DNA of 64,000 nt from an uncultured Bacteroidota bacterium. GTDB taxonomy: Bacteria > Bacteroidota > Bacteroidia > Bacteroidales > VadinHA17. Made by a program: the position numbers and the translations under genes. Below are positions 1 to 64,000 of the stretch, piece by piece (within the stretch, counting starts at the first letter, position 1; each line of letters opens with the position of its first letter). The notes beneath the pieces are model-generated. The model saw only the letters and a list, made by a program, of their open reading frames with translations, was not told where the DNA came from and ran no database searches. Location: NCBI GenBank assembly GCA_903824785.1, contig CAIJYD010000078.1, positions 163,365 through 227,364 on the forward strand, given 5' to 3'.

Positions 1-1483
1 TTTCAATTTTCTCTGCCCTAAGATTAACCATTAATTCATGATTTTCAGGCACATATGAAACTGTTCCTTTCACTGTTTTCTCAAGTCCTCCTATTCTGTG
101 TTCCAGACCGGGAGTACCCGGAACAGCCCAGGAACGTGCAAGATTTACATTATCGCGCTTATATGGAAGAAAAGGAATCTCATTCTTGTCGGCAAAAGGC
201 GGATTTATTTCCGGGAGGTCTTTCATCTCAGGTATTCTCCATGGTTCAGTACCATTTGCAAGGTAGCTGTCAGAGAGGAGGAGTACCGGAGTCATATGTT
301 CAAGGGCAATCCTTGCAGCTTCGTATGCAAAGCGGAAACAGTCTGATGGAGTACTTGATGCTATAACAACCACAGGACACTCACCGTTACGTCCATAAAG
401 GGCCTGCATAAGGTCGGCCTGTTCTGTTTTGGTAGGCAGACCTGTTGAGGGGCCACCTCTCTGAACATTTACGATAACTATTGGAAGTTCAGCCATAACT
501 GCCAGACCGATAGCTTCAGATTTCAATGCCAGGCCGGGGCCGGATGTTGATGTTATTGCAAGTCTTCCTGCAAAGCTGGAGCCAAGAGCTGTACATATTC
601 CGGCTATCTCATCTTCAGCCTGAAAACTTATTGCTCCGAGGTCTTTACGGGCAGCAAGTTCCTCAAGGATCCCTGTTGCAGGTGTGATAGGATATGAACC
701 GATAAAGAGTTTAATCCCGGCTTTTTCAGCTGCTGCCAGAAAACCCCAGGCAGTTGCTGAATTTCCGTTAATGTTCCGGTAGGTTCCCTTTGCAATCGGG
801 GCCGGAAGTATTTTATAGACCGGCCTTAAAGCCTCTATTGTTTCTGCATAGTAGTATCCGGCTCGCAGTACAACTTTATTGGCATCTGCCATACCCGGTT
901 TATTATGAAACTTCTTATCAAAGTATTTCTCGGTATAGTCAAGTTTACGGTCGAATAGCCAGTAGACCATTCCCAGAGCAAACATATTTCTTGTTCTCAG
1001 AACAGATTTAGGGTCGAGACCATAGTCCTTAAGGGCTTCTTTAACCATTGCAGATATTGGAGCAGCAATAATATTGTAGCTGTCGAGCTTCTCTTCAATG
1101 ATCGGATGGCTCTCATAGCCGGCTTTCTCGATATTTTTTTCAGTAAAATTACCCTCGTCGTAAATAATTGTTCCCCCCGGCTTTATCCATTTGGCATTTG
1201 CTTTTATTGCAGCCGGATTCATTGCCACGAGAACATCAGAAAAATCACCCGGGGTATTTATTTCTGAATGACCGAGATGAACCTGAAAACCTGAAACACC
1301 GCCGACAGTTCCCTGAGGGGCACGGATCTCGGCAGGATAATCGGGAAATGTTGACAAGTCATTACCGAATAAAGCGGCAGTATCGGAAAACAGTGTCCCT
1401 GTAAGCTGCATTCCATCACCTGAATCGCCCGAAAAACGAATGACTACTTCTTCCCTTTCGATAACCTCTGATTTTTTAGCCAT
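1..1483 (-). CDS. korA: 2-oxoacid:ferredoxin oxidoreductase alpha subunit (KorA type), 3' end outside window
   Basis: The gene starts with ATG at 1483 and runs off the left edge; 494 codons are visible. The product is the alpha subunit of a 2-oxoglutarate (or related 2-oxoacid):ferredoxin oxidoreductase, which oxidatively decarboxylates a 2-oxoacid to an acyl-CoA. The N-terminal ~180 residues look like the gamma domain (RFSGDSGDGMQLTG, then PAEIRAPQGTVGGVSGFQ). They are followed by the pyrimidine-binding alpha domain (FIGSYPITPATGILEELA, then TSTSGPGLALKSEAIGLAVM and NVQRGGPSTGLPTKTEQADL). This gamma-alpha fusion is typical of Bacteroidota KorA. The beta subunit should lie just left of the window. 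Substrate choice (2-oxoglutarate versus another oxoacid) is inferred from family resemblance only. Confidence 0.9.
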   Translation of the reverse strand, partial: MAKKSEVIEREEVVIRFSGDSGDGMQLTGTLFSDTAALFGNDLSTFPDYPAEIRAPQGTVGGVSGFQVHLGHSEINTPGDFSDVLVAMNPAAIKANAKWIKPGGTIIYDEGNFTEKNIEKAGYESHPIIEEKLDSYNIIAAPISAMVKEALKDYGLDPKSVLRTRNMFALGMVYWLFDRKLDYTEKYFDKKFHNKPGMADANKVVLRAGYYYAETIEALRPVYKILPAPIAKGTYRNINGNSATAWGFLAAAEKAGIKLFIGSYPITPATGILEELAARKDLGAISFQAEDEIAGICTALGSSFAGRLAITSTSGPGLALKSEAIGLAVMAELPIVIVNVQRGGPSTGLPTKTEQADLMQALYGRNGECPVVVIASSTPSDCFRFAYEAARIALEHMTPVLLLSDSYLANGTEPWRIPEMKDLPEINPPFADKNEIPFLPYKRDNVNLARSWAVPGTPGLEHRIGGLEKTVKGTVSYVPENHELMVNLRAEKIE

Positions 1484-1544
1484 GATATTTGTTGTTTTAT
1501 CTCAGTATAAAGAAGATTACATACTGTTAAATTTTAATAATTCA

Positions 1545-1580
1545 CAAAAGTAACTTATTAAGAATTTAAAAACATACAAA
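1545..1580 (-). promoter_or_regulatory. Probable promoter of the kor genes
   Basis: On the minus strand a perfect Bacteroidetes -7 box, TACTTTTG, is at 1552-1545. A TTTG lies at 1580-1577, 24 bp upstream, which is longer than the usual 19. The -7 box is about 60 bp before the korA start. The rest of the 298-bp gap to murI (1484-1781) holds no gene I can support. Confidence 0.4.
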
Positions 1581-1781
1581 AAATGTAATACTATATGATG
1601 TTTATCATATTTATAAACCTGAGGCCCCGCTGTTTTGCTTCTCCTGTTCCGGTGACTTGCCTGATCCTTCTGATTCACTGAAAAGGTGGTCGATGAATCA
1701 CATTTACCGCGGGAGTTACCTCACCTTCCGGATAGTAATCTTTTAAAGAGGAAGATTTTTGTCAGTTGCAAGGTTAGTGCC

Positions 1782-2582
1782 TCAGCTCCAGATATCAGCT
1801 TTCATCAGGTTTATTTCCCCTTCAAAGAACATTTTTGCAATCTTCCCAAAGTAGGTTGTATAGTCGGAAACAAAGAACTGGTCTTTTACAATTCCTGAAT
1901 CGTTAAGCATATTGTTTTTATCCAGGGCATCTCTCAGAATCATCGCCACAATACGTGCCGAATCAATGACTTCAATATTAAAGTTAAAAAATTTGCTGAT
2001 CTGGTTCCTGATAATCGGATAGTGGGTACAGCCAAGAATTAAGGCCTCGATGCCGGCCAGAGATTCATTTGACAGATAAGTGCGGATTATTGCATTACTT
2101 ATATCATCAAAAATAAAGCCCTCCTCAATCATTGGAACAAGCAAAGGTGTAGCCAGTGAGACTACTGCTGTGGATGGCGATTTTTCCTTTATCATTTTTT
2201 CATAGGTCCCGGAACTAATTGTTCCCTTTGTTCCGATAACACCTATTTTCTTTATATTTCTGGTACTCATATAATCAACAACGGGGTCGATAACGTCCAG
2301 AAGGATTGTTTTTTCCTGAAATTCCTTTTTTAGTGAATCAAAAGCAAAGGCAGAAGCTGTGTTACATGCAACGAGGACAACTTTTGAATTATGATTAAGC
2401 AGGAATTCAGTTATTCGCTGTGAATAGTATCTTATCGATTCAGCCGATTTATCTCCGTAAGGCAGGTGGGCGGTATCTCCGAAATAGATTATGCTTTCGC
2501 CGGGAAGAATCTGCTTTATTGCATGAGCTACAGTAAGTCCTCCGACGCCTGAATCAAAAATACCTATTGGCTGTTCTTTCAC
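1782..2582 (-). CDS. murI: Glutamate racemase
   Basis: This enzyme interconverts L- and D-glutamate to supply D-Glu for peptidoglycan; it is cytosolic and cofactor-independent. The N-terminus PIGIFDSGVGGLTVAHAI is the family hallmark. The two catalytic cysteines are in VACNTASAF and LILGCTHYP. At 266 aa it has the usual length. The start is GTG at 2582; an ATG just upstream in the same frame is followed by a stop, so GTG is the only reasonable start. It follows the ompH/bamA cluster as in many Bacteroidales, but a strong terminator hairpin ends only about 15 nt before its start, so it must use read-through or a promoter overlapping that hairpin. Confidence 0.96.
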   Translation of the reverse strand: MKEQPIGIFDSGVGGLTVAHAIKQILPGESIIYFGDTAHLPYGDKSAESIRYYSQRITEFLLNHNSKVVLVACNTASAFAFDSLKKEFQEKTILLDVIDPVVDYMSTRNIKKIGVIGTKGTISSGTYEKMIKEKSPSTAVVSLATPLLVPMIEEGFIFDDISNAIIRTYLSNESLAGIEALILGCTHYPIIRNQISKFFNFNIEVIDSARIVAMILRDALDKNNMLNDSGIVKDQFFVSDYTTYFGKIAKMFFEGEINLMKADIWS

Positions 2583-2595
2583 TATGATGGCATAT

Positions 2596-2628
2596 TAAAA
2601 AAATGACCATCCCGGTAAAGGATGGTCA
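2596..2628 (-). terminator. Intrinsic terminator after the second ompH gene
   Basis: On the minus strand a 9-bp perfect stem, TGACCATCC / GGATGGTCA, with a 7-nt loop is followed directly by seven T. It sits 20 nt after the stop of the 2648-3169 gene and about 15 nt before the murI start. Confidence 0.85.
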
Positions 2629-2647
2629 CCGGTTTTATAAATACAAT

Positions 2648-3169
2648 CTATTTTACACCGAGTTTAGCTTTGGCAAGCGCCATTACATTGGTGCTTTTTG
2701 TCTCGTCGAAATAGAGAAGAGCACCTTTTGCAACATCGAAAACATAAATGAATCCATTCTCCTTACCAACATCTTTTATAGCTTTGTCAACTTTGGCATA
2801 AACGGGCTGAAAAAGTTCAACCTGCTTATCCTGCAACTGGGTCTGGGCATTGGTTTGAAACTCCTGAATTCTTCTGTTCATATCCATAAGTTCCTGCTCT
2901 TTAGTCTGTTTTACTATATCACTAAGGTTTTTGTTCTCTTTTTCATAAGCTGCGTTCTTGGTATTCAATTCAACAGACATGAGTTCGAGAGCATTAACAA
3001 GTTCTTTACGAAATTTATCAAGTTTAACTGTTGCAGTATCAAATTCGGGTAATACCTGAATAAGTTCATCACTGTTGACATGTCCGAACTTAAGACTTTG
3101 AGCTGATGCTCTCTGCCCCATAAACATAAGGATAATTGTAAAAGCTGCTATTCCAATAAATCTTTTCAT
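2648..3169 (-). CDS. OmpH/Skp-family periplasmic chaperone
   Basis: This is a periplasmic chaperone of the Skp (OmpH) family, which holds unfolded outer-membrane proteins before BamA inserts them. The ATG at 3169 gives 173 aa opening with a clean signal peptide (MKRFIGIAAFTIILMF, cleavage near ASAQ). A start 21 nt further upstream would put seven extra residues ahead of the signal and is less likely. The middle (about residues 45-120) is a long charged coiled coil, as expected for the tentacle helices. It is a paralogue of the next gene upstream (3210-3725), and both follow bamA. It has its own -7 box between the two paralogues and a strong terminator downstream. Confidence 0.9.
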   Translation of the reverse strand: MKRFIGIAAFTIILMFMGQRASAQSLKFGHVNSDELIQVLPEFDTATVKLDKFRKELVNALELMSVELNTKNAAYEKENKNLSDIVKQTKEQELMDMNRRIQEFQTNAQTQLQDKQVELFQPVYAKVDKAIKDVGKENGFIYVFDVAKGALLYFDETKSTNVMALAKAKLGVK

Positions 3170-3196
3170 TTTAATAATTTTATTAAACAATTAGTG

Positions 3197-3204
3197 CAAA
3201 AGTA
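3197..3204 (-). promoter_or_regulatory. -7 box upstream of the second ompH gene
   Basis: TACTTTTGC on the minus strand, about 28 bp before the ATG at 3169. It matches the Bacteroidetes TAnnTTTG -7 element; no good TTTG -33 box is visible. Confidence 0.35.
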
Positions 3205-3209
3205 ATTAA

Positions 3210-3725
3210 TTAATTTTTATAACCTAATTTTTCAAGAACCTCATCGCTGATGTCAAATTTAGGGTTGGCAAACAGTATGTTACCACCTGCGGCAGTATCA
3301 AAAATAACTGCGTAAGACCCATCAACGGCTATTTCTTTAATTGCCTTCAATATCTCATCCTGAATGGGTTTAACCAGTTCTTCTCTTTTCTTGAAGAGAT
3401 CGCCCTCCATTCCAAAGTACTTATTCTGAAGATCTTTCATCTCCTTTTCCTTTACAATGATTGCCTCTTCCCTTTTTGTTTTCATCTCCTGAGAAAGAAG
3501 TACTGCTTCATTCTGATATGCTTTGTACATCTGTTCAACAATAGCATAACCGTCGGCTACTTCCTTTTCCCATTGCGCTGAAAGTTTGTCGAGTTTTTCC
3601 TGGGCTGTAACAAAAGCCGGAATATTTTTCCGTATATATTCGGAATCAACAAATGCATATTTCTGAGCTGTGGCCATGGCCGAAGTCAGAATAAATAATC
3701 CTATTAAAATTCCAATTTTTTTCAT
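3210..3725 (-). CDS. OmpH/Skp-family periplasmic chaperone
   Basis: This 171-aa Skp/OmpH-family chaperone has an N-terminal signal peptide (MKKIGILIGLFILTSAMATAQ minus its tail) followed by the conserved YAFVDSEYIRKNIPAF segment that opens the folded domain. A charged coiled coil covers about residues 40-125, and a C-terminal strand region holds VIFDTAAGGNILFANP. It is the first of two tandem paralogues downstream of bamA (23-bp gap). The co-transcription fits a role in delivering outer-membrane proteins to the Bam complex. The two copies differ enough that they may have distinct clients, but that is inference. Confidence 0.92.
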   Translation of the reverse strand: MKKIGILIGLFILTSAMATAQKYAFVDSEYIRKNIPAFVTAQEKLDKLSAQWEKEVADGYAIVEQMYKAYQNEAVLLSQEMKTKREEAIIVKEKEMKDLQNKYFGMEGDLFKKREELVKPIQDEILKAIKEIAVDGSYAVIFDTAAGGNILFANPKFDISDEVLEKLGYKN

Positions 3726-3748
3726 AACGATAGATTTAAATTACTTCA

Positions 3749-6265
3749 TTAAAACTGTTGACCTATAACAAAATGAAATTGTGAATGGTTTGCGTTTTGA
3801 TTGGTTGAAGGATCCGGAACCTCATCAAATCCATAACCCCAGTCAATACCAAGCAGACCAAACATCGGCAGATTAGCCCTCATGCCAACACCTGCTGCAC
3901 GGTTCATCTTGAACGGATTGTATTCTTTAAGTTCGTACCAGGCTCTTCCTGATTCAAGAAATGCCAGTCCAAAGATGGTTGCCTGAGGATTAAGCGATAT
4001 CGGATATCGGAGTTCCATGGTAATTTTCGAATAAACATTACCTGATGGTTTACCCTTAACAGGATCCTTTGGAGTAAGGGATCCGTTTGTATAGCCTCGC
4101 TGGGCGATTACTTCACGACCGTAAAAGTTGTACCCTGACATTCCATCTCCACCCATATAGAAGTATTCAAAAGGTGAAGGCCCTATATCGTTGTTATAAT
4201 GTCCAAGATATCCAAATGCAAAACGTGTATTAAGAACCAGTTTATCATTCTTTGAGAGCGGAAAGAAGTAATCTGATTTAAATGTCCATTTATGAAATTC
4301 TATCCACTTGTATTTAATCTGATCCTCTGCGCCAAGCATATCTTTTCCGCTGATAGCTGAATATGGTGGGGTTGCCTGTATAGAAAGGGTGAAGGAGGAT
4401 CCGCTTCTGGGATAGATCAGGTTAGGGCTTGTGGAGAACCTTGTAAGTTTTCCTGTAAAGCTTAACAGATTTGAGGTCCCGTCTTCGAAAAGGAAATTAA
4501 AATAGTTATAATGATTAAGATTATATCGCTGATAGCTCAATTCTCCATATAGTGAGAAATAGTCATCGGGCCACTCAAGTCGTTTTCCAAGACCTATTGT
4601 AGCTCCGTCTATAACCATCGACTGATATCCGTCCTCTCCTTTTTTCGTTCCGTTTGTCATAAGGGACTTGAATACTGAGACGGAAAAAGTATTTGGATTT
4701 TTTCCTCCGAGCCATGGTTCGACGAATGAGATATTGTATGACTGGTAAACCCGTCCGTTAGACTGAGCTCTGATACTTAATGACTGTCCGTCACCTGATG
4801 GATATGGTCTCCATTCTTTAAGGCGAAAAAAGTTGCGCATTGCAAAGTTATTAAACCGCACGCCAACTGTTCCTACAAGCATACCTGCTCCCCATCCTCC
4901 TGAAACCTCAAACTGGTCGTTTGCTCTTTCTTCGAGTTTGTAAAGCAGGTCAACTGTTCCGTTTGTAATATCAGCAAGTGGAGTAGGATTTATTTTTTCA
5001 GGGTCGAAATGGCCGATAACGCCTAGCTGTCTGATTGATCTCAATATCTTTTCCTTACTGAAGAGGTCTCCCGGCAAGGTATAAAGTTCCCTTCTGGCAA
5101 TATGTTCGTTGGTTCTGGTGTTTCCGGAAATGATAACATTATTCAGATAAGCCTGATCTCCTTCATAAATCCTGATCTGAAGATCAATAGAATCGTGATC
5201 TACCTTGGCCTCGACAGGTGATAGACGAGAGAAGAGATAGCCATAATCCTGATAAAGAGAACTTACTGCATCCTGAGCACCTGCAGAGCCATTAAGTCTG
5301 TCGCTTATAAGTGACTGGTTATAGACTGAACCCTTCTTTACATTGAAAACCCTTTCAAGATCCTCTTTCCTGTAAACACTGTTTCCTACCCAGTCGACAT
5401 CCCTCAGAAAGTACTGTTTGCCTTCTTCTATCCTGATCAACAAAGCAATACGGTCTTCAGAAACAGGAAAAAGGGAATCTGCGATAATTGTAAAATCCTT
5501 AAACCCGTTATCATTGTAGAAAGTAGTCAGCTTTTCTTTATCCTCAGTGTATTTTTCACCAATATATTTTGAGGCCCTGAAAAAATTCAGGTTCTTAACC
5601 TTTGTTCCTTTAAACTGCTTACGGAGCTTGGACGCTTCAAAAAATTCATTTCCGACAAAGGTGATATCAGCAATTTTCACCTTTTCCTTTTTATTTACAT
5701 TTATGCTGAGAATGACATTATTTGGCTGATCAGGATCATCTTTCTGAACAAAATCGACCTGAGTGTTAAGGAATCCTTTTTCAACAAAATGGTCTTTAAT
5801 AATTTTTCTGGCTGTATTAACAAGGTAAGCGGTTACCTGCGATCCTACCGGCAGGTTTATTTTCTCTACCAGGTCTGTTTGCTCAGATTTTTTCAGTCCA
5901 TTAAGTTTTACAGATGATATCCTTGGTCTCTCCTGCAGGAAAATATCAAGAAAAACAGAGTCAAAATCGATTTTTGTAACAGAGATTCTTACATCGGCAA
6001 ACAGGCCCTGCTGCCAGAGTTTCTGAACAGCTGTCTTAACAGCATCACCCGGAATGGTTATCTCCTGCCCTATCCTCAGGCCTGATATTCCAATAAGCGC
6101 GTTTGTATCAAGAAATCTGATTCCGGTTATAGTTACCCCTTTGATTATATAATCCTCTGATGTATTGTAATCCACAATCTCCTGTATTTCCTGTGCATTC
6201 AGAATGAGACTCACAAGAGACAGAAATATTACTAATAAATTCTTTTTAATTCTTCTAATCACCAT
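3749..6265 (-). CDS. bamA: Outer membrane protein assembly factor BamA
   Basis: BamA is the core of the outer-membrane beta-barrel insertion machine. With ATG at 6265 the protein is 838 aa: a signal peptide (VIFLSLVSLILNAQ), then five POTRA-like repeats up to about residue 450 (for example VKLNGLKKSEQTDLVEK and ITFVGNEFFEASKL), then a 16-strand-type barrel ending in a C-terminal phenylalanine (HFVIGQQF). A longer reading frame to 6334 would overlap uppS and put 23 charged residues ahead of the signal peptide, so the ATG at 6265, 7 bp after the uppS stop, is preferred. Gene order uppS-bamA-ompH-ompH is the usual Bacteroidales arrangement. Confidence 0.95.
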   Translation of the reverse strand: MVIRRIKKNLLVIFLSLVSLILNAQEIQEIVDYNTSEDYIIKGVTITGIRFLDTNALIGISGLRIGQEITIPGDAVKTAVQKLWQQGLFADVRISVTKIDFDSVFLDIFLQERPRISSVKLNGLKKSEQTDLVEKINLPVGSQVTAYLVNTARKIIKDHFVEKGFLNTQVDFVQKDDPDQPNNVILSINVNKKEKVKIADITFVGNEFFEASKLRKQFKGTKVKNLNFFRASKYIGEKYTEDKEKLTTFYNDNGFKDFTIIADSLFPVSEDRIALLIRIEEGKQYFLRDVDWVGNSVYRKEDLERVFNVKKGSVYNQSLISDRLNGSAGAQDAVSSLYQDYGYLFSRLSPVEAKVDHDSIDLQIRIYEGDQAYLNNVIISGNTRTNEHIARRELYTLPGDLFSKEKILRSIRQLGVIGHFDPEKINPTPLADITNGTVDLLYKLEERANDQFEVSGGWGAGMLVGTVGVRFNNFAMRNFFRLKEWRPYPSGDGQSLSIRAQSNGRVYQSYNISFVEPWLGGKNPNTFSVSVFKSLMTNGTKKGEDGYQSMVIDGATIGLGKRLEWPDDYFSLYGELSYQRYNLNHYNYFNFLFEDGTSNLLSFTGKLTRFSTSPNLIYPRSGSSFTLSIQATPPYSAISGKDMLGAEDQIKYKWIEFHKWTFKSDYFFPLSKNDKLVLNTRFAFGYLGHYNNDIGPSPFEYFYMGGDGMSGYNFYGREVIAQRGYTNGSLTPKDPVKGKPSGNVYSKITMELRYPISLNPQATIFGLAFLESGRAWYELKEYNPFKMNRAAGVGMRANLPMFGLLGIDWGYGFDEVPDPSTNQNANHSQFHFVIGQQF

Positions 6266-6272
6266 TATTTTA

Positions 6273-7019
6273 TCATTTTTCCAAAATCTGTTCACTCGTT
6301 TTTCCAAATCTTCTTTCTCTTTTCTGGAAGGCAATTATGGCATCATAAAAATCCTTCTCACCAAAATCGGGCCAAAGTACGTCGGTAAAATATAATTCTG
6401 CATATGCCAGCTGCCACAAAAGGAAGTTGCTTATACGTAACTCACCACTGGTTCTGATCATCAGCTCCGGATCAGGTATTCCGTTTGTAGTGAGATATTT
6501 TTCAAAATCATCTTCACTTACAGAATCAGGATTAATAGTTCCTTTTTTCACCTCAGCCGACAATCGTCTTGCTGCTTCGGTTATTTCCCACCGCGAGCTG
6601 TAACTGAGTGCAACAACAAGGGTTAGTCCTGTTCCAACCGAAGTCAGATTTATTGTTTCATTCAGTCTCTCTTTTACCTCATCTGCAAGCCTGTCAATAT
6701 CTCCTATTGCCCTGAGCCTGATATTATTTTTCAATAGCGTTTCAGTCTCATTATTAAGCGACTGAACCATAATTCCCATTAAAGCAGAGACCTCATCACC
6801 TGGTCTTCCCCAGTTTTCAGTAGAGAAAGCATAAAGGGTAAGGTATCCGATTCCCAGTTCAGCCGCAGTTTCAATTACCTCTCTTAAGGCTTTGACACCC
6901 TGCTGGTGTCCGAATACCCTGTCGAGACCTCTCTGCCGGGCCCACCTTCCGTTCCCATCCATTATAATTGCCACATGCGACGGTAATTTATCAGTATTTA
7001 TCTGGCTCCTTAACGTCAT
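6273..7019 (-). CDS. uppS: Isoprenyl transferase (undecaprenyl diphosphate synthase)
   Basis: This cis-prenyltransferase builds undecaprenyl diphosphate, the lipid carrier for cell-wall and polysaccharide precursors, from farnesyl diphosphate and IPP. The 248-aa protein carries all family signatures: HVAIIMDGNGRWA near the N-terminus (catalytic Asp in MDGNGR), then GHQQGVKALREVI, LYAFSTENWGRP, and the C-terminal PELMIRTSGELRISNFLLWQ and AYAELYFTDVLWPDF. It is placed 3 bp after the DUF6089 gene and 7 bp before bamA, so it is probably co-transcribed with both. Confidence 0.97.
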   Translation of the reverse strand: MTLRSQINTDKLPSHVAIIMDGNGRWARQRGLDRVFGHQQGVKALREVIETAAELGIGYLTLYAFSTENWGRPGDEVSALMGIMVQSLNNETETLLKNNIRLRAIGDIDRLADEVKERLNETINLTSVGTGLTLVVALSYSSRWEITEAARRLSAEVKKGTINPDSVSEDDFEKYLTTNGIPDPELMIRTSGELRISNFLLWQLAYAELYFTDVLWPDFGEKDFYDAIIAFQKRERRFGKTSEQILEK

Positions 7020-7022
7020 AAC

Positions 7023-7736
7023 CTACCGTTTTCTTTTTGAATCCTCATCACTGTAAGCCGGACATCCGGCCAGTTTGCTGTATATTTTCCATGTAACTGT
7101 TACACCTGCAAATGAATACCAGTCATTGTTGTGAATCCATCCAACATCCGACGGGGAAACAAAATCTTTTAAGCCGTCAAAGGTATCACAAAAAGTTTTA
7201 CGAAAACCATATTCGGCTTCCAAACCCAAATTTTTATACATATTTACCTTAAATCCGATTGAAAACGGTATAACCGGATCATATCTTTTGATATCAGTAG
7301 TTTTTTGCGGACTGTTGGGAGTCTTGGATGTGGTATTAAAAAAAGCAATACCTACTCCGGCAGCGAGGTAAGGAGTGTAGTCCCATGTTTTTCCCTGAGT
7401 TGAGAACGGTAAAAAGTTGAACTCGAACTGTATTGCCCACTCACCCACATTTCCGTAAAATTCAGCTTTTCTTGTTTGCTGAAAATTGTTTTTAAAATTA
7501 ATGTCATAAGCTTCGATCCCACCATAGAACAGACTGGTCCTTAATGCCTGTCGTGGATTAAAATTATACCTGTATAAAATTCCTGCTGCAAGGCTGGGTG
7601 AGTATAGCATTCTGTTTGGATTAATATCGCCAAGATAGGAGGAGGTTCCGGCGAAAACTCCATAATCTGAAACGCGCTGACCTGATAAAGAGTATGGCAG
7701 GTATAAAAACAACAAAAGCCAGTATATCCTTTTCAT
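7023..7736 (-). CDS. DUF6089-type outer-membrane barrel protein
   Basis: A 237-aa secreted protein with signal peptide (IYWLLLFLYLPYSLSGQ) followed by alternating beta-strand pattern, beginning DYGVFAGTSSYLGDINP, a signature I associate with the DUF6089 group of Bacteroidota barrel proteins. Aromatic belt residues and even spacing of strands suggest a small outer-membrane barrel. It lies in the nadK-uppS-bamA cluster, where such a gene is commonly found. A specific function is not known. It resembles its upstream neighbour (7755-8525) in overall design, so the two may be an old tandem duplication. Confidence 0.8.
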   Translation of the reverse strand: MKRIYWLLLFLYLPYSLSGQRVSDYGVFAGTSSYLGDINPNRMLYSPSLAAGILYRYNFNPRQALRTSLFYGGIEAYDINFKNNFQQTRKAEFYGNVGEWAIQFEFNFLPFSTQGKTWDYTPYLAAGVGIAFFNTTSKTPNSPQKTTDIKRYDPVIPFSIGFKVNMYKNLGLEAEYGFRKTFCDTFDGLKDFVSPSDVGWIHNNDWYSFAGVTVTWKIYSKLAGCPAYSDEDSKRKR

Positions 7737-7754
7737 TAAGACTTATCCATCTCA

Positions 7755-8525
7755 TTATCTTCTGAAGGAGGGCAAACCATTAAACCCTGTCTTCATCTTG
7801 TAAGTAACTGTTAAATTGAAAAAATAATAAACGTCATTTGAGGGTGAATATTGTGAATATCTTGAATCGTACCCGTCAAGTCTGTCGGTCAAAGCATATC
7901 TGCCACCAAACTCAACCCCTAAATTAAAATCAGGTGTCACAATAAGCGTTGTTCCAACTCCTGCCGGGACTATTGCAGTAAATCCCTTATTTACCATGTT
8001 GTCTCTTGCCATAGCAGTTTTCAGGGCAGTATTTGGCAAAATGGAATAGCTTAGACCACCAACGCCGGTAAACAGATAAAAATCGAGTGCCCCGAGAAAG
8101 TCCTTTATCCGATTAATTCTGCCTTTTTTAAAAACGTAACTATCTTCAGACCAGTGTTTGAGAAAATAATACTCACCTATCAAAGCAGGTTCAAAAATTG
8201 ACATAGTGGCAAAATATTCCCTATCCTTATTTGACCCCCTTCTATCGTCAGCATTAAGAATGCCGTAAGAAAGACTGAGCCTTCCATTTATCTCCTGAGT
8301 GATACGGAATTTCAGATTAAGATTTAAGTTGAACCTTGTCTGGAGAAGACTCAGGTCGCGTAAACCAAGAATATTAATAGGTCTGGAGAACCCACCAACA
8401 TCTCCAAAGAAAGAAGTTGAGCCAAAACCGGCAGCTGCTTCATATCGTCTCATCTTCCACAACTGAGCTTCAGTTATTGGAACTATAAGACTTAAGAATA
8501 ATGCTATTAAAATACCCCGTTTCAT
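7755..8525 (-). CDS. Predicted outer-membrane beta-barrel protein, possibly DUF6089-like
   Basis: A 256-aa protein with signal peptide (ILIALFLSLIVPITEAQ) and a strand-rich body starting YEAAAGFGSTSFFGDVGG, the same kind of opening (glycine-rich strand, then GD) as the next gene. It ends with a barrel-like strand (YYFFNLTVTYKM) and a short basic tail. Function is not known. It is the first gene after a -7 promoter box at about 8555, and the downstream genes (7023-7736, uppS, bamA) follow closely, so it may lead that operon. Confidence 0.75.
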   Translation of the reverse strand: MKRGILIALFLSLIVPITEAQLWKMRRYEAAAGFGSTSFFGDVGGFSRPINILGLRDLSLLQTRFNLNLNLKFRITQEINGRLSLSYGILNADDRRGSNKDREYFATMSIFEPALIGEYYFLKHWSEDSYVFKKGRINRIKDFLGALDFYLFTGVGGLSYSILPNTALKTAMARDNMVNKGFTAIVPAGVGTTLIVTPDFNLGVEFGGRYALTDRLDGYDSRYSQYSPSNDVYYFFNLTVTYKMKTGFNGLPSFRR

Positions 8526-8550
8526 TTGAACTTCTGATGTATTACTAACG

Positions 8551-8558
8551 CAAATATA
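8551..8558 (-). promoter_or_regulatory. -7 box upstream of the barrel-uppS-bamA operon
   Basis: TATATTTG (followed by C) on the minus strand, 26 bp before the ATG at 8525. It matches the Bacteroidetes -7 consensus TAnnTTTG; no clear TTTG is seen at -33. Confidence 0.4.
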
Positions 8559-8601
8559 ATAATCTATTACAAAAGAATTGATTCATAAGGCCGTAATTGA
8601 A

Positions 8602-9480
8602 TTAATTCCTCCTGTCGGCACCCCACATAAGCCTGTTTCTAAGGGTGCTGTAGAAATCGCGGCCATCAAGCATAACAGTTTTAAGTTTAACCGGTGCTTT
8701 TACGATATGCACCTCGCGACTGAAGGGCAATCTCTTCGATCTGAAATCACATGTTGCCAGATATTCAATGCTTCTCCCTTCCACTACCATCCGCAGCCTG
8801 CTTCTTCCTGAGAGGACAATAGGCCTGATAGTGAGGTTATGAGGAGATATCGGAGAGATAATTATACTCTCATCTTCCGGTGATAATATTGGCCCTCCGG
8901 CACTAAGGTTATAAGCGGTTGAGCCGGTTGCAGTAGAAACAATCAGTCCATCGGCCCAATAAGTATTGAGGTAAGTATCATCAACATAAACATTTATTGT
9001 TATCATGCTGAGATCAGCCTTTTGTATGGTTATCTCATTAAGTGCCGAGGATAAATTACCTTCAAATAATCCGGCCGGCCGGGATAACTGGAGCATACTT
9101 CTTTCAATTATTTTATATCCTCCATTACACAGTAAATCAATTGAATGGCTTATTTCATCAGCAGAAATATTTGCAAGAAAACCCATTCTTCCCGTATTTA
9201 CCCCTGCAATGGGAATTCCAAGGTCTTTTACCTTCAGAGCTGTTTCCAGGAATGTGCCATCACCACCAACACTAAAAACGAGGTCGGGTAATCCTGATAT
9301 TTCAGAAAGATCGTTGAACCGCTCTATCAATCCTTCTCCCGGACAGATTATGGAATCTTCCGATCTCTGATAGATCTGCATTTTTATTCCTCTTCTGCAA
9401 AACTCATTAACCAGCTTTATGACGCCTTCCCTGGTTCGGGCATTATTGTCTTTGCTGTAAATGGCAACTCTCTCCAGCAT
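8602..9480 (-). CDS. nadK: NAD kinase
   Basis: This enzyme phosphorylates NAD to NADP. The 292-aa protein has the diagnostic GGDGT motif at residues 72-76 (FSVGGDGTFLETA), the NTGRMGFLA segment, and the nucleotide-binding TGSTAYNLSAGGPIL motif around residue 190. Length and layout are typical of the bacterial family. It lies 6 bp downstream of the CBS-domain gene on the same strand, a pairing that is common in Bacteroidales, so the two are probably co-transcribed. Confidence 0.97.
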   Translation of the reverse strand: MLERVAIYSKDNNARTREGVIKLVNEFCRRGIKMQIYQRSEDSIICPGEGLIERFNDLSEISGLPDLVFSVGGDGTFLETALKVKDLGIPIAGVNTGRMGFLANISADEISHSIDLLCNGGYKIIERSMLQLSRPAGLFEGNLSSALNEITIQKADLSMITINVYVDDTYLNTYWADGLIVSTATGSTAYNLSAGGPILSPEDESIIISPISPHNLTIRPIVLSGRSRLRMVVEGRSIEYLATCDFRSKRLPFSREVHIVKAPVKLKTVMLDGRDFYSTLRNRLMWGADRRN

Positions 9481-9486
9481 ACTTTT

Positions 9487-10152
9487 TCAGATATTAAGAT
9501 ATTTCATAAGCAGGTCAAACCGTTCAGAATAGAAACGGTCCATTGAATCATTGTCTGTAACCCATGTTTTAACTTCATAATTGTATCGCTCAAATGTTCT
9601 GATTACCGATATCAGATCGCCTGTGTTTACTTTAAGCGTTACTTCAAGCTTTGTTGATTCAGGTGGTGAAGTTACATACATGCTCAATACTTTTACATTA
9701 TTGCTTTCAACTATCTGGGCGATCTGGGAAAGTGAATAGTCTCTTTCCACAAGTTCAATAACAATAATCCCTCCCGGCTGGTCCATTGAGGAGATACCGG
9801 CAATATGCCGGATAAGGTCGCTGGTTGTTATAACTCCTTTGAAATGGCTATCCGAATCCAGAACGGGAACCACCGATAGTTTAAGGCGCGATGCTATCCC
9901 TATTACTTCAAAGATATGCTGCTCCGAATTTACAAAGGGTTTAAACAAAGTAAGAGAATGATTCCCGATGGGCTCATCAGGCTTATTCATATCATAAATA
10001 TCTGCATCGGAAATAAGGCCCAGAAAATCCTGATCATTTACAATAGGAAGGTGGGATATCCTGAAAATTTCCATCCAGTTCAATGCAGCCTGACCCGAAT
10101 CGGACATTTTTAAAGAAGGTATTACCTCTGAAATTAAATCTTTAGCAACCAT
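9487..10152 (-). CDS. CBS-domain protein
   Basis: A 221-aa cytosolic protein with a CBS pair in the first ~130 residues (ISHLPIVNDQDFLGLISDADI, abridged, and LSVVPVLDSDSHFKGVITTS) and an ACT-like C-terminal part beginning IIVIELVERDYSLSQIAQI. CBS pairs usually sense adenine nucleotides, so a regulatory role is likely but its partner is unknown. ATG at 10152 is chosen; the only earlier start in frame is a TTG six codons upstream. It directly precedes nadK, which makes a link to nucleotide or NAD(P) status attractive but unproven. Confidence 0.8.
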   Translation of the reverse strand: MVAKDLISEVIPSLKMSDSGQAALNWMEIFRISHLPIVNDQDFLGLISDADIYDMNKPDEPIGNHSLTLFKPFVNSEQHIFEVIGIASRLKLSVVPVLDSDSHFKGVITTSDLIRHIAGISSMDQPGGIIVIELVERDYSLSQIAQIVESNNVKVLSMYVTSPPESTKLEVTLKVNTGDLISVIRTFERYNYEVKTWVTDNDSMDRFYSERFDLLMKYLNI

Positions 10153-10200
10153 ACCTGTTTTTATTTTCAACTAAAATAGTAAATAAAAAGCCAGTTTATG

Positions 10201-10208
10201 TAATTTTG
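10201..10208 (+). promoter_or_regulatory. -7 box upstream of pdxJ
   Basis: TAATTTTG followed by C, 41 bp before the pdxJ ATG, in the 96-bp gap between divergent genes. It fits TAnnTTTG; the -33 position is not TTTG. Confidence 0.35.
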
Positions 10209-10248
10209 CATCACATATTCAATACGGAAAATAATTACTTTTATTATA

Positions 10249-10962
10249 ATGACAAAGTTAAGTGTAAATATCAATAAGATTGCAACTTTGAGAAATGCAA
10301 GGGGAGGAAATATGCCAAATGTACTTACAGCTGCAATTAACTGCCAGCTTTTTGGTGCTGACGGCATCACGGTACACCCTCGTCCCGATGAGAGACATAT
10401 ACGATATAATGATGTCCTAGAGATAAGACCGATAATCACTACCGAATTCAATATTGAAGGATATCCCTCAAAAGAGTTTATTGCCCTTGTGCTTTCTGTG
10501 AAGCCCGATCAGGTTACCCTGGTTCCTGATGCCCATGATGCCATAACTTCAAATGCCGGTTGGGATACACTGAAATACAGGGCTCTGCTTACTGATATTG
10601 TCTCTGTATTCAGAAAGGAAGGTATAAGAACATCACTGTTTGTTGATACCAATCCTCTGAATATTGAAAATGCCGCCTTTACCGGAACTGACAGAGTGGA
10701 GCTTTATACCGAACCGTATGCCTCCGGATTCAGTCAGAACGCCATTGGTGCTATTGAATCGTTTATCAGAGCTGCGGAAATAGCACGCGAGGCAGGGCTC
10801 GGGCTTAATGCAGGGCACGATCTGAGCCTCGAGAATCTCAGATATTTTATTCAGTGTATTCCATGGATTGAGGAAGTTTCCATCGGTCATGCTCTTATCT
10901 CAGAGGCTCTTTATCTGGGCCTTGAGAACACAATACAGATGTACAAAAGGCAGTTAGCCTGA
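10249..10962 (+). CDS. pdxJ: Pyridoxine 5'-phosphate synthase
   Basis: PdxJ condenses 3-amino-2-oxopropyl phosphate with 1-deoxyxylulose 5-phosphate to make pyridoxine 5'-phosphate (DXP-dependent vitamin B6 pathway). The 237-aa TIM-barrel protein begins LSVNINKIATLRNARGG and has the active-site segments ITVHPRPDERHIRYNDV and LNAGHDLSLENL. Its stop overlaps the start of the downstream alpha/beta hydrolase by one base, so the two are translationally coupled. It is divergent from the CBS-nadK pair. Confidence 0.97.
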   Translation: MTKLSVNINKIATLRNARGGNMPNVLTAAINCQLFGADGITVHPRPDERHIRYNDVLEIRPIITTEFNIEGYPSKEFIALVLSVKPDQVTLVPDAHDAITSNAGWDTLKYRALLTDIVSVFRKEGIRTSLFVDTNPLNIENAAFTGTDRVELYTEPYASGFSQNAIGAIESFIRAAEIAREAGLGLNAGHDLSLENLRYFIQCIPWIEEVSIGHALISEALYLGLENTIQMYKRQLA

Positions 10963-11765
10963 TGAAACTTTTTTACAGGGAATATGGAAATGGCCCGCCA
11001 CTGATTATTCTGCATGGCCTGTACGGATCATCAGACAACTGGATTACAATAGCAAAGAACCTTGCCGAAATGTACACTGTTTATCTGCCTGATCAGAGAA
11101 ATCATGGTAACTCTTTCCACGACAATATTCACGACTATGAATCAATGCGTGCCGATCTGTTTGAATTAGCCGCTGAATTAAACCTTAAAAAGTTCTTTCT
11201 TGCCGGACACAGCATGGGAGGGAAAATTGCAATTTCTTTTGCCCTTAAATGGCCGGAGATGATTGAAGGACTCCTGATTGCCGATATCTCTCCCTTTGTA
11301 AATGAAACCTACGGAATTACCTTCTATAATGAGCATTATTCTATTCTTAAAGCTATTCTTTCAATTGACCTGTCACTCATTTCGTCGCGAAGAGAGGCTG
11401 AATCAGTCCTGCTGGAAAAAATTCCTTCTGAAAAGGTCAGAGGGTTCGTCCTTAAGAATCTGCATAGGATCTCCGGAAATAATTTTGCCTGGAAAATCAA
11501 TGCCGGGGCTCTGCTGAATAATCTTGAAAAGATAATGGCAGGGATTGACCGCCCCACAGATGCTGATGAACAAATTTCGGGATTTCCTGTGATATTTCTT
11601 AAGGGGGAAGATTCTGATCACCTTCCGTCCGGTGATTTCAGTGATATTCAGAGAGTATTCCCCTCAGCTGAATTTATCAATGTCCAGGGGGCAGGACACT
11701 GGATCCATTCCGACCGCCCGGATGAGGTTATTAAAAACCTGAAAAGATTATCTCCTGACAACTGA
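10962..11765 (+). CDS. Alpha/beta-fold hydrolase (YbfF-like esterase)
   Basis: A 267-aa cytosolic alpha/beta hydrolase. The oxyanion region LIILHGLYGSSDNW, the PDQRNHGNS segment and the nucleophile elbow AGHSMGGK (catalytic Ser) are visible, and the catalytic His is in GAGHWIHSDRP. The pattern resembles YbfF-type short-chain thioesterases. The substrate is unknown. Start and pdxJ stop overlap (TGATG), which implies one transcript. The gene abuts the exonuclease gene on the other strand with no spacer. Confidence 0.85.
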   Translation: MKLFYREYGNGPPLIILHGLYGSSDNWITIAKNLAEMYTVYLPDQRNHGNSFHDNIHDYESMRADLFELAAELNLKKFFLAGHSMGGKIAISFALKWPEMIEGLLIADISPFVNETYGITFYNEHYSILKAILSIDLSLISSRREAESVLLEKIPSEKVRGFVLKNLHRISGNNFAWKINAGALLNNLEKIMAGIDRPTDADEQISGFPVIFLKGEDSDHLPSGDFSDIQRVFPSAEFINVQGAGHWIHSDRPDEVIKNLKRLSPDN

Positions 11766-12491
11766 TTATGCAAAAGTTACAGATTCAATCCGGTCATCAC
11801 TTAAATCGGGCTGGTTCATAAAACGCAACAGAACCTGCGCAATTGCCAGAACATCTTTCTCGCAATAACGAACAATACGTTCAAGATTGTCCTCCTTATA
11901 ATAAATACCTGCAACCATACTTCCGTCAATATCGTCCTTTGGTGTAGGTATGCCAAGAACCGAAGTCAGCAGATCAAGTGAAGTATAGTTTTTATAGTCG
12001 CCGAATTTCCAGAGATCCATTGTGTCGAGATGCTTTATCTCCCAGGGCTTTTTACCTGCATTATCAAGAATACCGGGAATAACAAGCCGGTTGATTATCA
12101 TCCTGCGTGCAATATACGGGAAGTCGAATTCTTTTCCGTTATGGGCGCAGAGCAGAGCCTCTTTGTGAGAGCCGGAAAATTTTCCGAGCATGGTTGAAAA
12201 CTCAGAAAGAACAGCCTTTTCATCCTTTCCGTAAAATGATTTCAACCTGAAACTCATGGGATTTTTTTCTTTAACCATTCCAACGGAAATACAGATTATT
12301 TTGCCGAATTCAGAATAGATTCCTGCCCTTTCATAAACATCTGAAGAGGTTTGTTCTGCAGTTCTGAACTGTTTAGATTTCTTTTCCCACAGAACCTTCA
12401 TGGCCTGATCAAGATTGTCAGATGATGATTCTTCAGGAACAGTTTCAATATCAAGAAACAATACATCTTCTACCTTTATATTATCGAGCAT
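11766..12491 (-). CDS. PolB-like 3'-5' exonuclease (DEDDy type)
   Basis: A 241-aa stand-alone exonuclease domain. ExoI has Asp14 and Glu16 (LFLDIETVPE), ExoII has LLCAHNGKEFDFPYIARR and the Asp in HLDTMDLW, and the C-terminal ExoIII has YCEKDVLAIAQVLLRF. This fits the family annotated as predicted 3'-5' exonuclease related to the PolB proofreading domain. Its substrate in the cell is not known. It sits 4 bp downstream of udk on the same strand and meets the hydrolase gene tail to tail. Confidence 0.87.
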   Translation of the reverse strand: MLDNIKVEDVLFLDIETVPEESSSDNLDQAMKVLWEKKSKQFRTAEQTSSDVYERAGIYSEFGKIICISVGMVKEKNPMSFRLKSFYGKDEKAVLSEFSTMLGKFSGSHKEALLCAHNGKEFDFPYIARRMIINRLVIPGILDNAGKKPWEIKHLDTMDLWKFGDYKNYTSLDLLTSVLGIPTPKDDIDGSMVAGIYYKEDNLERIVRYCEKDVLAIAQVLLRFMNQPDLSDDRIESVTFA

Positions 12492-12495
12492 AACT

Positions 12496-13116
12496 TCAGG
12501 ATTTACTTTTTAATAAATGTTTTTCAATAATAGATATCAGAACTTCAATACCAACCTGATTCTCCCCCCCCCGTGGTATAATAATATCGGCATAACGTTT
12601 TGATGGTTCAATAAACTGCAGGTGAGACGGTTTCACAGTATCGTGGTATCTTTCAAGAACTGTAAGAACCGACCTGCCTCTCTCAATGATATCCCTGTTT
12701 ATAACGCGTCCAAGTCTGTCATCAGCATCTGCATCCACATAGACTTTAATATCCATCATATTACGTAATCCGACATCTGTCAGAATCAAAATCCCTTCAA
12801 TAAGGACTACCCGCGAAGGTTTAATTGTAATTGTATCTTTTGCCCTCAGACAAGTAAGATAGGAATAGATTGGCATTTCAACCGGTTTACCTTTTTTAAG
12901 CTGCTTCAGATGGTCAATAAGCAATCCGAATTCGACGGAATCGGGATGGTCAAAATTAATTTTCTGCCTCTCCTCAAGAGATATGTTGCTGTTATCCCTG
13001 TAATAGGAATCCTGTGGCATAACGATAACCTCGTCATTAGGAAATACTTCCATTACTTTTCTTACAACAGTCGTTTTTCCCGAACCAGTACCTCCGGCTA
13101 TTCCTACTATCAACAT
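12496..13116 (-). CDS. udk: Uridine kinase
   Basis: This enzyme phosphorylates uridine and cytidine to UMP and CMP in pyrimidine salvage. The 206-aa protein has the P-loop GIAGGTGSGKTT at residues 5-16, the QDSYY segment, the VLIEGILIL Walker B region, and the C-terminal ADIIIPRGGENQVGI. The RGGE codons contain a run of nine G (plus-strand C at 12564-12572), an uncommon homopolymer inside a coding region that could slip. The exonuclease gene follows after 4 bp, so the two likely form an operon. Confidence 0.96.
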   Translation of the reverse strand: MLIVGIAGGTGSGKTTVVRKVMEVFPNDEVIVMPQDSYYRDNSNISLEERQKINFDHPDSVEFGLLIDHLKQLKKGKPVEMPIYSYLTCLRAKDTITIKPSRVVLIEGILILTDVGLRNMMDIKVYVDADADDRLGRVINRDIIERGRSVLTVLERYHDTVKPSHLQFIEPSKRYADIIIPRGGENQVGIEVLISIIEKHLLKSKS

Positions 13117-13217
13117 AAATGTCTAATTTTGTAATATTATTTATCAAAAATAATAATTTGTATTGAATGACCGGCTAAAGTGCACTAAAGTTAGTGCTCT
13201 TCCATAAAAAAGATAAA

Positions 13218-14210
13218 ATGTCAGAACTATATCCACTAAAGTTTGAACCTGTAATAAAAGATAAGGTTTGGGGAGGAAAGGCCCTTGAGAAGCATTTCAG
13301 AAAAAATCCCGGAGGGCTTCCCAATATTGGTGAAAGCTGGGAATTATCGGCAGTTGCTGATAACCTTTCTGTAGTGAGTAACGGGTTTCTTGCAGGCAAC
13401 AACATTGAAGAGCTTATTGAAGTCTACCTTGGCGATATTACCGGTGATTCCGTTTACGAAAAGTTCGGTAATGAGTTCCCGCTTCTGATCAAGTTTATTG
13501 AAGCCAGGGAAGATCTCTCCATTCAGGTACATCCCAATGATCTCCTTGCGAAGAAGCGGCATCAGGCCTATGGAAAAACAGAGATGTGGTATATTCTTGA
13601 AAGTGATAAAGGGTCAAAAATTTATACAGGGTTCCATGAAGGTGTAACTAAAGAGATCTATGAAGAGGCTCTCAGAAATGGCAAAATCGCTGATATTCTT
13701 AATATTGAAATAGTTGAACCGGGAGATGCCTTCTTCACCCCGGCCGGCAGAATTCATGCCATCGGAGCAGGAATGGTTCTGGTTGAGATACAGCAGACTT
13801 CAGATATAACATACAGAATATCTGACTGGAACAGAAAGAGCCAGGATAATAACCCGCGAGAGCTGCATACAGAGCTGGCACTTGATGCCATCAATTTTTC
13901 TGAAACAGGCAAAAGTAAAATCAGTGCGAATCCGGAGCTCAACAAACCTGAAAATATTGTAAGCTGTGAATTTTTTAACACTGATATCATTCGTTTCAAC
14001 AAGTCAATAAAGAAAGATTATTTTTCTATTGACTCATTTGTTGTGTACATTTGCATAGAAGGTGAATTCTTAATCGGCTGGGATAATCAGACCGAGAAAG
14101 TATCAAAAGGCGAGACCGTTCTCTTGCCGGCAATGATAAAAGAGGTTGTTCTTGAACCTGTCGGAGAAGCCGTGCTGCTTGAGATTTTTATTGATAATGA
14201 AAATCTGTGA
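13218..14210 (+). CDS. manA: Mannose-6-phosphate isomerase, class I
   Basis: This zinc enzyme interconverts mannose 6-phosphate and fructose 6-phosphate, feeding GDP-mannose synthesis or mannose catabolism. With ATG at 13218 it is 330 aa; a GTG eight codons earlier is possible but less likely. Seen in the sequence are the N-terminal LKFEPVIKDKVWGGKAL, the first cupin metal motif IQVHPNDLLA with the following GKTEMWYIL, and the PAGRIHAIGAGMVLVEIQQT segment with the second His and the nearby Arg in DWNR. It heads a plus-strand run and overlaps no neighbour. Confidence 0.93.
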   Translation: MSELYPLKFEPVIKDKVWGGKALEKHFRKNPGGLPNIGESWELSAVADNLSVVSNGFLAGNNIEELIEVYLGDITGDSVYEKFGNEFPLLIKFIEAREDLSIQVHPNDLLAKKRHQAYGKTEMWYILESDKGSKIYTGFHEGVTKEIYEEALRNGKIADILNIEIVEPGDAFFTPAGRIHAIGAGMVLVEIQQTSDITYRISDWNRKSQDNNPRELHTELALDAINFSETGKSKISANPELNKPENIVSCEFFNTDIIRFNKSIKKDYFSIDSFVVYICIEGEFLIGWDNQTEKVSKGETVLLPAMIKEVVLEPVGEAVLLEIFIDNENL

Positions 14211-14272
14211 TGCAGAATAACAGGCAAATCGTGAAAGTAAAAAAGATAAAAGGAGAAAGTAAAAATCCAATC

Positions 14273-15043
14273 ATGAAAATAATTACCGGTTCACTTTTAG
14301 TTGTGGCATCAATTTTTCTTATTTACGGATGCAATGGAAAAGGTGCCGCAAAAAAGGAGATGCAGATTGCCGCTGAGACATCGGCAGTTTCCGATACAGG
14401 TTATACCGGGATTAAAAAATATATGAGCGGGAAGCTGCTTGTCAAGGAGGTAACCTTCAAAAATGGTGTCAGAGAAGGCTTAATGAAATCCTTTTACCAG
14501 ACCGGTGAGTTGCGTCAGTCATTCTGGTACAGGAATGGTTTAAGGGAGGATTCTGCAAAATGGTATTACATGGATGGCAGGGTTTTTCGTGCTACACCAT
14601 ATAAGAATGATACCATAAACGGGATTCAGCAACAATACTATACAAATGGCCTTATTAAAGCCCGGATAGGTTATCTGAAAGGATTGCGCACAACTGAATT
14701 TAAAGAGTATAAGAAAGATGGAAGCCTGATTATTGGTTATCCGGAACTGGTTGTTACCGTCCGGGACGACTATCGCACCAACGGAATATACAGAATAAAG
14801 CTGGAGCTGACAGAAAAATCCACTTCCGTAAAATTTTACCGCGGAGAGTTTCTGAAAGGCGTTTTTGATACCGTTCATTATAAAAGAATAAATACCATAA
14901 AAGGAACTGGCAATCTGGATCTCAGAAAAACAGGATCACCCAAACCAGGCTATGTCGGTGTAATAGCCGAGATCTTAACCAATTACGGGAATAACTATCT
15001 TGTATATAAAAAGATCGACCTCCCGTATAACGATCTTAATTAA
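14273..15043 (+). CDS. Lipoprotein with MORN-variant (YwqK-like) repeats
   Basis: With ATG at 14273 the product is a 256-aa predicted lipoprotein: a hydrophobic signal with lipobox IYGC at residues 17-20, then several MORN-variant repeats of the YwqK kind between about residues 45 and 150 (NGVREGLMKSFYQTGELRQS, WYYMDGRVFRATPYKNDTIN, YYTNGLIKARIGYLKGL). The C-terminal ~90 residues are strand-rich with no domain I recognise. An upstream ATG pair at 14207 overlaps the manA stop but would place 22 charged residues before the signal, so it was not chosen. Function unknown; probably anchored in the envelope. Confidence 0.75.
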   Translation: MKIITGSLLVVASIFLIYGCNGKGAAKKEMQIAAETSAVSDTGYTGIKKYMSGKLLVKEVTFKNGVREGLMKSFYQTGELRQSFWYRNGLREDSAKWYYMDGRVFRATPYKNDTINGIQQQYYTNGLIKARIGYLKGLRTTEFKEYKKDGSLIIGYPELVVTVRDDYRTNGIYRIKLELTEKSTSVKFYRGEFLKGVFDTVHYKRINTIKGTGNLDLRKTGSPKPGYVGVIAEILTNYGNNYLVYKKIDLPYNDLN

Positions 15044-15052
15044 AGAGTAAAT

Positions 15053-15661
15053 ATGATTATTCATTCAGCCGCCTTCATCAAGAGCAGCCCAACATTAAAA
15101 GAGTGTCCGCCCTCAGCAAGGCCTGAATTCGGATTTATCGGCCGTTCAAATGTTGGTAAATCTTCCCTGATAAATATGCTGACAGGCTGGTCGAAACTTG
15201 CAAAAACATCAGTTCAGCCCGGCAAGACAAGAACTATAAACCATTTCTCGGTTAATGAGAGCTGGTATCTTGTCGATCTCCCCGGTTATGGTTATGCCAA
15301 AGTACCTGTAAAGCTGCGAGAGAAATGGGTAAAAGCAACAGAGAACTACATTCTGAAAAGAGATAATCTGGTCAGCCTTTTTGTACTTCTCGATTCCCGG
15401 CATAAGCCTCAGCGGTCCGATCTTGAATTCATGGACTTTCTCGGCACAAATCAGATTCCATTTGCCAGAGTCTTCACAAAGAGCGACAAGCTTTCAAAGA
15501 GTGCAATCGAAGAATCAATTGCATTTTACGATTCTGAAATGCTTAAAAGCTGGGAATCGCTTCCTGTTTCTTTCATTTCATCAGCTGTTAAAGGTGTCGG
15601 CAGGGATGAGATACTGAACTATATTGAAGAATCTATTAACATTTTTTCAACTGCCACCTGA
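15053..15661 (+). CDS. engB: Ribosome biogenesis GTP-binding protein EngB/YsxC
   Basis: EngB is an essential GTPase that assists assembly of the large ribosomal subunit. The 202-aa protein shows G1 at residues 30-38 (GRSNVGKSS), the G2 region GKTRTINHF, G3 DLPGYGYAKVP and G4 TKSDK, plus the SSAVKGVGRDEI segment near the C-terminus. It begins 9 bp after the MORN lipoprotein gene and could be read from the same transcript. Length and motif spacing are normal for the family. Confidence 0.96.
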   Translation: MIIHSAAFIKSSPTLKECPPSARPEFGFIGRSNVGKSSLINMLTGWSKLAKTSVQPGKTRTINHFSVNESWYLVDLPGYGYAKVPVKLREKWVKATENYILKRDNLVSLFVLLDSRHKPQRSDLEFMDFLGTNQIPFARVFTKSDKLSKSAIEESIAFYDSEMLKSWESLPVSFISSAVKGVGRDEILNYIEESINIFSTAT

Positions 15662-15677
15662 TATCAGCAGATATTTC

Positions 15678-15685
15678 TAATTTTG
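15678..15685 (+). promoter_or_regulatory. -7 box upstream of prs
   Basis: TAATTTTG followed by C, 47 bp before the prs ATG, matching TAnnTTTG. No TTTG is present at the -33 position. Confidence 0.35.
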
Positions 15686-15731
15686 CATTCACAATTGGTT
15701 TATAAACTAATCAGCTAAATAATTTAGGAAA

Positions 15732-16670
15732 ATGTTCGGAACAGCACCAATGAAACTTTTTTCCTGCAGGGCTTCTCAACATCTGGCTCAGATGATTGCA
15801 GATAAACTGGGGATTGAACTTGGTAAAAGTTCAGTAACAAAATTCAGTGACGGAGAATTCCAACCCTGTTTTGATGAGTCGGTAAGAGGTTGCATGGTAT
15901 TTATTGTTCAGTCAACAAACCCTCCTGCCGATAATCTCTTCGAACTGCTTCTTATGATTGATGCAGCAAAAAGGGCTTCTGCATACAAAGTAATAGCTGT
16001 TATCCCCTATTATGGCTTTGCCCGTCAGGACAGAAAAGACAGACCAAGAGTATCAATCGGATCGAAATTATCGGCCGATCTGCTCAGTACTGCCGGTGTC
16101 GACAGAGTAATAACCATGGATCTCCATGCTGATCAGATACAGGGCTTCTTCAACGTACCTGTTGATCATCTTTTCGGTTCATCAATATTTGCACCATATA
16201 TTGAAAACCTGAAACTTAGTAACCTCTGCGTCTCAGCTCCTGATATGGGCGGATCAAAAAGGGCCAACGCTTACTCGAGGCACCTTCAGTCGGAAATTGT
16301 ATTGTGCTATAAGCTTCGCAAAAAACCAAATGTCATCGAAGAGATGTCAATAATAGGTGAAGTTGAAGGGAGGAATGTGGTAATTATTGATGATATGGTA
16401 GATACAGCCGGTACTCTTGCACTGGCAGCCGACATGATGAAGGAGAGAGGTGCTACCAGCATCAGGGCATTCGCGACACATCCCATTCTTTCAGGAAATG
16501 CTGTTGAAAGAATCAACGATTCTGCTATTGAGGAACTGGTTGTTAGTGACTCTGTTCCCTTTCTTAATTATTCAAGTAAGATAAAGGTCCTTTCAATTGC
16601 TGATATATTTGCCACAACTATTCATGCCGTGACTACTAATCAGTCAATTAGCACAAATTTTGTATTCTGA
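15732..16670 (+). CDS. prs: Ribose-phosphate pyrophosphokinase
   Basis: PRPP synthetase makes 5-phosphoribosyl 1-diphosphate from ribose 5-phosphate and ATP for nucleotide, His and Trp synthesis. The 312-aa protein has KFSDGEFQPCFDESVRG, VIPYYGFARQDRKDRPR, the flexible loop region, DLHADQIQGFFNVPVDHLF and the PRPP-binding loop VVIIDDMVDTAGTL. The 3' end of the gene contains the -33 box of the rplY promoter. Confidence 0.97.
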   Translation: MFGTAPMKLFSCRASQHLAQMIADKLGIELGKSSVTKFSDGEFQPCFDESVRGCMVFIVQSTNPPADNLFELLLMIDAAKRASAYKVIAVIPYYGFARQDRKDRPRVSIGSKLSADLLSTAGVDRVITMDLHADQIQGFFNVPVDHLFGSSIFAPYIENLKLSNLCVSAPDMGGSKRANAYSRHLQSEIVLCYKLRKKPNVIEEMSIIGEVEGRNVVIIDDMVDTAGTLALAADMMKERGATSIRAFATHPILSGNAVERINDSAIEELVVSDSVPFLNYSSKIKVLSIADIFATTIHAVTTNQSISTNFVF

Positions 16671-16689
16671 TTCCTTTGTTCTATATTTG
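16659..16689 (+). promoter_or_regulatory. Perfect Bacteroidetes-type promoter of rplY
   Basis: TTTG at 16659-16662, exactly 19 bp, then TATATTTG at 16682-16689 followed by C. This matches the consensus TTTG-N19-TAnnTTTG at every defined position. The -33 box lies inside the last codons of prs. Transcription should start near 16696, giving an rplY leader of roughly 80 nt. Confidence 0.8.
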
Positions 16690-16722
16690 CACGCCAATTT
16701 TTTTATTAATGTCAAACGTGTA

Positions 16723-16770
16723 ATGGGGAGTTATCGTGAGGATAACTTTTAGTAGCACAATAACTTTTAG
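16723..16770 (+). promoter_or_regulatory. rplY leader: hairpin, short upstream reading frame and direct repeat
   Basis: The leader contains a 7-bp hairpin AGTTATC (16729-16735) / GATAACT (16741-16747) with a GTGAG loop. An ATG at 16723 opens a nine-codon frame (MGSYREDNF) that spans the hairpin and stops at 16752. The 11-base word ATAACTTTTAG occurs twice, at 16742-16752 and 16760-16770. Together these could form a translational or autoregulatory control element; this is inference. Confidence 0.4.
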
Positions 16771-16774
16771 ACAA

Positions 16775-17386
16775 ATGAAAACTATAGAGATTAATGGATT
16801 ATTCAGAACAGAACTCGGAAAGAAAAGCTCAAAACTGATCAGAAAAATAGGGAATGTACCCTGTGTCATTTACGGAAAGGAAAAAAACATTCATTTCCAT
16901 ACACATGAAAACAATTTCAAAAGTCTTGTTTTTACTCCCAATGCACACCTGGTAAAACTGATAATAGAAGATAAAGAATATAAAGTTGTACTGAAAGATA
17001 TGCAGTTCCACCCTGTTAAGGATAATATCTTACATGCCGACTTTATTGAGATATTTGACAATAAACCTGTTATCATTAACATCCCGATTAAAGTTTCAGG
17101 CGATTCAGTGGGTGTTATAGCCGGTGGAAAATTAAGTATCAAAAAAAGGAATCTTAAGGTAAAAGGGTTAGCAAATGACCTTCCTGAATTTCTTGCAATT
17201 GATATCACCAACTTAAAAATTCACGAAGGTGTAAAAGTTGGCGATTTATCGTATGACAAAATAGAATTACTTGATATGAAAAAATCAATGGTTCTTTCAA
17301 TTGCCACATCGAGGGTTGCTTCGAAAACCGATGCTGAAGTTGCAGCTGAAGGAACAGGAGCAGCAGCAACACCGGCAGGAGCATAA
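16775..17386 (+). CDS. rplY: 50S ribosomal protein L25 (CTC/TL5 form)
   Basis: L25 binds 5S rRNA in the large ribosomal subunit. With ATG at 16775 it is 203 aa: the N-terminal L25 domain (MKTIEINGLFRTELGKKSS minus end, NVPCVIYGKEKNIHFH, VVLKDMQFHPVKDNILHADF), the C-terminal TL5/CTC domain from about residue 95, and an alanine/glycine-rich tail. A GTG-started extension to 16736 would begin in the leader hairpin and was not used. It has a consensus promoter and is followed by pth after 29 bp, the common rplY-pth pair. Confidence 0.96.
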   Translation: MKTIEINGLFRTELGKKSSKLIRKIGNVPCVIYGKEKNIHFHTHENNFKSLVFTPNAHLVKLIIEDKEYKVVLKDMQFHPVKDNILHADFIEIFDNKPVIINIPIKVSGDSVGVIAGGKLSIKKRNLKVKGLANDLPEFLAIDITNLKIHEGVKVGDLSYDKIELLDMKKSMVLSIATSRVASKTDAEVAAEGTGAAATPAGA

Positions 17387-17415
17387 CCAATTATTGTTAA
17401 CAACAATCAGACTTG

Positions 17416-18033
17416 ATGAAATATCTGATAGTTGGACTGGGAAATACAGGTGAAGGGTATAAGAATACCCGTCATAATATAGGATTTATAGTATTGGATG
17501 CCATGGCTCTGGCATCCAATACTTTTTTTACCGATAAACGTTATGGAGCTGTTTGCACCATAAGACACAAAGGCCGCGACCTTGTCCTGCTGAAGCCTTC
17601 CACATTTATGAACCTGAGTGGCAATGCAGTAAGCTACTGGCTGAAGAAGGAAAATATCCCTGTCGAAAACATGCTTGTTATTGTTGACGATATTGCTCTC
17701 CCCCTCGGAAGTTTAAGAATGCGTCCAAAAGGAAGTGATGGAGGCCACAACGGACTGGCCCATATAAGCAGCATCCTTTCTTCGAATGAATACCCAAGAA
17801 TAAGATTTGGTATAGGAAACAGTTTCCGGAAAGGTTCACAGATCGATTTTGTACTTGGAAACTGGGAACCGGAAGAAAAAATATTCATCACCGATAGAAT
17901 CAAAATCGTCATAGAAATGATCAAATCGTTTGCATTTGCAGGACTTGAACTAACCATGACTGCCTTTAATAAAGAGGGAAAAGTACATCCTTCTCCCGAA
18001 AAAGAGGAACCAGGAAAAACTCTTCAAAAATAA
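17416..18033 (+). CDS. pth: Peptidyl-tRNA hydrolase
   Basis: Pth releases tRNA from peptidyl-tRNAs that drop off the ribosome. The 205-aa protein begins MKYLIVGLGNTGEGYKNTRH (catalytic His20), with FMNLSGNAVSYW, the catalytic Asp in VDDIALPLG, and GSDGGHNGLAHI. ATG at 17416 is preferred over the adjacent TTG. It is downstream of rplY. A perfect 14-bp hairpin followed by T7 lies about 75 nt into the gene and looks like an intrinsic terminator inside the coding sequence; the residues it encodes (between GFIVLDAM and FFTDKRYG) are in a variable part of the family. Confidence 0.96.
   Translation: MKYLIVGLGNTGEGYKNTRHNIGFIVLDAMALASNTFFTDKRYGAVCTIRHKGRDLVLLKPSTFMNLSGNAVSYWLKKENIPVENMLVIVDDIALPLGSLRMRPKGSDGGHNGLAHISSILSSNEYPRIRFGIGNSFRKGSQIDFVLGNWEPEEKIFITDRIKIVIEMIKSFAFAGLELTMTAFNKEGKVHPSPEKEEPGKTLQK
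17490..17529 (+). terminator. Terminator-like hairpin inside pth
   Basis: Perfect 14-bp inverted repeat, 17490-17503 and 17510-17523, with a 6-nt loop (TGGCTC), overlapping and followed by seven T at 17523-17529. By sequence it is as good as the intergenic terminators in this window, yet it lies in codons 25-38 of pth. Confidence 0.55.
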
Positions 18034-18043
18034 TACCTGCCAA

Positions 18044-18436
18044 ATGGCTGATATTAACCCCATACGGATAGATAAATTCCTCTGGTCTGTCAGGATTTAC
18101 AAAACAAGAAGTATCGCTTCCGATGCCTGCAGAAAAGGTAAGATAATTATCAATAATGTCCAGGTAAAACCTTCAAGAATAATCCTGAAGAATGAAATCA
18201 TTATCGTAAAAAAACCTCCTGTAATTTATTCCTACAGAGTTATTGAGCCTGTTGGAAACCGGGTATCAGCCAAGCTTGCTGAACTTTATGCCGAAGATAC
18301 AACTCCTCCGGAAGAAAAAGCCAAGCTCGATTTAAAACAGGTGGGAGTCATCCACAGGGACAAAGGAACAGGTCGTCCTACAAAAAAAGAGAGAAGACTG
18401 ATTGATAAAATTAAAGAGGACTCAGGGGATCAGTAA
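18044..18436 (+). CDS. hslR: S4-domain RNA-binding protein (Hsp15/HslR family)
   Basis: A 130-aa protein with an S4 RNA-binding domain in the first ~60 residues (IRIDKFLWSVRIYKTRSIAS, then ACRKGKIIINNVQVKPSR) and a basic C-terminal tail (GTGRPTKKERRLIDKIK). This is the layout of Hsp15, which recognises 50S subunits carrying stalled nascent chains. It follows pth after 10 bp, and a shared role in rescue of stalled translation with Pth is a reasonable inference from position. Confidence 0.88.
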   Translation: MADINPIRIDKFLWSVRIYKTRSIASDACRKGKIIINNVQVKPSRIILKNEIIIVKKPPVIYSYRVIEPVGNRVSAKLAELYAEDTTPPEEKAKLDLKQVGVIHRDKGTGRPTKKERRLIDKIKEDSGDQ

Positions 18437-18468
18437 TGGTGGTATAAAGACGTAATATTCCTGAAATT

Positions 18469-18514
18469 GGTGTTAATATTTTTTGCTTTTTAGCACCACC
18501 ACATCATTTTTTTT
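18469..18514 (+). terminator. Possible terminator after the pth-hslR operon
   Basis: GGTGTTAA (18469-18476) can pair with TTAGCACC (18490-18497, one G-U pair) around a T-rich loop, and a run of eight T follows at 18507-18514. The T-run is about 9 nt beyond the stem, so this is a weaker candidate than the others. Confidence 0.4.
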
Positions 18515-18584
18515 ATCTTGCAGAAAACAGGTAAATGCCAATTGCTTTTTACTGAAAAGGCTAATATTAAATATCTTTTGTTAA

Positions 18585-19925
18585 ATGGGGAAGGAAAATA
18601 TTGAGAAGTATTCAGCCGGATACGCGTTGGTGAATTATACCGCAGGTCTCTGGCATAATAATGTTTTTTACAGAAAAGTTATTGTACTTGGGAGGGAGAA
18701 TATAAATCCCGACGATCATCTGATATTCGCCCCTAACCATCAAAATGCTTTGATGGATGCACTTGCGGTACTTTTTACCCAGAAGGGACATCTCATTTTT
18801 CTTGCAAGAGCTGACATCTTCAAGAAAAAAACGTTGGCAGCCATTCTCTATTTTCTTAAGATACTTCCTGTTTACAGAATGAGAGACGGATTCAGCAGTC
18901 TTAAAGGAAATGATGAGATATTCACCAAGACAATTGACGTCCTTAAAAATAAAAACGGCCTGGTTATTCTGCCCGAAGGCGATCATGCCGGATTCAGAAG
19001 GCTTAGGCAATTAAAAAAAGGGATTTGCCGTGTTGCGTTTCAATCAGAAGAAGCAACCGGGTTTAATCTGAATATCAAGATAATACCTGTTGGGTTGGAA
19101 TTTTCAAACTATAGCAGGTACAGGCAGGTTCTTACTGTAGCCTATGGAAAACCTATTGAGGTTTCAGAATTTTTCGGATTATATAAAGTTAGTCCTGAAA
19201 GAGCCCTTAATGAGTTGAGATCGAGGCTTTCTGATGAGATGAAAAACATTATGGTTCATATAGAATCGAAAGAGGATTACGAAGCTATCGATGAACTAAG
19301 GTTAATGATCAACGGTAAATTCAGTGATGACATCCGGGTTCCGAAACTTATCAGAGACAGAAAACTGATTAGTGAGATAAACCTTCTCAGATCTTCTGAT
19401 CCTTCTCTTTACGAAAGGATCTGCTCACTTAGCCTTCAGATTAAGAAAAGCATAAAAGAGCTTAATATCGATTACCGTCTGCTTGAAAAAAAGAGTCATC
19501 CTGCAGGATGGCTTATTGCCGGCATGGTCGGAATTATTCTTTCATTCCCGCTGTTTCTTTACGGTAATATTTTCAACCTTACTTTCCTCGGAATTCCTAA
19601 TCTTCAGGTACGTAAAACACGAGATCTTCAGTTCCATTCATCAATACGATATGCAATTTCACTTATCCTTGCCATTGTTTTTCTTCCTGTATTTCTTATA
19701 CTTACCCTGATCTTTTTTACTCCCTGGTGGCTTGGGTTAATTGTTTTTCTTTCTCTGCCATTATCCGGCCTGTTTGCCTGGAATTACTATCTGCAATTCC
19801 GGAGAATTACCGGAGGCTTCAGAATAAGGAACCTGATAAAGACAAAGAATAAGGAATTCGAACTTCTGAGAAAAAACCACAATGAAATAATTAACCTGAT
19901 TGCAGAATTACAGAATGAAAAATGA
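18585..19925 (+). CDS. PlsC-type glycerolipid acyltransferase with C-terminal membrane region
   Basis: A 446-aa membrane protein. The acyltransferase motif NHQNALMD (residues 51-58, the NHx4D box) and the PEGDHAGFRRLRQLKKG segment near residue 135 identify the PlsC family, which acylates lysophosphatidate or related lipids. After residue ~300 there are several hydrophobic segments (about 305-335 and 355-405), so the enzyme is tethered to the inner membrane. This long form with a C-terminal membrane block is common in Bacteroidota; the exact acyl acceptor is unknown. The downstream SDR gene overlaps its last 11 bases. Confidence 0.85.
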   Translation: MGKENIEKYSAGYALVNYTAGLWHNNVFYRKVIVLGRENINPDDHLIFAPNHQNALMDALAVLFTQKGHLIFLARADIFKKKTLAAILYFLKILPVYRMRDGFSSLKGNDEIFTKTIDVLKNKNGLVILPEGDHAGFRRLRQLKKGICRVAFQSEEATGFNLNIKIIPVGLEFSNYSRYRQVLTVAYGKPIEVSEFFGLYKVSPERALNELRSRLSDEMKNIMVHIESKEDYEAIDELRLMINGKFSDDIRVPKLIRDRKLISEINLLRSSDPSLYERICSLSLQIKKSIKELNIDYRLLEKKSHPAGWLIAGMVGIILSFPLFLYGNIFNLTFLGIPNLQVRKTRDLQFHSSIRYAISLILAIVFLPVFLILTLIFFTPWWLGLIVFLSLPLSGLFAWNYYLQFRRITGGFRIRNLIKTKNKEFELLRKNHNEIINLIAELQNEK

Positions 19926-20721
19926 CAATCTTTTTTCAGGGAAGGTAGCCTGGATAACCGGTGCTTCGTCTGGTATAGGTGAATCTCTTGTCCTTGAGTT
20001 TGCAAGAAGAGGCGCAACAGTTATCGCCTCATCAAACGATAGTGCAGGGATCGACAGGGTAAAAGCCGCATGTGGAGATAATTCCTCTAAGGTTCATTGC
20101 GTACCGTTCGACCTTTCCGACACTTCAGGAATTACTGAGATAGTTGAAAAACAATTAAATATATCAGGGAGAATAGATTTCCTGCTCAATATTGGCGGAA
20201 TAAGCCAGAGGGCAAGAATTGATGAGACTCCACTATGGCTCGACAGAAAGATTTTTGAAATTAACTATTTCGGAACTATTGCCCTCACTAAAGCCGTACT
20301 TCCATACATGGTAAAACAGCAATCGGGGCACATACTTGCAACAAGCAGTATATCAGGCCGATTCGGATTTCCGCTTCGCTCAGCCTACTCAGCATCCAAA
20401 CAAGCTCTTCATGGCTTCTTTGAAACTCTTTATCTCGAAAATAAAAAATTCAATATCCGCTCCTCTGTTATTATTCCGGGAAGAGTAAGAACGGCAATCT
20501 CAATTCATGCTCTTAACTCTGAAGGAAAAGAGCATGGAAAACTTGATGAGGGTCAGGCAAAAGGGATCCTGCCGGAGAAAGCCGCAGAAATAATTATCAG
20601 AGGAATAGTAAGGAATAAAAGGGAGATCCTTGTTGGCAAAAACGAACTATTCCTTTTGCATATAAGAAGGTATTTCCCATGGCTCTTTTTCAGAATTGCA
20701 GATAAGATAAGCAGTACCTAG
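19915..20721 (+). CDS. Short-chain dehydrogenase/reductase
   Basis: A 268-aa Rossmann-fold oxidoreductase with the dinucleotide motif TGASSGIG at residues 15-22, the LNIGGISQRA segment, the catalytic Ser (ATSSISGRFG) and the YSASK motif. ATG at 19915 lies inside the end of the acyltransferase gene; a TTG five codons earlier is an alternative. It resembles the DHRS7B-like branch. Overlap with an acyltransferase suggests a lipid-related substrate, but that is inference. Confidence 0.88.
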   Translation: MKNDNLFSGKVAWITGASSGIGESLVLEFARRGATVIASSNDSAGIDRVKAACGDNSSKVHCVPFDLSDTSGITEIVEKQLNISGRIDFLLNIGGISQRARIDETPLWLDRKIFEINYFGTIALTKAVLPYMVKQQSGHILATSSISGRFGFPLRSAYSASKQALHGFFETLYLENKKFNIRSSVIIPGRVRTAISIHALNSEGKEHGKLDEGQAKGILPEKAAEIIIRGIVRNKREILVGKNELFLLHIRRYFPWLFFRIADKISST

Positions 20722-20753
20722 GCACTTTAAACTAACATATTAATAAAACAAAA

Positions 20754-21830
20754 ATGAAGGGATATGTAATAAGCGGAATCCAGCAGATGGGGATAGGCGT
20801 TACAAATGTAGGCGAAGCATGGAAATGGTATATCAGCCAGTTTGGCATGGACTGCCGTGTTTTTGAGGATGAGGCAGAAGCCAGGCTTATGCTTCCATAT
20901 ACCGGCGGAGAGCCAAGAAGCAGATATGCTGTTCTGGCATTGAATCTTCAGAGTGGCGGGGGATTTGAGATATGGCAGTATAAAGGAAGAGATCCGGTTA
21001 TGATCAGTGAAGAGATCAGGATCGGAGATCTGGGTATAATTGCCTGCAAGATGAAGGTAAAGGAGATTCAGGGTACCCTGGATTTTTTTAAGAAAAAAGG
21101 GCTGCCTGTTCCCCAAGAAACATCTGCTGACCCATCAGGAAAAATGTCATTCTTCATGAAGGATCCATATGGAAATATTTTTCAGGCCGTTGAAGCCACC
21201 GACTGGTTTATGGATGAGAAAAAACCAACAGGTGGATCATTCGGTGCCATCATAGGTGTTACAGATATTGAAAAATCGAGAACTATTTATTCTGATATTC
21301 TTGGTTATGATGAAGTTGTTTATGATTCAACCGGAATATTTTCTGATCTGGCCACTCTTCCCGGGGGAGATATTGAGTGCCGCAGAGTGCTTCTCAGAAG
21401 ATCAGAATCATTTGCAGGCCCATTCAGTAAGGTTCTGGGGCAAAGCTTAATTGAGCTGATATCTGTTCCGTCAGGGCCAGGGAAAAGAATATACGAAAAT
21501 CGTTTCTGGGGCGACCCGGGTTTTATTCACATCTGCTACGATATACGTGGGATGGATGAATTGAAAGAATTCTGTAAAATTAAAGGATTCCCATTTACTG
21601 TTGACAGCAAACAGAGTCATCAAGGAAACAGTTTTGATATGGGAGAAGCAGCCGGCCACTTCTCTTATATTGAGGATCCCGACGGGATCCTTATTGAATT
21701 CGTTGAAACGCACAAAATGCCGATCCTGAAAAAACTGGGGTTGTATTTTGACTTGCGGAAAAGAGATCCCCGGAAATCACTACCCGACTGGATGGTAAAA
21801 GCTCTTAAGTTTTCGAGAGTAAAGGCATAA
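20754..21830 (+). CDS. Protein with two VOC (glyoxalase/dioxygenase fold) domains
   Basis: A 358-aa cytosolic protein with two VOC-superfamily halves: the first at about residues 8-140 (ISGIQQMGIGVTNVGEAWKW and FFMKDPYGNIFQAVE), the second at about 158-330 (GAIIGVTDIEKSRTIYSDIL and FSYIEDPDGILIEFVETHKM). The DPxGxxxEFVE ending is the typical last metal-ligand strand. VOC proteins include glyoxalases, extradiol dioxygenases and 4-hydroxyphenylpyruvate dioxygenases; I cannot assign a substrate. It stands 32 bp after the SDR gene and may share its transcript. Confidence 0.75.
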   Translation: MKGYVISGIQQMGIGVTNVGEAWKWYISQFGMDCRVFEDEAEARLMLPYTGGEPRSRYAVLALNLQSGGGFEIWQYKGRDPVMISEEIRIGDLGIIACKMKVKEIQGTLDFFKKKGLPVPQETSADPSGKMSFFMKDPYGNIFQAVEATDWFMDEKKPTGGSFGAIIGVTDIEKSRTIYSDILGYDEVVYDSTGIFSDLATLPGGDIECRRVLLRRSESFAGPFSKVLGQSLIELISVPSGPGKRIYENRFWGDPGFIHICYDIRGMDELKEFCKIKGFPFTVDSKQSHQGNSFDMGEAAGHFSYIEDPDGILIEFVETHKMPILKKLGLYFDLRKRDPRKSLPDWMVKALKFSRVKA

Positions 21831-21868
21831 GATGTTTATCCCGGATTGAATTCGAAAACCGGGAAATA

Positions 21869-23086
21869 TCAGGCTTTTATTACAGTCGCGCTGGCTGTCT
21901 CCTCTGCTTTTCTCAGTACTCTCATCACATTGCCTCCCCATATCTTCGTGATATCGTTTTTCGAATAACCGCGTCTCAGCAGTTCAATTGTAATATTTTT
22001 CATTTCGGCCACCGAACTGCAACCATCAACTTTCCCACCGCCATCAAAGTCGGTACCGATACCAACATAATCTATACCAATAACCTGCACAACATGATCG
22101 ATATGATCAACCACATCTTTCACCGTTGCAAGTTTCTCGTACTTTTTCTGGACCGCCCTGTACTCCTCCCTCATCTTTTTCTTCGTAACATCAGGCAGGG
22201 AATCGTATTCGCCGTATCTATTCTGAAGTTCCTTTAGTTTTTCTGCCAGTTCAGGATTTGGTTCGGGTGTTTTAAGGTAATTGGTTAAAATGCATATTTG
22301 AATAACCCCACCATTTTCTTTAAGCGCCAGAAGCATATCATCTGTCAGGTTTCTCGGACTTCCGCACAGAGCCCTGCATGACGAATGAGAAGCCAGTACC
22401 GGTGTTTTTGTCACTTTCAGAACATCATAAAATGCTTTATCTGAAATATGAGACACATCAACCATGATACCAAGATGATTCATCTCTTTTATAACCTCCA
22501 CTCCAAAAGGGGAAAGTCCATTGCTTTCGGGGCCTTTTGAATCAGTTGAAGAGTCGCAGATATCATTATTCTTTGTATGAGCCAGAGTTATATACCTTGC
22601 CCCATTTTCATAATATTGTTTTATCCGTGAGAGATCCAGGCCAATGGGATAACCATTCTCAAGTCCAATGAAGGCTGCTATTTTTCCAAGCCGTTTTATC
22701 CGGTAAGCATCATCAGCGGTAAATGCTATTTCAGCCAATGAAGAATTTTTAGCTACATTTTTATGTATCTGATCGAATATTTCAATAGCCTTTTTATGAA
22801 CTATGTTGAATGAGGAGTCATTCCGCGGCCCTTGCGAAGTGAATACTGCAAAAAATTCTGCATCAAGTCCGCCTTCAACCATTCTGGGAAAGTCAACACA
22901 CCCGTCATCATGCCTGACACCGAGATCAAAACCTGCTCCAGAGAATTCCATCGGAGTATCACAATGGGTATCTACAGTAAGAATTGACTGATGTATCTTT
23001 CCGGCCTTCTTAATCAGATGTTCCTCACTGGTGGCACATCCCGTCAATAAAAAAATGACAAATGGAATAGTGATGATAAATCTCAT
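21869..23086 (-). CDS. Membrane dipeptidase-like lipoprotein (peptidase M19)
   Basis: A 405-aa M19-family (renal dipeptidase type) zinc peptidase. It starts with a lipoprotein signal (lipobox LTGC, Cys17). Metal and active-site motifs follow the family order: VDTHCDTP (His41, Asp43), AFIGLENGYPIG (bridging Glu), YITLAHTKNND, VDVSHISDKAF, ASHSSCRALCG and GIGTDFDGG. It probably cleaves dipeptides, possibly with D-residues, in the periplasm or at the cell surface. It is a single-gene unit meeting the VOC gene tail to tail. Confidence 0.92.
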   Translation of the reverse strand: MRFIITIPFVIFLLTGCATSEEHLIKKAGKIHQSILTVDTHCDTPMEFSGAGFDLGVRHDDGCVDFPRMVEGGLDAEFFAVFTSQGPRNDSSFNIVHKKAIEIFDQIHKNVAKNSSLAEIAFTADDAYRIKRLGKIAAFIGLENGYPIGLDLSRIKQYYENGARYITLAHTKNNDICDSSTDSKGPESNGLSPFGVEVIKEMNHLGIMVDVSHISDKAFYDVLKVTKTPVLASHSSCRALCGSPRNLTDDMLLALKENGGVIQICILTNYLKTPEPNPELAEKLKELQNRYGEYDSLPDVTKKKMREEYRAVQKKYEKLATVKDVVDHIDHVVQVIGIDYVGIGTDFDGGGKVDGCSSVAEMKNITIELLRRGYSKNDITKIWGGNVMRVLRKAEETASATVIKA

Positions 23087-23175
23087 GGGCTCAATTATTC
23101 GTTAGGAACTGCAAGATAAGTAAATTGATATCGATGAATTATATATTTGTCGGATTTAACCTAATTTAACAATGC

Positions 23176-23204
23176 AAAAAGCCCCTGACGTTACAGTCCG
23201 GGGC
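23176..23204 (-). terminator. Intrinsic terminator after the T9SS type A gene
   Basis: GCCCC (23181-23185) pairs with GGGGC (23200-23204), with an inner GAC/GTC extension. On the minus strand the stem is followed by five T (plus-strand A at 23176-23180). It is 50 bp after the stop of the 23254 gene. Confidence 0.7.
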
Positions 23205-23253
23205 AGCAATGAAAACAATGTTAAAATTACCTGAGAGAGCAAAATGGCTCTTC

Positions 23254-23745
23254 TTAAAGTTTCACAACTTTGTATATGTTTACAAGTTTACCTCGTGTGA
23301 GCCTGAGATAATAAACTCCTGCCGGAAAATCCTGCAGATTAATTTGTTTCTCAACAATGGTTGATTCAATAATATCCCTTTTTACAAGTTTTCCCTGTGA
23401 ATCAAGAACTGATACAGTTATTGCTCCGTCAACAGGTTCCTGAAACTGAATGTTCACAACCTCACTTGCCGGATTTGGAAATACTTTAAGATTGATCGCA
23501 ATATCAAGGTTCTCTTCGATTGTGGTAACAATCATCTGCTGCTGAAAACCATGAGTAATAACAAGATCTCCGTTCGTAAACACAGGAATTATTGTTTCTC
23601 CAAGAGTCCAGCTTATAGAAAAACTATTTGGTGCGGTGCCTACGACACTATAACCACCGGCACTTGCAATCACTTCCTGTTTAATCTGTCCGCTTGCAGT
23701 TATGACAGAAAAGATCGCCAATAAACTAATAATGAGTCGTTTCAA
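23254..23745 (-). CDS. Small secreted protein with T9SS type A sorting domain
   Basis: A 163-aa protein: a signal peptide (LIISLLAIFSVITASGQ), a short body of about 65 residues containing SISWTLGETIIPVFTNGDLV and THGFQQQ, and a type A T9SS C-terminal sorting domain (KVFPNPASEVVNIQFQEP, then GKLVKRDII, ending FPAGVYYLRLT and IYKVVKL). It is exported by the type IX system and either released or anchored at the surface. The N-terminal pattern is common in small Bacteroidota proteins of this type and has no known activity. The start codon appears to be TTG; no ATG fits. Confidence 0.82.
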   Translation of the reverse strand: MKRLIISLLAIFSVITASGQIKQEVIASAGGYSVVGTAPNSFSISWTLGETIIPVFTNGDLVITHGFQQQMIVTTIEENLDIAINLKVFPNPASEVVNIQFQEPVDGAITVSVLDSQGKLVKRDIIESTIVEKQINLQDFPAGVYYLRLTRGKLVNIYKVVKL

Positions 23746-23961
23746 ATCTCTTTACTTTTTATTAACTGGGTTTTCCCGTGGTAAAATTAGATTAATTCTT
23801 CTCCAAATGCAACTAAAACATACCCATTCTTATCCAGCCACAAAAAATATTAACAAATAACCCCAGGCTGTCATGACTTCTGTTAATTTAGCAGATTGAA
23901 TCGGTATGACTAATAATAAGTGCGATTATATTCCTCTAATTTTTTAATAATATATAATCAG

Positions 23962-25593
23962 GTGAACAAATATACACTTGTGGCACTGTCGGTTACAGGG
24001 GGAATTCTTTCGGGCCTCGCCTGGACAGGATGGTGTTCCGGGCTAATTCTTCTTTTTGCACTTATTCCTTTTTTCCTGATTGAGAATTGGCTATTTGAAC
24101 ATCACACCAGATTCAGTCCAAATTCATTCTTTATTTATATCCTTCCCGGTTTTGTGATTTTCAGCATCATAACTCTTGGATGGATGAAAGTTGCAAGTAT
24201 TGCAGGGGCCGTCTGTGTGATAATGGGATTATCATTCCTGATGGCTTTCACCATGTGGCTTGCTCATATTGTAAGATTAAGGGCCGGAAATATCCCGGGG
24301 TTTATTTCGATGATCACATTCTGGCTCGGATTTGAATTCATAACCCTGAATATCAGCATTATTTCTCCATGGATTAATCTTGGCAACGGACTCTCAAAAG
24401 ATATTTTATTCATCCAATGGTATGAAGTTACCGGCACCGCAGGAGGGACACTCTGGATCCTCTGTTCAAATCTTTTTTTTACATTATTCCTGGTAAATAC
24501 TCAGATAAACAGAAAAAGCAGTAATAAATTTTTAGCTCTCTGGCTGCTTATGATTATCATACCATCAACTATCTCAATAATAAGATATTATACAATAAGT
24601 CAGAATAACGTGAACGCCAGCGAGGTTGTAATTATTCAACCTGACACTGATCCTTATACTGAAAAGTTTGTTATCCCTTTTGATGAACAGCTGAAAAGAG
24701 TACTTGTTATGGCGGGTTCTGCTGTAACGGACAAGACAGACTGGGTTGTTACACCGGAAACTACTGTTGACGATCCGGTGAATCTTGATGACCCAGATAA
24801 CGATAAATACATAAGAATGATAAAAGAACTTGCCAAAGAACATCCCCGCTTATCGGTTGTTGCCGGCCTTGTTAGCTACAGATTATATCCTCCGTCGCAG
24901 AAACCACCAACTATAAGCGCAAGAGAAACAGATAGTTCAGGCTTTTATTATGACCATTTCAACTCTGCATTTAAAATTGATACCGGAATTACTACGGAAG
25001 TATATCATAAATCTAAACTTGTTCCGGGGATAGAGATGCAGTTTTCGAACAGTCTGAGTCGTATTATTGTAAAGATCCTTCCTTATCTTGGTGGAACAAA
25101 ATGGGGTTATGGCATTCAGGAAGAGCGAGGATGCCTCAGCCACAATTTATTGAAATATAAGATAGCACCGGTAATCTGTTATGAATCTGTGTTCGGCAGT
25201 TTTGTAACCGGTTATATCCGGAATGGCGCCGAAGCGATATTTATTATTACAAATGACGGCTGGTGGAAAAATACCAATGGCTATAAACAGCATCTTTCCT
25301 ATGCTTCGCTCAGAGCGATAGAGACCAGGCGTCAGGTTGTAAGAGCTGCAAACACAGGTGTATCCTGCATAGTGGATATCAGGGGAAAACGGATTGCAGA
25401 AACCGGATGGTGGAGCCAGGCAATATTAAAAGGTGAAATCCACCCGGAGAAAAAAATAACAATTTATGTAAAATACGGAGATCTCCTGATGCGGATCTCT
25501 ATAGTAATCAGTGTCATAATCCTGTTAATAATCTTTATTGCCATGCCATTCAGAAAAAAATATGGCTATCTGACAAAACCGTGCAACCCATAA
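23962..25593 (+). CDS. lnt: Apolipoprotein N-acyltransferase
   Basis: Lnt adds the third acyl chain to the N-terminal Cys of lipoproteins at the inner membrane. The protein (543 aa from the GTG at 23962) has about six hydrophobic segments in the first ~200 residues, then a nitrilase-like domain with the Glu in TPETTVDDP, the Lys in HKSKLVPGIEMQF, and the nucleophile Cys in APVICYESVFGSF, followed by FIITNDGWW and a last transmembrane helix. A GTG 14 codons earlier (23920) would add an AT-rich extension and seems less likely. The ECF sigma gene follows after 38 bp. Confidence 0.92.
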   Translation: MNKYTLVALSVTGGILSGLAWTGWCSGLILLFALIPFFLIENWLFEHHTRFSPNSFFIYILPGFVIFSIITLGWMKVASIAGAVCVIMGLSFLMAFTMWLAHIVRLRAGNIPGFISMITFWLGFEFITLNISIISPWINLGNGLSKDILFIQWYEVTGTAGGTLWILCSNLFFTLFLVNTQINRKSSNKFLALWLLMIIIPSTISIIRYYTISQNNVNASEVVIIQPDTDPYTEKFVIPFDEQLKRVLVMAGSAVTDKTDWVVTPETTVDDPVNLDDPDNDKYIRMIKELAKEHPRLSVVAGLVSYRLYPPSQKPPTISARETDSSGFYYDHFNSAFKIDTGITTEVYHKSKLVPGIEMQFSNSLSRIIVKILPYLGGTKWGYGIQEERGCLSHNLLKYKIAPVICYESVFGSFVTGYIRNGAEAIFIITNDGWWKNTNGYKQHLSYASLRAIETRRQVVRAANTGVSCIVDIRGKRIAETGWWSQAILKGEIHPEKKITIYVKYGDLLMRISIVISVIILLIIFIAMPFRKKYGYLTKPCNP

Positions 25594-25631
25594 GAAATCC
25601 GTTTGTCTTTACAAACAGATAAACTAATCAG

Positions 25632-26165
25632 TTGGAGAATTCGAACTTTTATATTCATGCTCCTATTATTGAGGAGTGTATAAACGGAAGCAGCAAAGCT
25701 CAGTACAGGCTCTATAACCTTTATTCAAAAGCTATGTTTAACCTGGCATACAGGATGATGAATAACAGGGAGGATGCTGAAGATATCCTGCAGGAGGCAT
25801 TTGTTGAATGTTTCAGAAATATAGCCTCTTTCCGGTTTGAATCTACTTTTGGAGCCTGGCTCAAGAAAATAACTGTAAATAAATGCATTAACCAGATAAA
25901 TAAGAAGAAAATTGACCTGATGCTGTGTGAGACCCTTCCGAATACTGTTTATGAAGAAGAGGATGAGCCAGCCTACGATACAGTTAAAATTTTTAAAGGA
26001 ATCGGAATGCTCCCCTATGGTTATAGAATAATACTGACACTCTACCTTCTCGAAGGTTATGATCATTCGGAAATATCACAGATCCTGGGGATCTCAGAGT
26101 CGACTTCAAAATCTCAGTATTCAAGAGCAAAAGAAAAATTAAGAAACTCACTTTCAACAAACTGA
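25632..26165 (+). CDS. ECF-type RNA polymerase sigma factor
   Basis: A 177-aa extracytoplasmic-function sigma-70 factor. Region 2 is at about residues 30-95 (NLAYRMMNNREDAEDILQEA and FGAWLKKITVNKCIN), and region 4 is at about 120-172 (LEGYDHSEISQILGISEST, then SRAKEKLRNSL). The start is TTG at 25632; no in-frame ATG lies near. The next gene begins 4 bp later and encodes a single-pass protein that fits an anti-sigma role, so the pair is probably a sigma/anti-sigma module. Its targets are unknown; the genes that follow are the first candidates. Confidence 0.92.
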   Translation: MENSNFYIHAPIIEECINGSSKAQYRLYNLYSKAMFNLAYRMMNNREDAEDILQEAFVECFRNIASFRFESTFGAWLKKITVNKCINQINKKKIDLMLCETLPNTVYEEEDEPAYDTVKIFKGIGMLPYGYRIILTLYLLEGYDHSEISQILGISESTSKSQYSRAKEKLRNSLSTN

Positions 26166-26169
26166 CAAT

Positions 26170-26718
26170 ATGGATAAGCTGGAAGAATTCATACTTAAAA
26201 ACAAGGAAGACCTTGACAGATACACTCCCTCTTCAGGGGTCTGGAAAAAGACAAAAAAGAGATTGGCAAAGGAAAAATATGCCTTCCCAAAATGGCTTTT
26301 TATTGCTGCTATGTTTGTTGTTATACTGGGCACATCAGTAGTTATAATAAGGCAGGGATACAACAGATCGGAATCGGATAACGAATCAGTTGCCGGAGGT
26401 GGTATGCGACCATCAAAATCGCATCTGAAAGAGACTGAAATATACTATAACAATCTCGTTAACTCACTTTATCGTGAAGCAACTCCCTTCCTGACAAGTA
26501 ATCCGGAGATAAAAAAAGAACTTAATACAGATATCTCTCAACTTGATAGTATCTGTTTTGAAATAAAAAAAGACCTTAAAGATAATGTTGCAAATCAGGA
26601 GGTTGTGGAGGCATTGATACAGAATTACAGGATTAAGATCCGTCTCCTCGAAGATATGCTGACAATATTGAAGGAAAATGAAAATCACCAGGAAAAAAAC
26701 AGAAGCCATGAATTATAA
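26170..26718 (+). CDS. Single-pass membrane protein, putative anti-sigma factor
   Basis: A 182-aa protein with a short cytosolic N-terminus (about 40 residues, with the SSGVWKKTKKRL segment), one transmembrane helix at about residues 42-61 (WLFIAAMFVVILGTSVVII) and a charged periplasmic part. No known domain is visible. Position directly after the ECF sigma gene and the membrane topology argue for an anti-sigma factor, but there is no recognisable zinc-binding anti-sigma motif, so this is inference from context. It overlaps the next gene by 11 bases. Confidence 0.65.
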   Translation: MDKLEEFILKNKEDLDRYTPSSGVWKKTKKRLAKEKYAFPKWLFIAAMFVVILGTSVVIIRQGYNRSESDNESVAGGGMRPSKSHLKETEIYYNNLVNSLYREATPFLTSNPEIKKELNTDISQLDSICFEIKKDLKDNVANQEVVEALIQNYRIKIRLLEDMLTILKENENHQEKNRSHEL

Positions 26719-27793
26719 AATATTGTTAATCACTACATTAAGCTCACTGTTATTCAGCTCTTTATCTGCTCAGAGCGAAACAGAAGTCCGTACTTTTATG
26801 AAGACGGTTCCTGTTGGAAAACAAACTTCCCTGGAGGTGAATAATAAATATGGATCTATTCACATAACCCCATGGAACAAAGATTCAGCTTGCATACGCG
26901 CTGAAGTAAAAGCTTATGCCTCAAACCATGAAAAGCTCCGGAAAATGTTTGATGGGATAAATATCAATATAGCAGAAACATCATTTATTATAAGGGCTCA
27001 GACCGATTTTAATCAGAATGTCAATATGTTTTTCGAAAGTTTTAAAGGGATGACCAGTAAACTTATATCTTACGATTCTCGTGTAGAGATTAACTACTTC
27101 ATCAGTATTCCGGAATATCTGAATCTTAAAATTGAAAATAAATACGGGGATGTATATATGGAAAACAGCAGTGGAATGTTTTCCGTTTCTGTTACCAACG
27201 GGTCATTCAAAGCAAACTCCCTTGGCTCCGAATCATCTCTGACGCTGGCTTTTTGCGATGCGAAAATCAACTCCATCTCTTCAGGGAAATTAGATGCCTC
27301 CTTTTCGGATCTTACAATTGACGAAACAGGAGATTTAACAATTAACTCATTATCATCAAAATTTGAAATTAAAAAAGCCGGCAGCATTAAAACAGAATCT
27401 AAAAGAGATAAGTTTTATATCGATAATATTGAAACACTAAAGGGGAATTCGTATTTCACCGATTTTAGAATACGAAACCTTAATAAAAAGCTTGACCTCA
27501 CAACCAGATATGGCAGTATTGATGCCGATCTTATAGAAAAGCAGTTTGAAGAGATAATCATTAACTCCGGTTATTCCGATATCTCACTCAGGTTCTTTCA
27601 GGGCTCATCGTACAATTACGACATAAGGCATAATAATTCCTTCCTGGTCCTGCCTGATAAGGATCTTAAACCTGACAAGAAAGTCCTAAATGAAGAAAAG
27701 AAAGAATTTATGTCATTTGGAACTGTTGGGAAAAGTCCGGGAACTGTTAAAGTGAAAATTGACGCGACAAGAGGTAACATTTATCTTAAATAA
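26708..27793 (+). CDS. Secreted DUF4097-like beta-repeat protein
   Basis: A 361-aa protein with an N-terminal signal peptide (ILLITTLSSLLFSSLSAQ) followed by a long series of short beta-strand repeats of the DUF4097 or head-GIN type (NKYGSIHITPWNKDS, ENKYGDVYMENSSGMFSVSV, TRYGSIDADLIEKQFEEIII, ending DATRGNIYLK). Such proteins form right-handed beta-solenoids and often sit beside ECF sigma/anti-sigma pairs in Bacteroidota, as here. The function is unknown; a role in envelope sensing is a guess from context. ATG at 26708 places the signal peptide at the N-terminus. Confidence 0.75.
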   Translation: MNYKILLITTLSSLLFSSLSAQSETEVRTFMKTVPVGKQTSLEVNNKYGSIHITPWNKDSACIRAEVKAYASNHEKLRKMFDGININIAETSFIIRAQTDFNQNVNMFFESFKGMTSKLISYDSRVEINYFISIPEYLNLKIENKYGDVYMENSSGMFSVSVTNGSFKANSLGSESSLTLAFCDAKINSISSGKLDASFSDLTIDETGDLTINSLSSKFEIKKAGSIKTESKRDKFYIDNIETLKGNSYFTDFRIRNLNKKLDLTTRYGSIDADLIEKQFEEIIINSGYSDISLRFFQGSSYNYDIRHNNSFLVLPDKDLKPDKKVLNEEKKEFMSFGTVGKSPGTVKVKIDATRGNIYLK

Positions 27794-27956
27794 TTTCTTC
27801 TCAGATGCAACTTTGAATATGTTCTGTTGTCTTTATTTTAAAATTCACAACAGTAGTTTGAAAAGTGTATTTATAGTTCTGATTATAATGATATTGCCTG
27901 GTTAATTAAGGTTCCTTTTTACATTGACCATACCAAAACAGAGAAAATAAAACGCT

Positions 27957-28469
27957 ATGAAAAAGCTCTTTCTTTCAATAATTCTGACAATATTTCTTTT
28001 CTCACAAATCCTCTCCGGCCAGGGGGCAGTTAAACAGGCCGGACTCCGTACTGGCTACAGAGGCGGTTTCTTTTACCAGATTTCAAGTGACGCGGGCAAT
28101 TCTGAGATCGGCTATAATGCTATGTTGAGTTTCAGCAATAATGGAATTCAGTTAACCGGTTTAAAGATTGTCTATGAATCTCCTCTGACTGACATTTCTC
28201 CTGATCTGTATTTTGCCTGGGGTTATGGAGGCCACGCCGGCTTCATTTATACTGATCACCTAACCTTCCTTGATGAAAGATACAATTTTAACGGGAAACA
28301 GTTCCTCCCTGTTGTGGGTGCCGATGGCTGGTTATCAGCTGAATACCGGTTTCAGGATATTCCATTGAATATAAGTCTGAATATCAAGCCTTTTGTCGAG
28401 CTGACATTTCCTTCATTTGTGAAAATCATGCCGGCAGACCTTGGTTTATCAGTCTCCTATGTCTTCTGA
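27957..28469 (+). CDS. Small predicted outer-membrane or secreted protein
   Basis: A 170-aa protein with a signal peptide (LFLSIILTIFLFSQILSGQ) and strands suggestive of a small barrel: GLRTGYRGGFFYQISSD, YFAWGYGGHAGFIYTDHLTF, a central segment, and the terminal strand LGLSVSYVF ending in Phe. No family is recognised by eye. It lies 163 bp after the DUF4097-like gene and may belong to the sigma-factor regulon. Confidence 0.7.
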   Translation: MKKLFLSIILTIFLFSQILSGQGAVKQAGLRTGYRGGFFYQISSDAGNSEIGYNAMLSFSNNGIQLTGLKIVYESPLTDISPDLYFAWGYGGHAGFIYTDHLTFLDERYNFNGKQFLPVVGADGWLSAEYRFQDIPLNISLNIKPFVELTFPSFVKIMPADLGLSVSYVF

Positions 28470-28573
28470 TTAATGAATCTTTAACCATGCAAGTAATGAA
28501 ACCACTCTGCTATGACATCACAACCGGAACTTCAGGTTCAGCAGGTAAAAAACCAGTACTGAATCTTAGTTTT

Positions 28574-28620
28574 ATCAAAATGTTATTAAAAAAATACTTT
28601 AATATCAAAATCGTATTAAA
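28574..28620 (+). repeat. Two 17-bp direct repeats before the 28621 gene
   Basis: ATCAAAATGTTATTAAA at 28574-28590 and ATCAAAATCGTATTAAA at 28604-28620 differ at two positions and start 30 bp apart, about three helical turns. The second abuts the ATG. Confidence 0.45.
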
Positions 28621-29262
28621 ATGAAAAAAACAGTTCTTCTATCAGCATTGGTTATCCTGTTTTGTCTTTCAGCATTTTCGCAGGAACCTGAATTCGAATA
28701 TTATAAAGGCAAGGAAATAAAAACGCTGCTGGGCCGCAACAGACCGGGTGGCGGATATGGTGCATTCACAACAGGTTATACAGCAATTGATGATAAAAAT
28801 GCTGTCCTTTTCGGAGCAAGATTCGGGTGGCTTGCCAGCCATTCCATAGGTATTGGTCTGGGAGCAACAGGCTTCATTAATGAGTTCCATTATGAACCAT
28901 CACTCGACAAAGATGTTTTTCTTTCCGGAGGTTACGGTGGATTATACGTTGAACCTATTCTACTGCCCAGATTACCTGTGCATATCTCCTTTCCGATACT
29001 CTTTGGTGCAGGAGGCGTTTCTTATGTCTCAAAAGAAACAGATTTTAATAATAATATGATTCAGGATTCAGAAACATTTCTTTTGATTGAACCTGCCATG
29101 GAGGTTGAACTTAACCTGACCCGGTTTCTCCGTTTTGCTGCCGGTGTCACCTACAGACTACCGACTTCATTCAATGTTGGATTGTCAGGTACACCAACAG
29201 CAAGTGCAGAGACTATCAAAGGTGCCAGCTATACTTTAACATTAAAGATCGGCAAATTCTGA
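28621..29262 (+). CDS. Predicted outer-membrane beta-barrel protein
   Basis: A 213-aa protein with a signal peptide (LLSALVILFCLSAFSQ) and a barrel-like strand pattern: GGYGAFTTGYTAIDDKNA, RFGWLASHSIGIGLGATGF, LSGGYGGLYVEPILLP, ending YTLTLKIGKF with the C-terminal Phe of outer-membrane barrels. Function unknown. Two 17-bp direct repeats lie immediately upstream and may be regulatory. Confidence 0.72.
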   Translation: MKKTVLLSALVILFCLSAFSQEPEFEYYKGKEIKTLLGRNRPGGGYGAFTTGYTAIDDKNAVLFGARFGWLASHSIGIGLGATGFINEFHYEPSLDKDVFLSGGYGGLYVEPILLPRLPVHISFPILFGAGGVSYVSKETDFNNNMIQDSETFLLIEPAMEVELNLTRFLRFAAGVTYRLPTSFNVGLSGTPTASAETIKGASYTLTLKIGKF

Positions 29263-29305
29263 GATGAGGTAAACTACTGCTATCCAACTTATTTTGCTCC
29301 TCCTC

Positions 29306-31294
29306 TTACCGGGAAGAGTTGAATTTCGCCAGCCCTTCATCAAGCCACTTTTTGTATTCCTCTACATTCAGGTTGGTTGGCATCGGGCTATTCAAAGGAT
29401 TTCCACTATGATCAGATATAACATAAAGAGGCAATGCATTTGTCCGGAACTTTGAAATCTCCAGATCTTCGTTTACTTTTCCGATCGTTTTCTTGATCTT
29501 TCCATCGATTGCAGAGGTTATCCACTCATTTTCCGGCAATTGAGTCCTGTCGTCGACATAAAGAGCAATAATTACAAAATTCTCCTTAAGCCTTCTGAGT
29601 ACTTCAGGATCAGACCAGACCCTGGCCTCCATCAGTTTACAGTTGGCACAGGCATGGCCCTTAAAGTCTATAAGAACAGGTTTTCCCTGTTCTTTTGCAC
29701 AGGCCAGACCCTGTTTAAGATCAAAATAACCTTTCAGCCCGAAAGGCATATCAAAAATATCGTCGTGAACCGGAACGGAACAAAGAACACTTCTATCTTC
29801 CTTACTAACAGACACTTCTGAATAAGAATGACTTTCCGAAATCATACCCGGAATATTAAGTTCTGAAGTTGATGCTGAGGGCAGAAATGATGATAATCCT
29901 TTAAGCGGAGCTCCGAAAAGACCCGGAACAAGATATACTACAAAAGAAAATACGGTTATGATCAGAAATAATCTGAAAGTTCCAATATGCGGAAGATCGC
30001 TGTCGTGAGAGAACTTAATTTTCCCCAAAAGGTATAAACCCAACATGGTAAAAAGGACTATCCAGATTGCAATAAACAGATCTCTTGATAATATTCCAAG
30101 TGAATAAACACTGTCTACTGTCATCAGAAATTTCATACTGAAAGCAAGCATTATAAAGCCAAGCACCACTTTTATTGAATTTAACCAACCTCCTGATTTG
30201 GGGATCCTGTTCATAATAGAAGGGAATAGAGCAAAAACTGTAAATGGAAGCGCAAAAGCGACTCCAAATCCTATCATCCCGATGGTTGGTCTTAAAACAT
30301 CTCCGCTTGCAGCTTCGACCAGAAGTGCACCAACAATAGGGCCAGTACATGAAAATGAGACAATTACGGTAGTTAATCCCATAAAGAATGCAGCAAGAAG
30401 GCCTCCCTTATCCACCTTTGAGTCAGCACCTGTGACCCATTTATTTGGCAGAATTATTTCAAATGCTCCGAAAAATGAAGTTGCGAACAAAATAAACAGT
30501 GCAAAGAAGAGCATATTCGGAATCCAGTGGGTACTCAGGGTATTTGCAAAACCCGCCCCGGCGCTGGTCAGTGACACAATAATACCAAGAGATGAATAGA
30601 TGAGAACTATTGAAATGCCAAAAATCAATGCTTTAAAGACAGAACTTTTTTTGTTATCTGACCCCTGGGAAAAAAAAGCTACAGTCATGGGGATCATCGG
30701 AAATACACATGGAGTAAGAACTCCGGCAAACCCTGCAAGAAGGGAGATAAGAAAAAACTTAAGTAATCCCCTGTCCGAAGCCGGGGCTACCGGTTTTGAA
30801 TCAGCTCCACTGCTTATTACAACTTGCTGTTTTTCAGTCTTATCTGCTATCTCAATAGAAAATTTTACATCTTTTGGAGGAGAGCATGTGGCATTATTAC
30901 AGGCCATAAAATTCACCGAACCTGTAACTGTTAATGATGATGCTACGGCCGTTATTTTCTGCCTGAACTCAGCTTTATTACTAAATGTTCTGATCTTGAA
31001 ACCAAAAGCCTCATCAAGAAGTTCCACAGGTTTTGTCACCTCAAACGGGTTGCCGGTTAGTTTGAAATCAGGTACCGTGTCAAAGCTGAAAGACGTCGGA
31101 ATAGGACCTCCATCAGGAATATCCATTGAATAGATATGCGAATGCTCATCAATAGTTGCAGTAAAAATCAACTCGAACTGTTTCTCTCCTTTTTTCTCAT
31201 AACTAAAATCCCACGAAACAGGGTCGTAAATCTGAGATGATGCATAAGAAGCAACAAGTAACAGACCAATAATTACAGTGAGTTTTCTTAACAT
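29306..31294 (-). CDS. dsbD: Thiol:disulfide interchange protein DsbD
   Basis: DsbD carries electrons from cytosolic thioredoxin across the inner membrane to periplasmic thiol pathways. The 662-aa protein has a signal peptide, an N-terminal DsbD-alpha-like domain (about 25-140), an eight-helix membrane domain with the two key cysteines in LTPCVFPMIPMTVAFF and SFSCTGPIVGALL, and a C-terminal thioredoxin-like domain with CANC (DFKGHACANCKLME). ATG at 31294 starts the signal peptide; an upstream extension to 31333 is not credible. It is a single gene with a -7 box 25 bp upstream. Confidence 0.94.
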   Translation of the reverse strand: MLRKLTVIIGLLLVASYASSQIYDPVSWDFSYEKKGEKQFELIFTATIDEHSHIYSMDIPDGGPIPTSFSFDTVPDFKLTGNPFEVTKPVELLDEAFGFKIRTFSNKAEFRQKITAVASSLTVTGSVNFMACNNATCSPPKDVKFSIEIADKTEKQQVVISSGADSKPVAPASDRGLLKFFLISLLAGFAGVLTPCVFPMIPMTVAFFSQGSDNKKSSVFKALIFGISIVLIYSSLGIIVSLTSAGAGFANTLSTHWIPNMLFFALFILFATSFFGAFEIILPNKWVTGADSKVDKGGLLAAFFMGLTTVIVSFSCTGPIVGALLVEAASGDVLRPTIGMIGFGVAFALPFTVFALFPSIMNRIPKSGGWLNSIKVVLGFIMLAFSMKFLMTVDSVYSLGILSRDLFIAIWIVLFTMLGLYLLGKIKFSHDSDLPHIGTFRLFLIITVFSFVVYLVPGLFGAPLKGLSSFLPSASTSELNIPGMISESHSYSEVSVSKEDRSVLCSVPVHDDIFDMPFGLKGYFDLKQGLACAKEQGKPVLIDFKGHACANCKLMEARVWSDPEVLRRLKENFVIIALYVDDRTQLPENEWITSAIDGKIKKTIGKVNEDLEISKFRTNALPLYVISDHSGNPLNSPMPTNLNVEEYKKWLDEGLAKFNSSR

Positions 31295-31316
31295 ATTTCT
31301 ATATTTAAATACATAG

Positions 31317-31324
31317 CAAAAGTA
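31317..31324 (-). promoter_or_regulatory. -7 box upstream of dsbD
   Basis: TACTTTTG followed by C on the minus strand, 22 bp before the dsbD ATG at 31294. It fits TAnnTTTG; the -33 region is AT-rich without TTTG. Confidence 0.35.
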
Positions 31325-31384
31325 ATAAATCACATTAAAATATGAATAGATCTAAATCAGGCCAAAAATCTATATGAAAGACTA

Positions 31385-32944
31385 TTAAGAGAGATCTATT
31401 TCATTATCAAAGCGGTCGTAAAAATGATATTCCAGCATATGATATGATGTAACTGCCTGTACCTTAAGATTGATCTTATACTTAAAGTTCCACTTTCTGA
31501 AAATGGGTATCAGACCCTTTTTGAGATAAGATGCCACAAAAGGATGAACATTAAGAATAAGTTTTCGTGTTTTTATTTTATCCACAATAAAAGAGAGGCC
31601 TCTTTCCAGCTCATCGGTAAAAAGAATTGTAGGTTTAGTTTCGCCTGTTCCCTGACATGAAGGGCATTTTTCGTCGGTAACAATGCTCATTTCTGGACGA
31701 ACTCTTTGTCTTGTAATCTGCATTAATCCGAACTTTGTAAGAGGAAGGATATTATGTTTGGTCCTGTCGTTGGCCATTACCTCCTTCATTTTCTCGAAAA
31801 GTTGGAGCTTGTTCTCAGCCGATTGCATATCTATAAAGTCGACCACTATAATCCCACCCATATCCCTGAGTCTCAACTGCCTGGCAATCTCCGTTGCAGC
31901 TTCCATATTAACCTCAAGGGCATTTGACTCCTGGTCATTTCCCGTTCTTGATCTGTTACCGCTGTTGACATCAATAACATGAAGTGCTTCAGTATGTTCG
32001 ATGATAAGATAAGCGCCATGCTTGTAAGAGACTGTCTTTCCAAAGAGAGCTTTGATCTGCTTATTTATGCCGAAATGGTCGAAAATAGGAAGTGAGCTCT
32101 TATAGAATTTAACTATCCCCTCCTTCTCTGGTGCTATTTCTCTGATATACAACCTTATATCATCAGCTAAGGCTGAATCGTTGATATGAATACTGTTAAA
32201 TGTAACATTAAGCATATCGCGCAGGATAGTTGAAGTCCTGTTCATCTCACCTATAAAAAGTCTCGGGGTTTTTGTCTCTTTCTTTATGGTAGTGAAAGCG
32301 GCCTCCCATTTTCTTACAAGCTCCCTTAGTTCTGCATCAAGTACGGCAACTTTCTTCCCTTCGGCAACAGTTCGTACAATAACGCCATAGTTTTTAGGCT
32401 TGATACTCTGTACAAGAGATTTAAGACGGTTTTTTTCTTCAACACTCTCAATTTTAGAAGAGATAGAAACCTTATCGGAATAAGGCATCAGAACAAGGTT
32501 TCTTCCTGCGAGAGATATTTCGGAAGCAAGCCTTGGCCCTTTGGTTGAAATGGGTTCTTTAGTTATCTGAACAATAACTGTCTGTCCTGAAGTCAAAACA
32601 TCTGTTATCTTGCCATCCTTATCTATATCCGGTTCTGTCTTAAGCTTATGTACAGGAAGAACCTTCCCCAGTTTCTGTATAGCTGTGGTATAATACTTAT
32701 GCTGAGTCCGGAACTGGGCTCCAAGATCGAGATAATGCAGAAATGCATCTCTTTCGTAGCCAACATTAATAAATGCAGCATTCAGCCCGGGCATAATCTT
32801 CTTAACCTTCCCAAGGTAAATATCCCCGACTGAAAACTTTATATTTCGCTTTTCCTTGTTTAACTCAATTAACTGCTTGTCTTCCAACAACGCTAAAGAA
32901 ACCTCGGAATCACCAACATCAATGATTAAGTCCTTGTTTACCAC
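31385..32944 (-). CDS. rng: Ribonuclease G (RNase E/G family)
   Basis: An endoribonuclease for rRNA maturation and mRNA decay. The 519-aa protein starts NKDLIIDVGDSEVSLALLED, has an S1 domain at about residues 35-125 (FSVGDIYLGKVKKIMPGLNA), the DNase I-like catalytic part with VIDVNSGNRS and VVDFIDM (metal-binding aspartates), and the zinc-link CPSCQGTG. Length is that of RNase G rather than full RNase E. The start is GTG at 32944. It is downstream of HU and the COX24-type gene, the usual order in this phylum. Confidence 0.95.
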   Translation of the reverse strand: MVNKDLIIDVGDSEVSLALLEDKQLIELNKEKRNIKFSVGDIYLGKVKKIMPGLNAAFINVGYERDAFLHYLDLGAQFRTQHKYYTTAIQKLGKVLPVHKLKTEPDIDKDGKITDVLTSGQTVIVQITKEPISTKGPRLASEISLAGRNLVLMPYSDKVSISSKIESVEEKNRLKSLVQSIKPKNYGVIVRTVAEGKKVAVLDAELRELVRKWEAAFTTIKKETKTPRLFIGEMNRTSTILRDMLNVTFNSIHINDSALADDIRLYIREIAPEKEGIVKFYKSSLPIFDHFGINKQIKALFGKTVSYKHGAYLIIEHTEALHVIDVNSGNRSRTGNDQESNALEVNMEAATEIARQLRLRDMGGIIVVDFIDMQSAENKLQLFEKMKEVMANDRTKHNILPLTKFGLMQITRQRVRPEMSIVTDEKCPSCQGTGETKPTILFTDELERGLSFIVDKIKTRKLILNVHPFVASYLKKGLIPIFRKWNFKYKINLKVQAVTSYHMLEYHFYDRFDNEIDLS

Positions 32945-33002
32945 TTCACTAAATTAATCTGAGTTAATATGTCACCAGTGACTGATAACTATCTGATATA
33001 AG

Positions 33003-33032
33003 AAACCTAAAGACCATCAGATCTTTAGGTTT
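33003..33032 (-). terminator. Hairpin between the HU group and rng
   Basis: Perfect 11-bp stem AAACCTAAAGA (33003-33013) / TCTTTAGGTTT (33022-33032) with an 8-nt loop. It is 34 bp past the stop of the 29-residue gene. The following sequence is only moderately T-rich on either strand, so termination is likely but not certain. Confidence 0.55.
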
Positions 33033-33065
33033 AATATAATCTTTTAATGACCGCTTAATGATCTG

Positions 33066-33155
33066 TTACTTCTTTTTATGTCTGTTCTTCCTCAAACGCT
33101 TTTTGCGTTTGTGAGTAGCCATTTTATGTCTTTTTCTTTTTTTACCGCTTGGCAT
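33066..33155 (-). CDS. 29-residue basic protein, AURKAIP1/COX24 type (mS38-like)
   Basis: A very short gene read from ATG at 33155: MPSGKKRKRHKMATHKRKKR and nine more residues (LRKNRHKKK). About two thirds of the residues are Lys, Arg or His. The pattern KRKRHKMxxHKxKKRxRKxR is that of the AURKAIP1/COX24 C-terminal domain, which in mitochondria is ribosomal protein mS38 and which occurs as a stand-alone mini-protein in Bacteroidota. It is probably a small-subunit ribosomal component. It lies 6 bp after the HU gene and upstream of rng. Such genes are often missed because of their length. Confidence 0.85.
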   Translation of the reverse strand: MPSGKKRKRHKMATHKRKKRLRKNRHKKK

Positions 33156-33161
33156 ATACTA

Positions 33162-33449
33162 TTACTTCTTAGCGTGTGATTTAACTTTGGTTATGAAAGA
33201 TTTAGCCGGTTTGAAAGCTGGTATGTTATGGGCAGGAATAATAATGGTTGTATTTTTGGAGATATTCCTTGCAGTTTTTTTAGCTCTTTTCTTAACAATG
33301 AAGCTTCCAAAACCTCTTAAATAAACATTATTTCCTTTTACCATGGAGTCTTTAACAGTTTCCATTAAGGCTTCAACAGCTTTCTGAACTGTTACCTTTT
33401 CTATACCAGTATTCTTGGCAATTTCATTTACGATGTCTGCTTTAGTCAT
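33162..33449 (-). CDS. hup: HU-family DNA-binding protein
   Basis: A 95-aa nucleoid protein: the N-terminal dimer helices (MTKADIVNEIAKNTGIEK), the central RGFGSFIVKKRAKKTARN motif and the DNA-binding arm ending FKPAKSFITKV, with a short basic tail. This is the typical HU/IHF fold and length. It is the first gene of a minus-strand group with the COX24-type mini-gene and has a -7 box about 58 bp upstream. Confidence 0.95.
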   Translation of the reverse strand: MTKADIVNEIAKNTGIEKVTVQKAVEALMETVKDSMVKGNNVYLRGFGSFIVKKRAKKTARNISKNTTIIIPAHNIPAFKPAKSFITKVKSHAKK

Positions 33450-33506
33450 TTTCCGTGAAGTTTAAAATTCAACAAATTATTTTGGGTTTTCGTTTTTTCT
33501 ATTGTG

Positions 33507-33514
33507 CAAATATA
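33507..33514 (-). promoter_or_regulatory. -7 box upstream of hup
   Basis: TATATTTG followed by C on the minus strand, 58 bp before the HU start. It fits the TAnnTTTG consensus; the -33 element is not clear. Confidence 0.4.
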
Positions 33515-33704
33515 AATATATTATTTGTTTAAAATGAATCACCTACATATTATTTTTTAAAATTTAATTTTATTAATGCCTTAATTACAATGAAATAGAT
33601 AAATGCTACACATATTTATGTATTAAAATGTACTGAAAGATCAAATATAATATTTTCTGTAAAATACTACAACAATGGATTTTAGTCAATAAATCGGGCG
33701 AAGG

Positions 33705-33735
33705 GTTGTATAAAGTGGTTTTTTTCTTAACTTTA
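33705..33735 (+). promoter_or_regulatory. Probable ssb promoter
   Basis: GTTG (33705-33708), 19 bp, TAACTTTA (33728-33735): each box differs from TTTG / TAnnTTTG by one base and the spacing is exact. It is 38 bp before the ssb ATG. Confidence 0.5.
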
Positions 33736-33773
33736 CCTTCAGGCTGGAGATAAAATAATAAATATATAACTAT

Positions 33774-34304
33774 ATGTCTATCAATAAAGTCATTCTTGTG
33801 GGAAATGTCGGGAAGGATCCGGTTATCAGGTATTTTGACAAAGGAGTTGCCAAAGCATCGTTCCCTCTAGCCACAAGCGAAACATATACCAATCAGCAGG
33901 GTGAAACAATTACTTCAACTGAGTGGCATAATATTGTACTATGGCGGGCCCTTGCCGAAGTTGCCGAAAAAACAATAAAAAAGGGTGCACAGGTATACCT
34001 TGTGGGTAAAATAAAAACCAGGTCCTATGCAGATAAAGATGGTATTAATAAATATATAACTGAAATTCTTGCAGATACCCTGCTCCTGCTTGAGAAAAAA
34101 CCGGCTTCAGCTGGTACTTCTTCACAGGCAGGGAGCGGGAAAACTGAGACATACGAGAGAGCTTCTTCCGATTCAGGTGTAAATGAGTCATCTGCAACAT
34201 ACCATACAGGGAAAGATATTGATGGAGGGGATGATTCAGCCACGGATAACTTTCAGAAAAACGGACCGGGAAATATCCAGAACGAGGATGATCTGCCGTT
34301 TTAG
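33774..34304 (+). CDS. ssb: Single-stranded DNA-binding protein
   Basis: SSB coats single-stranded DNA in replication and repair. The 176-aa protein has the OB fold in the first ~110 residues (INKVILVGNVGKDPVIRYF, EWHNIVLWRALAEVAEKTIK, GAQVYLVGKIKTRSY), then a long flexible Ser/Gly/Asp-rich linker and the acidic protein-docking tip DDLPF. It leads the ssb-gldE-gldD group on the plus strand. Confidence 0.96.
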   Translation: MSINKVILVGNVGKDPVIRYFDKGVAKASFPLATSETYTNQQGETITSTEWHNIVLWRALAEVAEKTIKKGAQVYLVGKIKTRSYADKDGINKYITEILADTLLLLEKKPASAGTSSQAGSGKTETYERASSDSGVNESSATYHTGKDIDGGDDSATDNFQKNGPGNIQNEDDLPF

Positions 34305-34328
34305 CTTGTCTTATTAAAAAAAACTCAA

Positions 34329-35660
34329 TTGGAACCGGGACAACCACTGACAAATATATTATTTCTTTCAGGTATTTCTGTTAATGCTCCTGATATTAAG
34401 CTAATTACAGGCCTTTTCATTCTTATTATCCTGCTAATAGGATCAGCCCTTATGTCGGCTTCTGAAGTTGCATATTTTTCTTTCCGCCCTGAAGACATTG
34501 AGAAGTTTAAAACAAATAAGAACAAACAGGCACAGTCTGCCCTTAAGTTGTACAATAACCCTGAAAAACTTCTCAGTACCGTACTTGTTGCAAATAACAC
34601 AATTAATATTGCTATCGTTCTGCTGGCTGCATATCTCAGCTCAGAACTGTTTGTATTCAACTCCGAAGTCGTCGGCTTTATTATTAATGTCATTGTAATA
34701 ACTTTTCTTCTCCTCTTCTTCGGAGAGGTAATGCCGAAGGTTTATGCCTCACGAAATCATGTTGCGATTGCAATTGTAATGGCATATCCACTTACAGTGC
34801 TTGTAAAGATCTTTATGCCTGTTACATCCTTGCTGATCTTCTCTTCTTCCTTTGTAAAAAAAAGAACCGGTATGTGGCGGGCCAATATCAGCATGGACGA
34901 TCTTTCAGATGCTCTGGAGCTGACTTCTGATGATTTTAATGAAGACGAAAGAATCCTTAAGGGAATAGTCAATTTCGGAAATATAAATGTAAGCGCCATA
35001 ATGTGCCCCCGGATCGATGTTACTGCAATTGACATCAGATCGGGGTTCGATAAAATAGTTCCTGTTATTATCAGCTCGGGTTTTTCACGAATCCCTGTTT
35101 ATGCGGAAACATTTGATATCGTGAAAGGAATATTATATGCCAAGGATGTTCTGCCATATACGAATAACCCAGGCAGCTTTAAATGGCAGGCTCTGTTAAG
35201 ACCACCTTACTTCGTGCCTGAAACAAAAAAAATAAATGATCTTCTTAAAGAGTTTCAGACCAGAAAGATACATATGGCGGTTGTAATCGACGAATACGGA
35301 GGCACCTCCGGAATTATTACACTTGAAGATATACTTGAGGAAATTGTAGGGGAGATAACTGATGAAAGTGATGAGGATCAGCCAATGTTCCGGATAATTG
35401 ATGAAAAGACATATATTTTTGAAGGCAAGATCCTGCTGAATGATTTCTGTAAGGTCTTTGAAATAGAAGAAGATCTTTTTGAAGAGGTCAGGGGTGAATC
35501 AGAAACACTTGCCGGATTGATTCTTGAACTGACAGGCGAAATACCACAGAAAGACAAGACAATAAAATACGGGGATTTTATTTTCAGAATAGAATCGGCC
35601 GACAGACGCAGAATAAAGGAGGTAAGGGTTGAAATAAAAAAAGATGATGCTAGTAATTAG
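34329..35660 (+). CDS. gldE: Gliding-motility-associated protein GldE (CNNM/CorC family)
   Basis: A 443-aa inner-membrane protein of the CNNM/CorC (HlyC) family. It has three or four hydrophobic segments up to about residue 165 (first at LITGLFILIILLIGSALMSA), a CBS pair at about 210-340 (SAIMCPRIDVTAID and MAVVIDEYGGTSGIITLEDI) and a C-terminal transporter-associated domain. In Bacteroidota this ssb-gldE-gldD setting identifies it as GldE, linked to gliding and T9SS function. The start is TTG at 34329. The downstream gldD start overlaps its end by 17 bases. Confidence 0.9.
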   Translation: MEPGQPLTNILFLSGISVNAPDIKLITGLFILIILLIGSALMSASEVAYFSFRPEDIEKFKTNKNKQAQSALKLYNNPEKLLSTVLVANNTINIAIVLLAAYLSSELFVFNSEVVGFIINVIVITFLLLFFGEVMPKVYASRNHVAIAIVMAYPLTVLVKIFMPVTSLLIFSSSFVKKRTGMWRANISMDDLSDALELTSDDFNEDERILKGIVNFGNINVSAIMCPRIDVTAIDIRSGFDKIVPVIISSGFSRIPVYAETFDIVKGILYAKDVLPYTNNPGSFKWQALLRPPYFVPETKKINDLLKEFQTRKIHMAVVIDEYGGTSGIITLEDILEEIVGEITDESDEDQPMFRIIDEKTYIFEGKILLNDFCKVFEIEEDLFEEVRGESETLAGLILELTGEIPQKDKTIKYGDFIFRIESADRRRIKEVRVEIKKDDASN

Positions 35661-36252
35661 AAAGATTAGTCTGCTGATACTTCCGGTATGCTTTATCGTT
35701 ACTTACGGTTGCAGGGAGGTAACCACTCCAAAACCAAAAGGCCATTTCAGGATTGATCTTCCTGAGAAAGAATATCATCTTTTCACCGGTCAGATGACCA
35801 GCAATTTCAATTTACCACTAACTTTTGAATATCCGTCATACGGTAATCTGGTAACTCCGGTTGAACAGAGGTCTGACCCGGGATGGTTAAATATTGAATT
35901 CCCGGCTTACAGAGCTAAAATTTATCTTACCTATAAGAAAGTTGAAAAGGATTTCGGAGGTTTGATGGAACAGACATATAAAATGAATGTTAAAAACCAT
36001 ATCACAAAGGCCGATGCTATAAATGAACAGGTGTTCGCTGATCGCGAAAAAAAAGTTTATGGAGTATTATACGATCTTAAAGGCAATACAGCATCAGCTG
36101 TTCAGTTTTATGTTACTGACAGTCTGAACCATTTTCTGAGAGGATCTCTCTACTTTTCTGCCGAGCCAAATGCAGATTCACTGGCGCCTGTAATTGAATT
36201 TTTCAGGAAGGATATCATTCATCTGATTGAAACACTGAAATGGAAAAAATAA
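35644..36252 (+). CDS. gldD: Gliding motility lipoprotein GldD
   Basis: A 202-aa lipoprotein needed in flavobacteria for gliding and linked to T9SS function. The lipobox is TYGC (Cys23), followed by PKPKGHFRIDLPEKEYH and the conserved FEYPSYGNL and WLNIEFPAYRAKIYLTYK segments that mark GldD. Two ATG codons in a row start the gene inside the end of gldE. Known sequence family; presence of GldD does not by itself prove that this organism glides, because the gene is also conserved in non-gliding T9SS users. Confidence 0.92.
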   Translation: MMLVIRKISLLILPVCFIVTYGCREVTTPKPKGHFRIDLPEKEYHLFTGQMTSNFNLPLTFEYPSYGNLVTPVEQRSDPGWLNIEFPAYRAKIYLTYKKVEKDFGGLMEQTYKMNVKNHITKADAINEQVFADREKKVYGVLYDLKGNTASAVQFYVTDSLNHFLRGSLYFSAEPNADSLAPVIEFFRKDIIHLIETLKWKK

Positions 36253-36268
36253 CACTTATTACCTTACA

Positions 36269-36916
36269 ATGGGTTGTATAACAAAACATTATTTAAACGA
36301 GTTCTCCATTCTTGGTGTGTGGAAGATAGAGGAGGATCTGGAAACTCTCCTGAACCTCGTTGTTCTTGATAATGAAGAAAAAAAGAAATATAAATCGTAT
36401 AGCAGCAACTCCCGGAAACTTGAATTTTTAAGTGTCAGAGCTCTCCTTTCAGAACTTATCGGGAAAGAAGCCAGGATCGTCTATAATAAAAACAACAAGC
36501 CATTTCTTAAAGATGGTTCAAGATTCATCAGTATTTCCCATTCTCATAAACTTACAGCGATACTGTTAAGCACAAACGAAAAAGTCGGAATTGACCTTGA
36601 ATATATGAGTTCGAACATTGCTGCAATTGCATTTAAATTTCTTAACAGGAAGGAATCTGTAACAAAGGAGGTCAATGACCGCAAATACCATCTTTATATT
36701 CACTGGTGTGCCAAAGAGGCTCTCTATAAAATCTGCGACAAAGAGGGTATCAGCATAAGAAAAAACCTGACAATTGAACCATTTATCGTGAAGGAGTCGG
36801 GAGAAATAAAAGGAGAAGTTCACACCGATAAAATAAATGAATCATTTGATCTTTACTATTCCAAATACGATAATTATGCAATAGTCTGGACAAAAAAGAA
36901 TTATGAAAGCAAGTAG
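36269..36916 (+). CDS. 4'-phosphopantetheinyl transferase superfamily protein
   Basis: A 215-aa enzyme that transfers phosphopantetheine from CoA to carrier proteins. Motifs: ISISHSHKLTAILLS, VGIDLEYM (metal-binding Asp in GIDLE), and the WCAKEALYK motif. Sfp-like double-domain length. The cognate carrier protein (ACP of fatty-acid synthesis or a secondary pathway) cannot be told from the window. It sits 16 bp after gldD and overlaps the GGGP synthase gene by 14 bases, so all are probably on one transcript. Confidence 0.88.
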   Translation: MGCITKHYLNEFSILGVWKIEEDLETLLNLVVLDNEEKKKYKSYSSNSRKLEFLSVRALLSELIGKEARIVYNKNNKPFLKDGSRFISISHSHKLTAILLSTNEKVGIDLEYMSSNIAAIAFKFLNRKESVTKEVNDRKYHLYIHWCAKEALYKICDKEGISIRKNLTIEPFIVKESGEIKGEVHTDKINESFDLYYSKYDNYAIVWTKKNYESK

Positions 36917-37622
36917 TTTCCCGGGTAAAAAAAGTATCGCTCTCCTGCTCGACCCTGACAAGGCCGGAGGAGATTCGCTTATAAACATTCTCAATATTGC
37001 CAGAGAAAGCAATGCCGATTATATCTTGGCAGGGGGAAGTCTTACTTTTAACAGCATCGATAATCTGATTGAAGAGGTAAGAAAACATTGCTCAATTCCT
37101 GTAATTCTTTTCCCTGGCAATCTTCTCCAGCTCAGCCATAAAGCAGATGCGATACTGCTTTTATCTCTTATTTCAGGCCGTAACCCGGAACTGCTGATAG
37201 GCAACCATGTAATTGCTGCTCCTTATCTTAAAAATGTTAAAGAAAAACTTGTATCGGTTGGATATATTCTCATCAATTCCGGAACAAAAACATCTGTTGA
37301 ATATATAAGTCAGACTGAAGCAATCCCTTCAGATAAACCCGAAATAGCAGTTGCCACCGCTCTGGCAGGGGAAATGCTTGGGCTTCGGATGATCTATCTG
37401 GAAGCAGGCAGCGGTGCCGCCAGCCCCGTCCCGGTAAGTGTCGTAAAAGCTGTAAGGGAAAATATTTCAATCCCGGTTGCTGTTGGAGGCGGGATTAAAA
37501 ACAAAAACGAAATAAAGGATCTGTTCAGTGCCGGAGCTAACCTTATAATATTGGGTAACAGCTGCGAGAAAAATCCCGGTCTGCTAACAGATGCCTGCAA
37601 AATAAGGGATGAATTCAAATAG
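36903..37622 (+). CDS. Geranylgeranylglyceryl/heptaprenylglyceryl phosphate synthase family protein
   Basis: A 239-aa TIM-barrel prenyltransferase of the GGGPS/PcrB family that couples a polyprenyl diphosphate to glycerol 1-phosphate. Seen in order: SIALLLDPDKAG, ILAGGSLTFNSI, VILFPGNLLQLS, GYILINSGTKTSVEYI, MIYLEAGSGA, VAVGGGIKNKNEI and LIILGNSCEKNP. The YLEAGSGA and GGGI phosphate-binding motifs are diagnostic. The archaeal enzyme makes ether lipids; bacterial homologues in this phylum form the same bond but the final product in the cell is unclear. The gene overlaps the PPTase gene. Confidence 0.92.
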   Translation: MKASSFPGKKSIALLLDPDKAGGDSLINILNIARESNADYILAGGSLTFNSIDNLIEEVRKHCSIPVILFPGNLLQLSHKADAILLLSLISGRNPELLIGNHVIAAPYLKNVKEKLVSVGYILINSGTKTSVEYISQTEAIPSDKPEIAVATALAGEMLGLRMIYLEAGSGAASPVPVSVVKAVRENISIPVAVGGGIKNKNEIKDLFSAGANLIILGNSCEKNPGLLTDACKIRDEFK

Positions 37623-37657
37623 AAAAACTGTTCTTTCAGATGAACACTCTTCCACTC

Positions 37658-39328
37658 TCATCTGAATAATTCAACCAAAGGATTTCCGGTACAAGCATTT
37701 GGATATGGAACTTTGCAAAGAGATGATAACGTTGCAGCAATATCTGTCATGTTAACCTGCCTGGTTACCGTTGACCTGTTAACTGACCAGCCATACCATA
37801 TCAGCGGAACATGCGAATCGTACTCATATGGTGAATTATGATTTGAAACATAATAACCCTCCTTTTCAACCCAGCCCGGATTGAGGGTAACAATAACATC
37901 CCCGGATCGCTGTGGATTAAAACTGTTAATGATCTTTTTCAGGTTACCGTTTCCAAAATCGTTAGCCTCAAAAGCGGAATAGGGATAAGCAGCCGCAACA
38001 CCTGTAAACTGAACAAGAAAACGGGCCACCTTTTTTTGAACCTCCTCAAGGGTAAGGCGGGCATCTTCAATAAGGGTTCTGTTCAGAAATACCTGTCTCT
38101 CAGAATAACCCTTCACCCAGTCGCCTTCACCATAAATTGCATTAAGATAACTCCTTAACAACTGCAAGGCCTGATTTTGCTTGAAATATCCTGACGGAAT
38201 CCGGTTCTTCTCCAGAACCGTCGGAATCTCTGAGATCCCATGAGAAGAGGTAAAGTATATCAGTATATTTTTTTTGCCTATGCTGTCGTTTAAAAAAGTA
38301 AGTAGATTCTTTATCTCGTCGTCAAGCCTTAAAATTGCATCACCCATCTCTACCGAGGAGGGGCCAAACCGATGGCCAATATTATCAGTTGCAGAATAAC
38401 ATATTGAAATATAATCTGTTACATCATCTTTGCCAAGACCTTCCTTTTCAATTAGCCTCATCGCAAAACTGGTTGTCAGAGAATTGCCAAACGGGGTCTC
38501 GCGCAGCAAAGAGAAATCAGTTTTCGAATTAAACAAGCCCTTTGAGTTCAACTTCTTAAGATCGTAGGGGAAATAATTTACCCCATTAAACCCCGCCTCG
38601 AAACTATTTGAATCGGCCAGGCAGTCAGCATAATCCCCGGCCTGTTTTAAAAGACTCCAGGTGCTGTTCAGGTATGAATCTGAGAATTTCATTGCATTGA
38701 AGTCATTGATCCATGCAGGAAGTGAATCGATATAGTATGTACTCGACATCCATGTTCCGGTACTGTTATCGTACCAGTAAGCTCCATCCGCTGCATGTCC
38801 GGCTGAAAAAATGGCAGAATTCTCTTTCATACCTACTCCAAAAACTTTTGCCTTCTTGTTGGTTGCCATCTCAAGTTCATCGGAAAATGTAGATGCCTGA
38901 AGGTTAACCGGAGAGTGCAGTCCCGATTCGAAACTTCCTCCTACCGGGTTCACCTCAATATCCTTTGAGCAATAGATAAGCTCATTTTTCAATGGAAGAA
39001 ACCAGTTGTCGGAGGTTATTCCATGGTAAGAAGGTTCGGCGCCTGTTGAAATTGTGGCATGACCCGGAGCAGACTGGGTAAGCATATATTCAAATGATGC
39101 ATTTTTAAAATAAGTTCCCTCATTTATCAGCCTTTTAATACCGTTCTCTCCCAGCCTGTCTCTGAATTTCTCGAGCTGATCGTATTTCAACTGCTCCACA
39201 ACAATTCCAATTACAAGACGCGGCTTTTCAGGAGGCAGGTAAGCTCCCTGTCCGGATAATTTAACAATAACAGAAATCATTAAAATAATTGCTGCAGCTC
39301 TTTTCTTCACCATTCCCGGATTCTTCAT
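37658..39328 (-). CDS. PafA-like alkaline-phosphatase-superfamily protein with altered metal site
   Basis: A 556-aa exported protein (N-terminal hydrophobic segment at about 10-25) of the PafA/nucleotide pyrophosphatase type. Family landmarks are clear: APGHATISTGAEPSYHGI, HAADGAYWYD, ATDNIGHRFGPSS, NSPYEYDSHVPLIWYG. Aligned to PafA, one zinc site is intact (Asp315, His319, His497) but the other is changed: Glu45 for Asp38, Ser86 for the nucleophile Thr79, Ser362 for Asp352, with His363 kept. Asn100 and Arg164 equivalents are Asp107 and Asn170. Activity is therefore uncertain: a changed substrate, one-metal chemistry or a loss of catalysis are all possible. It is convergent with the GGGPS gene. 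Confidence 0.85.
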   Translation of the reverse strand: MKNPGMVKKRAAAIILMISVIVKLSGQGAYLPPEKPRLVIGIVVEQLKYDQLEKFRDRLGENGIKRLINEGTYFKNASFEYMLTQSAPGHATISTGAEPSYHGITSDNWFLPLKNELIYCSKDIEVNPVGGSFESGLHSPVNLQASTFSDELEMATNKKAKVFGVGMKENSAIFSAGHAADGAYWYDNSTGTWMSSTYYIDSLPAWINDFNAMKFSDSYLNSTWSLLKQAGDYADCLADSNSFEAGFNGVNYFPYDLKKLNSKGLFNSKTDFSLLRETPFGNSLTTSFAMRLIEKEGLGKDDVTDYISICYSATDNIGHRFGPSSVEMGDAILRLDDEIKNLLTFLNDSIGKKNILIYFTSSHGISEIPTVLEKNRIPSGYFKQNQALQLLRSYLNAIYGEGDWVKGYSERQVFLNRTLIEDARLTLEEVQKKVARFLVQFTGVAAAYPYSAFEANDFGNGNLKKIINSFNPQRSGDVIVTLNPGWVEKEGYYVSNHNSPYEYDSHVPLIWYGWSVNRSTVTRQVNMTDIAATLSSLCKVPYPNACTGNPLVELFR

Positions 39329-39503
39329 TTTATTCAGATGCGATTTCCTTTGTTAATAATAATAAATATTCTTTGTTCAGTGTTATGTTACATTGAGATT
39401 ATCTGTGCAGAATAAATTCAAACCTCTTGGTAAAATATGTCCCATAAAAACAAAAACCAGGTGTAAAAATAGTTGTTTTAATCACAGAAGCAAATGGGAA
39501 GGA

Positions 39504-41204
39504 TTATTTAATAACCATAACCCTGCTCCGGTAAATACTCTCTGTCCCGGCAGTCTGAAAAACAACAATATAAATCCCTGAAGAGAGCCTTGTCAGGTCA
39601 ATTTCAAGGGGAACACCTGACATCACTTCAGTAAGATAGCCGGCCATTATCCTGCCCGACAGACTGATGATCCTTATGTTTACTTTTCCCTCAATGCCAG
39701 GGGGAAGAACAGCCACTGTCCTGGCGGTTGCCGGGTTGGGATAAAGGAGTGGAATCTCCTTCTTTACCGGGTCAACACTATCTAAAAGAGTAGCCATTTT
39801 AACAATAATATCAGTCTTTTGTCCCTGAGTAACAATAACATTATTCATTGTCAGATTCTGGTAGCCTGCTGCTGAAAAAGTAAGGTTCCATGAACCGGGA
39901 GCAAGAAGCCTTACAAAACTGCCCGAGAGAGCATCTGAATAAACATGTGAGCTGTCTTTGTCGTGACCTTCAATAAAGATTTTAGCATGTACCGGAGCCT
40001 GGGTAACGGTATTTTGTACCACCCCATGAATTCCATACAAGGCATTTTCAAGATACCCTGTTAACGAGTGCCAGTTATATTGCCACAGCAAAGACAATTG
40101 AGCTGCCGGGGTTATAAACTGGTCGTCAAGTTCAATTGTCACTTCACGTCCCTGTAGCTCCCAGGTTACGAAATCCTGCCTGCCGCCATAAATTATATAC
40201 CAAACAGAGCCTCTTGTAACCCCATTGTCGAGTTCGTTCAGATAGGAGGGCCCGGAATAAACATGAACCGTATCGGCATAAGATCTGCTTATACTATTAA
40301 ACCATGCATTATCGGCATGAATTTTAGTTAACCACCTGTCCCAGGGATAATTTACAACTTCAGAACCCGAATGAAAATTAGCAGATATGACAAACTTATG
40401 GTTCCGCAAAAACTTTATCATATCAACGTTTTCTTTTTGCTGGATCTCTGAGGGTTGAAAAGGATCGGGAAAATTCCGGTTAAGATCTTTCCCGTTTGCA
40501 TTAAATCTTGTCGGAGATGATATTATATTCCCTGTTCCGTATGTCCCGTCAGGATTTGCAAGCGGATTTATCCATATTTCAAGATTATCGACAAGGTTTT
40601 TAACCTTTGCATCAAGGGTGTAATTTTTAACGAGGTAATCCACAAGCCGCAACATAAGAATGTAACCACCCGTTTCATCGCCATGAATAGAGGAGGAGTA
40701 AAAAACTTCAGGCTCATCTTCATCACTGCCTGCATTGTCGGAAATTTTTACAGCCAGGACAAGCTTACCATTAATACTTGTTCCAATTGTATCGAGATGA
40801 CATAAAGCAGGATATATATTAACGAAACTCCTCATTATGGAATCGTATTGAGAATAGGTCGGATATTTATCCCATTCCATTGCCTGGGTTAAATCAGCTG
40901 CAGTAACAATACCTTTTGTACCGGTATATTTCTGAATTTCGTAATTGTATTTTTGAAGTATAAACCATTCAACCGTAAGAGGCGACAGGCTTATATGAAC
41001 TATTTTGTCTTTAACGGAGAGAATTGAACTGTTCCTGGTAAGCTTGTCAAAGTCGATGTTCCCGGTTAAGGGAATCGATACTTCGGCCTGTTTGTATTCC
41101 CTGACAATTTCCCGTAACCTGTCATCATTGCTTACTTTTTGCGGATAGCATACCTGGTTTAAAGATACAATCAGTAAGAGCAATATCAAAACACGTCGGA
41201 ACAT
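39504..41204 (-). CDS. M14 zinc carboxypeptidase with T9SS type A tail
   Basis: A 566-aa secreted peptidase. After the signal peptide (ILLLLIVSLNQVCYPQ) and a propeptide-like region, the M14 domain at about residues 115-390 has the zinc motif HGDET (His174, Glu177), NPLANPDGTYGTGN, FNANGKDLNRNFPDPF and the third ligand in ANFHSGSEVVNYPW; the catalytic Glu is in VTIELDD. A carboxypeptidase regulatory-like (CarbopepD_reg) domain follows (about 395-465), then a type A T9SS domain (LLYPNPATARTVAVLPPG, LSSGIYIVVFQ). It should be exported by T9SS. It is 8 bp after ychF on the same strand, but is probably not functionally linked. Confidence 0.93.
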   Translation of the reverse strand: MFRRVLILLLLIVSLNQVCYPQKVSNDDRLREIVREYKQAEVSIPLTGNIDFDKLTRNSSILSVKDKIVHISLSPLTVEWFILQKYNYEIQKYTGTKGIVTAADLTQAMEWDKYPTYSQYDSIMRSFVNIYPALCHLDTIGTSINGKLVLAVKISDNAGSDEDEPEVFYSSSIHGDETGGYILMLRLVDYLVKNYTLDAKVKNLVDNLEIWINPLANPDGTYGTGNIISSPTRFNANGKDLNRNFPDPFQPSEIQQKENVDMIKFLRNHKFVISANFHSGSEVVNYPWDRWLTKIHADNAWFNSISRSYADTVHVYSGPSYLNELDNGVTRGSVWYIIYGGRQDFVTWELQGREVTIELDDQFITPAAQLSLLWQYNWHSLTGYLENALYGIHGVVQNTVTQAPVHAKIFIEGHDKDSSHVYSDALSGSFVRLLAPGSWNLTFSAAGYQNLTMNNVIVTQGQKTDIIVKMATLLDSVDPVKKEIPLLYPNPATARTVAVLPPGIEGKVNIRIISLSGRIMAGYLTEVMSGVPLEIDLTRLSSGIYIVVFQTAGTESIYRSRVMVIK

Positions 41205-41211
41205 AAAGCGA

Positions 41212-42309
41212 TTATACGTTAAACCTTATATGCAGGATATCGCCATCCTCAACAATATAATTCTTACCTTCAATATAAAATTTACCGGCCTCTTTGCATG
41301 CATGCTCTGAACCGAGGGAAATAAAATCGTGGTATTTCATAACTTCTGCTCTGATGAAACCTCTTTCAAGGTCGCTGTGAATTACTCCTGAAGCCTTGGG
41401 AGCAGTCATACCGGTTTTTATTGTCCAGGCTCTGATCTCCATCGGCCCTACGGTAAAAAATGTCTGGAGATTCAACATCTTATATGCTGATCTCACAAGC
41501 TTGTCAACACCCGGTTCAGCAAGACCAGCATCCTTCAGGAAAGCAAGCCTGTCTTCCCTGCTCTCAAGCTCTGCAATCTCTGCTTCAATGGCACCTGCTA
41601 TAACAATAACCTCAGCGTTTCGATCCTTAAGGAATTCCTTAACCTTTTCTACATATTTATTACCTGTTACAGCTGATTTTTCATCAACATTACAAACAAA
41701 TATTACAGGTTTCATTGTAAGGAGAAAAAGGTCGTCGATATGTTTTTTCTCATCTTCACGAAGGTCAATTGTCCGTGCATTTCCGAAGTTTTCAAAATGA
41801 TCCTTGAACCGTGTCAGAACCTCAAGTCCCTGTTTTGCATCCTTATCACCAACCTTTGCAGCCCTTTCAAGCCGCTGGATCTTTTTCTCAACCGATTCAA
41901 GGTCTTTTACCTGAAGTTCAAGGTCAATAGTTTCGAGGTCCCTTACAGGATCAACAGAACCTTCAATATGAGGAAGCAACTCATCATCAAAGCATCGGAG
42001 GACATGGATCAGAGCATCTGTATTCCTTATATCGCCAAGAAATTTATTCCCCACACCTTCACCCTGATTCGACCCTTTAGCCAGTCCGGGGATATCAACA
42101 ATCTCTACGGTTACATGAACAATTCTGTCTGTAACCTGATGTTTTTCAAGTTCGTAAAGTCTGGGATCGGGAACCTGCACCACCCCCATATTGGATTTTG
42201 TTGCACTGTATGCAAAAGCGGTTGTTTCACCTTTAGTATTGGAGATACAATTAAAGATAGTTGTCTTGCCGACATTTGTAATCCCTATTATTCCACATTG
42301 AAGAGCCAT
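41212..42309 (-). CDS. ychF: Redox-regulated ATPase YchF/OLA1
   Basis: A 365-aa Obg-family P-loop protein that hydrolyses ATP rather than GTP. G1 is GITNVGKTTIFN; G3 is DIPGLAKGSNQGEGVGN; the specificity motif FVCNVDEKS (NxxE, not NKxD) is typical of YchF. The coiled coil (about 125-180) and the C-terminal TGS domain (ending GDILHIRFNV) complete the usual layout. It has a -7 box 27 bp upstream. Confidence 0.97.
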   Translation of the reverse strand: MALQCGIIGITNVGKTTIFNCISNTKGETTAFAYSATKSNMGVVQVPDPRLYELEKHQVTDRIVHVTVEIVDIPGLAKGSNQGEGVGNKFLGDIRNTDALIHVLRCFDDELLPHIEGSVDPVRDLETIDLELQVKDLESVEKKIQRLERAAKVGDKDAKQGLEVLTRFKDHFENFGNARTIDLREDEKKHIDDLFLLTMKPVIFVCNVDEKSAVTGNKYVEKVKEFLKDRNAEVIVIAGAIEAEIAELESREDRLAFLKDAGLAEPGVDKLVRSAYKMLNLQTFFTVGPMEIRAWTIKTGMTAPKASGVIHSDLERGFIRAEVMKYHDFISLGSEHACKEAGKFYIEGKNYIVEDGDILHIRFNV

Positions 42310-42335
42310 CGGTTATCAGATTATTCGTTAGGCTG

Positions 42336-42343
42336 CAAATTTA
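42336..42343 (-). promoter_or_regulatory. -7 box upstream of ychF
   Basis: TAAATTTG followed by C on the minus strand, 26 bp before the ychF ATG. An ATTG lies about 20 bp upstream as a weak -33 box. Confidence 0.4.
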
Positions 42344-42500
42344 TCATAATTCCGGGGATTATTCAATATAGATTTAAATGGATCAGAAATGGCTGAGAGG
42401 CAGCCATTACGACTCAAAAAGATGTTTTACAAAAGAAATTTCTGCTGTCGTAAAGGTTAACTCATCCGCGGGGCACTTTCAGAAAACAGGCAGGAGAGAA

Positions 42501-43994
42501 TCAGATTGCAGGAATTTCAAAGCTTCTTACAAATTGTATTGCCTTTGCAATTTCACTATACATTACCTTATCATCTTTAATGAAAGGTATATCAACACGA
42601 AATGCTTTTACTACCTCTTCGATGAATCCGGATGATCTGAGAGGTCTTCTGAATTCAAAAGCCTGAACTGCAGTAAACAGCTCTATTGCAATAATTTTTT
42701 CAAGGTTTTCAGCAACGCGTAACAACCTGGTGGCGCCATTAGCTCCCATACTTACATGGTCTTCCTGCTCATTTGACGACGGAATGGAATCGACAGACGA
42801 TGGTGTACAAAGTTGCTTATTCTGACTAACAATTGAGGCTGCGGTATATTGGGGTATCATAAATCCACTGTTCAGACCGGGGTTGGCAACAAGAAATTCA
42901 GGCAGCTCTCTTTGTCCGGCAATAAGCCTGTATACTCTTCTTTCTGAAATACTTCCAAGCTCAGCAAGGGCAATGGCCAGATAGTCGAAAATAAGGGCCA
43001 GAGGTTGTCCGTGGAAATTTCCTCCGGAGATGATCAGATCTTCATCAGGAAATATGGTCGGGTTATCTGTTACCGAATTGATCTCTGTAAAAAGTACTGA
43101 TTTGGCATAGGTTATAGCATCTTTGCTCGCACCATGAACCTGAGGAATGCACCTGAATGAATAGGGGTCCTGAACATGAGCTTTTGCTCGTGAAATCAGC
43201 TCGCTGCCCTTTAACATTTCCCTGATTGCTTTTGCAGTATTAATCTGTCCCTTATGTGGTCTGATAGCATGAACACTTTCAAAAAACGGATCGGGACGAC
43301 CGTCATAAGCCTCAAGTGATATTGCGGAAGTAATATCGGCAAATAGCGAAAGTCGTTCTGCCATTGCGATTATATAAACACCATAGGCACCCATGAACTG
43401 AGTTCCGTTAAGAAGGGCCAGACCTTCCTTCGATTTCAATTCCACCGGCGACCAGCCATACTTACTGATAATCTCAGCGGCTTCATACTTCTTCCCTTTA
43501 TATCTCACCTCTCCCATTCCCAGTAAAGGAAGAACAAGATGAGCAAGAGGAGCCAGATCGCCGGAAGCTCCAAGCGATCCCTGTTCGTATACAACCGGAG
43601 TGATACCCTCATTAAATAAATCGATGAGCCGCTGAACAGTCGATACCTGAACACCTGATTTACCCAGACTTAATCCATGAATTTTCAAAAGCAGCATAAT
43701 GCGCACAATCTCCTCACTTACCTCAGGTCCTGTACCACAGGCATGAGACATAACCAGGTTTTCCTGAAGCTTATTCAGCTGATCGTTGCTTATGGTTCTG
43801 TTGTGAAGTGAACCGAAACCGGTTGTGATCCCATAAATAGGAGATGTATTATTCTCAAGTTTATGGTCAAGATAACTCCTGCAGTGTGTTATTAATTTAA
43901 CAGACTCCTGTGACAGAGAAAGTTTTATACTCTTTCTCAGAATTTCCTTTATCTTTTCCAGTTTAATATTTTCGGGAGATATCTTAAAATCCAT
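42501..43994 (-). CDS. hutH: Histidine ammonia-lyase family protein
   Basis: A 497-aa enzyme with the MIO cofactor triad Ala143-Ser144-Gly145 (GSLGASGDLAPLAHL) and the N-terminal TTGFGSLHNRTIS segment. Ser83-His84 in LVMSHACGTG is the pattern of histidine-specific lyases rather than tyrosine or phenylalanine ones. The reaction converts His to urocanate and ammonia. None of the other hut genes (hutU, hutI, hutG or formiminotransferase) is in the window; its neighbours are ychF and hisS. Family is sure, histidine specificity likely, role in histidine catabolism not shown by context. Confidence 0.9.
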   Translation of the reverse strand: MDFKISPENIKLEKIKEILRKSIKLSLSQESVKLITHCRSYLDHKLENNTSPIYGITTGFGSLHNRTISNDQLNKLQENLVMSHACGTGPEVSEEIVRIMLLLKIHGLSLGKSGVQVSTVQRLIDLFNEGITPVVYEQGSLGASGDLAPLAHLVLPLLGMGEVRYKGKKYEAAEIISKYGWSPVELKSKEGLALLNGTQFMGAYGVYIIAMAERLSLFADITSAISLEAYDGRPDPFFESVHAIRPHKGQINTAKAIREMLKGSELISRAKAHVQDPYSFRCIPQVHGASKDAITYAKSVLFTEINSVTDNPTIFPDEDLIISGGNFHGQPLALIFDYLAIALAELGSISERRVYRLIAGQRELPEFLVANPGLNSGFMIPQYTAASIVSQNKQLCTPSSVDSIPSSNEQEDHVSMGANGATRLLRVAENLEKIIAIELFTAVQAFEFRRPLRSSGFIEEVVKAFRVDIPFIKDDKVMYSEIAKAIQFVRSFEIPAI

Positions 43995-44032
43995 ATAATA
44001 AATCTATTTATTAACAGTGTTTATCTTCAGGT

Positions 44033-45415
44033 TTATTCTGACTTTTTAATTTCATCCGCAACGAAGGTCTTCATGTCTTTTAAAGCTATTGTCTTTTGTT
44101 CCCCGGTTGACATGTTCTTTACTGTAACAATACTCTTGGATATCTCATCTTCACCTGCAATAATTATATAAGGTATCTTTTTCGCATCGGCATACGACAT
44201 CTGTTTCTTAAGTTTAACACTATCCGGGTAAAATTCGGCACTAACGTCAAAGCTTCGCAACATATCAAGAATACTGAGGGCATATTTCGTCTCTTTCTCA
44301 CCAAAATTAACAATAAGAACCTCTGTTGAAGAGACCTTTAGCTCGCTGAATAAATTCAACTGGATTAGAACATCATAGATCCTGTCGGCGCCAAAAGAGA
44401 TACCTACTCCTGAAACGCCTTCCATTCCAAAAACTCCTGTAAGGTTATCGTAACGACCACCACCACAAATACTTCCTATACTAACATCTTTCGATTTCAC
44501 CTCTATTATTGCCCCTGTATAATAATTCAAACCGCGGGCGAGTGTAAGGTCGAGTTCAACTTCACAGTTCAAAGCACTGCCTCCGATAAACTCAAAGAGA
44601 GTCCTTAATTCAGAAATCCCCTTTATCCCGGTTTCCGAATTCACCAGTAATTCTGCCAGTCTCGACAGTTTTTCTTCGGTATTCCCTTGTAGCTGAAGAA
44701 CAGGCTGGAGATTTGATATTGCTTCAGCAGAGAGGCCTTTGCCTGTCAACTCGGCATTTACGGCCTCCATTCCAATCTTATCGAGTTTGTCTATTGCAAC
44801 TGTGATATCGATAATCCTGTCCGGTTCTCCAATAAACTCCGCAATTCCGGCAAGAATCTTCCGGTTATTGATCTTAACAACAGTGGCAATTTTTAATCTG
44901 GAAAAGATATCATCAACAATCTTAATAAGTTCATATTCATTTAATAATGAGTCGCTTCCAATAACATCCACATCGCATTGGAAGAATTCACGGTATCGTC
45001 CTTTCTGGGGTCTGTCGGCTCTCCAGACAGGTTGAATCTGGTATCGTTTAAACGGGAATACAATTTCGTCGCGATGCTGAACCACGTAACGGGCAAATGG
45101 GACAGTAAGGTCATATCTCAACCCTTTTTCGCAGATCTTTGATGAGATTTTTCCGGTATCGCGCCTGCCCATCTCTTCATCGTTAACAGATGAAAGAAAG
45201 TCGCCTGAATTAAGGATTCTGAATAGCAGCTTATCGCCTTCCTCTCCATACTTGCCGAGAAGTGTTGTAAGGTTTTCCATTGCCGGAGTCTCAATAGGCT
45301 GATAACCATATAATCTGAAGACCTTCTTAATGGTCTCAAAAATATATTCACGTTTCAGCATCTCGTCGGTGGAGAAATCACGAGTTCCTTTTGGTATTGA
45401 TGGTTTGGAGGACAT
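44033..45415 (-). CDS. hisS: Histidine--tRNA ligase
   Basis: A class II aminoacyl-tRNA synthetase, 460 aa from ATG at 45415: PKGTRDF at the N-terminus, motif 2 region [17 protein letters not shown] and [20 protein letters not shown], the histidine-binding [12 protein letters not shown] motif, motif 3 [13 protein letters not shown] and a C-terminal anticodon-binding domain. A reading frame that extends 34 codons further upstream runs through the promoter and is not real. Two -7 boxes in a 14-bp tandem repeat lie just upstream. Confidence 0.96.
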
Positions 45416-45430
45416 ATATAGTTTCAGGAT

Positions 45431-45469
45431 AAAAGACAAAAGTAAAAAGACAAAAGTAGAAAAAACAAA
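45431..45469 (-). promoter_or_regulatory. hisS promoter with tandemly duplicated -7 box
   Basis: The 14-bp unit AAAAGACAAAAGTA occurs twice in perfect tandem (45431-45444 and 45445-45458). On the minus strand each unit contains TACTTTTG. A TTTG at 45469-45466 is 21 bp upstream of the proximal box. A G-run of seven (45496-45502, plus strand) lies further upstream. Confidence 0.5.
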
Positions 45470-45532
45470 ATTAAAATAACAAAGTAATAAGTTGTGGGGG
45501 GGCGATTCGTAAACCACTTTAAGAATTATTAC

Positions 45533-45571
45533 AAAAAAAACGAAAGGCCTTAACTATTACACCTTTCGTTT
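45533..45571 (-). terminator. Intrinsic terminator after ppk2
   Basis: A 10-bp perfect stem, AAACGAAAGG (45538-45547) / CCTTTCGTTT (45562-45571), with a 14-nt loop. On the minus strand it runs into eight T (plus-strand A at 45533-45540). It is 27 bp past the ppk2 stop. Confidence 0.8.
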
Positions 45572-45597
45572 CTTTGTTTTTATCTTTTGTTCCGGGT

Positions 45598-46461
45598 TCA
45601 GTATTTTTCCGGCACAAAAGTCTGATCTGTAACCGGTGGCCTGACATAAGCCACGTCATGTTTCAGCGGAGGCAGTTTAAATGGTTTTGGAGTAAGATCT
45701 TCGTATGGGATCAAAGAAAGAAAATGGGTGATACAATTTAGTCTTGCCCTCTTCTTATCATCGGCATGAACAACATACCAGGGAGCTTGTTTTGTATCTG
45801 TAAATGAGAACATTTTATCTTTAGCCATCGAGTACACGACCCATTTATCGCGCGATTCCACATCCATCGGACTTATTTTCCAGCGTTTCGTCGGATCTTT
45901 TATCCTGTCCTGAAAACGTTTTTCCTGTTCATGGTCACTCACTGAGAACCAGTATTTAACAAGGATTGTTCCGGATCGGATAAGCATCTTTTCAAATTCG
46001 GGGCACGATCTGAGAAATTCTTCATACTCATCGTTGGTGCAATACCCCATTACTTTCTCCACCCCTGCCCTGTTATACCAGCTTCTGTCGAACAGAACAA
46101 TTTCTCCTCCGGCAGGTAACTGGGAGGCATACCTTTGAAAATACCACTGGCTCTTTTCTTTTTCGGTAGGGATCCCGAGAGCTACAATTCTGCAAATCCT
46201 TGGATTCAGACAACCTGCAATGGTTTTAATCACTCCCCCTTTACCGGCGGCATCCCTTCCTTCAAAGACAACTACAACCTTAAGCTTATTTGTTTTCACC
46301 CATTCCTGGAGTTTAACAAGCTCAATTTCAAGAGTTAATAAAAGATCTTCATACTCTTTACGTCCGAGTTCCTCCTTTTTCTCAGGTACAATATCATAAT
46401 ACAGATCTGACTTCTCAGCAGCTTTTTTTTCGGCTTTTTTCTTCTCTTTATTATGTGCCAT
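45598..46461 (-). CDS. ppk2: Polyphosphate kinase 2 family protein
   Basis: A 287-aa single-domain PPK2 enzyme, which uses polyphosphate to phosphorylate nucleotides (NDP or NMP). Walker A is VFEGRDAAGKGGVIK, Walker B is IVLFDRSWYNRAGVEKVMGY, and the lid region with RFQDRIKDPTKRWKISPMD is present. The N-terminus is very Lys/Glu-rich (KEKKKAEKKAAEKSD). Which nucleotide it prefers cannot be read by eye. It stands alone, with its own terminator. Confidence 0.93.
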   Translation of the reverse strand: MAHNKEKKKAEKKAAEKSDLYYDIVPEKKEELGRKEYEDLLLTLEIELVKLQEWVKTNKLKVVVVFEGRDAAGKGGVIKTIAGCLNPRICRIVALGIPTEKEKSQWYFQRYASQLPAGGEIVLFDRSWYNRAGVEKVMGYCTNDEYEEFLRSCPEFEKMLIRSGTILVKYWFSVSDHEQEKRFQDRIKDPTKRWKISPMDVESRDKWVVYSMAKDKMFSFTDTKQAPWYVVHADDKKRARLNCITHFLSLIPYEDLTPKPFKLPPLKHDVAYVRPPVTDQTFVPEKY

Positions 46462-46580
46462 AGCAAGACTCTTTAAAATGAAGGAGTAATATACGAATAA
46501 TATATGAGAATCTGAAAATCACCTGATTGATCAAAACACAACCGGGTTTACGGCCTCCAAGATATCAGACAGGCAGACGC

Positions 46581-46937
46581 CTACTGAACAAATGGTATTA
46601 CAAGAGGGTATCTGAAGAGTTTCCCGTTTCCTGCCCTGATACTGGCGATAATTATACATATTACTTTAAGGGTTAACAGAAACAAAACTATTGGTATTCC
46701 GATAAGAATAAAACATAATGGTATGGCAAGCACACTATAAAGCAGTATCGAAAGCTGAAAATTAAGGGCGTTCCTTCCATTTATATTTACCCATACCGAT
46801 TCATCCTTTTTTGATAACCAGCATATCAGCGGACCCAGGGCCCCCCCGAAGGGAAAAATGAAACCTGCAAATGCTGAGAGATGGCACAGCATTGCCCAGT
46901 TTCTTTCTGACTCGGATGATCTTATGTTCTCTTCCAT
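46581..46937 (-). CDS. DUF4870 small membrane protein
   Basis: A 118-aa integral membrane protein with three or four hydrophobic segments (about 15-35, 60-85 and 80-105). The pattern NWAMLCHLSAFAGFIFPFGG, GPLICWLSKKDESVWVNING and NALNFQLSILLY is that of DUF4870. Function unknown. A run of seven G lies in its GGALG codons. Confidence 0.85.
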   Translation of the reverse strand: MEENIRSSESERNWAMLCHLSAFAGFIFPFGGALGPLICWLSKKDESVWVNINGRNALNFQLSILLYSVLAIPLCFILIGIPIVLFLLTLKVICIIIASIRAGNGKLFRYPLVIPFVQ

Positions 46938-46990
46938 GGCATTCAGTTTTTATTTAAAGACGGATCTGTTCCTGAAATGCTGCATCACCA

Positions 46991-47836
46991 TTATTTTGCC
47001 AGACGTTTGAGATCGGCAGGCAATAATCCGTTGGGAGTTGATTTGTCAATCATATGCTGGTTATAATAATACATGTTTGAATCATCAACGCCGATAAGCA
47101 TCTTAAAACAATAACCCGACTTTTTATCTCCCACAGGACCAACCTTATGAAGGATCAGAGTATTTGGAGTTTTCTTATTTATTGCCTCGATGATATCGTT
47201 TTCGGTAACTATCTCAACCTTACCTGAGTAAATCCCTGCTATCTTTTCAATTGAGGCTATTTCCGGAGAGAGATCCTCCTGCTTGACAAGTATTGTCTTG
47301 CTCTGGACCTCAGGAATAAATTTATTATAATATTTCAGATATTTCCTGCCTGTAAGGGAAGGATCTTCTGAGATCATCTTTGCATGTTTCTGCATAAACA
47401 AAAGGACAGCCCCAAGTTTATAGCTGTAATCCATATCGTCCTCACCTGCAAAAGAGAGGGGTATTGCGCAAATCTCAGGCATCTCGCCAATTCTGCCAAC
47501 ATTTTTCCCCTGAAGGAGGTTTATAAAATTAAAGAGAGCATTTGATTTATCCTTTTCAAAATTGGTTTGAGTAAGTACAATAAACGAATACTCCGGCTTA
47601 CGCCTTTTGACATTAAAATCGGCTATCTCAATAAATTCGTAAGGAGTAATTGTCCAATAGGCTTTTACAGCCGCTTTGATATAGGAATTGAAAGAAGAAA
47701 ACGGGTCATCTTCAAGTACCACACATGTTTTTGATACGGTAAATTGTTTTATCTCATCCTTATCCGGGAAAGGAGCCTGTCCGCTCATCAGGAGGGGGAA
47801 AAGAAACAATACAATGGCAGTTAAATAAGTTCTCAT
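46991..47836 (-). CDS. Secreted protein of unknown function
   Basis: A 281-aa protein with a signal peptide (YLTAIVLFLFPLLMSGQ). The mature part has mixed helix and strand character with SKTCVVLEDDPFSSFNSYIK, WTITPYEFIEIADFN, GEMPEICAIPLSFAGEDDMD and TPNTLILHKVGPVG; no domain is recognised. It is probably periplasmic. It begins 1 bp after the stop of the 47838 gene and so is very likely co-transcribed and functionally linked with it. Confidence 0.75.
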   Translation of the reverse strand: MRTYLTAIVLFLFPLLMSGQAPFPDKDEIKQFTVSKTCVVLEDDPFSSFNSYIKAAVKAYWTITPYEFIEIADFNVKRRKPEYSFIVLTQTNFEKDKSNALFNFINLLQGKNVGRIGEMPEICAIPLSFAGEDDMDYSYKLGAVLLFMQKHAKMISEDPSLTGRKYLKYYNKFIPEVQSKTILVKQEDLSPEIASIEKIAGIYSGKVEIVTENDIIEAINKKTPNTLILHKVGPVGDKKSGYCFKMLIGVDDSNMYYYNQHMIDKSTPNGLLPADLKRLAK

Positions 47837-47837
47837 A

Positions 47838-48584
47838 TCAATACTCTTTATTTAAAGGTAAATACAAAGGATTATTTTCGTTAAATTTCCGGATATAAAC
47901 AAACATAAGATTTTTTTTCTTTTTTCTGGAAAGGCCAACAAACTCTTCATAAAGTTTATTATCCTTCATCAGAAGCAATTCAGTGTTATCAATATCAAAC
48001 TCAAGGATCTTGCCACTCTCAAAATCAATAAGATACTGCTTCAACTCGGTACGCGTCATATTCGACTGCCGGTAAGGGGAATAATAAGAGTTGTATGGCG
48101 AAGAGTAATTGCCATAACCATAGGGTGAGTAATATGGATCGTAGTAACCATATGGCGAGTTGTAATTACGTGAGTCGTAAGTTGTTATATCAGCAACAAA
48201 ATGGCAGATAGTACCGACGAAAGTTATCCTGTTGAAGCTCTCCTGAATCTGTATGTTCAGAACACCATTACGAGCATAACCCCATATCGTATTCCTGACA
48301 ATCTCCTTCCTAACCCCCATTTCGTCGTAGAAATAGATTTTATCCATTTCCATTATTTTTTTAAAAAACTCTCTGTCGTTATAATCAACTGAGGTCAGTA
48401 ATTTTGCTTTTGGAATAGGACTGTTCATCTTAACCTGTTCAAAATTAAGGTAAATCCCATCCTTGAATCTGAAATCGGGAGTATACCTGACCATGCCTTC
48501 TTTCTCCTGACCATACAATGGAAAAAATGAGTTGCCTGAGACAAACAAGACAATTAGAAAAAATAATTCTGATACTCTCTTCAT
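47838..48584 (-). CDS. Secreted protein with Tyr/Pro-rich low-complexity segment, unknown function
   Basis: A 248-aa protein from ATG at 48584 (an ATG three codons earlier is also possible), with a signal peptide (ELFFLIVLFVSGNSFFPLYG). Most of it is strand-rich (GIYLNFEQVKMNSPIPKAKL, EIVRNTIWGYARNGVLNIQI). Around residues 140-175 it has a repeated Tyr/Pro/Gly/Ser stretch with units such as YYDPYYSPYGYG and YSSPYNSYYSPY-like runs. The repeat could be a flexible surface or assembly element. No family is recognised. It is the first gene of a pair with 46991-47836. Confidence 0.72.
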   Translation of the reverse strand: MKRVSELFFLIVLFVSGNSFFPLYGQEKEGMVRYTPDFRFKDGIYLNFEQVKMNSPIPKAKLLTSVDYNDREFFKKIMEMDKIYFYDEMGVRKEIVRNTIWGYARNGVLNIQIQESFNRITFVGTICHFVADITTYDSRNYNSPYGYYDPYYSPYGYGNYSSPYNSYYSPYRQSNMTRTELKQYLIDFESGKILEFDIDNTELLLMKDNKLYEEFVGLSRKKKKNLMFVYIRKFNENNPLYLPLNKEY

Positions 48585-48631
48585 GGTGATCATGCTTTTT
48601 CCTTATTACGGCAAATATCGTACCGCAGGGA

Positions 48632-48639
48632 CAAATTTA
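48632..48639 (-). promoter_or_regulatory. -7 box upstream of the 46991-48584 pair
   Basis: TAAATTTG on the minus strand, 48 bp before the ATG at 48584, matching TAnnTTTG; the -33 position does not match. Confidence 0.3.
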
Positions 48640-48730
48640 GCGTTTTCCTTCAAAGGATATTAATTTCAGTTAATGTATTATTATTACATATTTTGATTAA
48701 TTTTACAAAACTTCAATAAAAAAATGATTT

Positions 48731-50080
48731 ATGGCTAATAAAACTAAAAATTCAAACAAAAATAATAGCCAGAAGATGTCTTCAGATAATTCTTCAGATA
48801 ACCTCATGAAGAGCCTTGAAAATTACTCGATTATTGTTTTGTTTTTTTTGATAGCTGCCATTCTTTTTCTCTCATTTGAGCTAAGACTTCTGGCCGGAAT
48901 AATGATAATTGCAGGAGCAAGCATCGGGCTGATTGTAATCAGAAAAATTTCTTACCTTAATCAGAAAAACAAAGAATCAATTGATATTATTAACACATTA
49001 AACGAAAATAAAGATAGTGTTATCATTGATTTTTCTCACAGGATAAGAGAGCCCCTCAACAACCTTGTGATCATCTTTGATATGCTTATTGAATCGGGTC
49101 TTGATAATAAACAAAAAGAGCTTCTTGAAACCTGCATTGCCTCAACGAACAATATGGTTACTACCGTTAATGACTTAACAATGCAGTCGGCAGGCAACCT
49201 TGGCTATGAAACCAGAAAGCATATCCGTTTTAACCCTTTTTCCACCGTACAACATACAATTGAACTTTATAATCTTAAGGACAGAGCTAATATTGAATTC
49301 ACCTTTAATAAACATGAGTTCATTGATTTTGAATGTTTTGGTGACCCGATAATACTAAAACAGATTTTTATTGCACTGTTCAATACCATTGAATATCAGG
49401 TAGGAGACAGGGCTACAAAGGTCACGATCAATCTTAAGAAAGATCGGGAAGAAGGTACAAAAAGCATTATTTCGCTTAGAATAAAAACCGACCACAGCAT
49501 TATTCTTATTAATGACATTGGGGCTGACAAAAGCATGACTGCCAGGCTGATATCATCAGGAGACGGTACCTTCACCCAGGAGTTTGGAGAAGATTATACT
49601 ATACTGAACATCCTGCTGGCATTTAATAGCCTTGTTGCAGAGACAAAGCAGACTACTGCTTCGCCAAAAATTGAAGAGCTCAAGCAAAAAGATAAAGGCC
49701 GCAAAGAGCTTAAAGATCTTAAAGTACTTCTTGTAGAAGATAATCTCATAAACCAGAAGATCACGCTTCTCACTCTTAAACCACTGGTTAACAGTATTGA
49801 TACAGCTTCCAATGGGAAAGAGGCTCTGGATAAATTTGGCACCAGCAATTACGATCTTATCCTGATGGACATACAAATGCCTGTTATGAACGGACTTGTA
49901 GCTACTGAAAAGATCAGAGCACTGGAATCATCTACCAATTCGCATGTGCATATAATCGCCATTACGGCAAACGCTATGATCGGAGATAAGGAGAAATGTC
50001 TTTCGGCAGGTATCGACGATTATATCAGTAAACCGTTCCAGCCTGCAGCATTCATTGAAGCGATAAAGAAAAATATTTAG
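48731..50080 (+). CDS. Membrane hybrid kinase-like protein with degenerate ATPase domain and receiver domain
   Basis: A 449-aa protein: an Asn/Ser/Lys-rich N-terminus, two transmembrane helices (about 33-50 and 52-71), a HisKA-like helix with His103 (DFSHRIREPLNNLV), a region in the place of the ATPase domain (about 165-300) and a C-terminal receiver domain (about 330-449) with VLLVEDN, the phospho-acceptor Asp380 (LILMDIQMPVMNG) and DYISKPF. The ATPase region keeps a possible N-box Asn (ALFNTIEY) but lacks the DxGxG and GxGLGL boxes, so it probably cannot bind ATP normally. It may act as a phosphorelay or scaffold rather than an active kinase. It overlaps the convergent SpoIIE gene by 4 bases. 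Confidence 0.82.
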   Translation: MANKTKNSNKNNSQKMSSDNSSDNLMKSLENYSIIVLFFLIAAILFLSFELRLLAGIMIIAGASIGLIVIRKISYLNQKNKESIDIINTLNENKDSVIIDFSHRIREPLNNLVIIFDMLIESGLDNKQKELLETCIASTNNMVTTVNDLTMQSAGNLGYETRKHIRFNPFSTVQHTIELYNLKDRANIEFTFNKHEFIDFECFGDPIILKQIFIALFNTIEYQVGDRATKVTINLKKDREEGTKSIISLRIKTDHSIILINDIGADKSMTARLISSGDGTFTQEFGEDYTILNILLAFNSLVAETKQTTASPKIEELKQKDKGRKELKDLKVLLVEDNLINQKITLLTLKPLVNSIDTASNGKEALDKFGTSNYDLILMDIQMPVMNGLVATEKIRALESSTNSHVHIIAITANAMIGDKEKCLSAGIDDYISKPFQPAAFIEAIKKNI

Positions 50081-51111
50081 ACCTTTTTGGATAATGGTCT
50101 GAAACCTATTACCATAATATCGTCAACCTGTACATTAGGCCCCATCCATGTCTTAATGTTTTCCTCAAGAATAGCTTTCTGATCACTTACAGAAAAACTG
50201 TGAATATTCAATAAAAGATGTCTGAACCTCCGGTACATAAATTTCTTATTCTCAGAACCGCCAAACTGATCCACATATCCATCTGAAAAGATATAGATTA
50301 TGTCATCTTCCATCAGGTCGAGTTCATGATTAACATAAGGCATCCCATCGGGATTCATTCCAATAATAATTTTATCTCCCTTTATTTCAATCAGACTATT
50401 ATTACGGATAATATAGAGAGGAAAAAAGGCTCCTGAGAAACTTATCTTTTTATTAGTTTTATCAATGACGCAAAGGCCGATATCCATTCCATCCCTGATG
50501 ATGGTTCCGATATTCTTCTCTCTGTTGAATGTTTTCTCAAGCTCCCTGTTCAAAACTGCCAGGATCTGTGAAGGAGTATTTATACTGTCATCGTTAATAG
50601 TTTTTTCAACAATCTCAAGTCCTATCATCGACATAAGTGCACCGGGAACTCCATGACCTGTGCAATCTGCTGCAACCACAATAACGTTATCTCCTTTTTC
50701 GCCTAACCAGTAAAAGTCGCCGCTTACAATATCCTTTGGCTTGAAAAATATAAAAGACTCTTCAAAATGTTGTTTGAAATATGCTTCAGAGGGCAGACGC
50801 GCCTCCTGTATTCTCTTGGCATAAATGAGGCTGTCTGTTATATTTTTTTCCCGTAATTCCAGTTCTACTTTCTGAATTTCAACCTGTCCGAGTGCCTGTT
50901 CCTTTTCCTTCAGAAGTCTTCTGGTCTCAATAAGCCTCCGCGTCTGTAACATAACCAGCAGATAGACAAAAGCTATAAGAATTGCACTGTAAAGAATAAA
51001 ACGGTAAGGGGAAGCTGATGAGCCTATTGCAACACTATCCAACACGACAGAACCGCTTGAAACACCCCTAATTATGAGTGCAGATAGATATATGCTATAC
51101 AATAATCCCAT
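50077..51111 (-). CDS. Membrane-anchored SpoIIE/PP2C-type serine phosphatase
   Basis: A 344-aa protein from ATG at 51111 (a TTG four codons upstream is possible). It has two hydrophobic segments in the first ~55 residues, a coiled coil (about 55-95, RRLLKEKEQALGQVEIQKVE), and a SpoIIE-type PPM phosphatase domain (about 110-344) with IVSGDFYW, AADCTGHGVPGALMSMIG, MDIGLCVID, SDGYVDQFGG and the last metal-ligand segment VDDIMVIGF. Such proteins usually dephosphorylate an anti-sigma antagonist in partner-switching circuits; no such partner is in the window. It meets the hybrid-kinase gene tail to tail. Confidence 0.88.
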   Translation of the reverse strand: MGLLYSIYLSALIIRGVSSGSVVLDSVAIGSSASPYRFILYSAILIAFVYLLVMLQTRRLIETRRLLKEKEQALGQVEIQKVELELREKNITDSLIYAKRIQEARLPSEAYFKQHFEESFIFFKPKDIVSGDFYWLGEKGDNVIVVAADCTGHGVPGALMSMIGLEIVEKTINDDSINTPSQILAVLNRELEKTFNREKNIGTIIRDGMDIGLCVIDKTNKKISFSGAFFPLYIIRNNSLIEIKGDKIIIGMNPDGMPYVNHELDLMEDDIIYIFSDGYVDQFGGSENKKFMYRRFRHLLLNIHSFSVSDQKAILEENIKTWMGPNVQVDDIMVIGFRPLSKKV

Positions 51112-51178
51112 CAGGAAACACAAAAATAGACTAATTATCCGTACATTTTAGTTGCAAAGGGTAAAAAAATCGTACGTC

Positions 51179-53077
51179 CTATTTAATGATGATTTCATCA
51201 GTTCCTCCCTGATTCAAATCCTTGTTTATATTTGATGGCGATGAAATGAGAGGCCCTAATCCGAGCGATTCCCATTTCTGATCAATAGCACTGATTGTAT
51301 CTTCTGCAGAACAAACCACATTAGGCCACCTCCTGGAAAAACCTCCTTTTCTAAAAGCTTTTATTGTTCCATCGATAAAAACAGATTTACGGGAAAGAAA
51401 TTCATGGTCGCGTTGCGGATCTGTATTTCCAAGTATCTGCCAGGCAACCATATTAATATCATCAGTATCAACGCTATGATCTACTGCAAGAATAAGTCTG
51501 AAAATGCCCTCCGTATCAATCTCCCTGAACTTTTTCTTTGCGTTTTCAATAGCATCCGCATCAGCCCGCATATCAACCGAAACGATTAAGACCGGGATAT
51601 CCTCCTTTAAGAGGCTTATATTAAATCTGTTAATTATCTTTTTTTCAATTAAACCGGTAAGCGAATTTAATACCGGAGAGTTGTCTGACAGGATAGGATC
51701 CGGAAGACCGGTAATCTCTTCAGGCAGCTTAATTGTGGCATCAACACCCAGCTTACCTCCCACCGAATAGTTCTCGGAGGAATGATCGAGGATATCGAGA
51801 GGCCCGCGGCTGAACAACAAATCCTTATCGTGATGAATATTTGAGAAGAGATGAGCCGCCAGTTCCCTGTAATTTCTGATGTCAACTTCGCCACTGACAA
51901 CAATCAGGTATTTTGTAAACATCATCTGACCTGCTCCGAATAATGAACTGATGACTTTCATCCCCTGACCGGGATAGTTCTTTTTTATCTTGACAATCAT
52001 TAGATTATGAGCAACTCCGGCATGAGGCATATGAAAATCCTCAACTTCCGGCTGAATAGTCATTCTGACAGGAGAAAGAAATATTTTTTCTGTTGCCTTA
52101 GCGAGCCAGACATCTTCCTGGGGAGGTATCCCCACTATTGTAGCCGGATAAACTGCGTTTTTTGAATTAGTAATACATGTAACATGAAACTTCGGATACC
52201 AGTCAGCCAGTGAATAAAACCCTGTGTGATCTCCAAAAGGGCCCTCCCATACAAGCTCTTCGCAGGGGTCTACAAAACCTTCAATAACAATATCGGCATC
52301 AGATGGTACATATAAATCGTTAGTGATACACTTCACCATATTTACTTTTTTCTTTCTAAGGAACCCTGCAAGAATATATTCATTTATATTCTCAGGCAGC
52401 GGGGCCGTGGCGGAGTATGCATAAACAGGGTCACCGCCAAGAGCCACGGAAACAGCCATTTTTTTCTTGATCTTCTTCCATGCCTCAAAATGGTTCGCCC
52501 CGGTCTTATGGCGTTGCCAGTGCATCGCAGTTGTGTTCTTATCAAGAATCTGCATCCTGTACATTCCGACATTTGTTTTACCTGTTTCGGGATGAATAGT
52601 ATGCACCATAGGAAGGGTAATAAAACGACCGCCATCGTGTGGCCAGCATTTGAGAACCGGAAGAATTCCCAGATCGGGATTAAGGTGAATAACCTGCTGA
52701 CAGGTTCCTTTCCTGTTCGAACGTGATGGCAGCACACCTGTAAGCTTAAGCAGAGAAGGAAGTGCTGAAAGCTTTTCAAGGAAAGAGCCCCTGTTGTCAG
52801 ATAAACTATTAAATACAGTTTCAATCTCTTTACCAGCGTCGTCAAAATTTCCCCGTCCGATAGCCATTGCCATCCGCTCATCTGAACCGTAAGCGTTTAT
52901 CAGAACCGGAAAATCTGTTCCTGTATTTTCGAACAGCAAAGCCTTCCCTCCTGATTTGGTAACGCGGTCTGTGATTTCGGTTATTTCCAGTACAGGATCA
53001 ATAAATGTTTTTATCCTCCTCAGCTCATCTTTTTTTTCCAGAGCGGTAATGAAATCAGATAATCCTGAATAAGCCAT
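51179..53077 (-). CDS. UbiD-family decarboxylase (menaquinone biosynthesis type)
   Basis: A 632-aa prenylated-FMN-dependent decarboxylase. ATG at 53077 is chosen (MAYSGLSDFITALEKKDELR); an in-frame start 8 codons earlier is weaker. UbiD-family segments: FPVLINAYGSDERMAMAIG, GTCQQVIHLNPDLGILPVLK, KTNVGMYRMQILDKNTTAMH, VALGGDPVYAYSATAPLP, VPSDADIVIEGFVDP and EGPFGDHTGFYS. The long form with this layout is usual in Bacteroidota and is annotated there as menaquinone biosynthesis decarboxylase, which I follow with caution. Its 5' side faces the unannotated RNA locus on the same strand. Confidence 0.88.
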   Translation of the reverse strand: MAYSGLSDFITALEKKDELRRIKTFIDPVLEITEITDRVTKSGGKALLFENTGTDFPVLINAYGSDERMAMAIGRGNFDDAGKEIETVFNSLSDNRGSFLEKLSALPSLLKLTGVLPSRSNRKGTCQQVIHLNPDLGILPVLKCWPHDGGRFITLPMVHTIHPETGKTNVGMYRMQILDKNTTAMHWQRHKTGANHFEAWKKIKKKMAVSVALGGDPVYAYSATAPLPENINEYILAGFLRKKKVNMVKCITNDLYVPSDADIVIEGFVDPCEELVWEGPFGDHTGFYSLADWYPKFHVTCITNSKNAVYPATIVGIPPQEDVWLAKATEKIFLSPVRMTIQPEVEDFHMPHAGVAHNLMIVKIKKNYPGQGMKVISSLFGAGQMMFTKYLIVVSGEVDIRNYRELAAHLFSNIHHDKDLLFSRGPLDILDHSSENYSVGGKLGVDATIKLPEEITGLPDPILSDNSPVLNSLTGLIEKKIINRFNISLLKEDIPVLIVSVDMRADADAIENAKKKFREIDTEGIFRLILAVDHSVDTDDINMVAWQILGNTDPQRDHEFLSRKSVFIDGTIKAFRKGGFSRRWPNVVCSAEDTISAIDQKWESLGLGPLISSPSNINKDLNQGGTDEIIIK

Positions 53078-53160
53078 CTTTAAAATTAAAGTGAAAGCCA
53101 AAGATATTCAATAAGGCAATATAGTTGCAGAAATTTATTAAAAAGGGAGTCACGGGTTAT

Positions 53161-53202
53161 TAAAAACAAAATGGGAACTATTCGTTAAGAGTAGTTCCCA
53201 TT
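53161..53202 (-). terminator. Strong intrinsic terminator of the 53.2-53.7 kb RNA
   Basis: Perfect 11-bp stem AATGGGAACTA (53170-53180) / TAGTTCCCATT (53192-53202) with an 11-nt loop. On the minus strand it runs into TTTTGTTTTTA. It lies about 80 bp before the UbiD start and does not end any protein gene, which points to a non-coding transcript. Confidence 0.8.
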
Positions 53203-53657
53203 CATCATTTTCGACCAAGGCCGTTAATGATATCAGATTACTGTTATTCTGACCGGCTGCGTTGTCTGATACTGGATCTGATTCTGCAACCCCTGGCTTT
53301 CCGGTATTGCCTGTTACAGCATAACCTTCCTGCTTTCCTTTCGTCCGTTTTTAAGGCAGACTTCCGGGATGAAGTGTCTTTCAGGCTCCGTTGTGTATAT
53401 CCCGAAGGATTCCGCATCAGTTTAAGATTACCCGTGGCCGAAGCCCTTCGTATTCTATCGCCCTGTGACTCAATCGCTGAAAGAACGTTTCCGGTTTTCG
53501 TTGACTTTCTGAACATCCTGGACGCGAGGTCCTTTTAGTTCAGGCTTCGGCTCTCCTTCTGCGCAGACCCGAAGGTCTGACTGAGGCGGATTGTGCTTCA
53601 CTTAAGTAACCTTTTCCGCTTCCACATCTTTCGAGCAGTCTTTTATCGCTCACCTGA
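53161..53657 (-). ncRNA. Putative structured non-coding RNA of about 500 nt, unknown family
   Basis: Minus-strand region bounded by a promoter (53663-53698) and a terminator (53161-53202), visibly richer in G+C than its flanks. It contains many hairpins: CAGACC-UUCG-GGUCUG (53564-53579), AUCC-UUCG-GGAU (53399-53410), GGC-UUCG-GCC (53436-53445), a nested pair CTGAAC/GTTCAG (53509-53514 with 53538-53543) around GGAC/GTCC (53520-53532), and a long-range ATCAGAT/ATCTGAT pairing (53232-53238 with 53276-53282). Short open frames on either strand are Arg/Ser-rich and not protein-like. It lacks the conserved GAGGAAAGUC and ACAGAAUCC boxes of RNase P RNA and the tRNA-like CCA end of tmRNA. No known family was recognised. 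Confidence 0.65.
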
Positions 53658-53662
53658 TGAAA

Positions 53663-53698
53663 CAAATTTATACCAGGATTGAGTAAAAACCAAACAAA
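53663..53698 (-). promoter_or_regulatory. Strong promoter for the putative ncRNA
   Basis: On the minus strand TTTG (53694-53691), 20 bp, TAAATTTG (53670-53663); a second TTTG lies at 53698-53695. This is a near-consensus Bacteroidetes promoter pointing into the hairpin-rich region. Start of transcription is expected near 53657. Confidence 0.65.
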
Positions 53699-53730
53699 AA
53701 GAGCCGTTGTTATAAACCTGATTTTAACAA

Positions 53731-53756
53731 AAGTTATCAACAATTGTTAATAACTT
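53731..53756. promoter_or_regulatory. 26-bp near-perfect palindrome, possible operator
   Basis: AAGTTATCAACAA / TTGTTAATAACTT: 12 of 13 positions pair. It lies between the divergent ncRNA and ridA promoters. A second, smaller palindrome CTTCG-A-CGAAG follows at 53754-53764. This fits a dimeric regulator site. Confidence 0.45.
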
Positions 53757-53794
53757 CGACGAAGATCATAATATAACAACTATAGCATTTTAAT

Positions 53795-53802
53795 TAAATT
53801 TG
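53795..53802 (+). promoter_or_regulatory. -7 box upstream of the ridA-like gene
   Basis: TAAATTTG on the plus strand, 86 bp before the ATG at 53889. No TTTG at -33. The palindromes lie about 30-65 bp upstream of it. The rest of 53658-53888 shows no gene. Confidence 0.35.
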
Positions 53803-53888
53803 TAACAGATAAGGCAATAGCGATTTGAACTCCTCAGGATATTATTGCCATTTGAATACTTAGTTGATTAACCTTATAAAATTCTGTT

Positions 53889-54362
53889 ATGACACACGAT
53901 CCCGATCAACGAATTATTGAACTGGGACTGATATTGCCGCCTGCCCCAAAACCTGTCGGAGTTTATAAGCCGGTTCTTATAGCAGATAAGTTTTTATTTG
54001 TCTCCGGACAGGGCCCCATGAGGGTTGATGGTACTCTTATCACAGGTAAAGTCGGAGCAGATATGGATACCGAAGAGGGTAAGCAGGCTGCACGACAGGT
54101 TGCTCTTACGATGCTGTCAACCATCAGGACCCATTTCGGAGAGCTGAAAAAGATTAAACGGCTGGTAAAAGTACTTGGAATGGTCAATTGTACCCCAACC
54201 TTTGATAAGCAACCTTTAGTCATTAACGGATTCAGTGAGCTGATGGCTGAAGTATTTGGCGAGGAGAACGGGATCGGCGTACGAAGTGCCGTTGGAATGA
54301 CTCTCCCATCGAATATACCTGTTGAAGTGGAAGCTATGTTCGAACTTCATAAGGCGGAATAA
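53889..54362 (+). CDS. RidA-family (YjgF/YER057c) protein
   Basis: A 157-aa protein of the RidA superfamily. Visible segments are PPAPKPVGVYKPVLIADKFL, FVSGQGPMRVDG, LVKVLGMVNCTPTFDKQPLV and GVRSAVGMTLPSNIPVEVEA (the GxRxAVG Arg that binds the imine carboxylate). RidA hydrolyses reactive enamine/imine products of PLP enzymes. The longer form seen here is the subfamily with ILPPAPKPVGxY at the start. Its last base overlaps the ATG of the PLP enzyme that follows, a tight coupling that suggests the two act on one pathway. Confidence 0.92.
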   Translation: MTHDPDQRIIELGLILPPAPKPVGVYKPVLIADKFLFVSGQGPMRVDGTLITGKVGADMDTEEGKQAARQVALTMLSTIRTHFGELKKIKRLVKVLGMVNCTPTFDKQPLVINGFSELMAEVFGEENGIGVRSAVGMTLPSNIPVEVEAMFELHKAE

Positions 54363-55489
54363 TGGGAAAAATAAAATCTCCTGACAATCTGTGGTTTACT
54401 ATTGATAATGCAGATGAAATAAACTCCCCTGCACTATTGGTTTATCCTGACCGTATTGAAGAGAATATCCGTAGAATGGTTGGTGTATCTGGAGGCGTTC
54501 ATAGCTTAAGACCTCATGTTAAAACACATAAAACGCCGGAGATCATCAGATTGCAGATGAAATATGGAATTAAAAAATTTAAATGCGCTACAATATCTGA
54601 AGCAGAGATGGTTGCCAGGTGCGGAGCAGCCGACATTTTGCTTGCCATACAACCCGTTGGCCCCAATATTGCAAGATTTTTTCAATTAAAAGAAGAATTC
54701 AAAAACTGCAGGATCTCATGTATTGCTGATTCTGAAGAGATAGTTATTCAATTATACGAACAGGCTCGTAAAACAGATAAAGAGACTGAAGTATGGCTCG
54801 ATATTAACAACGGGATGAACCGGACAGGAATCATTCCGGGGGAAAAAGCCGCAGATCTGTACAAGATGATCGAATCTTTCCCAAGCCTTAAAGCTGCTGG
54901 TCTTCATGTTTATGACGGTCATATTCATGAACATGACTATTCCCTGAGGAAAAAGATCTGCGATGAATCATTTGCTCCTGTATCGACCTTCGCAGAAAAG
55001 CTTATTAAGGCGGGTAATAGACCTGTTAAAATAATTGCAGGAGGTACACCTACATTTCCAATACATGCTTTGCGGCAAGGGGTGGAATGCAGCCCCGGCA
55101 CAACACTCCTCTGGGATCAGGGATACAGCAGTTCATATACCGATATGGACTTTCTGCACGCTGCAGTACTGGTTACCCGGATAACAAGCAAACCTGAAAA
55201 AGATCTGCTATGCCTCGATCTGGGTCATAAAGCAGTTGCCTCGGAGATGCCTCATCCGAGAATGAAAATTACAGGACTTGAGAACTATTCTGTTGTTTCT
55301 CACAGTGAAGAACATATGGTTATAAGAACAACTGAAGCTGACAAGTATGAAGCCGGTGATCTGTTTTACGCTATCCCCTGGCATATTTGCCCTACAGTTG
55401 ACCGCTATGACACACTTTTTGTTGTTAATGACCATAAAGTTACAGAAGAATGGCATGTGGAAGCCAGGAGAAGAAAAATCAGTATTTAA
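54362..55489 (+). CDS. PLP-dependent D-threonine aldolase / D-serine dehydratase family enzyme
   Basis: A 375-aa fold-type III PLP enzyme. The PLP Lys54 is in LRPHVKTHKTPE, with the barrel segments WLDINNGMNRTGI, GLHVYDGHIH, GGTPTFPIH and PGTTLLWDQGY. The C-terminal metal site is HIC (His341, Cys343, in IPWHICPTVDRYD). In D-serine dehydratases of this family the zinc ligands are His and Cys, while D-threonine aldolases use His and Asp, so the sequence leans to a dehydratase. The preceding ridA-like gene, with a one-base overlap, supports an enamine-forming reaction. Substrate not proven. Confidence 0.87.
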   Translation: MGKIKSPDNLWFTIDNADEINSPALLVYPDRIEENIRRMVGVSGGVHSLRPHVKTHKTPEIIRLQMKYGIKKFKCATISEAEMVARCGAADILLAIQPVGPNIARFFQLKEEFKNCRISCIADSEEIVIQLYEQARKTDKETEVWLDINNGMNRTGIIPGEKAADLYKMIESFPSLKAAGLHVYDGHIHEHDYSLRKKICDESFAPVSTFAEKLIKAGNRPVKIIAGGTPTFPIHALRQGVECSPGTTLLWDQGYSSSYTDMDFLHAAVLVTRITSKPEKDLLCLDLGHKAVASEMPHPRMKITGLENYSVVSHSEEHMVIRTTEADKYEAGDLFYAIPWHICPTVDRYDTLFVVNDHKVTEEWHVEARRRKISI

Positions 55490-55503
55490 TCAAACCCGTC
55501 CTT

Positions 55504-56727
55504 TCACCTGTAGAGATAAACAAATCCCTTTTGTTCCTTGCTGTTATAATCAACATCATCCCATCCAAAGGCACGTATGATATAGAAATAGACACCCGGA
55601 GTGGCTTTAATGGACGAGTTGTTAATATTGCCATCCCAACCCTCCCAGCTTTTGAGTCTCTCTCCTTCTCCGAAATAGCTGTAAACTTTCATGCCGCTGC
55701 GGCTGAAGACTTCAACATTTATAAACCTGAGAGATTTTGATGCAATAATAAAATTATCATTCAGCCCATCTCCATCGGGAGTAAAAACATTCGGGATGTT
55801 CAATTCCGACGGATCAACAACAATCTTTTCAAACCTCATGGAATCGATACAATGAAGGACACTCTCAATCGTCAGTTTAACTGAGTACTCTCCCGGTTTA
55901 TAATAAATATGAGGCGGCGGATCCTTCAGGTCTGAGATACTGTCTTTTCCATCACCGAATTCCCAGGTATATTTGTCACCTCTTATCGAACTGTCGGTAA
56001 AGGTCACTTCAAGAGGTGCTTCTCCTTTATCCGGATCAACCGTGAAATCTGCTTTAACGTGTATCGATTCATAAGGAAATGAAGATTCGTTTAAACAGCC
56101 AAAACTGTCACTAACCTGAAGCTTGTAAACCACATCAACCAGAGGAGGATTAAAAGTCTGAGGATTTATCTCATAATCGGGAAAGGGTATTGATGATGCC
56201 GGGGTGGATGACCATAAGAATCTCACTCCGTTTGGAAGCTTTACAGGAAAACCATTTGAGGGATTTCTATAAAAAAAAGTATCGACTGCCACTTTTCCCT
56301 TTAATGCAACATAATCGCAATTGCGCTGCTGAAGCTGTGCAAGCGAATAGGGTTTGTCGATAAAGATCCATCCGATAAGAGTTGTATCATATCCTCCGCT
56401 GATATCTACCCGGTATCCTCCCTCTTCAAGATTATCTGAAGATGAATTAAGGAGACCTGATTCGGTCTTCAGAAGAACGCTGAAACTTTTTGTAACGTCG
56501 CTCCATCTGTACCATGAAAAATTGAACGATCCTGTTCCACGCGGACTAACTGCACTAAGAGCTCCCTTCTGAGAGCCGGAAGAGTTGCAGAAAATAAACA
56601 CCGGGTCTCTTCTCACAGACGGGGAGGGATATGAAGTATACCTCACAGCACTCATTCCGGGAGCTGAAAGTTGTGCCTCAGCCATTAAAGTGAAGAATAC
56701 TGCTATGATCAGAAAAATATAACGCAC
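55504..56727 (-). CDS. Secreted PKD-domain protein with T9SS type B (gliding-motility-type) C-terminal domain
   Basis: A 407-aa protein from GTG at 56727 (a TTG two codons upstream is an alternative), with a signal peptide (YIFLIIAVFFTLMAEAQ). The middle contains a PKD domain at about residues 230-305 (DKGEAPLEVTFTDSSI, YTWEFGDGKDS, YYKPGEYSVKLTIES). The C-terminal ~95 residues are a type B T9SS sorting domain (IPNVFTPDGDGLNDNFII, VEVFSRSGMKVYSY, GVYFYIIRAFG). It should be a surface or secreted protein of unknown binding specificity. It is convergent with the D-amino-acid enzyme gene. Confidence 0.88.
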   Translation of the reverse strand: MRYIFLIIAVFFTLMAEAQLSAPGMSAVRYTSYPSPSVRRDPVFIFCNSSGSQKGALSAVSPRGTGSFNFSWYRWSDVTKSFSVLLKTESGLLNSSSDNLEEGGYRVDISGGYDTTLIGWIFIDKPYSLAQLQQRNCDYVALKGKVAVDTFFYRNPSNGFPVKLPNGVRFLWSSTPASSIPFPDYEINPQTFNPPLVDVVYKLQVSDSFGCLNESSFPYESIHVKADFTVDPDKGEAPLEVTFTDSSIRGDKYTWEFGDGKDSISDLKDPPPHIYYKPGEYSVKLTIESVLHCIDSMRFEKIVVDPSELNIPNVFTPDGDGLNDNFIIASKSLRFINVEVFSRSGMKVYSYFGEGERLKSWEGWDGNINNSSIKATPGVYFYIIRAFGWDDVDYNSKEQKGFVYLYR

Positions 56728-56817
56728 AGTCAATCAGGTATTAGTATCAGAAACGTATGTTTTTTAGTTTTGGTATATTTTTCTGCAAGTATAATAAAAT
56801 AAGGGCAAATTACAGGC

Positions 56818-57141
56818 TCAATCAAGATGAAAAACCTCATCCATATCAGCCCACCATTCACCTTTTTTGCGTGATGCGACCGGATCCTGCATTGGTTCCA
56901 TTACAGCCCACCACTCCTGCGTCTTAGGGTCTGCGGCCATTTTAGCCATATCGGCATTAAAATCGCTGCCCGTATATTCAAAATATGCAAACAACATTCC
57001 GTCTTTATGGAATATTGAATAGTTATGTAAATGACATTTACTTATCATGTCAAGAATTTCCGGCCACACTGCAGCGTGATATTTTTTATACCTTTCAAAA
57101 TGCTCCGGCTTAACTCCGATTATCTGTCCGAATCTTTTCAT
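56818..57141 (-). CDS. rhaM: L-rhamnose mutarotase
   Basis: A 107-aa protein that interconverts the anomers of L-rhamnose (or L-fucose-like sugars). The family pattern is clear: FGQIIGVKPEHFERYKKYHA (minus end), VWPEILDMI, NYSIFHKDGMLFAYFEY and DPKTQEWWAVMEPMQDP, with the terminal EWWADMDEVFHLD. It is the last gene of the minus-strand deoxysugar group with the GH29 fucosidase, UroD-like protein and RhaT. Confidence 0.94.
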   Translation of the reverse strand: MKRFGQIIGVKPEHFERYKKYHAAVWPEILDMISKCHLHNYSIFHKDGMLFAYFEYTGSDFNADMAKMAADPKTQEWWAVMEPMQDPVASRKKGEWWADMDEVFHLD

Positions 57142-57210
57142 TTCATTTCTGATTAAAATTTATTAATAATCTGATAAATATATCTTTCAGTCTTAATCTC
57201 TGATATTTCG

Positions 57211-58875
57211 CTACTCTTTCAGAAGCATGATTTCATAAATGCCGGGAACTCCTGAAGAGGATTTTATTACCAACCTAATAAACCGGGCTTCAACAGGTTT
57301 GATTGTGATCTCATTTCTCGATCCGATGATTGTCCCTTTATAAAATGTCTTCCATTCATTACCCGATTTAGACTGAAGCTCAAATGATTTGATTTTCTGT
57401 CCGCTTTCATAAAGCACAACTTTTCCTATTTTCTGCAGCGCTCCAAGATCTATCTCAATCCATGGCTCTTTATCGTTCTCCTCTGCCTGCCAGAATGTAC
57501 CAACCCAGTCTCCGTTAGTAACCGACTTAATATCAGTCCACTGAAACTCAATCCATTTGGCTGTAAGGTTTGATGAACCTATAACCATTTTCATATAGGA
57601 GAGCGACTGAGGCGTAACCTCCACTGGCTTAATATCCATTGCATTACCATCAACTTCAATTTCGACAATTGTGTTTATCGGCTTAAGAAGTTTACCATCG
57701 AATTCTATAATATTCTCACCGTTTATCTTTGACCATTTCGCTTTACCTCCTCCTGCCAGAGCACAGTTTTTTATGTTCATCCCCAAATCCGGCAGAACTA
57801 TTTTTGGTGAGTCTCCTGACCATTTAAGAATATGAAGGTAGATTTTGTTTCCGCTCCTGGTACTTACCCCCCAATCGGTTGGTTTGAAGGGTCCACCGCG
57901 GGTTTTGTAAATCGTATAGCCATATTTCTCAAGCCACTTCCCCATCTCGCGCAACCGGTCCTCCTGAAGTGGTTCAATGGTACCATCGGGCTTAGGACCA
58001 ACGTTGAATAGAAGGTTCCCGTCTCCACCTGCTGAACGTATGAGACTGTGAAGGCATTGTTCTAGGGATTTTACCTCATCATCCGGTTTCCAAGCCCACT
58101 GCCGGCCGATGGTCATGCAGGTCTCCCAGGCACGATCGTTCTGAAAAGTGCCCACCCTTTGCTCGGGCGTATCGAAATCACCCTGAGCACCGGTACGGTT
58201 ATTTACAAGAATATCGGGCTGGATTTTACGGATATAGTCAATAACTCCCTGACCACGGACCGCATCAAATTCCTGAGGCACATCATACCACATAACAAGC
58301 AGGGGACCATATTTCCGGATAATTTCAACTGACTGATTTTTAAGATATTCTGTGTATCTGTCAAGATTTGACGTTGCTCTTCTTACAGTTCCTCCGGGAC
58401 TTGTAAGCGGAAAGTCACTATTATACCAGTCGGTTGTGGAGTGATAGAACCCCAAAGCCATGCCCTGTTTTCTGCATGCTTCAGAAAGTTCTTTCATAAC
58501 ATCCCTGCCGAATGGTGAATTCATGATATTATGATCGGTATATTTTGTATCCCACATGCAGAAGCCATCGTGGTGCTTCGAAGTGAAAACAATATATTTC
58601 ATACCCGCATCTGCAGCCAGTTTTACCCAGGCATCGGCATTGAACTTAACAGGATTGAACTGTTTGTAAAGATTATCATACTCTTCAATTGGGATCTCCT
58701 TTCCCCTCGACCAGCCAATCTCAGTCCCTTTCAGACTTACAGGGCCCCAGTGAATAAACATGCCGAAACGGGCAGCTTTCCACCATTCAAGCTTAACTTC
58801 CTTCGAAGGCAGAGTTTGACACATCAGACTTGTCATAAAAGACAAACCTACTAATAAGGTAATCAGTTTCTTCAT
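57211..58875 (-). CDS. GH29 alpha-L-fucosidase with C-terminal F5/8 type C-like module
   Basis: A 554-aa exported glycosidase that removes alpha-L-fucose. Signal peptide (LITLLVGLSFMTSLMCQ), then the GH29 catalytic domain with RFGMFIHWGP, KYIVFTSKHHDGFCMW, MALGFYHSTTDWYN and the predicted nucleophile Asp198 in LLVMWYDVP. GGDGNLLFNVGPKPDG closes the barrel. After about residue 425 there is a C-terminal discoidin-like (F5/8 type C) module (ending VEARFIRLVIKSSSGVPG, then YEIMLLKE). It lies between rhaM and the UroD-like gene on the same strand. Confidence 0.93.
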   Translation of the reverse strand: MKKLITLLVGLSFMTSLMCQTLPSKEVKLEWWKAARFGMFIHWGPVSLKGTEIGWSRGKEIPIEEYDNLYKQFNPVKFNADAWVKLAADAGMKYIVFTSKHHDGFCMWDTKYTDHNIMNSPFGRDVMKELSEACRKQGMALGFYHSTTDWYNSDFPLTSPGGTVRRATSNLDRYTEYLKNQSVEIIRKYGPLLVMWYDVPQEFDAVRGQGVIDYIRKIQPDILVNNRTGAQGDFDTPEQRVGTFQNDRAWETCMTIGRQWAWKPDDEVKSLEQCLHSLIRSAGGDGNLLFNVGPKPDGTIEPLQEDRLREMGKWLEKYGYTIYKTRGGPFKPTDWGVSTRSGNKIYLHILKWSGDSPKIVLPDLGMNIKNCALAGGGKAKWSKINGENIIEFDGKLLKPINTIVEIEVDGNAMDIKPVEVTPQSLSYMKMVIGSSNLTAKWIEFQWTDIKSVTNGDWVGTFWQAEENDKEPWIEIDLGALQKIGKVVLYESGQKIKSFELQSKSGNEWKTFYKGTIIGSRNEITIKPVEARFIRLVIKSSSGVPGIYEIMLLKE

Positions 58876-58908
58876 TTCGATGGATCTGTTTTTGTTAATA
58901 ATAAACTA

Positions 58909-60156
58909 CTATCTGCGGTTAAATTCTTTTACTGCATCAAACATTGCAATTATGTTTTCCGGCGGTACATCCGGCAAAATATTATGGACAGTATTAAATA
59001 CGAAACCTCCGTCACGGGAAAAGATCTCCATCCGCTGAAGTACCTGATCCCGTATTTTCTCAACAGGACCATCATTGAGAGTACCAACTGTTTCGATGCC
59101 TCCGCCCCAGAAAGTACACTGCTTTCCGAATTCTTTTTTCAGGAAGGCCGGATCCATACCTGAAGAATTAGTCTGAACAGGGTTGAATATTTCAATTCCT
59201 GCATCAATCAGGTCCGGCATAAGGAGAGCGATAGAGCCACAGGAATGGATGAAAGTATGCATTTTGCTGTGCGATTTAACATAATCGCACAATATTTTAT
59301 GGCGTGGTTTAAAGAGCTTCCGGTAAATTTCCGGTGCCATAAAAGGCCCCTGGGTCATTCCCAGATCATCACCAAAACGAATTATATCAACTATATCCCC
59401 AACACTGTCACAAACTTTTTCAAGTGTTGCCAGATGTCTTTTCATCAGTTCATCAAGAAGTTTTTCAACATTATCCTGATCGCACAGTAGATCCATCAGA
59501 AAATTATCCATTCTTCTCAGAAAAGTACCCCATTCAAAAAGGTTACAGCCACAGACCACCAGAAGCGCCTTATCAGTTGTTTGTCGTAAAAGCAACGTTT
59601 TTTCACGCAGTTTCTGCCAGAAATCGGGTTCACCTGCATGGTCCCACGGACTATGGACATGCCTTGACCACATTATCCGGTTCATTTCAGCATCCAGGTT
59701 TTTATAATCAGAAGGATAGCCGTCGACGAAAGGAAACCAGGTCTGATCAAAGAATGTTGCACCTGCCGGCATCCTTGAGAGAACTCTTTTTCCATCGTCG
59801 TCAAAGGTGTTAAAAGAGCCGTCGTTCTGGTTGACAGGATGAAACCATTTTGGATATAGTGCCTTAGCGCCATTAACCATTTTTATAGGATACCAGTCTG
59901 AAGGAAGGTCATTGAATGTACGTCCTATATCAAGGACATCTGACCCGAACATATCGAGAATAGTGATATCGGGCTGGGCAAGTTGCTGAACCACATCATA
60001 GATATGAACAGGCAGATCAGGACGTGAAATATGGTTAATCAGATTACTGTAAGCTATAGCAGAAATACCGGAGCTCGGAGTAGCACTCAGATCAACCGGG
60101 ACCTTGTCGGGCAGTTTGTGACCGATTGCTGCCAGTATTCTTTCACGTGAAGTCAT
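58909..60156 (-). CDS. Uroporphyrinogen decarboxylase-like (UroD/MtaA fold) methyltransferase family protein
   Basis: A 415-aa protein with the UroD fold but without haem-pathway context. Segments: TSRERILAAIGHKLPDKVPV, DVLDIGR, VVCGCNLFEWGTFLRRMDNF, IDIIRFGDDLGMTQGPFMAP, HTFIHSCGSIALLMPDLIDA (the HxCG zinc motif of corrinoid methyltransferases), and FGKQCTFWGGGIETVGTL. The HSCG motif favours a methyltransferase over a true uroporphyrinogen decarboxylase. It lies between the fucosidase and rhaT, so a role in handling methylated sugars or a similar substrate is conceivable but unproven. No corrinoid-binding protein is in the window. Confidence 0.85.
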   Translation of the reverse strand: MTSRERILAAIGHKLPDKVPVDLSATPSSGISAIAYSNLINHISRPDLPVHIYDVVQQLAQPDITILDMFGSDVLDIGRTFNDLPSDWYPIKMVNGAKALYPKWFHPVNQNDGSFNTFDDDGKRVLSRMPAGATFFDQTWFPFVDGYPSDYKNLDAEMNRIMWSRHVHSPWDHAGEPDFWQKLREKTLLLRQTTDKALLVVCGCNLFEWGTFLRRMDNFLMDLLCDQDNVEKLLDELMKRHLATLEKVCDSVGDIVDIIRFGDDLGMTQGPFMAPEIYRKLFKPRHKILCDYVKSHSKMHTFIHSCGSIALLMPDLIDAGIEIFNPVQTNSSGMDPAFLKKEFGKQCTFWGGGIETVGTLNDGPVEKIRDQVLQRMEIFSRDGGFVFNTVHNILPDVPPENIIAMFDAVKEFNRR

Positions 60157-60174
60157 AAATTCAGATTTTCAGGT

Positions 60175-61218
60175 TTATATTGATCCGCTTATACCTATCA
60201 TAAAGGAGGAGGCAATTATTATCAGTAATGAAATAACCATAAGAATATAAATTTTAAGCTGAGCTCCTTTCCACTCTTTCCTGTATAATCCCCAGAGAGT
60301 TGCAAATACAATTGTGAGTCCCATCAGTATCCCCCATGAGGTAAAAGTGAATGGTCCCATTTTGCTCTTCCCCATCCCAAAAAGGATAAACTGGCTGAAC
60401 CACAGAACTCCGGCTAAAAGTGCAAAAAGGTAATTAAAAGCCAGTATCGAAGATGAAGAACTTTTAGTATAGTCTTTCAATGAACGGTTTCTGACTCCGA
60501 GATAAATGCAGTAGATGAGAGTCGTTACCAGGGTGCCTGAAAGCAATAACAGCATAACCGGCATTGTTGTGAATAAAGCATCAACGCCCGATTTGGCTGC
60601 ATATTCAGCAACAGGCAGACCCTCTTCAAAACCCAGAGACATGGCTGAGCCGGTTATTCCAACAAGCAGTGCTGCCAATGATCCTTTAAGAAAATGAAAC
60701 TCAGTAATGCTTTTCTGTTTCTCGGTATCTGATATTATTTTGTCTTTCAGAAACCCGGCCCAACCGGATAGAGCAATACCCGCACAGGCTACCAGAACTC
60801 CGGCTAAGAGAAGGCTTCCTCCTGAACTTTCAATCATTATCTTAAGGCGTCCGTCGAGAAGTGGGGGGATGAGAGTGCCAATGGCAAGCATTAATCCTAA
60901 AGACAAGGCATATCCGAGAGAAATACCAAGATATCGTAATGACAGGCCAAATGATAAATTTCCAATCCCATAAACAGCACCAAGAAGAAAGACCCTGAGT
61001 AAAATTCCGGAAGGGACTTCTTTATAAATGGAAAAGAAGTCCGGAGCAAAAACCATACAGGCAGTCAAAGGAAAGATCAGATAGGCACCAATGCTGTAAA
61101 TAAGCCAGTATGATTCCCATTTCCAACCGGTTATCTTTCCGAATGGCATAGCAAAACTACCTGCAGAAAAGGCGCCGGCTGCAATCAGAAGCAAACCTGA
61201 AATGATGCTTTTGTCCAT
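60175..61218 (-). CDS. rhaT: L-rhamnose/H+ symporter RhaT family
   Basis: A 347-aa inner-membrane permease with about ten hydrophobic segments. Family pattern: GLLLIAAGAFSAGSFAMPFG, WKWESYWLIYSIGAYLIFPL, VFLLGAVYGIGNLSFGLSLR, YLGISLGYALSLGLML and LWFSQFILFGMGKSKMGPFT. It imports L-rhamnose with protons. It is the first gene of the four-gene minus-strand deoxysugar group. Presence with rhaM supports rhamnose use; rhaA, rhaB and rhaD are not in the window. Confidence 0.93.
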   Translation of the reverse strand: MDKSIISGLLLIAAGAFSAGSFAMPFGKITGWKWESYWLIYSIGAYLIFPLTACMVFAPDFFSIYKEVPSGILLRVFLLGAVYGIGNLSFGLSLRYLGISLGYALSLGLMLAIGTLIPPLLDGRLKIMIESSGGSLLLAGVLVACAGIALSGWAGFLKDKIISDTEKQKSITEFHFLKGSLAALLVGITGSAMSLGFEEGLPVAEYAAKSGVDALFTTMPVMLLLLSGTLVTTLIYCIYLGVRNRSLKDYTKSSSSSILAFNYLFALLAGVLWFSQFILFGMGKSKMGPFTFTSWGILMGLTIVFATLWGLYRKEWKGAQLKIYILMVISLLIIIASSFMIGISGSI

Positions 61219-61402
61219 AGTGTAAAGTTAAATACTTGTTACAATATAATAATTCATCCAGCTGATTTATTCCCGGAAAAACTGACCAGGGTTAACCATA
61301 TACAAGTATAATAAAAATAAATATGAGTATCAGGAATCGGGTATGTTAATAAATAATCCTTTCGAAATTATCAGGAAAATGATTACCGCAATTTGTTATT
61401 GT

Positions 61403-61410
61403 TAAATTTG
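61403..61410 (+). promoter_or_regulatory. -7 box upstream of the helicase gene
   Basis: TAAATTTG followed by C on the plus strand, 33 bp before the ATG at 61443. It matches TAnnTTTG. No TTTG at the -33 position. Confidence 0.4.
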
Positions 61411-61442
61411 CAGACCCTGATTGCTGTAAACCAACTAATCGC

Positions 61443-63722
61443 ATGACAACCAACTATCTGAACGATCTGAATGAATCTCAGAAACAAGCAGTTATAAATA
61501 CTGAAGGACCTTCTCTGGTAATTGCCGGGGCAGGTGCGGGTAAAACAAGAGTTCTGACCTACCGTATTGTAAATCTGCTCGGGAAGGGTGTTCCCGCAGG
61601 TAAAATTCTTGCGCTGACCTTCACAAATAAAGCTGCAAAGGCGATGAAGGAAAGGATTACACGGATTGTCAGTCCTGAAATTGCCAGGCACCTCTGGATG
61701 GGCACATTTCACTCCATTTTCGCAAAGATCCTGCGAATGGAAGGGGAAAAACTCGGATATAAACCGAATTTCACAATTTACGATTCAACCGATTCAAAAA
61801 GTCTTATCAGGTCAATCATAAAAGAACTTAACCTTGATGACAATATTTATAAACCAGGGGTAATCAGCTCCAGAATCTCAGCGGCAAAGAACAGCCTTGT
61901 TACAGCAAGCATGTATGCAGGAGATTCTTCCATGCAGGATTATGACAAATCGAGCAGGATGCCATTGCTTGCCGATGTTTACAGAACCTATGCAATGCGA
62001 TGCTTCAAAGCCAATGCAATGGATTTTGATGATCTTCTGCTAAATACCAATATTCTGTTCAGGGATTTTCCGGCAGTGCTGGCAGCCTATCAGGAACGTT
62101 TCCGTTATCTTCTTGTTGATGAGTACCAGGATACCAACTATTCACAATATTTAATTGTGAAAAAGCTTGCAGCAGCTCATCAGAATATATGTGTTGTCGG
62201 CGATGATGCACAGAGCATCTATTCATTCCGTGGAGCCAGGATTGAGAATATTCTTGAATTCAAAAATGACTACGTTGATTATCAGTTATTCAAACTTGAA
62301 CAAAATTACAGATCGACGCAGACAATAGTTAATGCAGCGAACACCATCATTGCAAATAATGAGGGTCAGATTCAGAAGAATGTTTATTCGATGAATGAGC
62401 CTGGGGAAAAGATTCAGGTAATGCAGGCCATGACCGATTCTGAAGAGGGTTTCAATGTAGCTTCGGATATCTTCAATAAGAAATTCTCGTTTCAGCTCAA
62501 CTGGTCGGATTTTGCGATACTATACCGTACCAATGCCCAGTCGAGGATCTTCGAAGAGACACTCCGCAGAAAAAACATACCATATAAGATTTATGGAGGA
62601 TTATCCTTTTACGAACGAAAGGAGATTAAGGATATTTTAGCATACTTCAGAATGGTCATTAACCCGGAAGATGCAGAAGCGCTGAAAAGATCGATCAACT
62701 ATCCAAAACGGGGAATTGGAGATACTACTATACAGAAAATATTTGAACTGGCGGCAGCCTCCGACGTAACGCCATGGAGTATTCTGCCGGAAGCCGGGAA
62801 GCATCCTGAACACTTCAATACAGGTACAGGCAAAAAATTATCGATGTACGCGGATGTTATCAATAACCTGCGGCTTAATAAAGACACTACCGATGCTTTC
62901 ACAAAAGCCAGAGAGATCTCCCTCGGTTCAGGAATAATGAGAGATTTAAAAGAGGGTAAATCACCGGAAGAGGTTAGCCGTTATGAGAACCTTGAAGAGT
63001 TGCTTAATGCAATAAAAGTGTTTACCGAATCGGCAGAGACCAACGGAGAACCATCAACACTTGAGGCATATATGGCCAATGTTGCACTGCTGACAGATCA
63101 GGATACTGAGAAAGAAGAGGATCGCAATAAAGTCACACTTATGACGATGCATTCAGCCAAAGGACTGGAATTCAAACATGTGTACATAGTAGGTATGGAA
63201 GACACCTTGTTTCCTTCGCCAATGTCATCGGGAAGTCCACGGGAGCTGGAGGAAGAGAGGCGACTGTTTTATGTAGCGGTAACCCGTGCAGAAAAACAGG
63301 CTACATTCAGCTATGCTCTTAACCGTTATAAATGGGGAAATCTGGAAAGATGTGGCCCGAGCCGGTTTCTTAAAGAGGTTGATCAGAAATTTCTGAACTA
63401 TCTGCAGACCGGAGGCAAGCCAATTCAGAATAATGGGAATCCGCCACCCAGACCAGCCTCTTTTCGTGAGGAACCACCGGCTTATAAAAAGGAGGAGAGG
63501 TTTAAAAAGATCGGAAGATCAGAACCTGCTATTGGTATCCCATTTGCTGCGAGCGATTCGTCGTTGTTTTCAGAGGGCGATAAAGTACAGCATGAAAGGT
63601 TTGGCAACGGAACAATAATGTCGATTGAAGGAGAACAGCCAAACACTACAGCTACAGTTAACTTCGAGAAAGAGGGAAACAAAAAGCTGTTACTGCGATT
63701 CGCCAAGCTGAAAAAGCTATAG
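61443..63722 (+). CDS. UvrD/PcrA-type ATP-dependent DNA helicase
   Basis: A 759-aa superfamily 1A helicase for nucleotide-excision and recombination repair. Motifs in order: Q-motif LNDLNESQKQAVI, Walker A AGAGAGKTRVLTYR, Ia ALTFTNKAAKAMKER, II LLVDEYQDTNYSQY, III VVGDDAQSIYSFRGA, IV FAILYRTNAQSRIFE, V LMTMHSAKGLEFKHV and VI EEERRLFYVAVTRAEK. The C-terminal ~55 residues form the PcrA/UvrD Tudor-like domain (VQHERFGNGTIMSIEG). Length and layout are typical. Monocistronic, with a strong terminator 50 bp downstream. Confidence 0.95.
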   Translation: MTTNYLNDLNESQKQAVINTEGPSLVIAGAGAGKTRVLTYRIVNLLGKGVPAGKILALTFTNKAAKAMKERITRIVSPEIARHLWMGTFHSIFAKILRMEGEKLGYKPNFTIYDSTDSKSLIRSIIKELNLDDNIYKPGVISSRISAAKNSLVTASMYAGDSSMQDYDKSSRMPLLADVYRTYAMRCFKANAMDFDDLLLNTNILFRDFPAVLAAYQERFRYLLVDEYQDTNYSQYLIVKKLAAAHQNICVVGDDAQSIYSFRGARIENILEFKNDYVDYQLFKLEQNYRSTQTIVNAANTIIANNEGQIQKNVYSMNEPGEKIQVMQAMTDSEEGFNVASDIFNKKFSFQLNWSDFAILYRTNAQSRIFEETLRRKNIPYKIYGGLSFYERKEIKDILAYFRMVINPEDAEALKRSINYPKRGIGDTTIQKIFELAAASDVTPWSILPEAGKHPEHFNTGTGKKLSMYADVINNLRLNKDTTDAFTKAREISLGSGIMRDLKEGKSPEEVSRYENLEELLNAIKVFTESAETNGEPSTLEAYMANVALLTDQDTEKEEDRNKVTLMTMHSAKGLEFKHVYIVGMEDTLFPSPMSSGSPRELEEERRLFYVAVTRAEKQATFSYALNRYKWGNLERCGPSRFLKEVDQKFLNYLQTGGKPIQNNGNPPPRPASFREEPPAYKKEERFKKIGRSEPAIGIPFAASDSSLFSEGDKVQHERFGNGTIMSIEGEQPNTTATVNFEKEGNKKLLLRFAKLKKL

Positions 63723-63771
63723 ATTATTACCGGATTTTCGAACTATCTTCCGGAAGTAAGGGAGAAGAAAC

Positions 63772-63801
63772 AAAAATGCCGCTGAATGGAGCGGCATTTT
63801 T
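63772..63801. terminator. Bidirectional intrinsic terminator between convergent genes
   Basis: Perfect 12-bp stem AAAAATGCCGCT (63772-63783) / AGCGGCATTTTT (63790-63801) with loop GAATGG. The five-T tail on each strand serves both the helicase gene and the right-edge gene on the minus strand. Confidence 0.85.
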
Positions 63802-63823
63802 ATATTTATGATGGAATAGTCCT

Positions 63824-64000
63824 TTATTTCTTTTTATTCTGATTTAAATTCATCTGACGGAGAGAATATCCTTTAACGGAAATAGAATGGGGGAAATTTT
63901 CATTAATCTCCTTTGTCTCTGATTTAGAAAATAATTTTCCTTTATCATCATAAGTCTCATTGGCTAGAATTATCCCGTCCCTGAAATCTCCATAGCCATA
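63824..64000 (-). CDS. C-terminal end of a protein cut by the window edge, possible MORN-variant repeat
   Basis: The last 58 codons of a minus-strand gene are visible, ending at TAA 63826-63824. They read YGYGDFRDGIILANETYDDK, then KLFSKSETKEINENFPHSIS and end in NLNQNKKK. The YxxxxxxxGKLxSKSE pattern resembles the YwqK/MORN-variant repeat also seen in the lipoprotein at 14273-15043, but one repeat is too little for a firm call. The start lies beyond the right edge. Confidence 0.6.
   Translation of the reverse strand, partial: YGYGDFRDGIILANETYDDKGKLFSKSETKEINENFPHSISVKGYSLRQMNLNQNKKK

Follow-up and report, generated by a model that had tools for sequence, protein, structure and literature searches.

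The question raised by this locus is whether a hairpin-rich interval of ∼500 nt, lying between two protein-coding genes of the window (the whole 64,000-nucleotide stretch of DNA that was analyzed), is a gene at all and, if so, what its product does. The first-pass annotation had given it a promoter and a terminator of its own and had read it as a structured RNA that encodes no protein. Covariation, the absence of a conserved reading frame and a negative Rfam search bear this out, and comparative analysis confirms the locus as a real folded RNA gene of ∼500 nt on the minus strand. The promoter, UUCG hairpins and terminator named earlier all exist; what had been missed was the strand, together with the upstream four-box array, the BoxA-like motif, the helix between the two ends and the distribution across the class.

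Read directly, a Bacteroidetes-type promoter (TTTG-N20-TAAATTTG) occupies positions 53694 through 53663 of the minus strand. The UUCG loops read UUCG on that strand only, and promoter, hairpins and terminator agree with a single minus-strand transcript running from ∼53659 to the T-run. On the minus side, the T-run follows the last hairpin in 28 of 28 aligned sequences. The TAnnTTTG form of the −7 element is kept in the aligned relatives, a conservation partly built in among relatives found with the promoter/5′-end search pattern, of which it is a part. A mechanical scan called the hairpin at 53170 through 53202 plus-strand terminator-like, finding 2 sites against 1.7 expected; because such sites occur at about chance frequency, the scan alone proves nothing. 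Table 1 collects the coordinates.

Table 1. Features of the RNA gene and its upstream region, in transcript order (positions in the window)
Feature	Positions	Strand	Basis
Four-box array, putative DnaA boxes	53745-53753, 53734-53742, 53722-53729, 53711-53718 (whole array 53711..53753)	-	fixed spacing
-33 element TTTG	53691..53694	-	direct reading; aligned in relatives
-7 element TAAATTTG	53663..53670	-	direct reading; TAnnTTTG kept in aligned relatives (partly built in, see text)
RNA gene, ~500 nt, 5′ end ~53659	53160..53659	-	28-sequence alignment and covariation
P1, 5′ strand	53652..53657	-	alternative pairs at several positions
Conserved 5′ segment GUGAGCGAUAAAAG	53640..53653	-	alignment of relatives
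UUCG hairpin CAGACC/GGUCUG (helix 7)	53564..53579	-	reading and covariation
Nested hairpin (helices 9 and 10)	53509..53543	-	5 and 3 pairs changed on both sides
BoxA-like CGUUCUUU	53480..53487	-	GTTCTTT frequency in members; D. orientale rRNA leaders
Conserved 3′ loop AAUAACAGUA	53239..53248	-	alignment of relatives
P1, 3′ strand	53233..53238	-	alternative pairs; six-pair test in further loci
Hairpin before terminator (helix 24)	53203..53232	-	6 pairs changed on both sides
Terminator hairpin (53170-53202) and T-run (53169-53155)	53155..53202	-	reading, alignment, covariation

Single-sequence folding gives weak evidence and does not tell the strands apart (z = −1.97 for the minus strand, −2.29 for the plus strand). 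The case for structure is comparative. Alignment A1 comprises 28 of 30 oriented loci, with L011 (at a contig end) and L015 (holding a run of N) left out. Its RNAalifold consensus has 120 pairs, 49 with double changes; adding one pair gives 121 pairs in 25 helices. Covariation, proposed earlier as one of several checks on this locus, is found at 50 of the 121 pairs, which have changes on both sides, and codon-type conservation is absent. Paired cells make up 96.5% in the alignment and 91.3% in shuffles, which do not keep relatedness, and all 500 shuffles fall short of the alignment on each of the five measures. Sliding the partners by one to three columns leaves 27 to 44% of cells paired and 13 to 22 double-change pairs, a control that favors the consensus because the structure was derived from the same alignment. 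Paired columns contain 319 G-U cells against 38 A-C cells, a count that leans toward the minus strand, on which the structure was predicted. None of the frames stays open through all 28 aligned sequences, and codon periodicity is not clear; a protein-coding gene was rejected on these grounds, in agreement with the earlier statement that the interval holds no credible protein.

The two long pairings put forward earlier met different fates. That at 53509 through 53543 is supported by covariation in helices 9 and 10. That at 53232 through 53282 is not in the consensus; the strand at 53233 through 53238 pairs instead with 53652 through 53657, at the RNA's 5′ end. This helix, P1, joins the two ends and presents the conserved loop GUGAGNGAUAAAAG opposite AAUAACNGUA. 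Among 110 members, P1 position 6 is G-C in 58, A-U in 47 and unpaired in 3; position 5 is A-U in 96, G-C in 9 and unpaired in 5; and position 3 is U-A in 44, U-G in 34, C-G in 29 and unpaired in 3, all these being counts of related sequences rather than of independent events. The 3′ motif is probably misplaced in at least three members (L116, L130 and L168), which were kept in the P1 and BoxA counts.

The RNA matches no known family. Rfam 15 gives no match at gathering scores across the whole window, and a search of 53000 through 53900 returns one chance miRNA match (E 1.3), so that the significant Rfam hit named earlier as a refutation is absent. The earlier failure to find boxes or shapes typical of RNase P RNA, tmRNA, SRP RNA or 6S RNA likewise holds, with no Rfam match to any of them in the region: the genome's own RNase P RNA lies on contig C99 (247 bits), while tmRNA, SRP RNA, 6S and 6S-flavo are without a match at E ≤ 5, and ARAGORN finds 0 genes. 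GOLLD, ROOL, OLE and the other Rfam families do not match the region either. The GUGAG start brought a group II intron into consideration; no intron model matches. Sixteen distant members gave 0 matches to Rfam at gathering scores. At E ≤ 0.5, a set of 18 more diverged loci matched Flavo-1 (RF01705) once and the L19-Flavobacteria leader (RF03130) seven times, all outside the RNA; these two families match loci of flavobacterial type, but upstream of the array. Sub-threshold matches in the same set were to CsrC (0.3), BSnc120 (0.39) and RsmY (0.45).

Relatives of the RNA extend well beyond its genus. A DNA search of 60 genomes matched 32, namely the window's own and, at 71 to 85% identity, 31 of the 35 other genomes in the genus. 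The 24 genomes from other families gave no match. The genus genomes lacking a match are G002, G018, G019 and G030, of which G019 is 98% complete. When 295 genomes of the order were searched with R1, a covariance model of the first 117 alignment columns, 25 had a hit at E ≤ 0.05; by eye, 20 of these hold a member, 3 within the genus and 17 beyond it. On inspection, the matches in the other five genomes (L044, L045, L049, L054 and L057) proved false, as did L050, a second match in a genome with a real member. The wider members have in common the upstream array, the promoter, the 5′ end YAYCRRGUGAGNGAUAA and a 3′ part in which AAUAACNGUA is followed by the P1 partner, the hairpin and the terminator; their middle is variable. 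The promoter and 5′-end pattern occurs in at least 117 stretches in named genomes, including Draconibacterium orientale, D. sediminis, Maribellus and Gaoshiqia. By regular expression, the 3′ motif lies 200 to 567 nt away in 99 of the 118 matches listed; the expression used does not find it in the other 19, several of which end at a contig end. One exact pattern had 0 matches in viral contigs, and spread by viruses was rejected on that result.

A search of 295 genomes of the order with R2, a sequence-only model of the upstream region and the first 24 nt, gave hits in 111 at E ≤ 0.01 and, by a hand count, in 63 under a stricter rule (E ≤ 1e-10, with the match extending at least to position 130). 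In a further 30 loci (L208 through L237), 23 were scorable by the 5′-end expression, and all of these carry the 3′ motif together with the six P1 pairs, a combination found in 1 of 1150 mononucleotide shuffles; the test is only partly independent because several of those genomes had been seen earlier. At the level of the class, R2 matched 74 of 295 genomes at E ≤ 0.01. Among 29 class loci read, the frame of the RNA is present in families f121, f129, f143 and f165, family f123 has a shifted frame with a GCAGUU/AACUGC P1, and the 3′ motif is present in 11. In a sample of 296 genomes of the phylum, 17, the window's own among them, had a match at E ≤ 1e-4; the RNA is therefore either absent or unrecognized in most of the 279 genomes where R2 has no match at this threshold.

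Ten of the 17 phylum matches belong to a single family, f173, with 11 loci (L345 through L351, L353, L354, L359 and L360). In these loci the array lies in a long intergenic region, often flanked by rplS and an isocitrate dehydrogenase gene; the next gene is isocitrate-dehydrogenase-like in 8 of the 11, and the one examined matches TIGR00178 partially and below the cut-off because the gene is cut. The L19-Flavobacteria leader matches in 7 of 8 of these loci scanned, which marks f173 as flavobacterial. The conserved RNA ends are not recognizable in these flavobacterial-type loci; we class them as likely homologs.

Upstream of the promoter, 53 of the 56 regions aligned have the array in the order TTATNAACA, ∼2 nt, TGTTNATAA, ∼4 nt, box, ∼3 nt, box. 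The E. coli DnaA box is TGTGGATAA. We compared the positions of such boxes with GC skew in two chromosomes, each scanned through in part and sampled in the rest. In D. orientale, the skew minimum of a contiguous 789,800 bases lies at 1,928.2 to 1,932.2 kb, and in the 1,147,801 bases covered, clusters of at least three boxes within 250 nt are limited to two places, 1,929.0 to 1,929.2 kb (4 boxes) and 1,673,447 (3 boxes), the latter away from the minimum; at the RNA promoter of this genome, two boxes fit the strict 9-mer and two are degenerate. In CP070687, the minimum of 445,000 bases scanned is at 2,140 kb, and 687,002 bases seen contain clusters at 2,146,790 (4 boxes), within 7 kb of that minimum, and at the RNA promoter, 1,085,620 (3 boxes). 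In a scan allowing two or fewer mismatches, D. orientale and the window's genome each have the array palindrome in exact form at one place only, the promoter of the RNA; the exact copy of CP070687 is at 2,146,799, and its copy at the RNA carries one mismatch. Sites with two mismatches are as many as in a reversed control. The RNA lies away from the skew minimum, and hence from the likely origin, in both chromosomes, and the idea that its locus is itself the origin was rejected.

Seven loci of six families (L264, L265, L274, L275, L276, L279 and L280) have the same array and promoter immediately upstream of dnaB, all seven dnaB genes exceeding the TIGR00665 cut-off, and one genome (G317) has both the RNA and an array-preceded dnaB. 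L264 and L265 come from the class set, and the other five from 20 regions picked by hand, which are partial R2 matches plus L285 (from the palindrome scan) and L286. Of these 20 regions, 5 precede dnaB, 3 adjoin a LOG-like gene, 8 lie ahead of intergenic stretches that by eye are RNA-like (L267 through L273 and L284) and 4 are unclear (L281, L282, L283 and L286). A partial array is present at L356 (genome G470, family f159) between an ftsA-like gene and ftsZ, the latter above the TIGR00065 cut-off. At L277, at L278 and at L285 (the last being G329 C1 2,146,799), the array lies between the LOG-like gene and an ORF; the ORF tested, at L278, has no NCBIfam match. The L285 site may be the origin of CP070687. 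Because of their position, at or near the skew minimum and before dnaB, we infer the boxes to be putative DnaA boxes. The promoter of the RNA thus carries boxes of the origin type, as expected for a gene of a DnaA regulon, and this suggests that production of the RNA is tied to DNA replication.

A second motif concerns elongation. BoxA, with NusB and S10, protects untranslated transcripts from Rho. GTTCTTT occurs in 62 of 99 members among the matches listed against 1.8% of dinucleotide shuffles, counts that relatedness inflates, and is absent in the remaining 37; it is found in 10 of 25 short and 52 of 74 long members, with no clean dependence on length, and in 10 of 11 f173 loci. In D. orientale, AAGTTCTTT is common to both rRNA leaders and the RNA; AAGTTCTTTAAAATTTTG stands in both leaders 115 nt before 16S, and the RNA has AAGTTCTTTCAAGATTG. 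In two flavobacterial-type genomes, the rRNA leaders carry GTTCATT or GTTCATA. The RNA is probably transcribed with Nus antitermination. The abstract of a published study agrees with protection of untranslated transcripts from Rho by BoxA and Nus factors (PMC4807359).

From these features, we lean, with somewhat better than even confidence, toward a free-standing, trans-acting structural RNA belonging to the DnaA/replication-initiation regulon of Bacteroidia. Comparison shows a promoter with a four-box array of fixed spacing, a terminator belonging to the RNA itself, and covarying helices closed by P1, which joins the ends and displays the loop GUGAGNGAUAAAAG opposite AAUAACNGUA. DnaA would bind the boxes, so that RNA output tracks the replication-initiation state, and the BoxA-like motif would let RNA polymerase and Nus factors traverse the long untranslated stretch without Rho termination. 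In the weakest step, the conserved loop may dock a protein partner, with the fast-evolving middle as scaffold. A bolder and quite tentative extension, which may have some chance of being right, is that of an ancient Bacteroidia RNA inside the initiation circuit, its level set by DnaA and its loop feeding back on initiation or helicase loading.

The gene neighborhood bears on whether the RNA might act in cis. In the window, a UbiD-family decarboxylase gene above the TIGR03701 cut-off lies downstream on the same strand, and a Rid-like gene (match below cut-off) on the other side; beside the latter, a plus-strand gene at 54362 through 55489 matches the aldolase family BhcC below cut-off. With neighbors named from their translations, the genus-like group has the order rplQ, eno, RNA, ubiD (rplQ in 20, eno in 27 and ubiD in 29 of the 117 matches listed), and ubiD is the nearest downstream gene in 28 of its 29 loci. 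A riboswitch-like 5′ leader of the downstream gene would account for this arrangement, but other groups have other neighbors, for example a kdsA-like gene or a dnaG-like gene facing the opposite way, members without ubiD exist, no neighbor is kept across families, and the transcript stops at the hairpin and T-run, short of the gene; we rejected a ubiD leader, to which we give almost no credence, since neighbors differ among groups. The dnaG-like (primase) gene is nearest downstream, facing the RNA, at L113, L140, L144, L145 and L164. The RNA could also be a sponge, whatever its control, whose repeated loops would titrate a protein in the manner of CsrB. The variable middle is indeed rich in small hairpins, three loci of family f134 carry CCGCAGAA modules in two to three copies, and two diverged loci gave the CsrC and RsmY matches noted above; those matches, however, are at chance level, and we consider a sponge improbable.

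Other readings turn on the array. A trans-acting RNA might be controlled by some other regulator, of nutrients or growth, that in some lineages acts on dnaB too, leaving only an indirect link to replication. The box here is TGTTNATAA, not the TGTGGATAA of E. coli, and the dnaA stretches examined contain no three-box cluster; yet the densest clusters of the stretches seen are at the skew minimum (D. orientale) or no more than 7 kb away (CP070687), and seven dnaB promoters carry the array. We judge another regulator unlikely, while giving it real weight. In E. coli, datA and DARS are elements for the titration and reloading of DnaA, and the present locus might chiefly be such a DNA element, with the RNA a by-product. 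Its inverted box pair, its fixed spacing and an exact palindrome unique to the locus in two genomes would fit, but the RNA is under strong structural selection, and promoter and terminator are kept in the relatives seen, so that a DNA element seems very improbable. The trans-acting RNA of the DnaA regulon thus remains the reading we prefer.

Large structured RNAs are in themselves a familiar kind; as an RNA family, this one appears to be new. GOLLD, ROOL and OLE are alike in being long, highly structured, untranslated bacterial RNAs of largely unknown function (PMC12286853). The present RNA, unlike these, is chromosomal, with 0 matches in viral contigs for one pattern, has a conserved box array upstream and is without an Rfam match. 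CcnA of Caulobacter, also non-coding, has likewise been linked to the cell cycle and to the region of the origin; it lies at the origin of an alphaproteobacterium, is presumably activated by CtrA and pairs with mRNAs (PMC8959179), whereas the RNA described here is larger in structure, away from the origin and in Bacteroidia. The idea of DnaA control over non-coding RNAs has a precedent in Caulobacter ncRNAs with predicted DnaA boxes, a bioinformatic prediction for single ncRNAs (PMC5988900); here the array is conserved with the RNA across many genomes. The Rfp RNAs of Flavobacterium psychrophilum are independently transcribed, and some are structured and conserved (PMC9723704); it is possible that they include an earlier description of this RNA. 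No description of it was found in the literature searched, which excludes preprints and most subscription papers. A structured RNA gene in several families of a major class, under a promoter with origin-type boxes, would be an unrecognized part of replication or growth control, and it bears on the question of what DnaA controls in Bacteroidota besides protein genes. Were the RNA part of the initiation circuit, a large structured RNA would be a cell-cycle component of a whole bacterial class, with a four-box promoter common to it and, in some lineages, to dnaB. For annotation, the gain is a new family that can be found by two end motifs and the promoter array.

Copy number and internal repeats vary among members. 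One genome (G302) has two RNA copies 800 nt apart, and G107 also has more than one; tandem RNA genes are present at L038 (G302), L042/L060 (G107) and L157. In family f134 (L355, L357 and L358), the middle of the RNA holds 2, 3 and 3 strict copies of the repeated module, respectively. The copies examined in G302, and those at L042 and L060, each have their own array.
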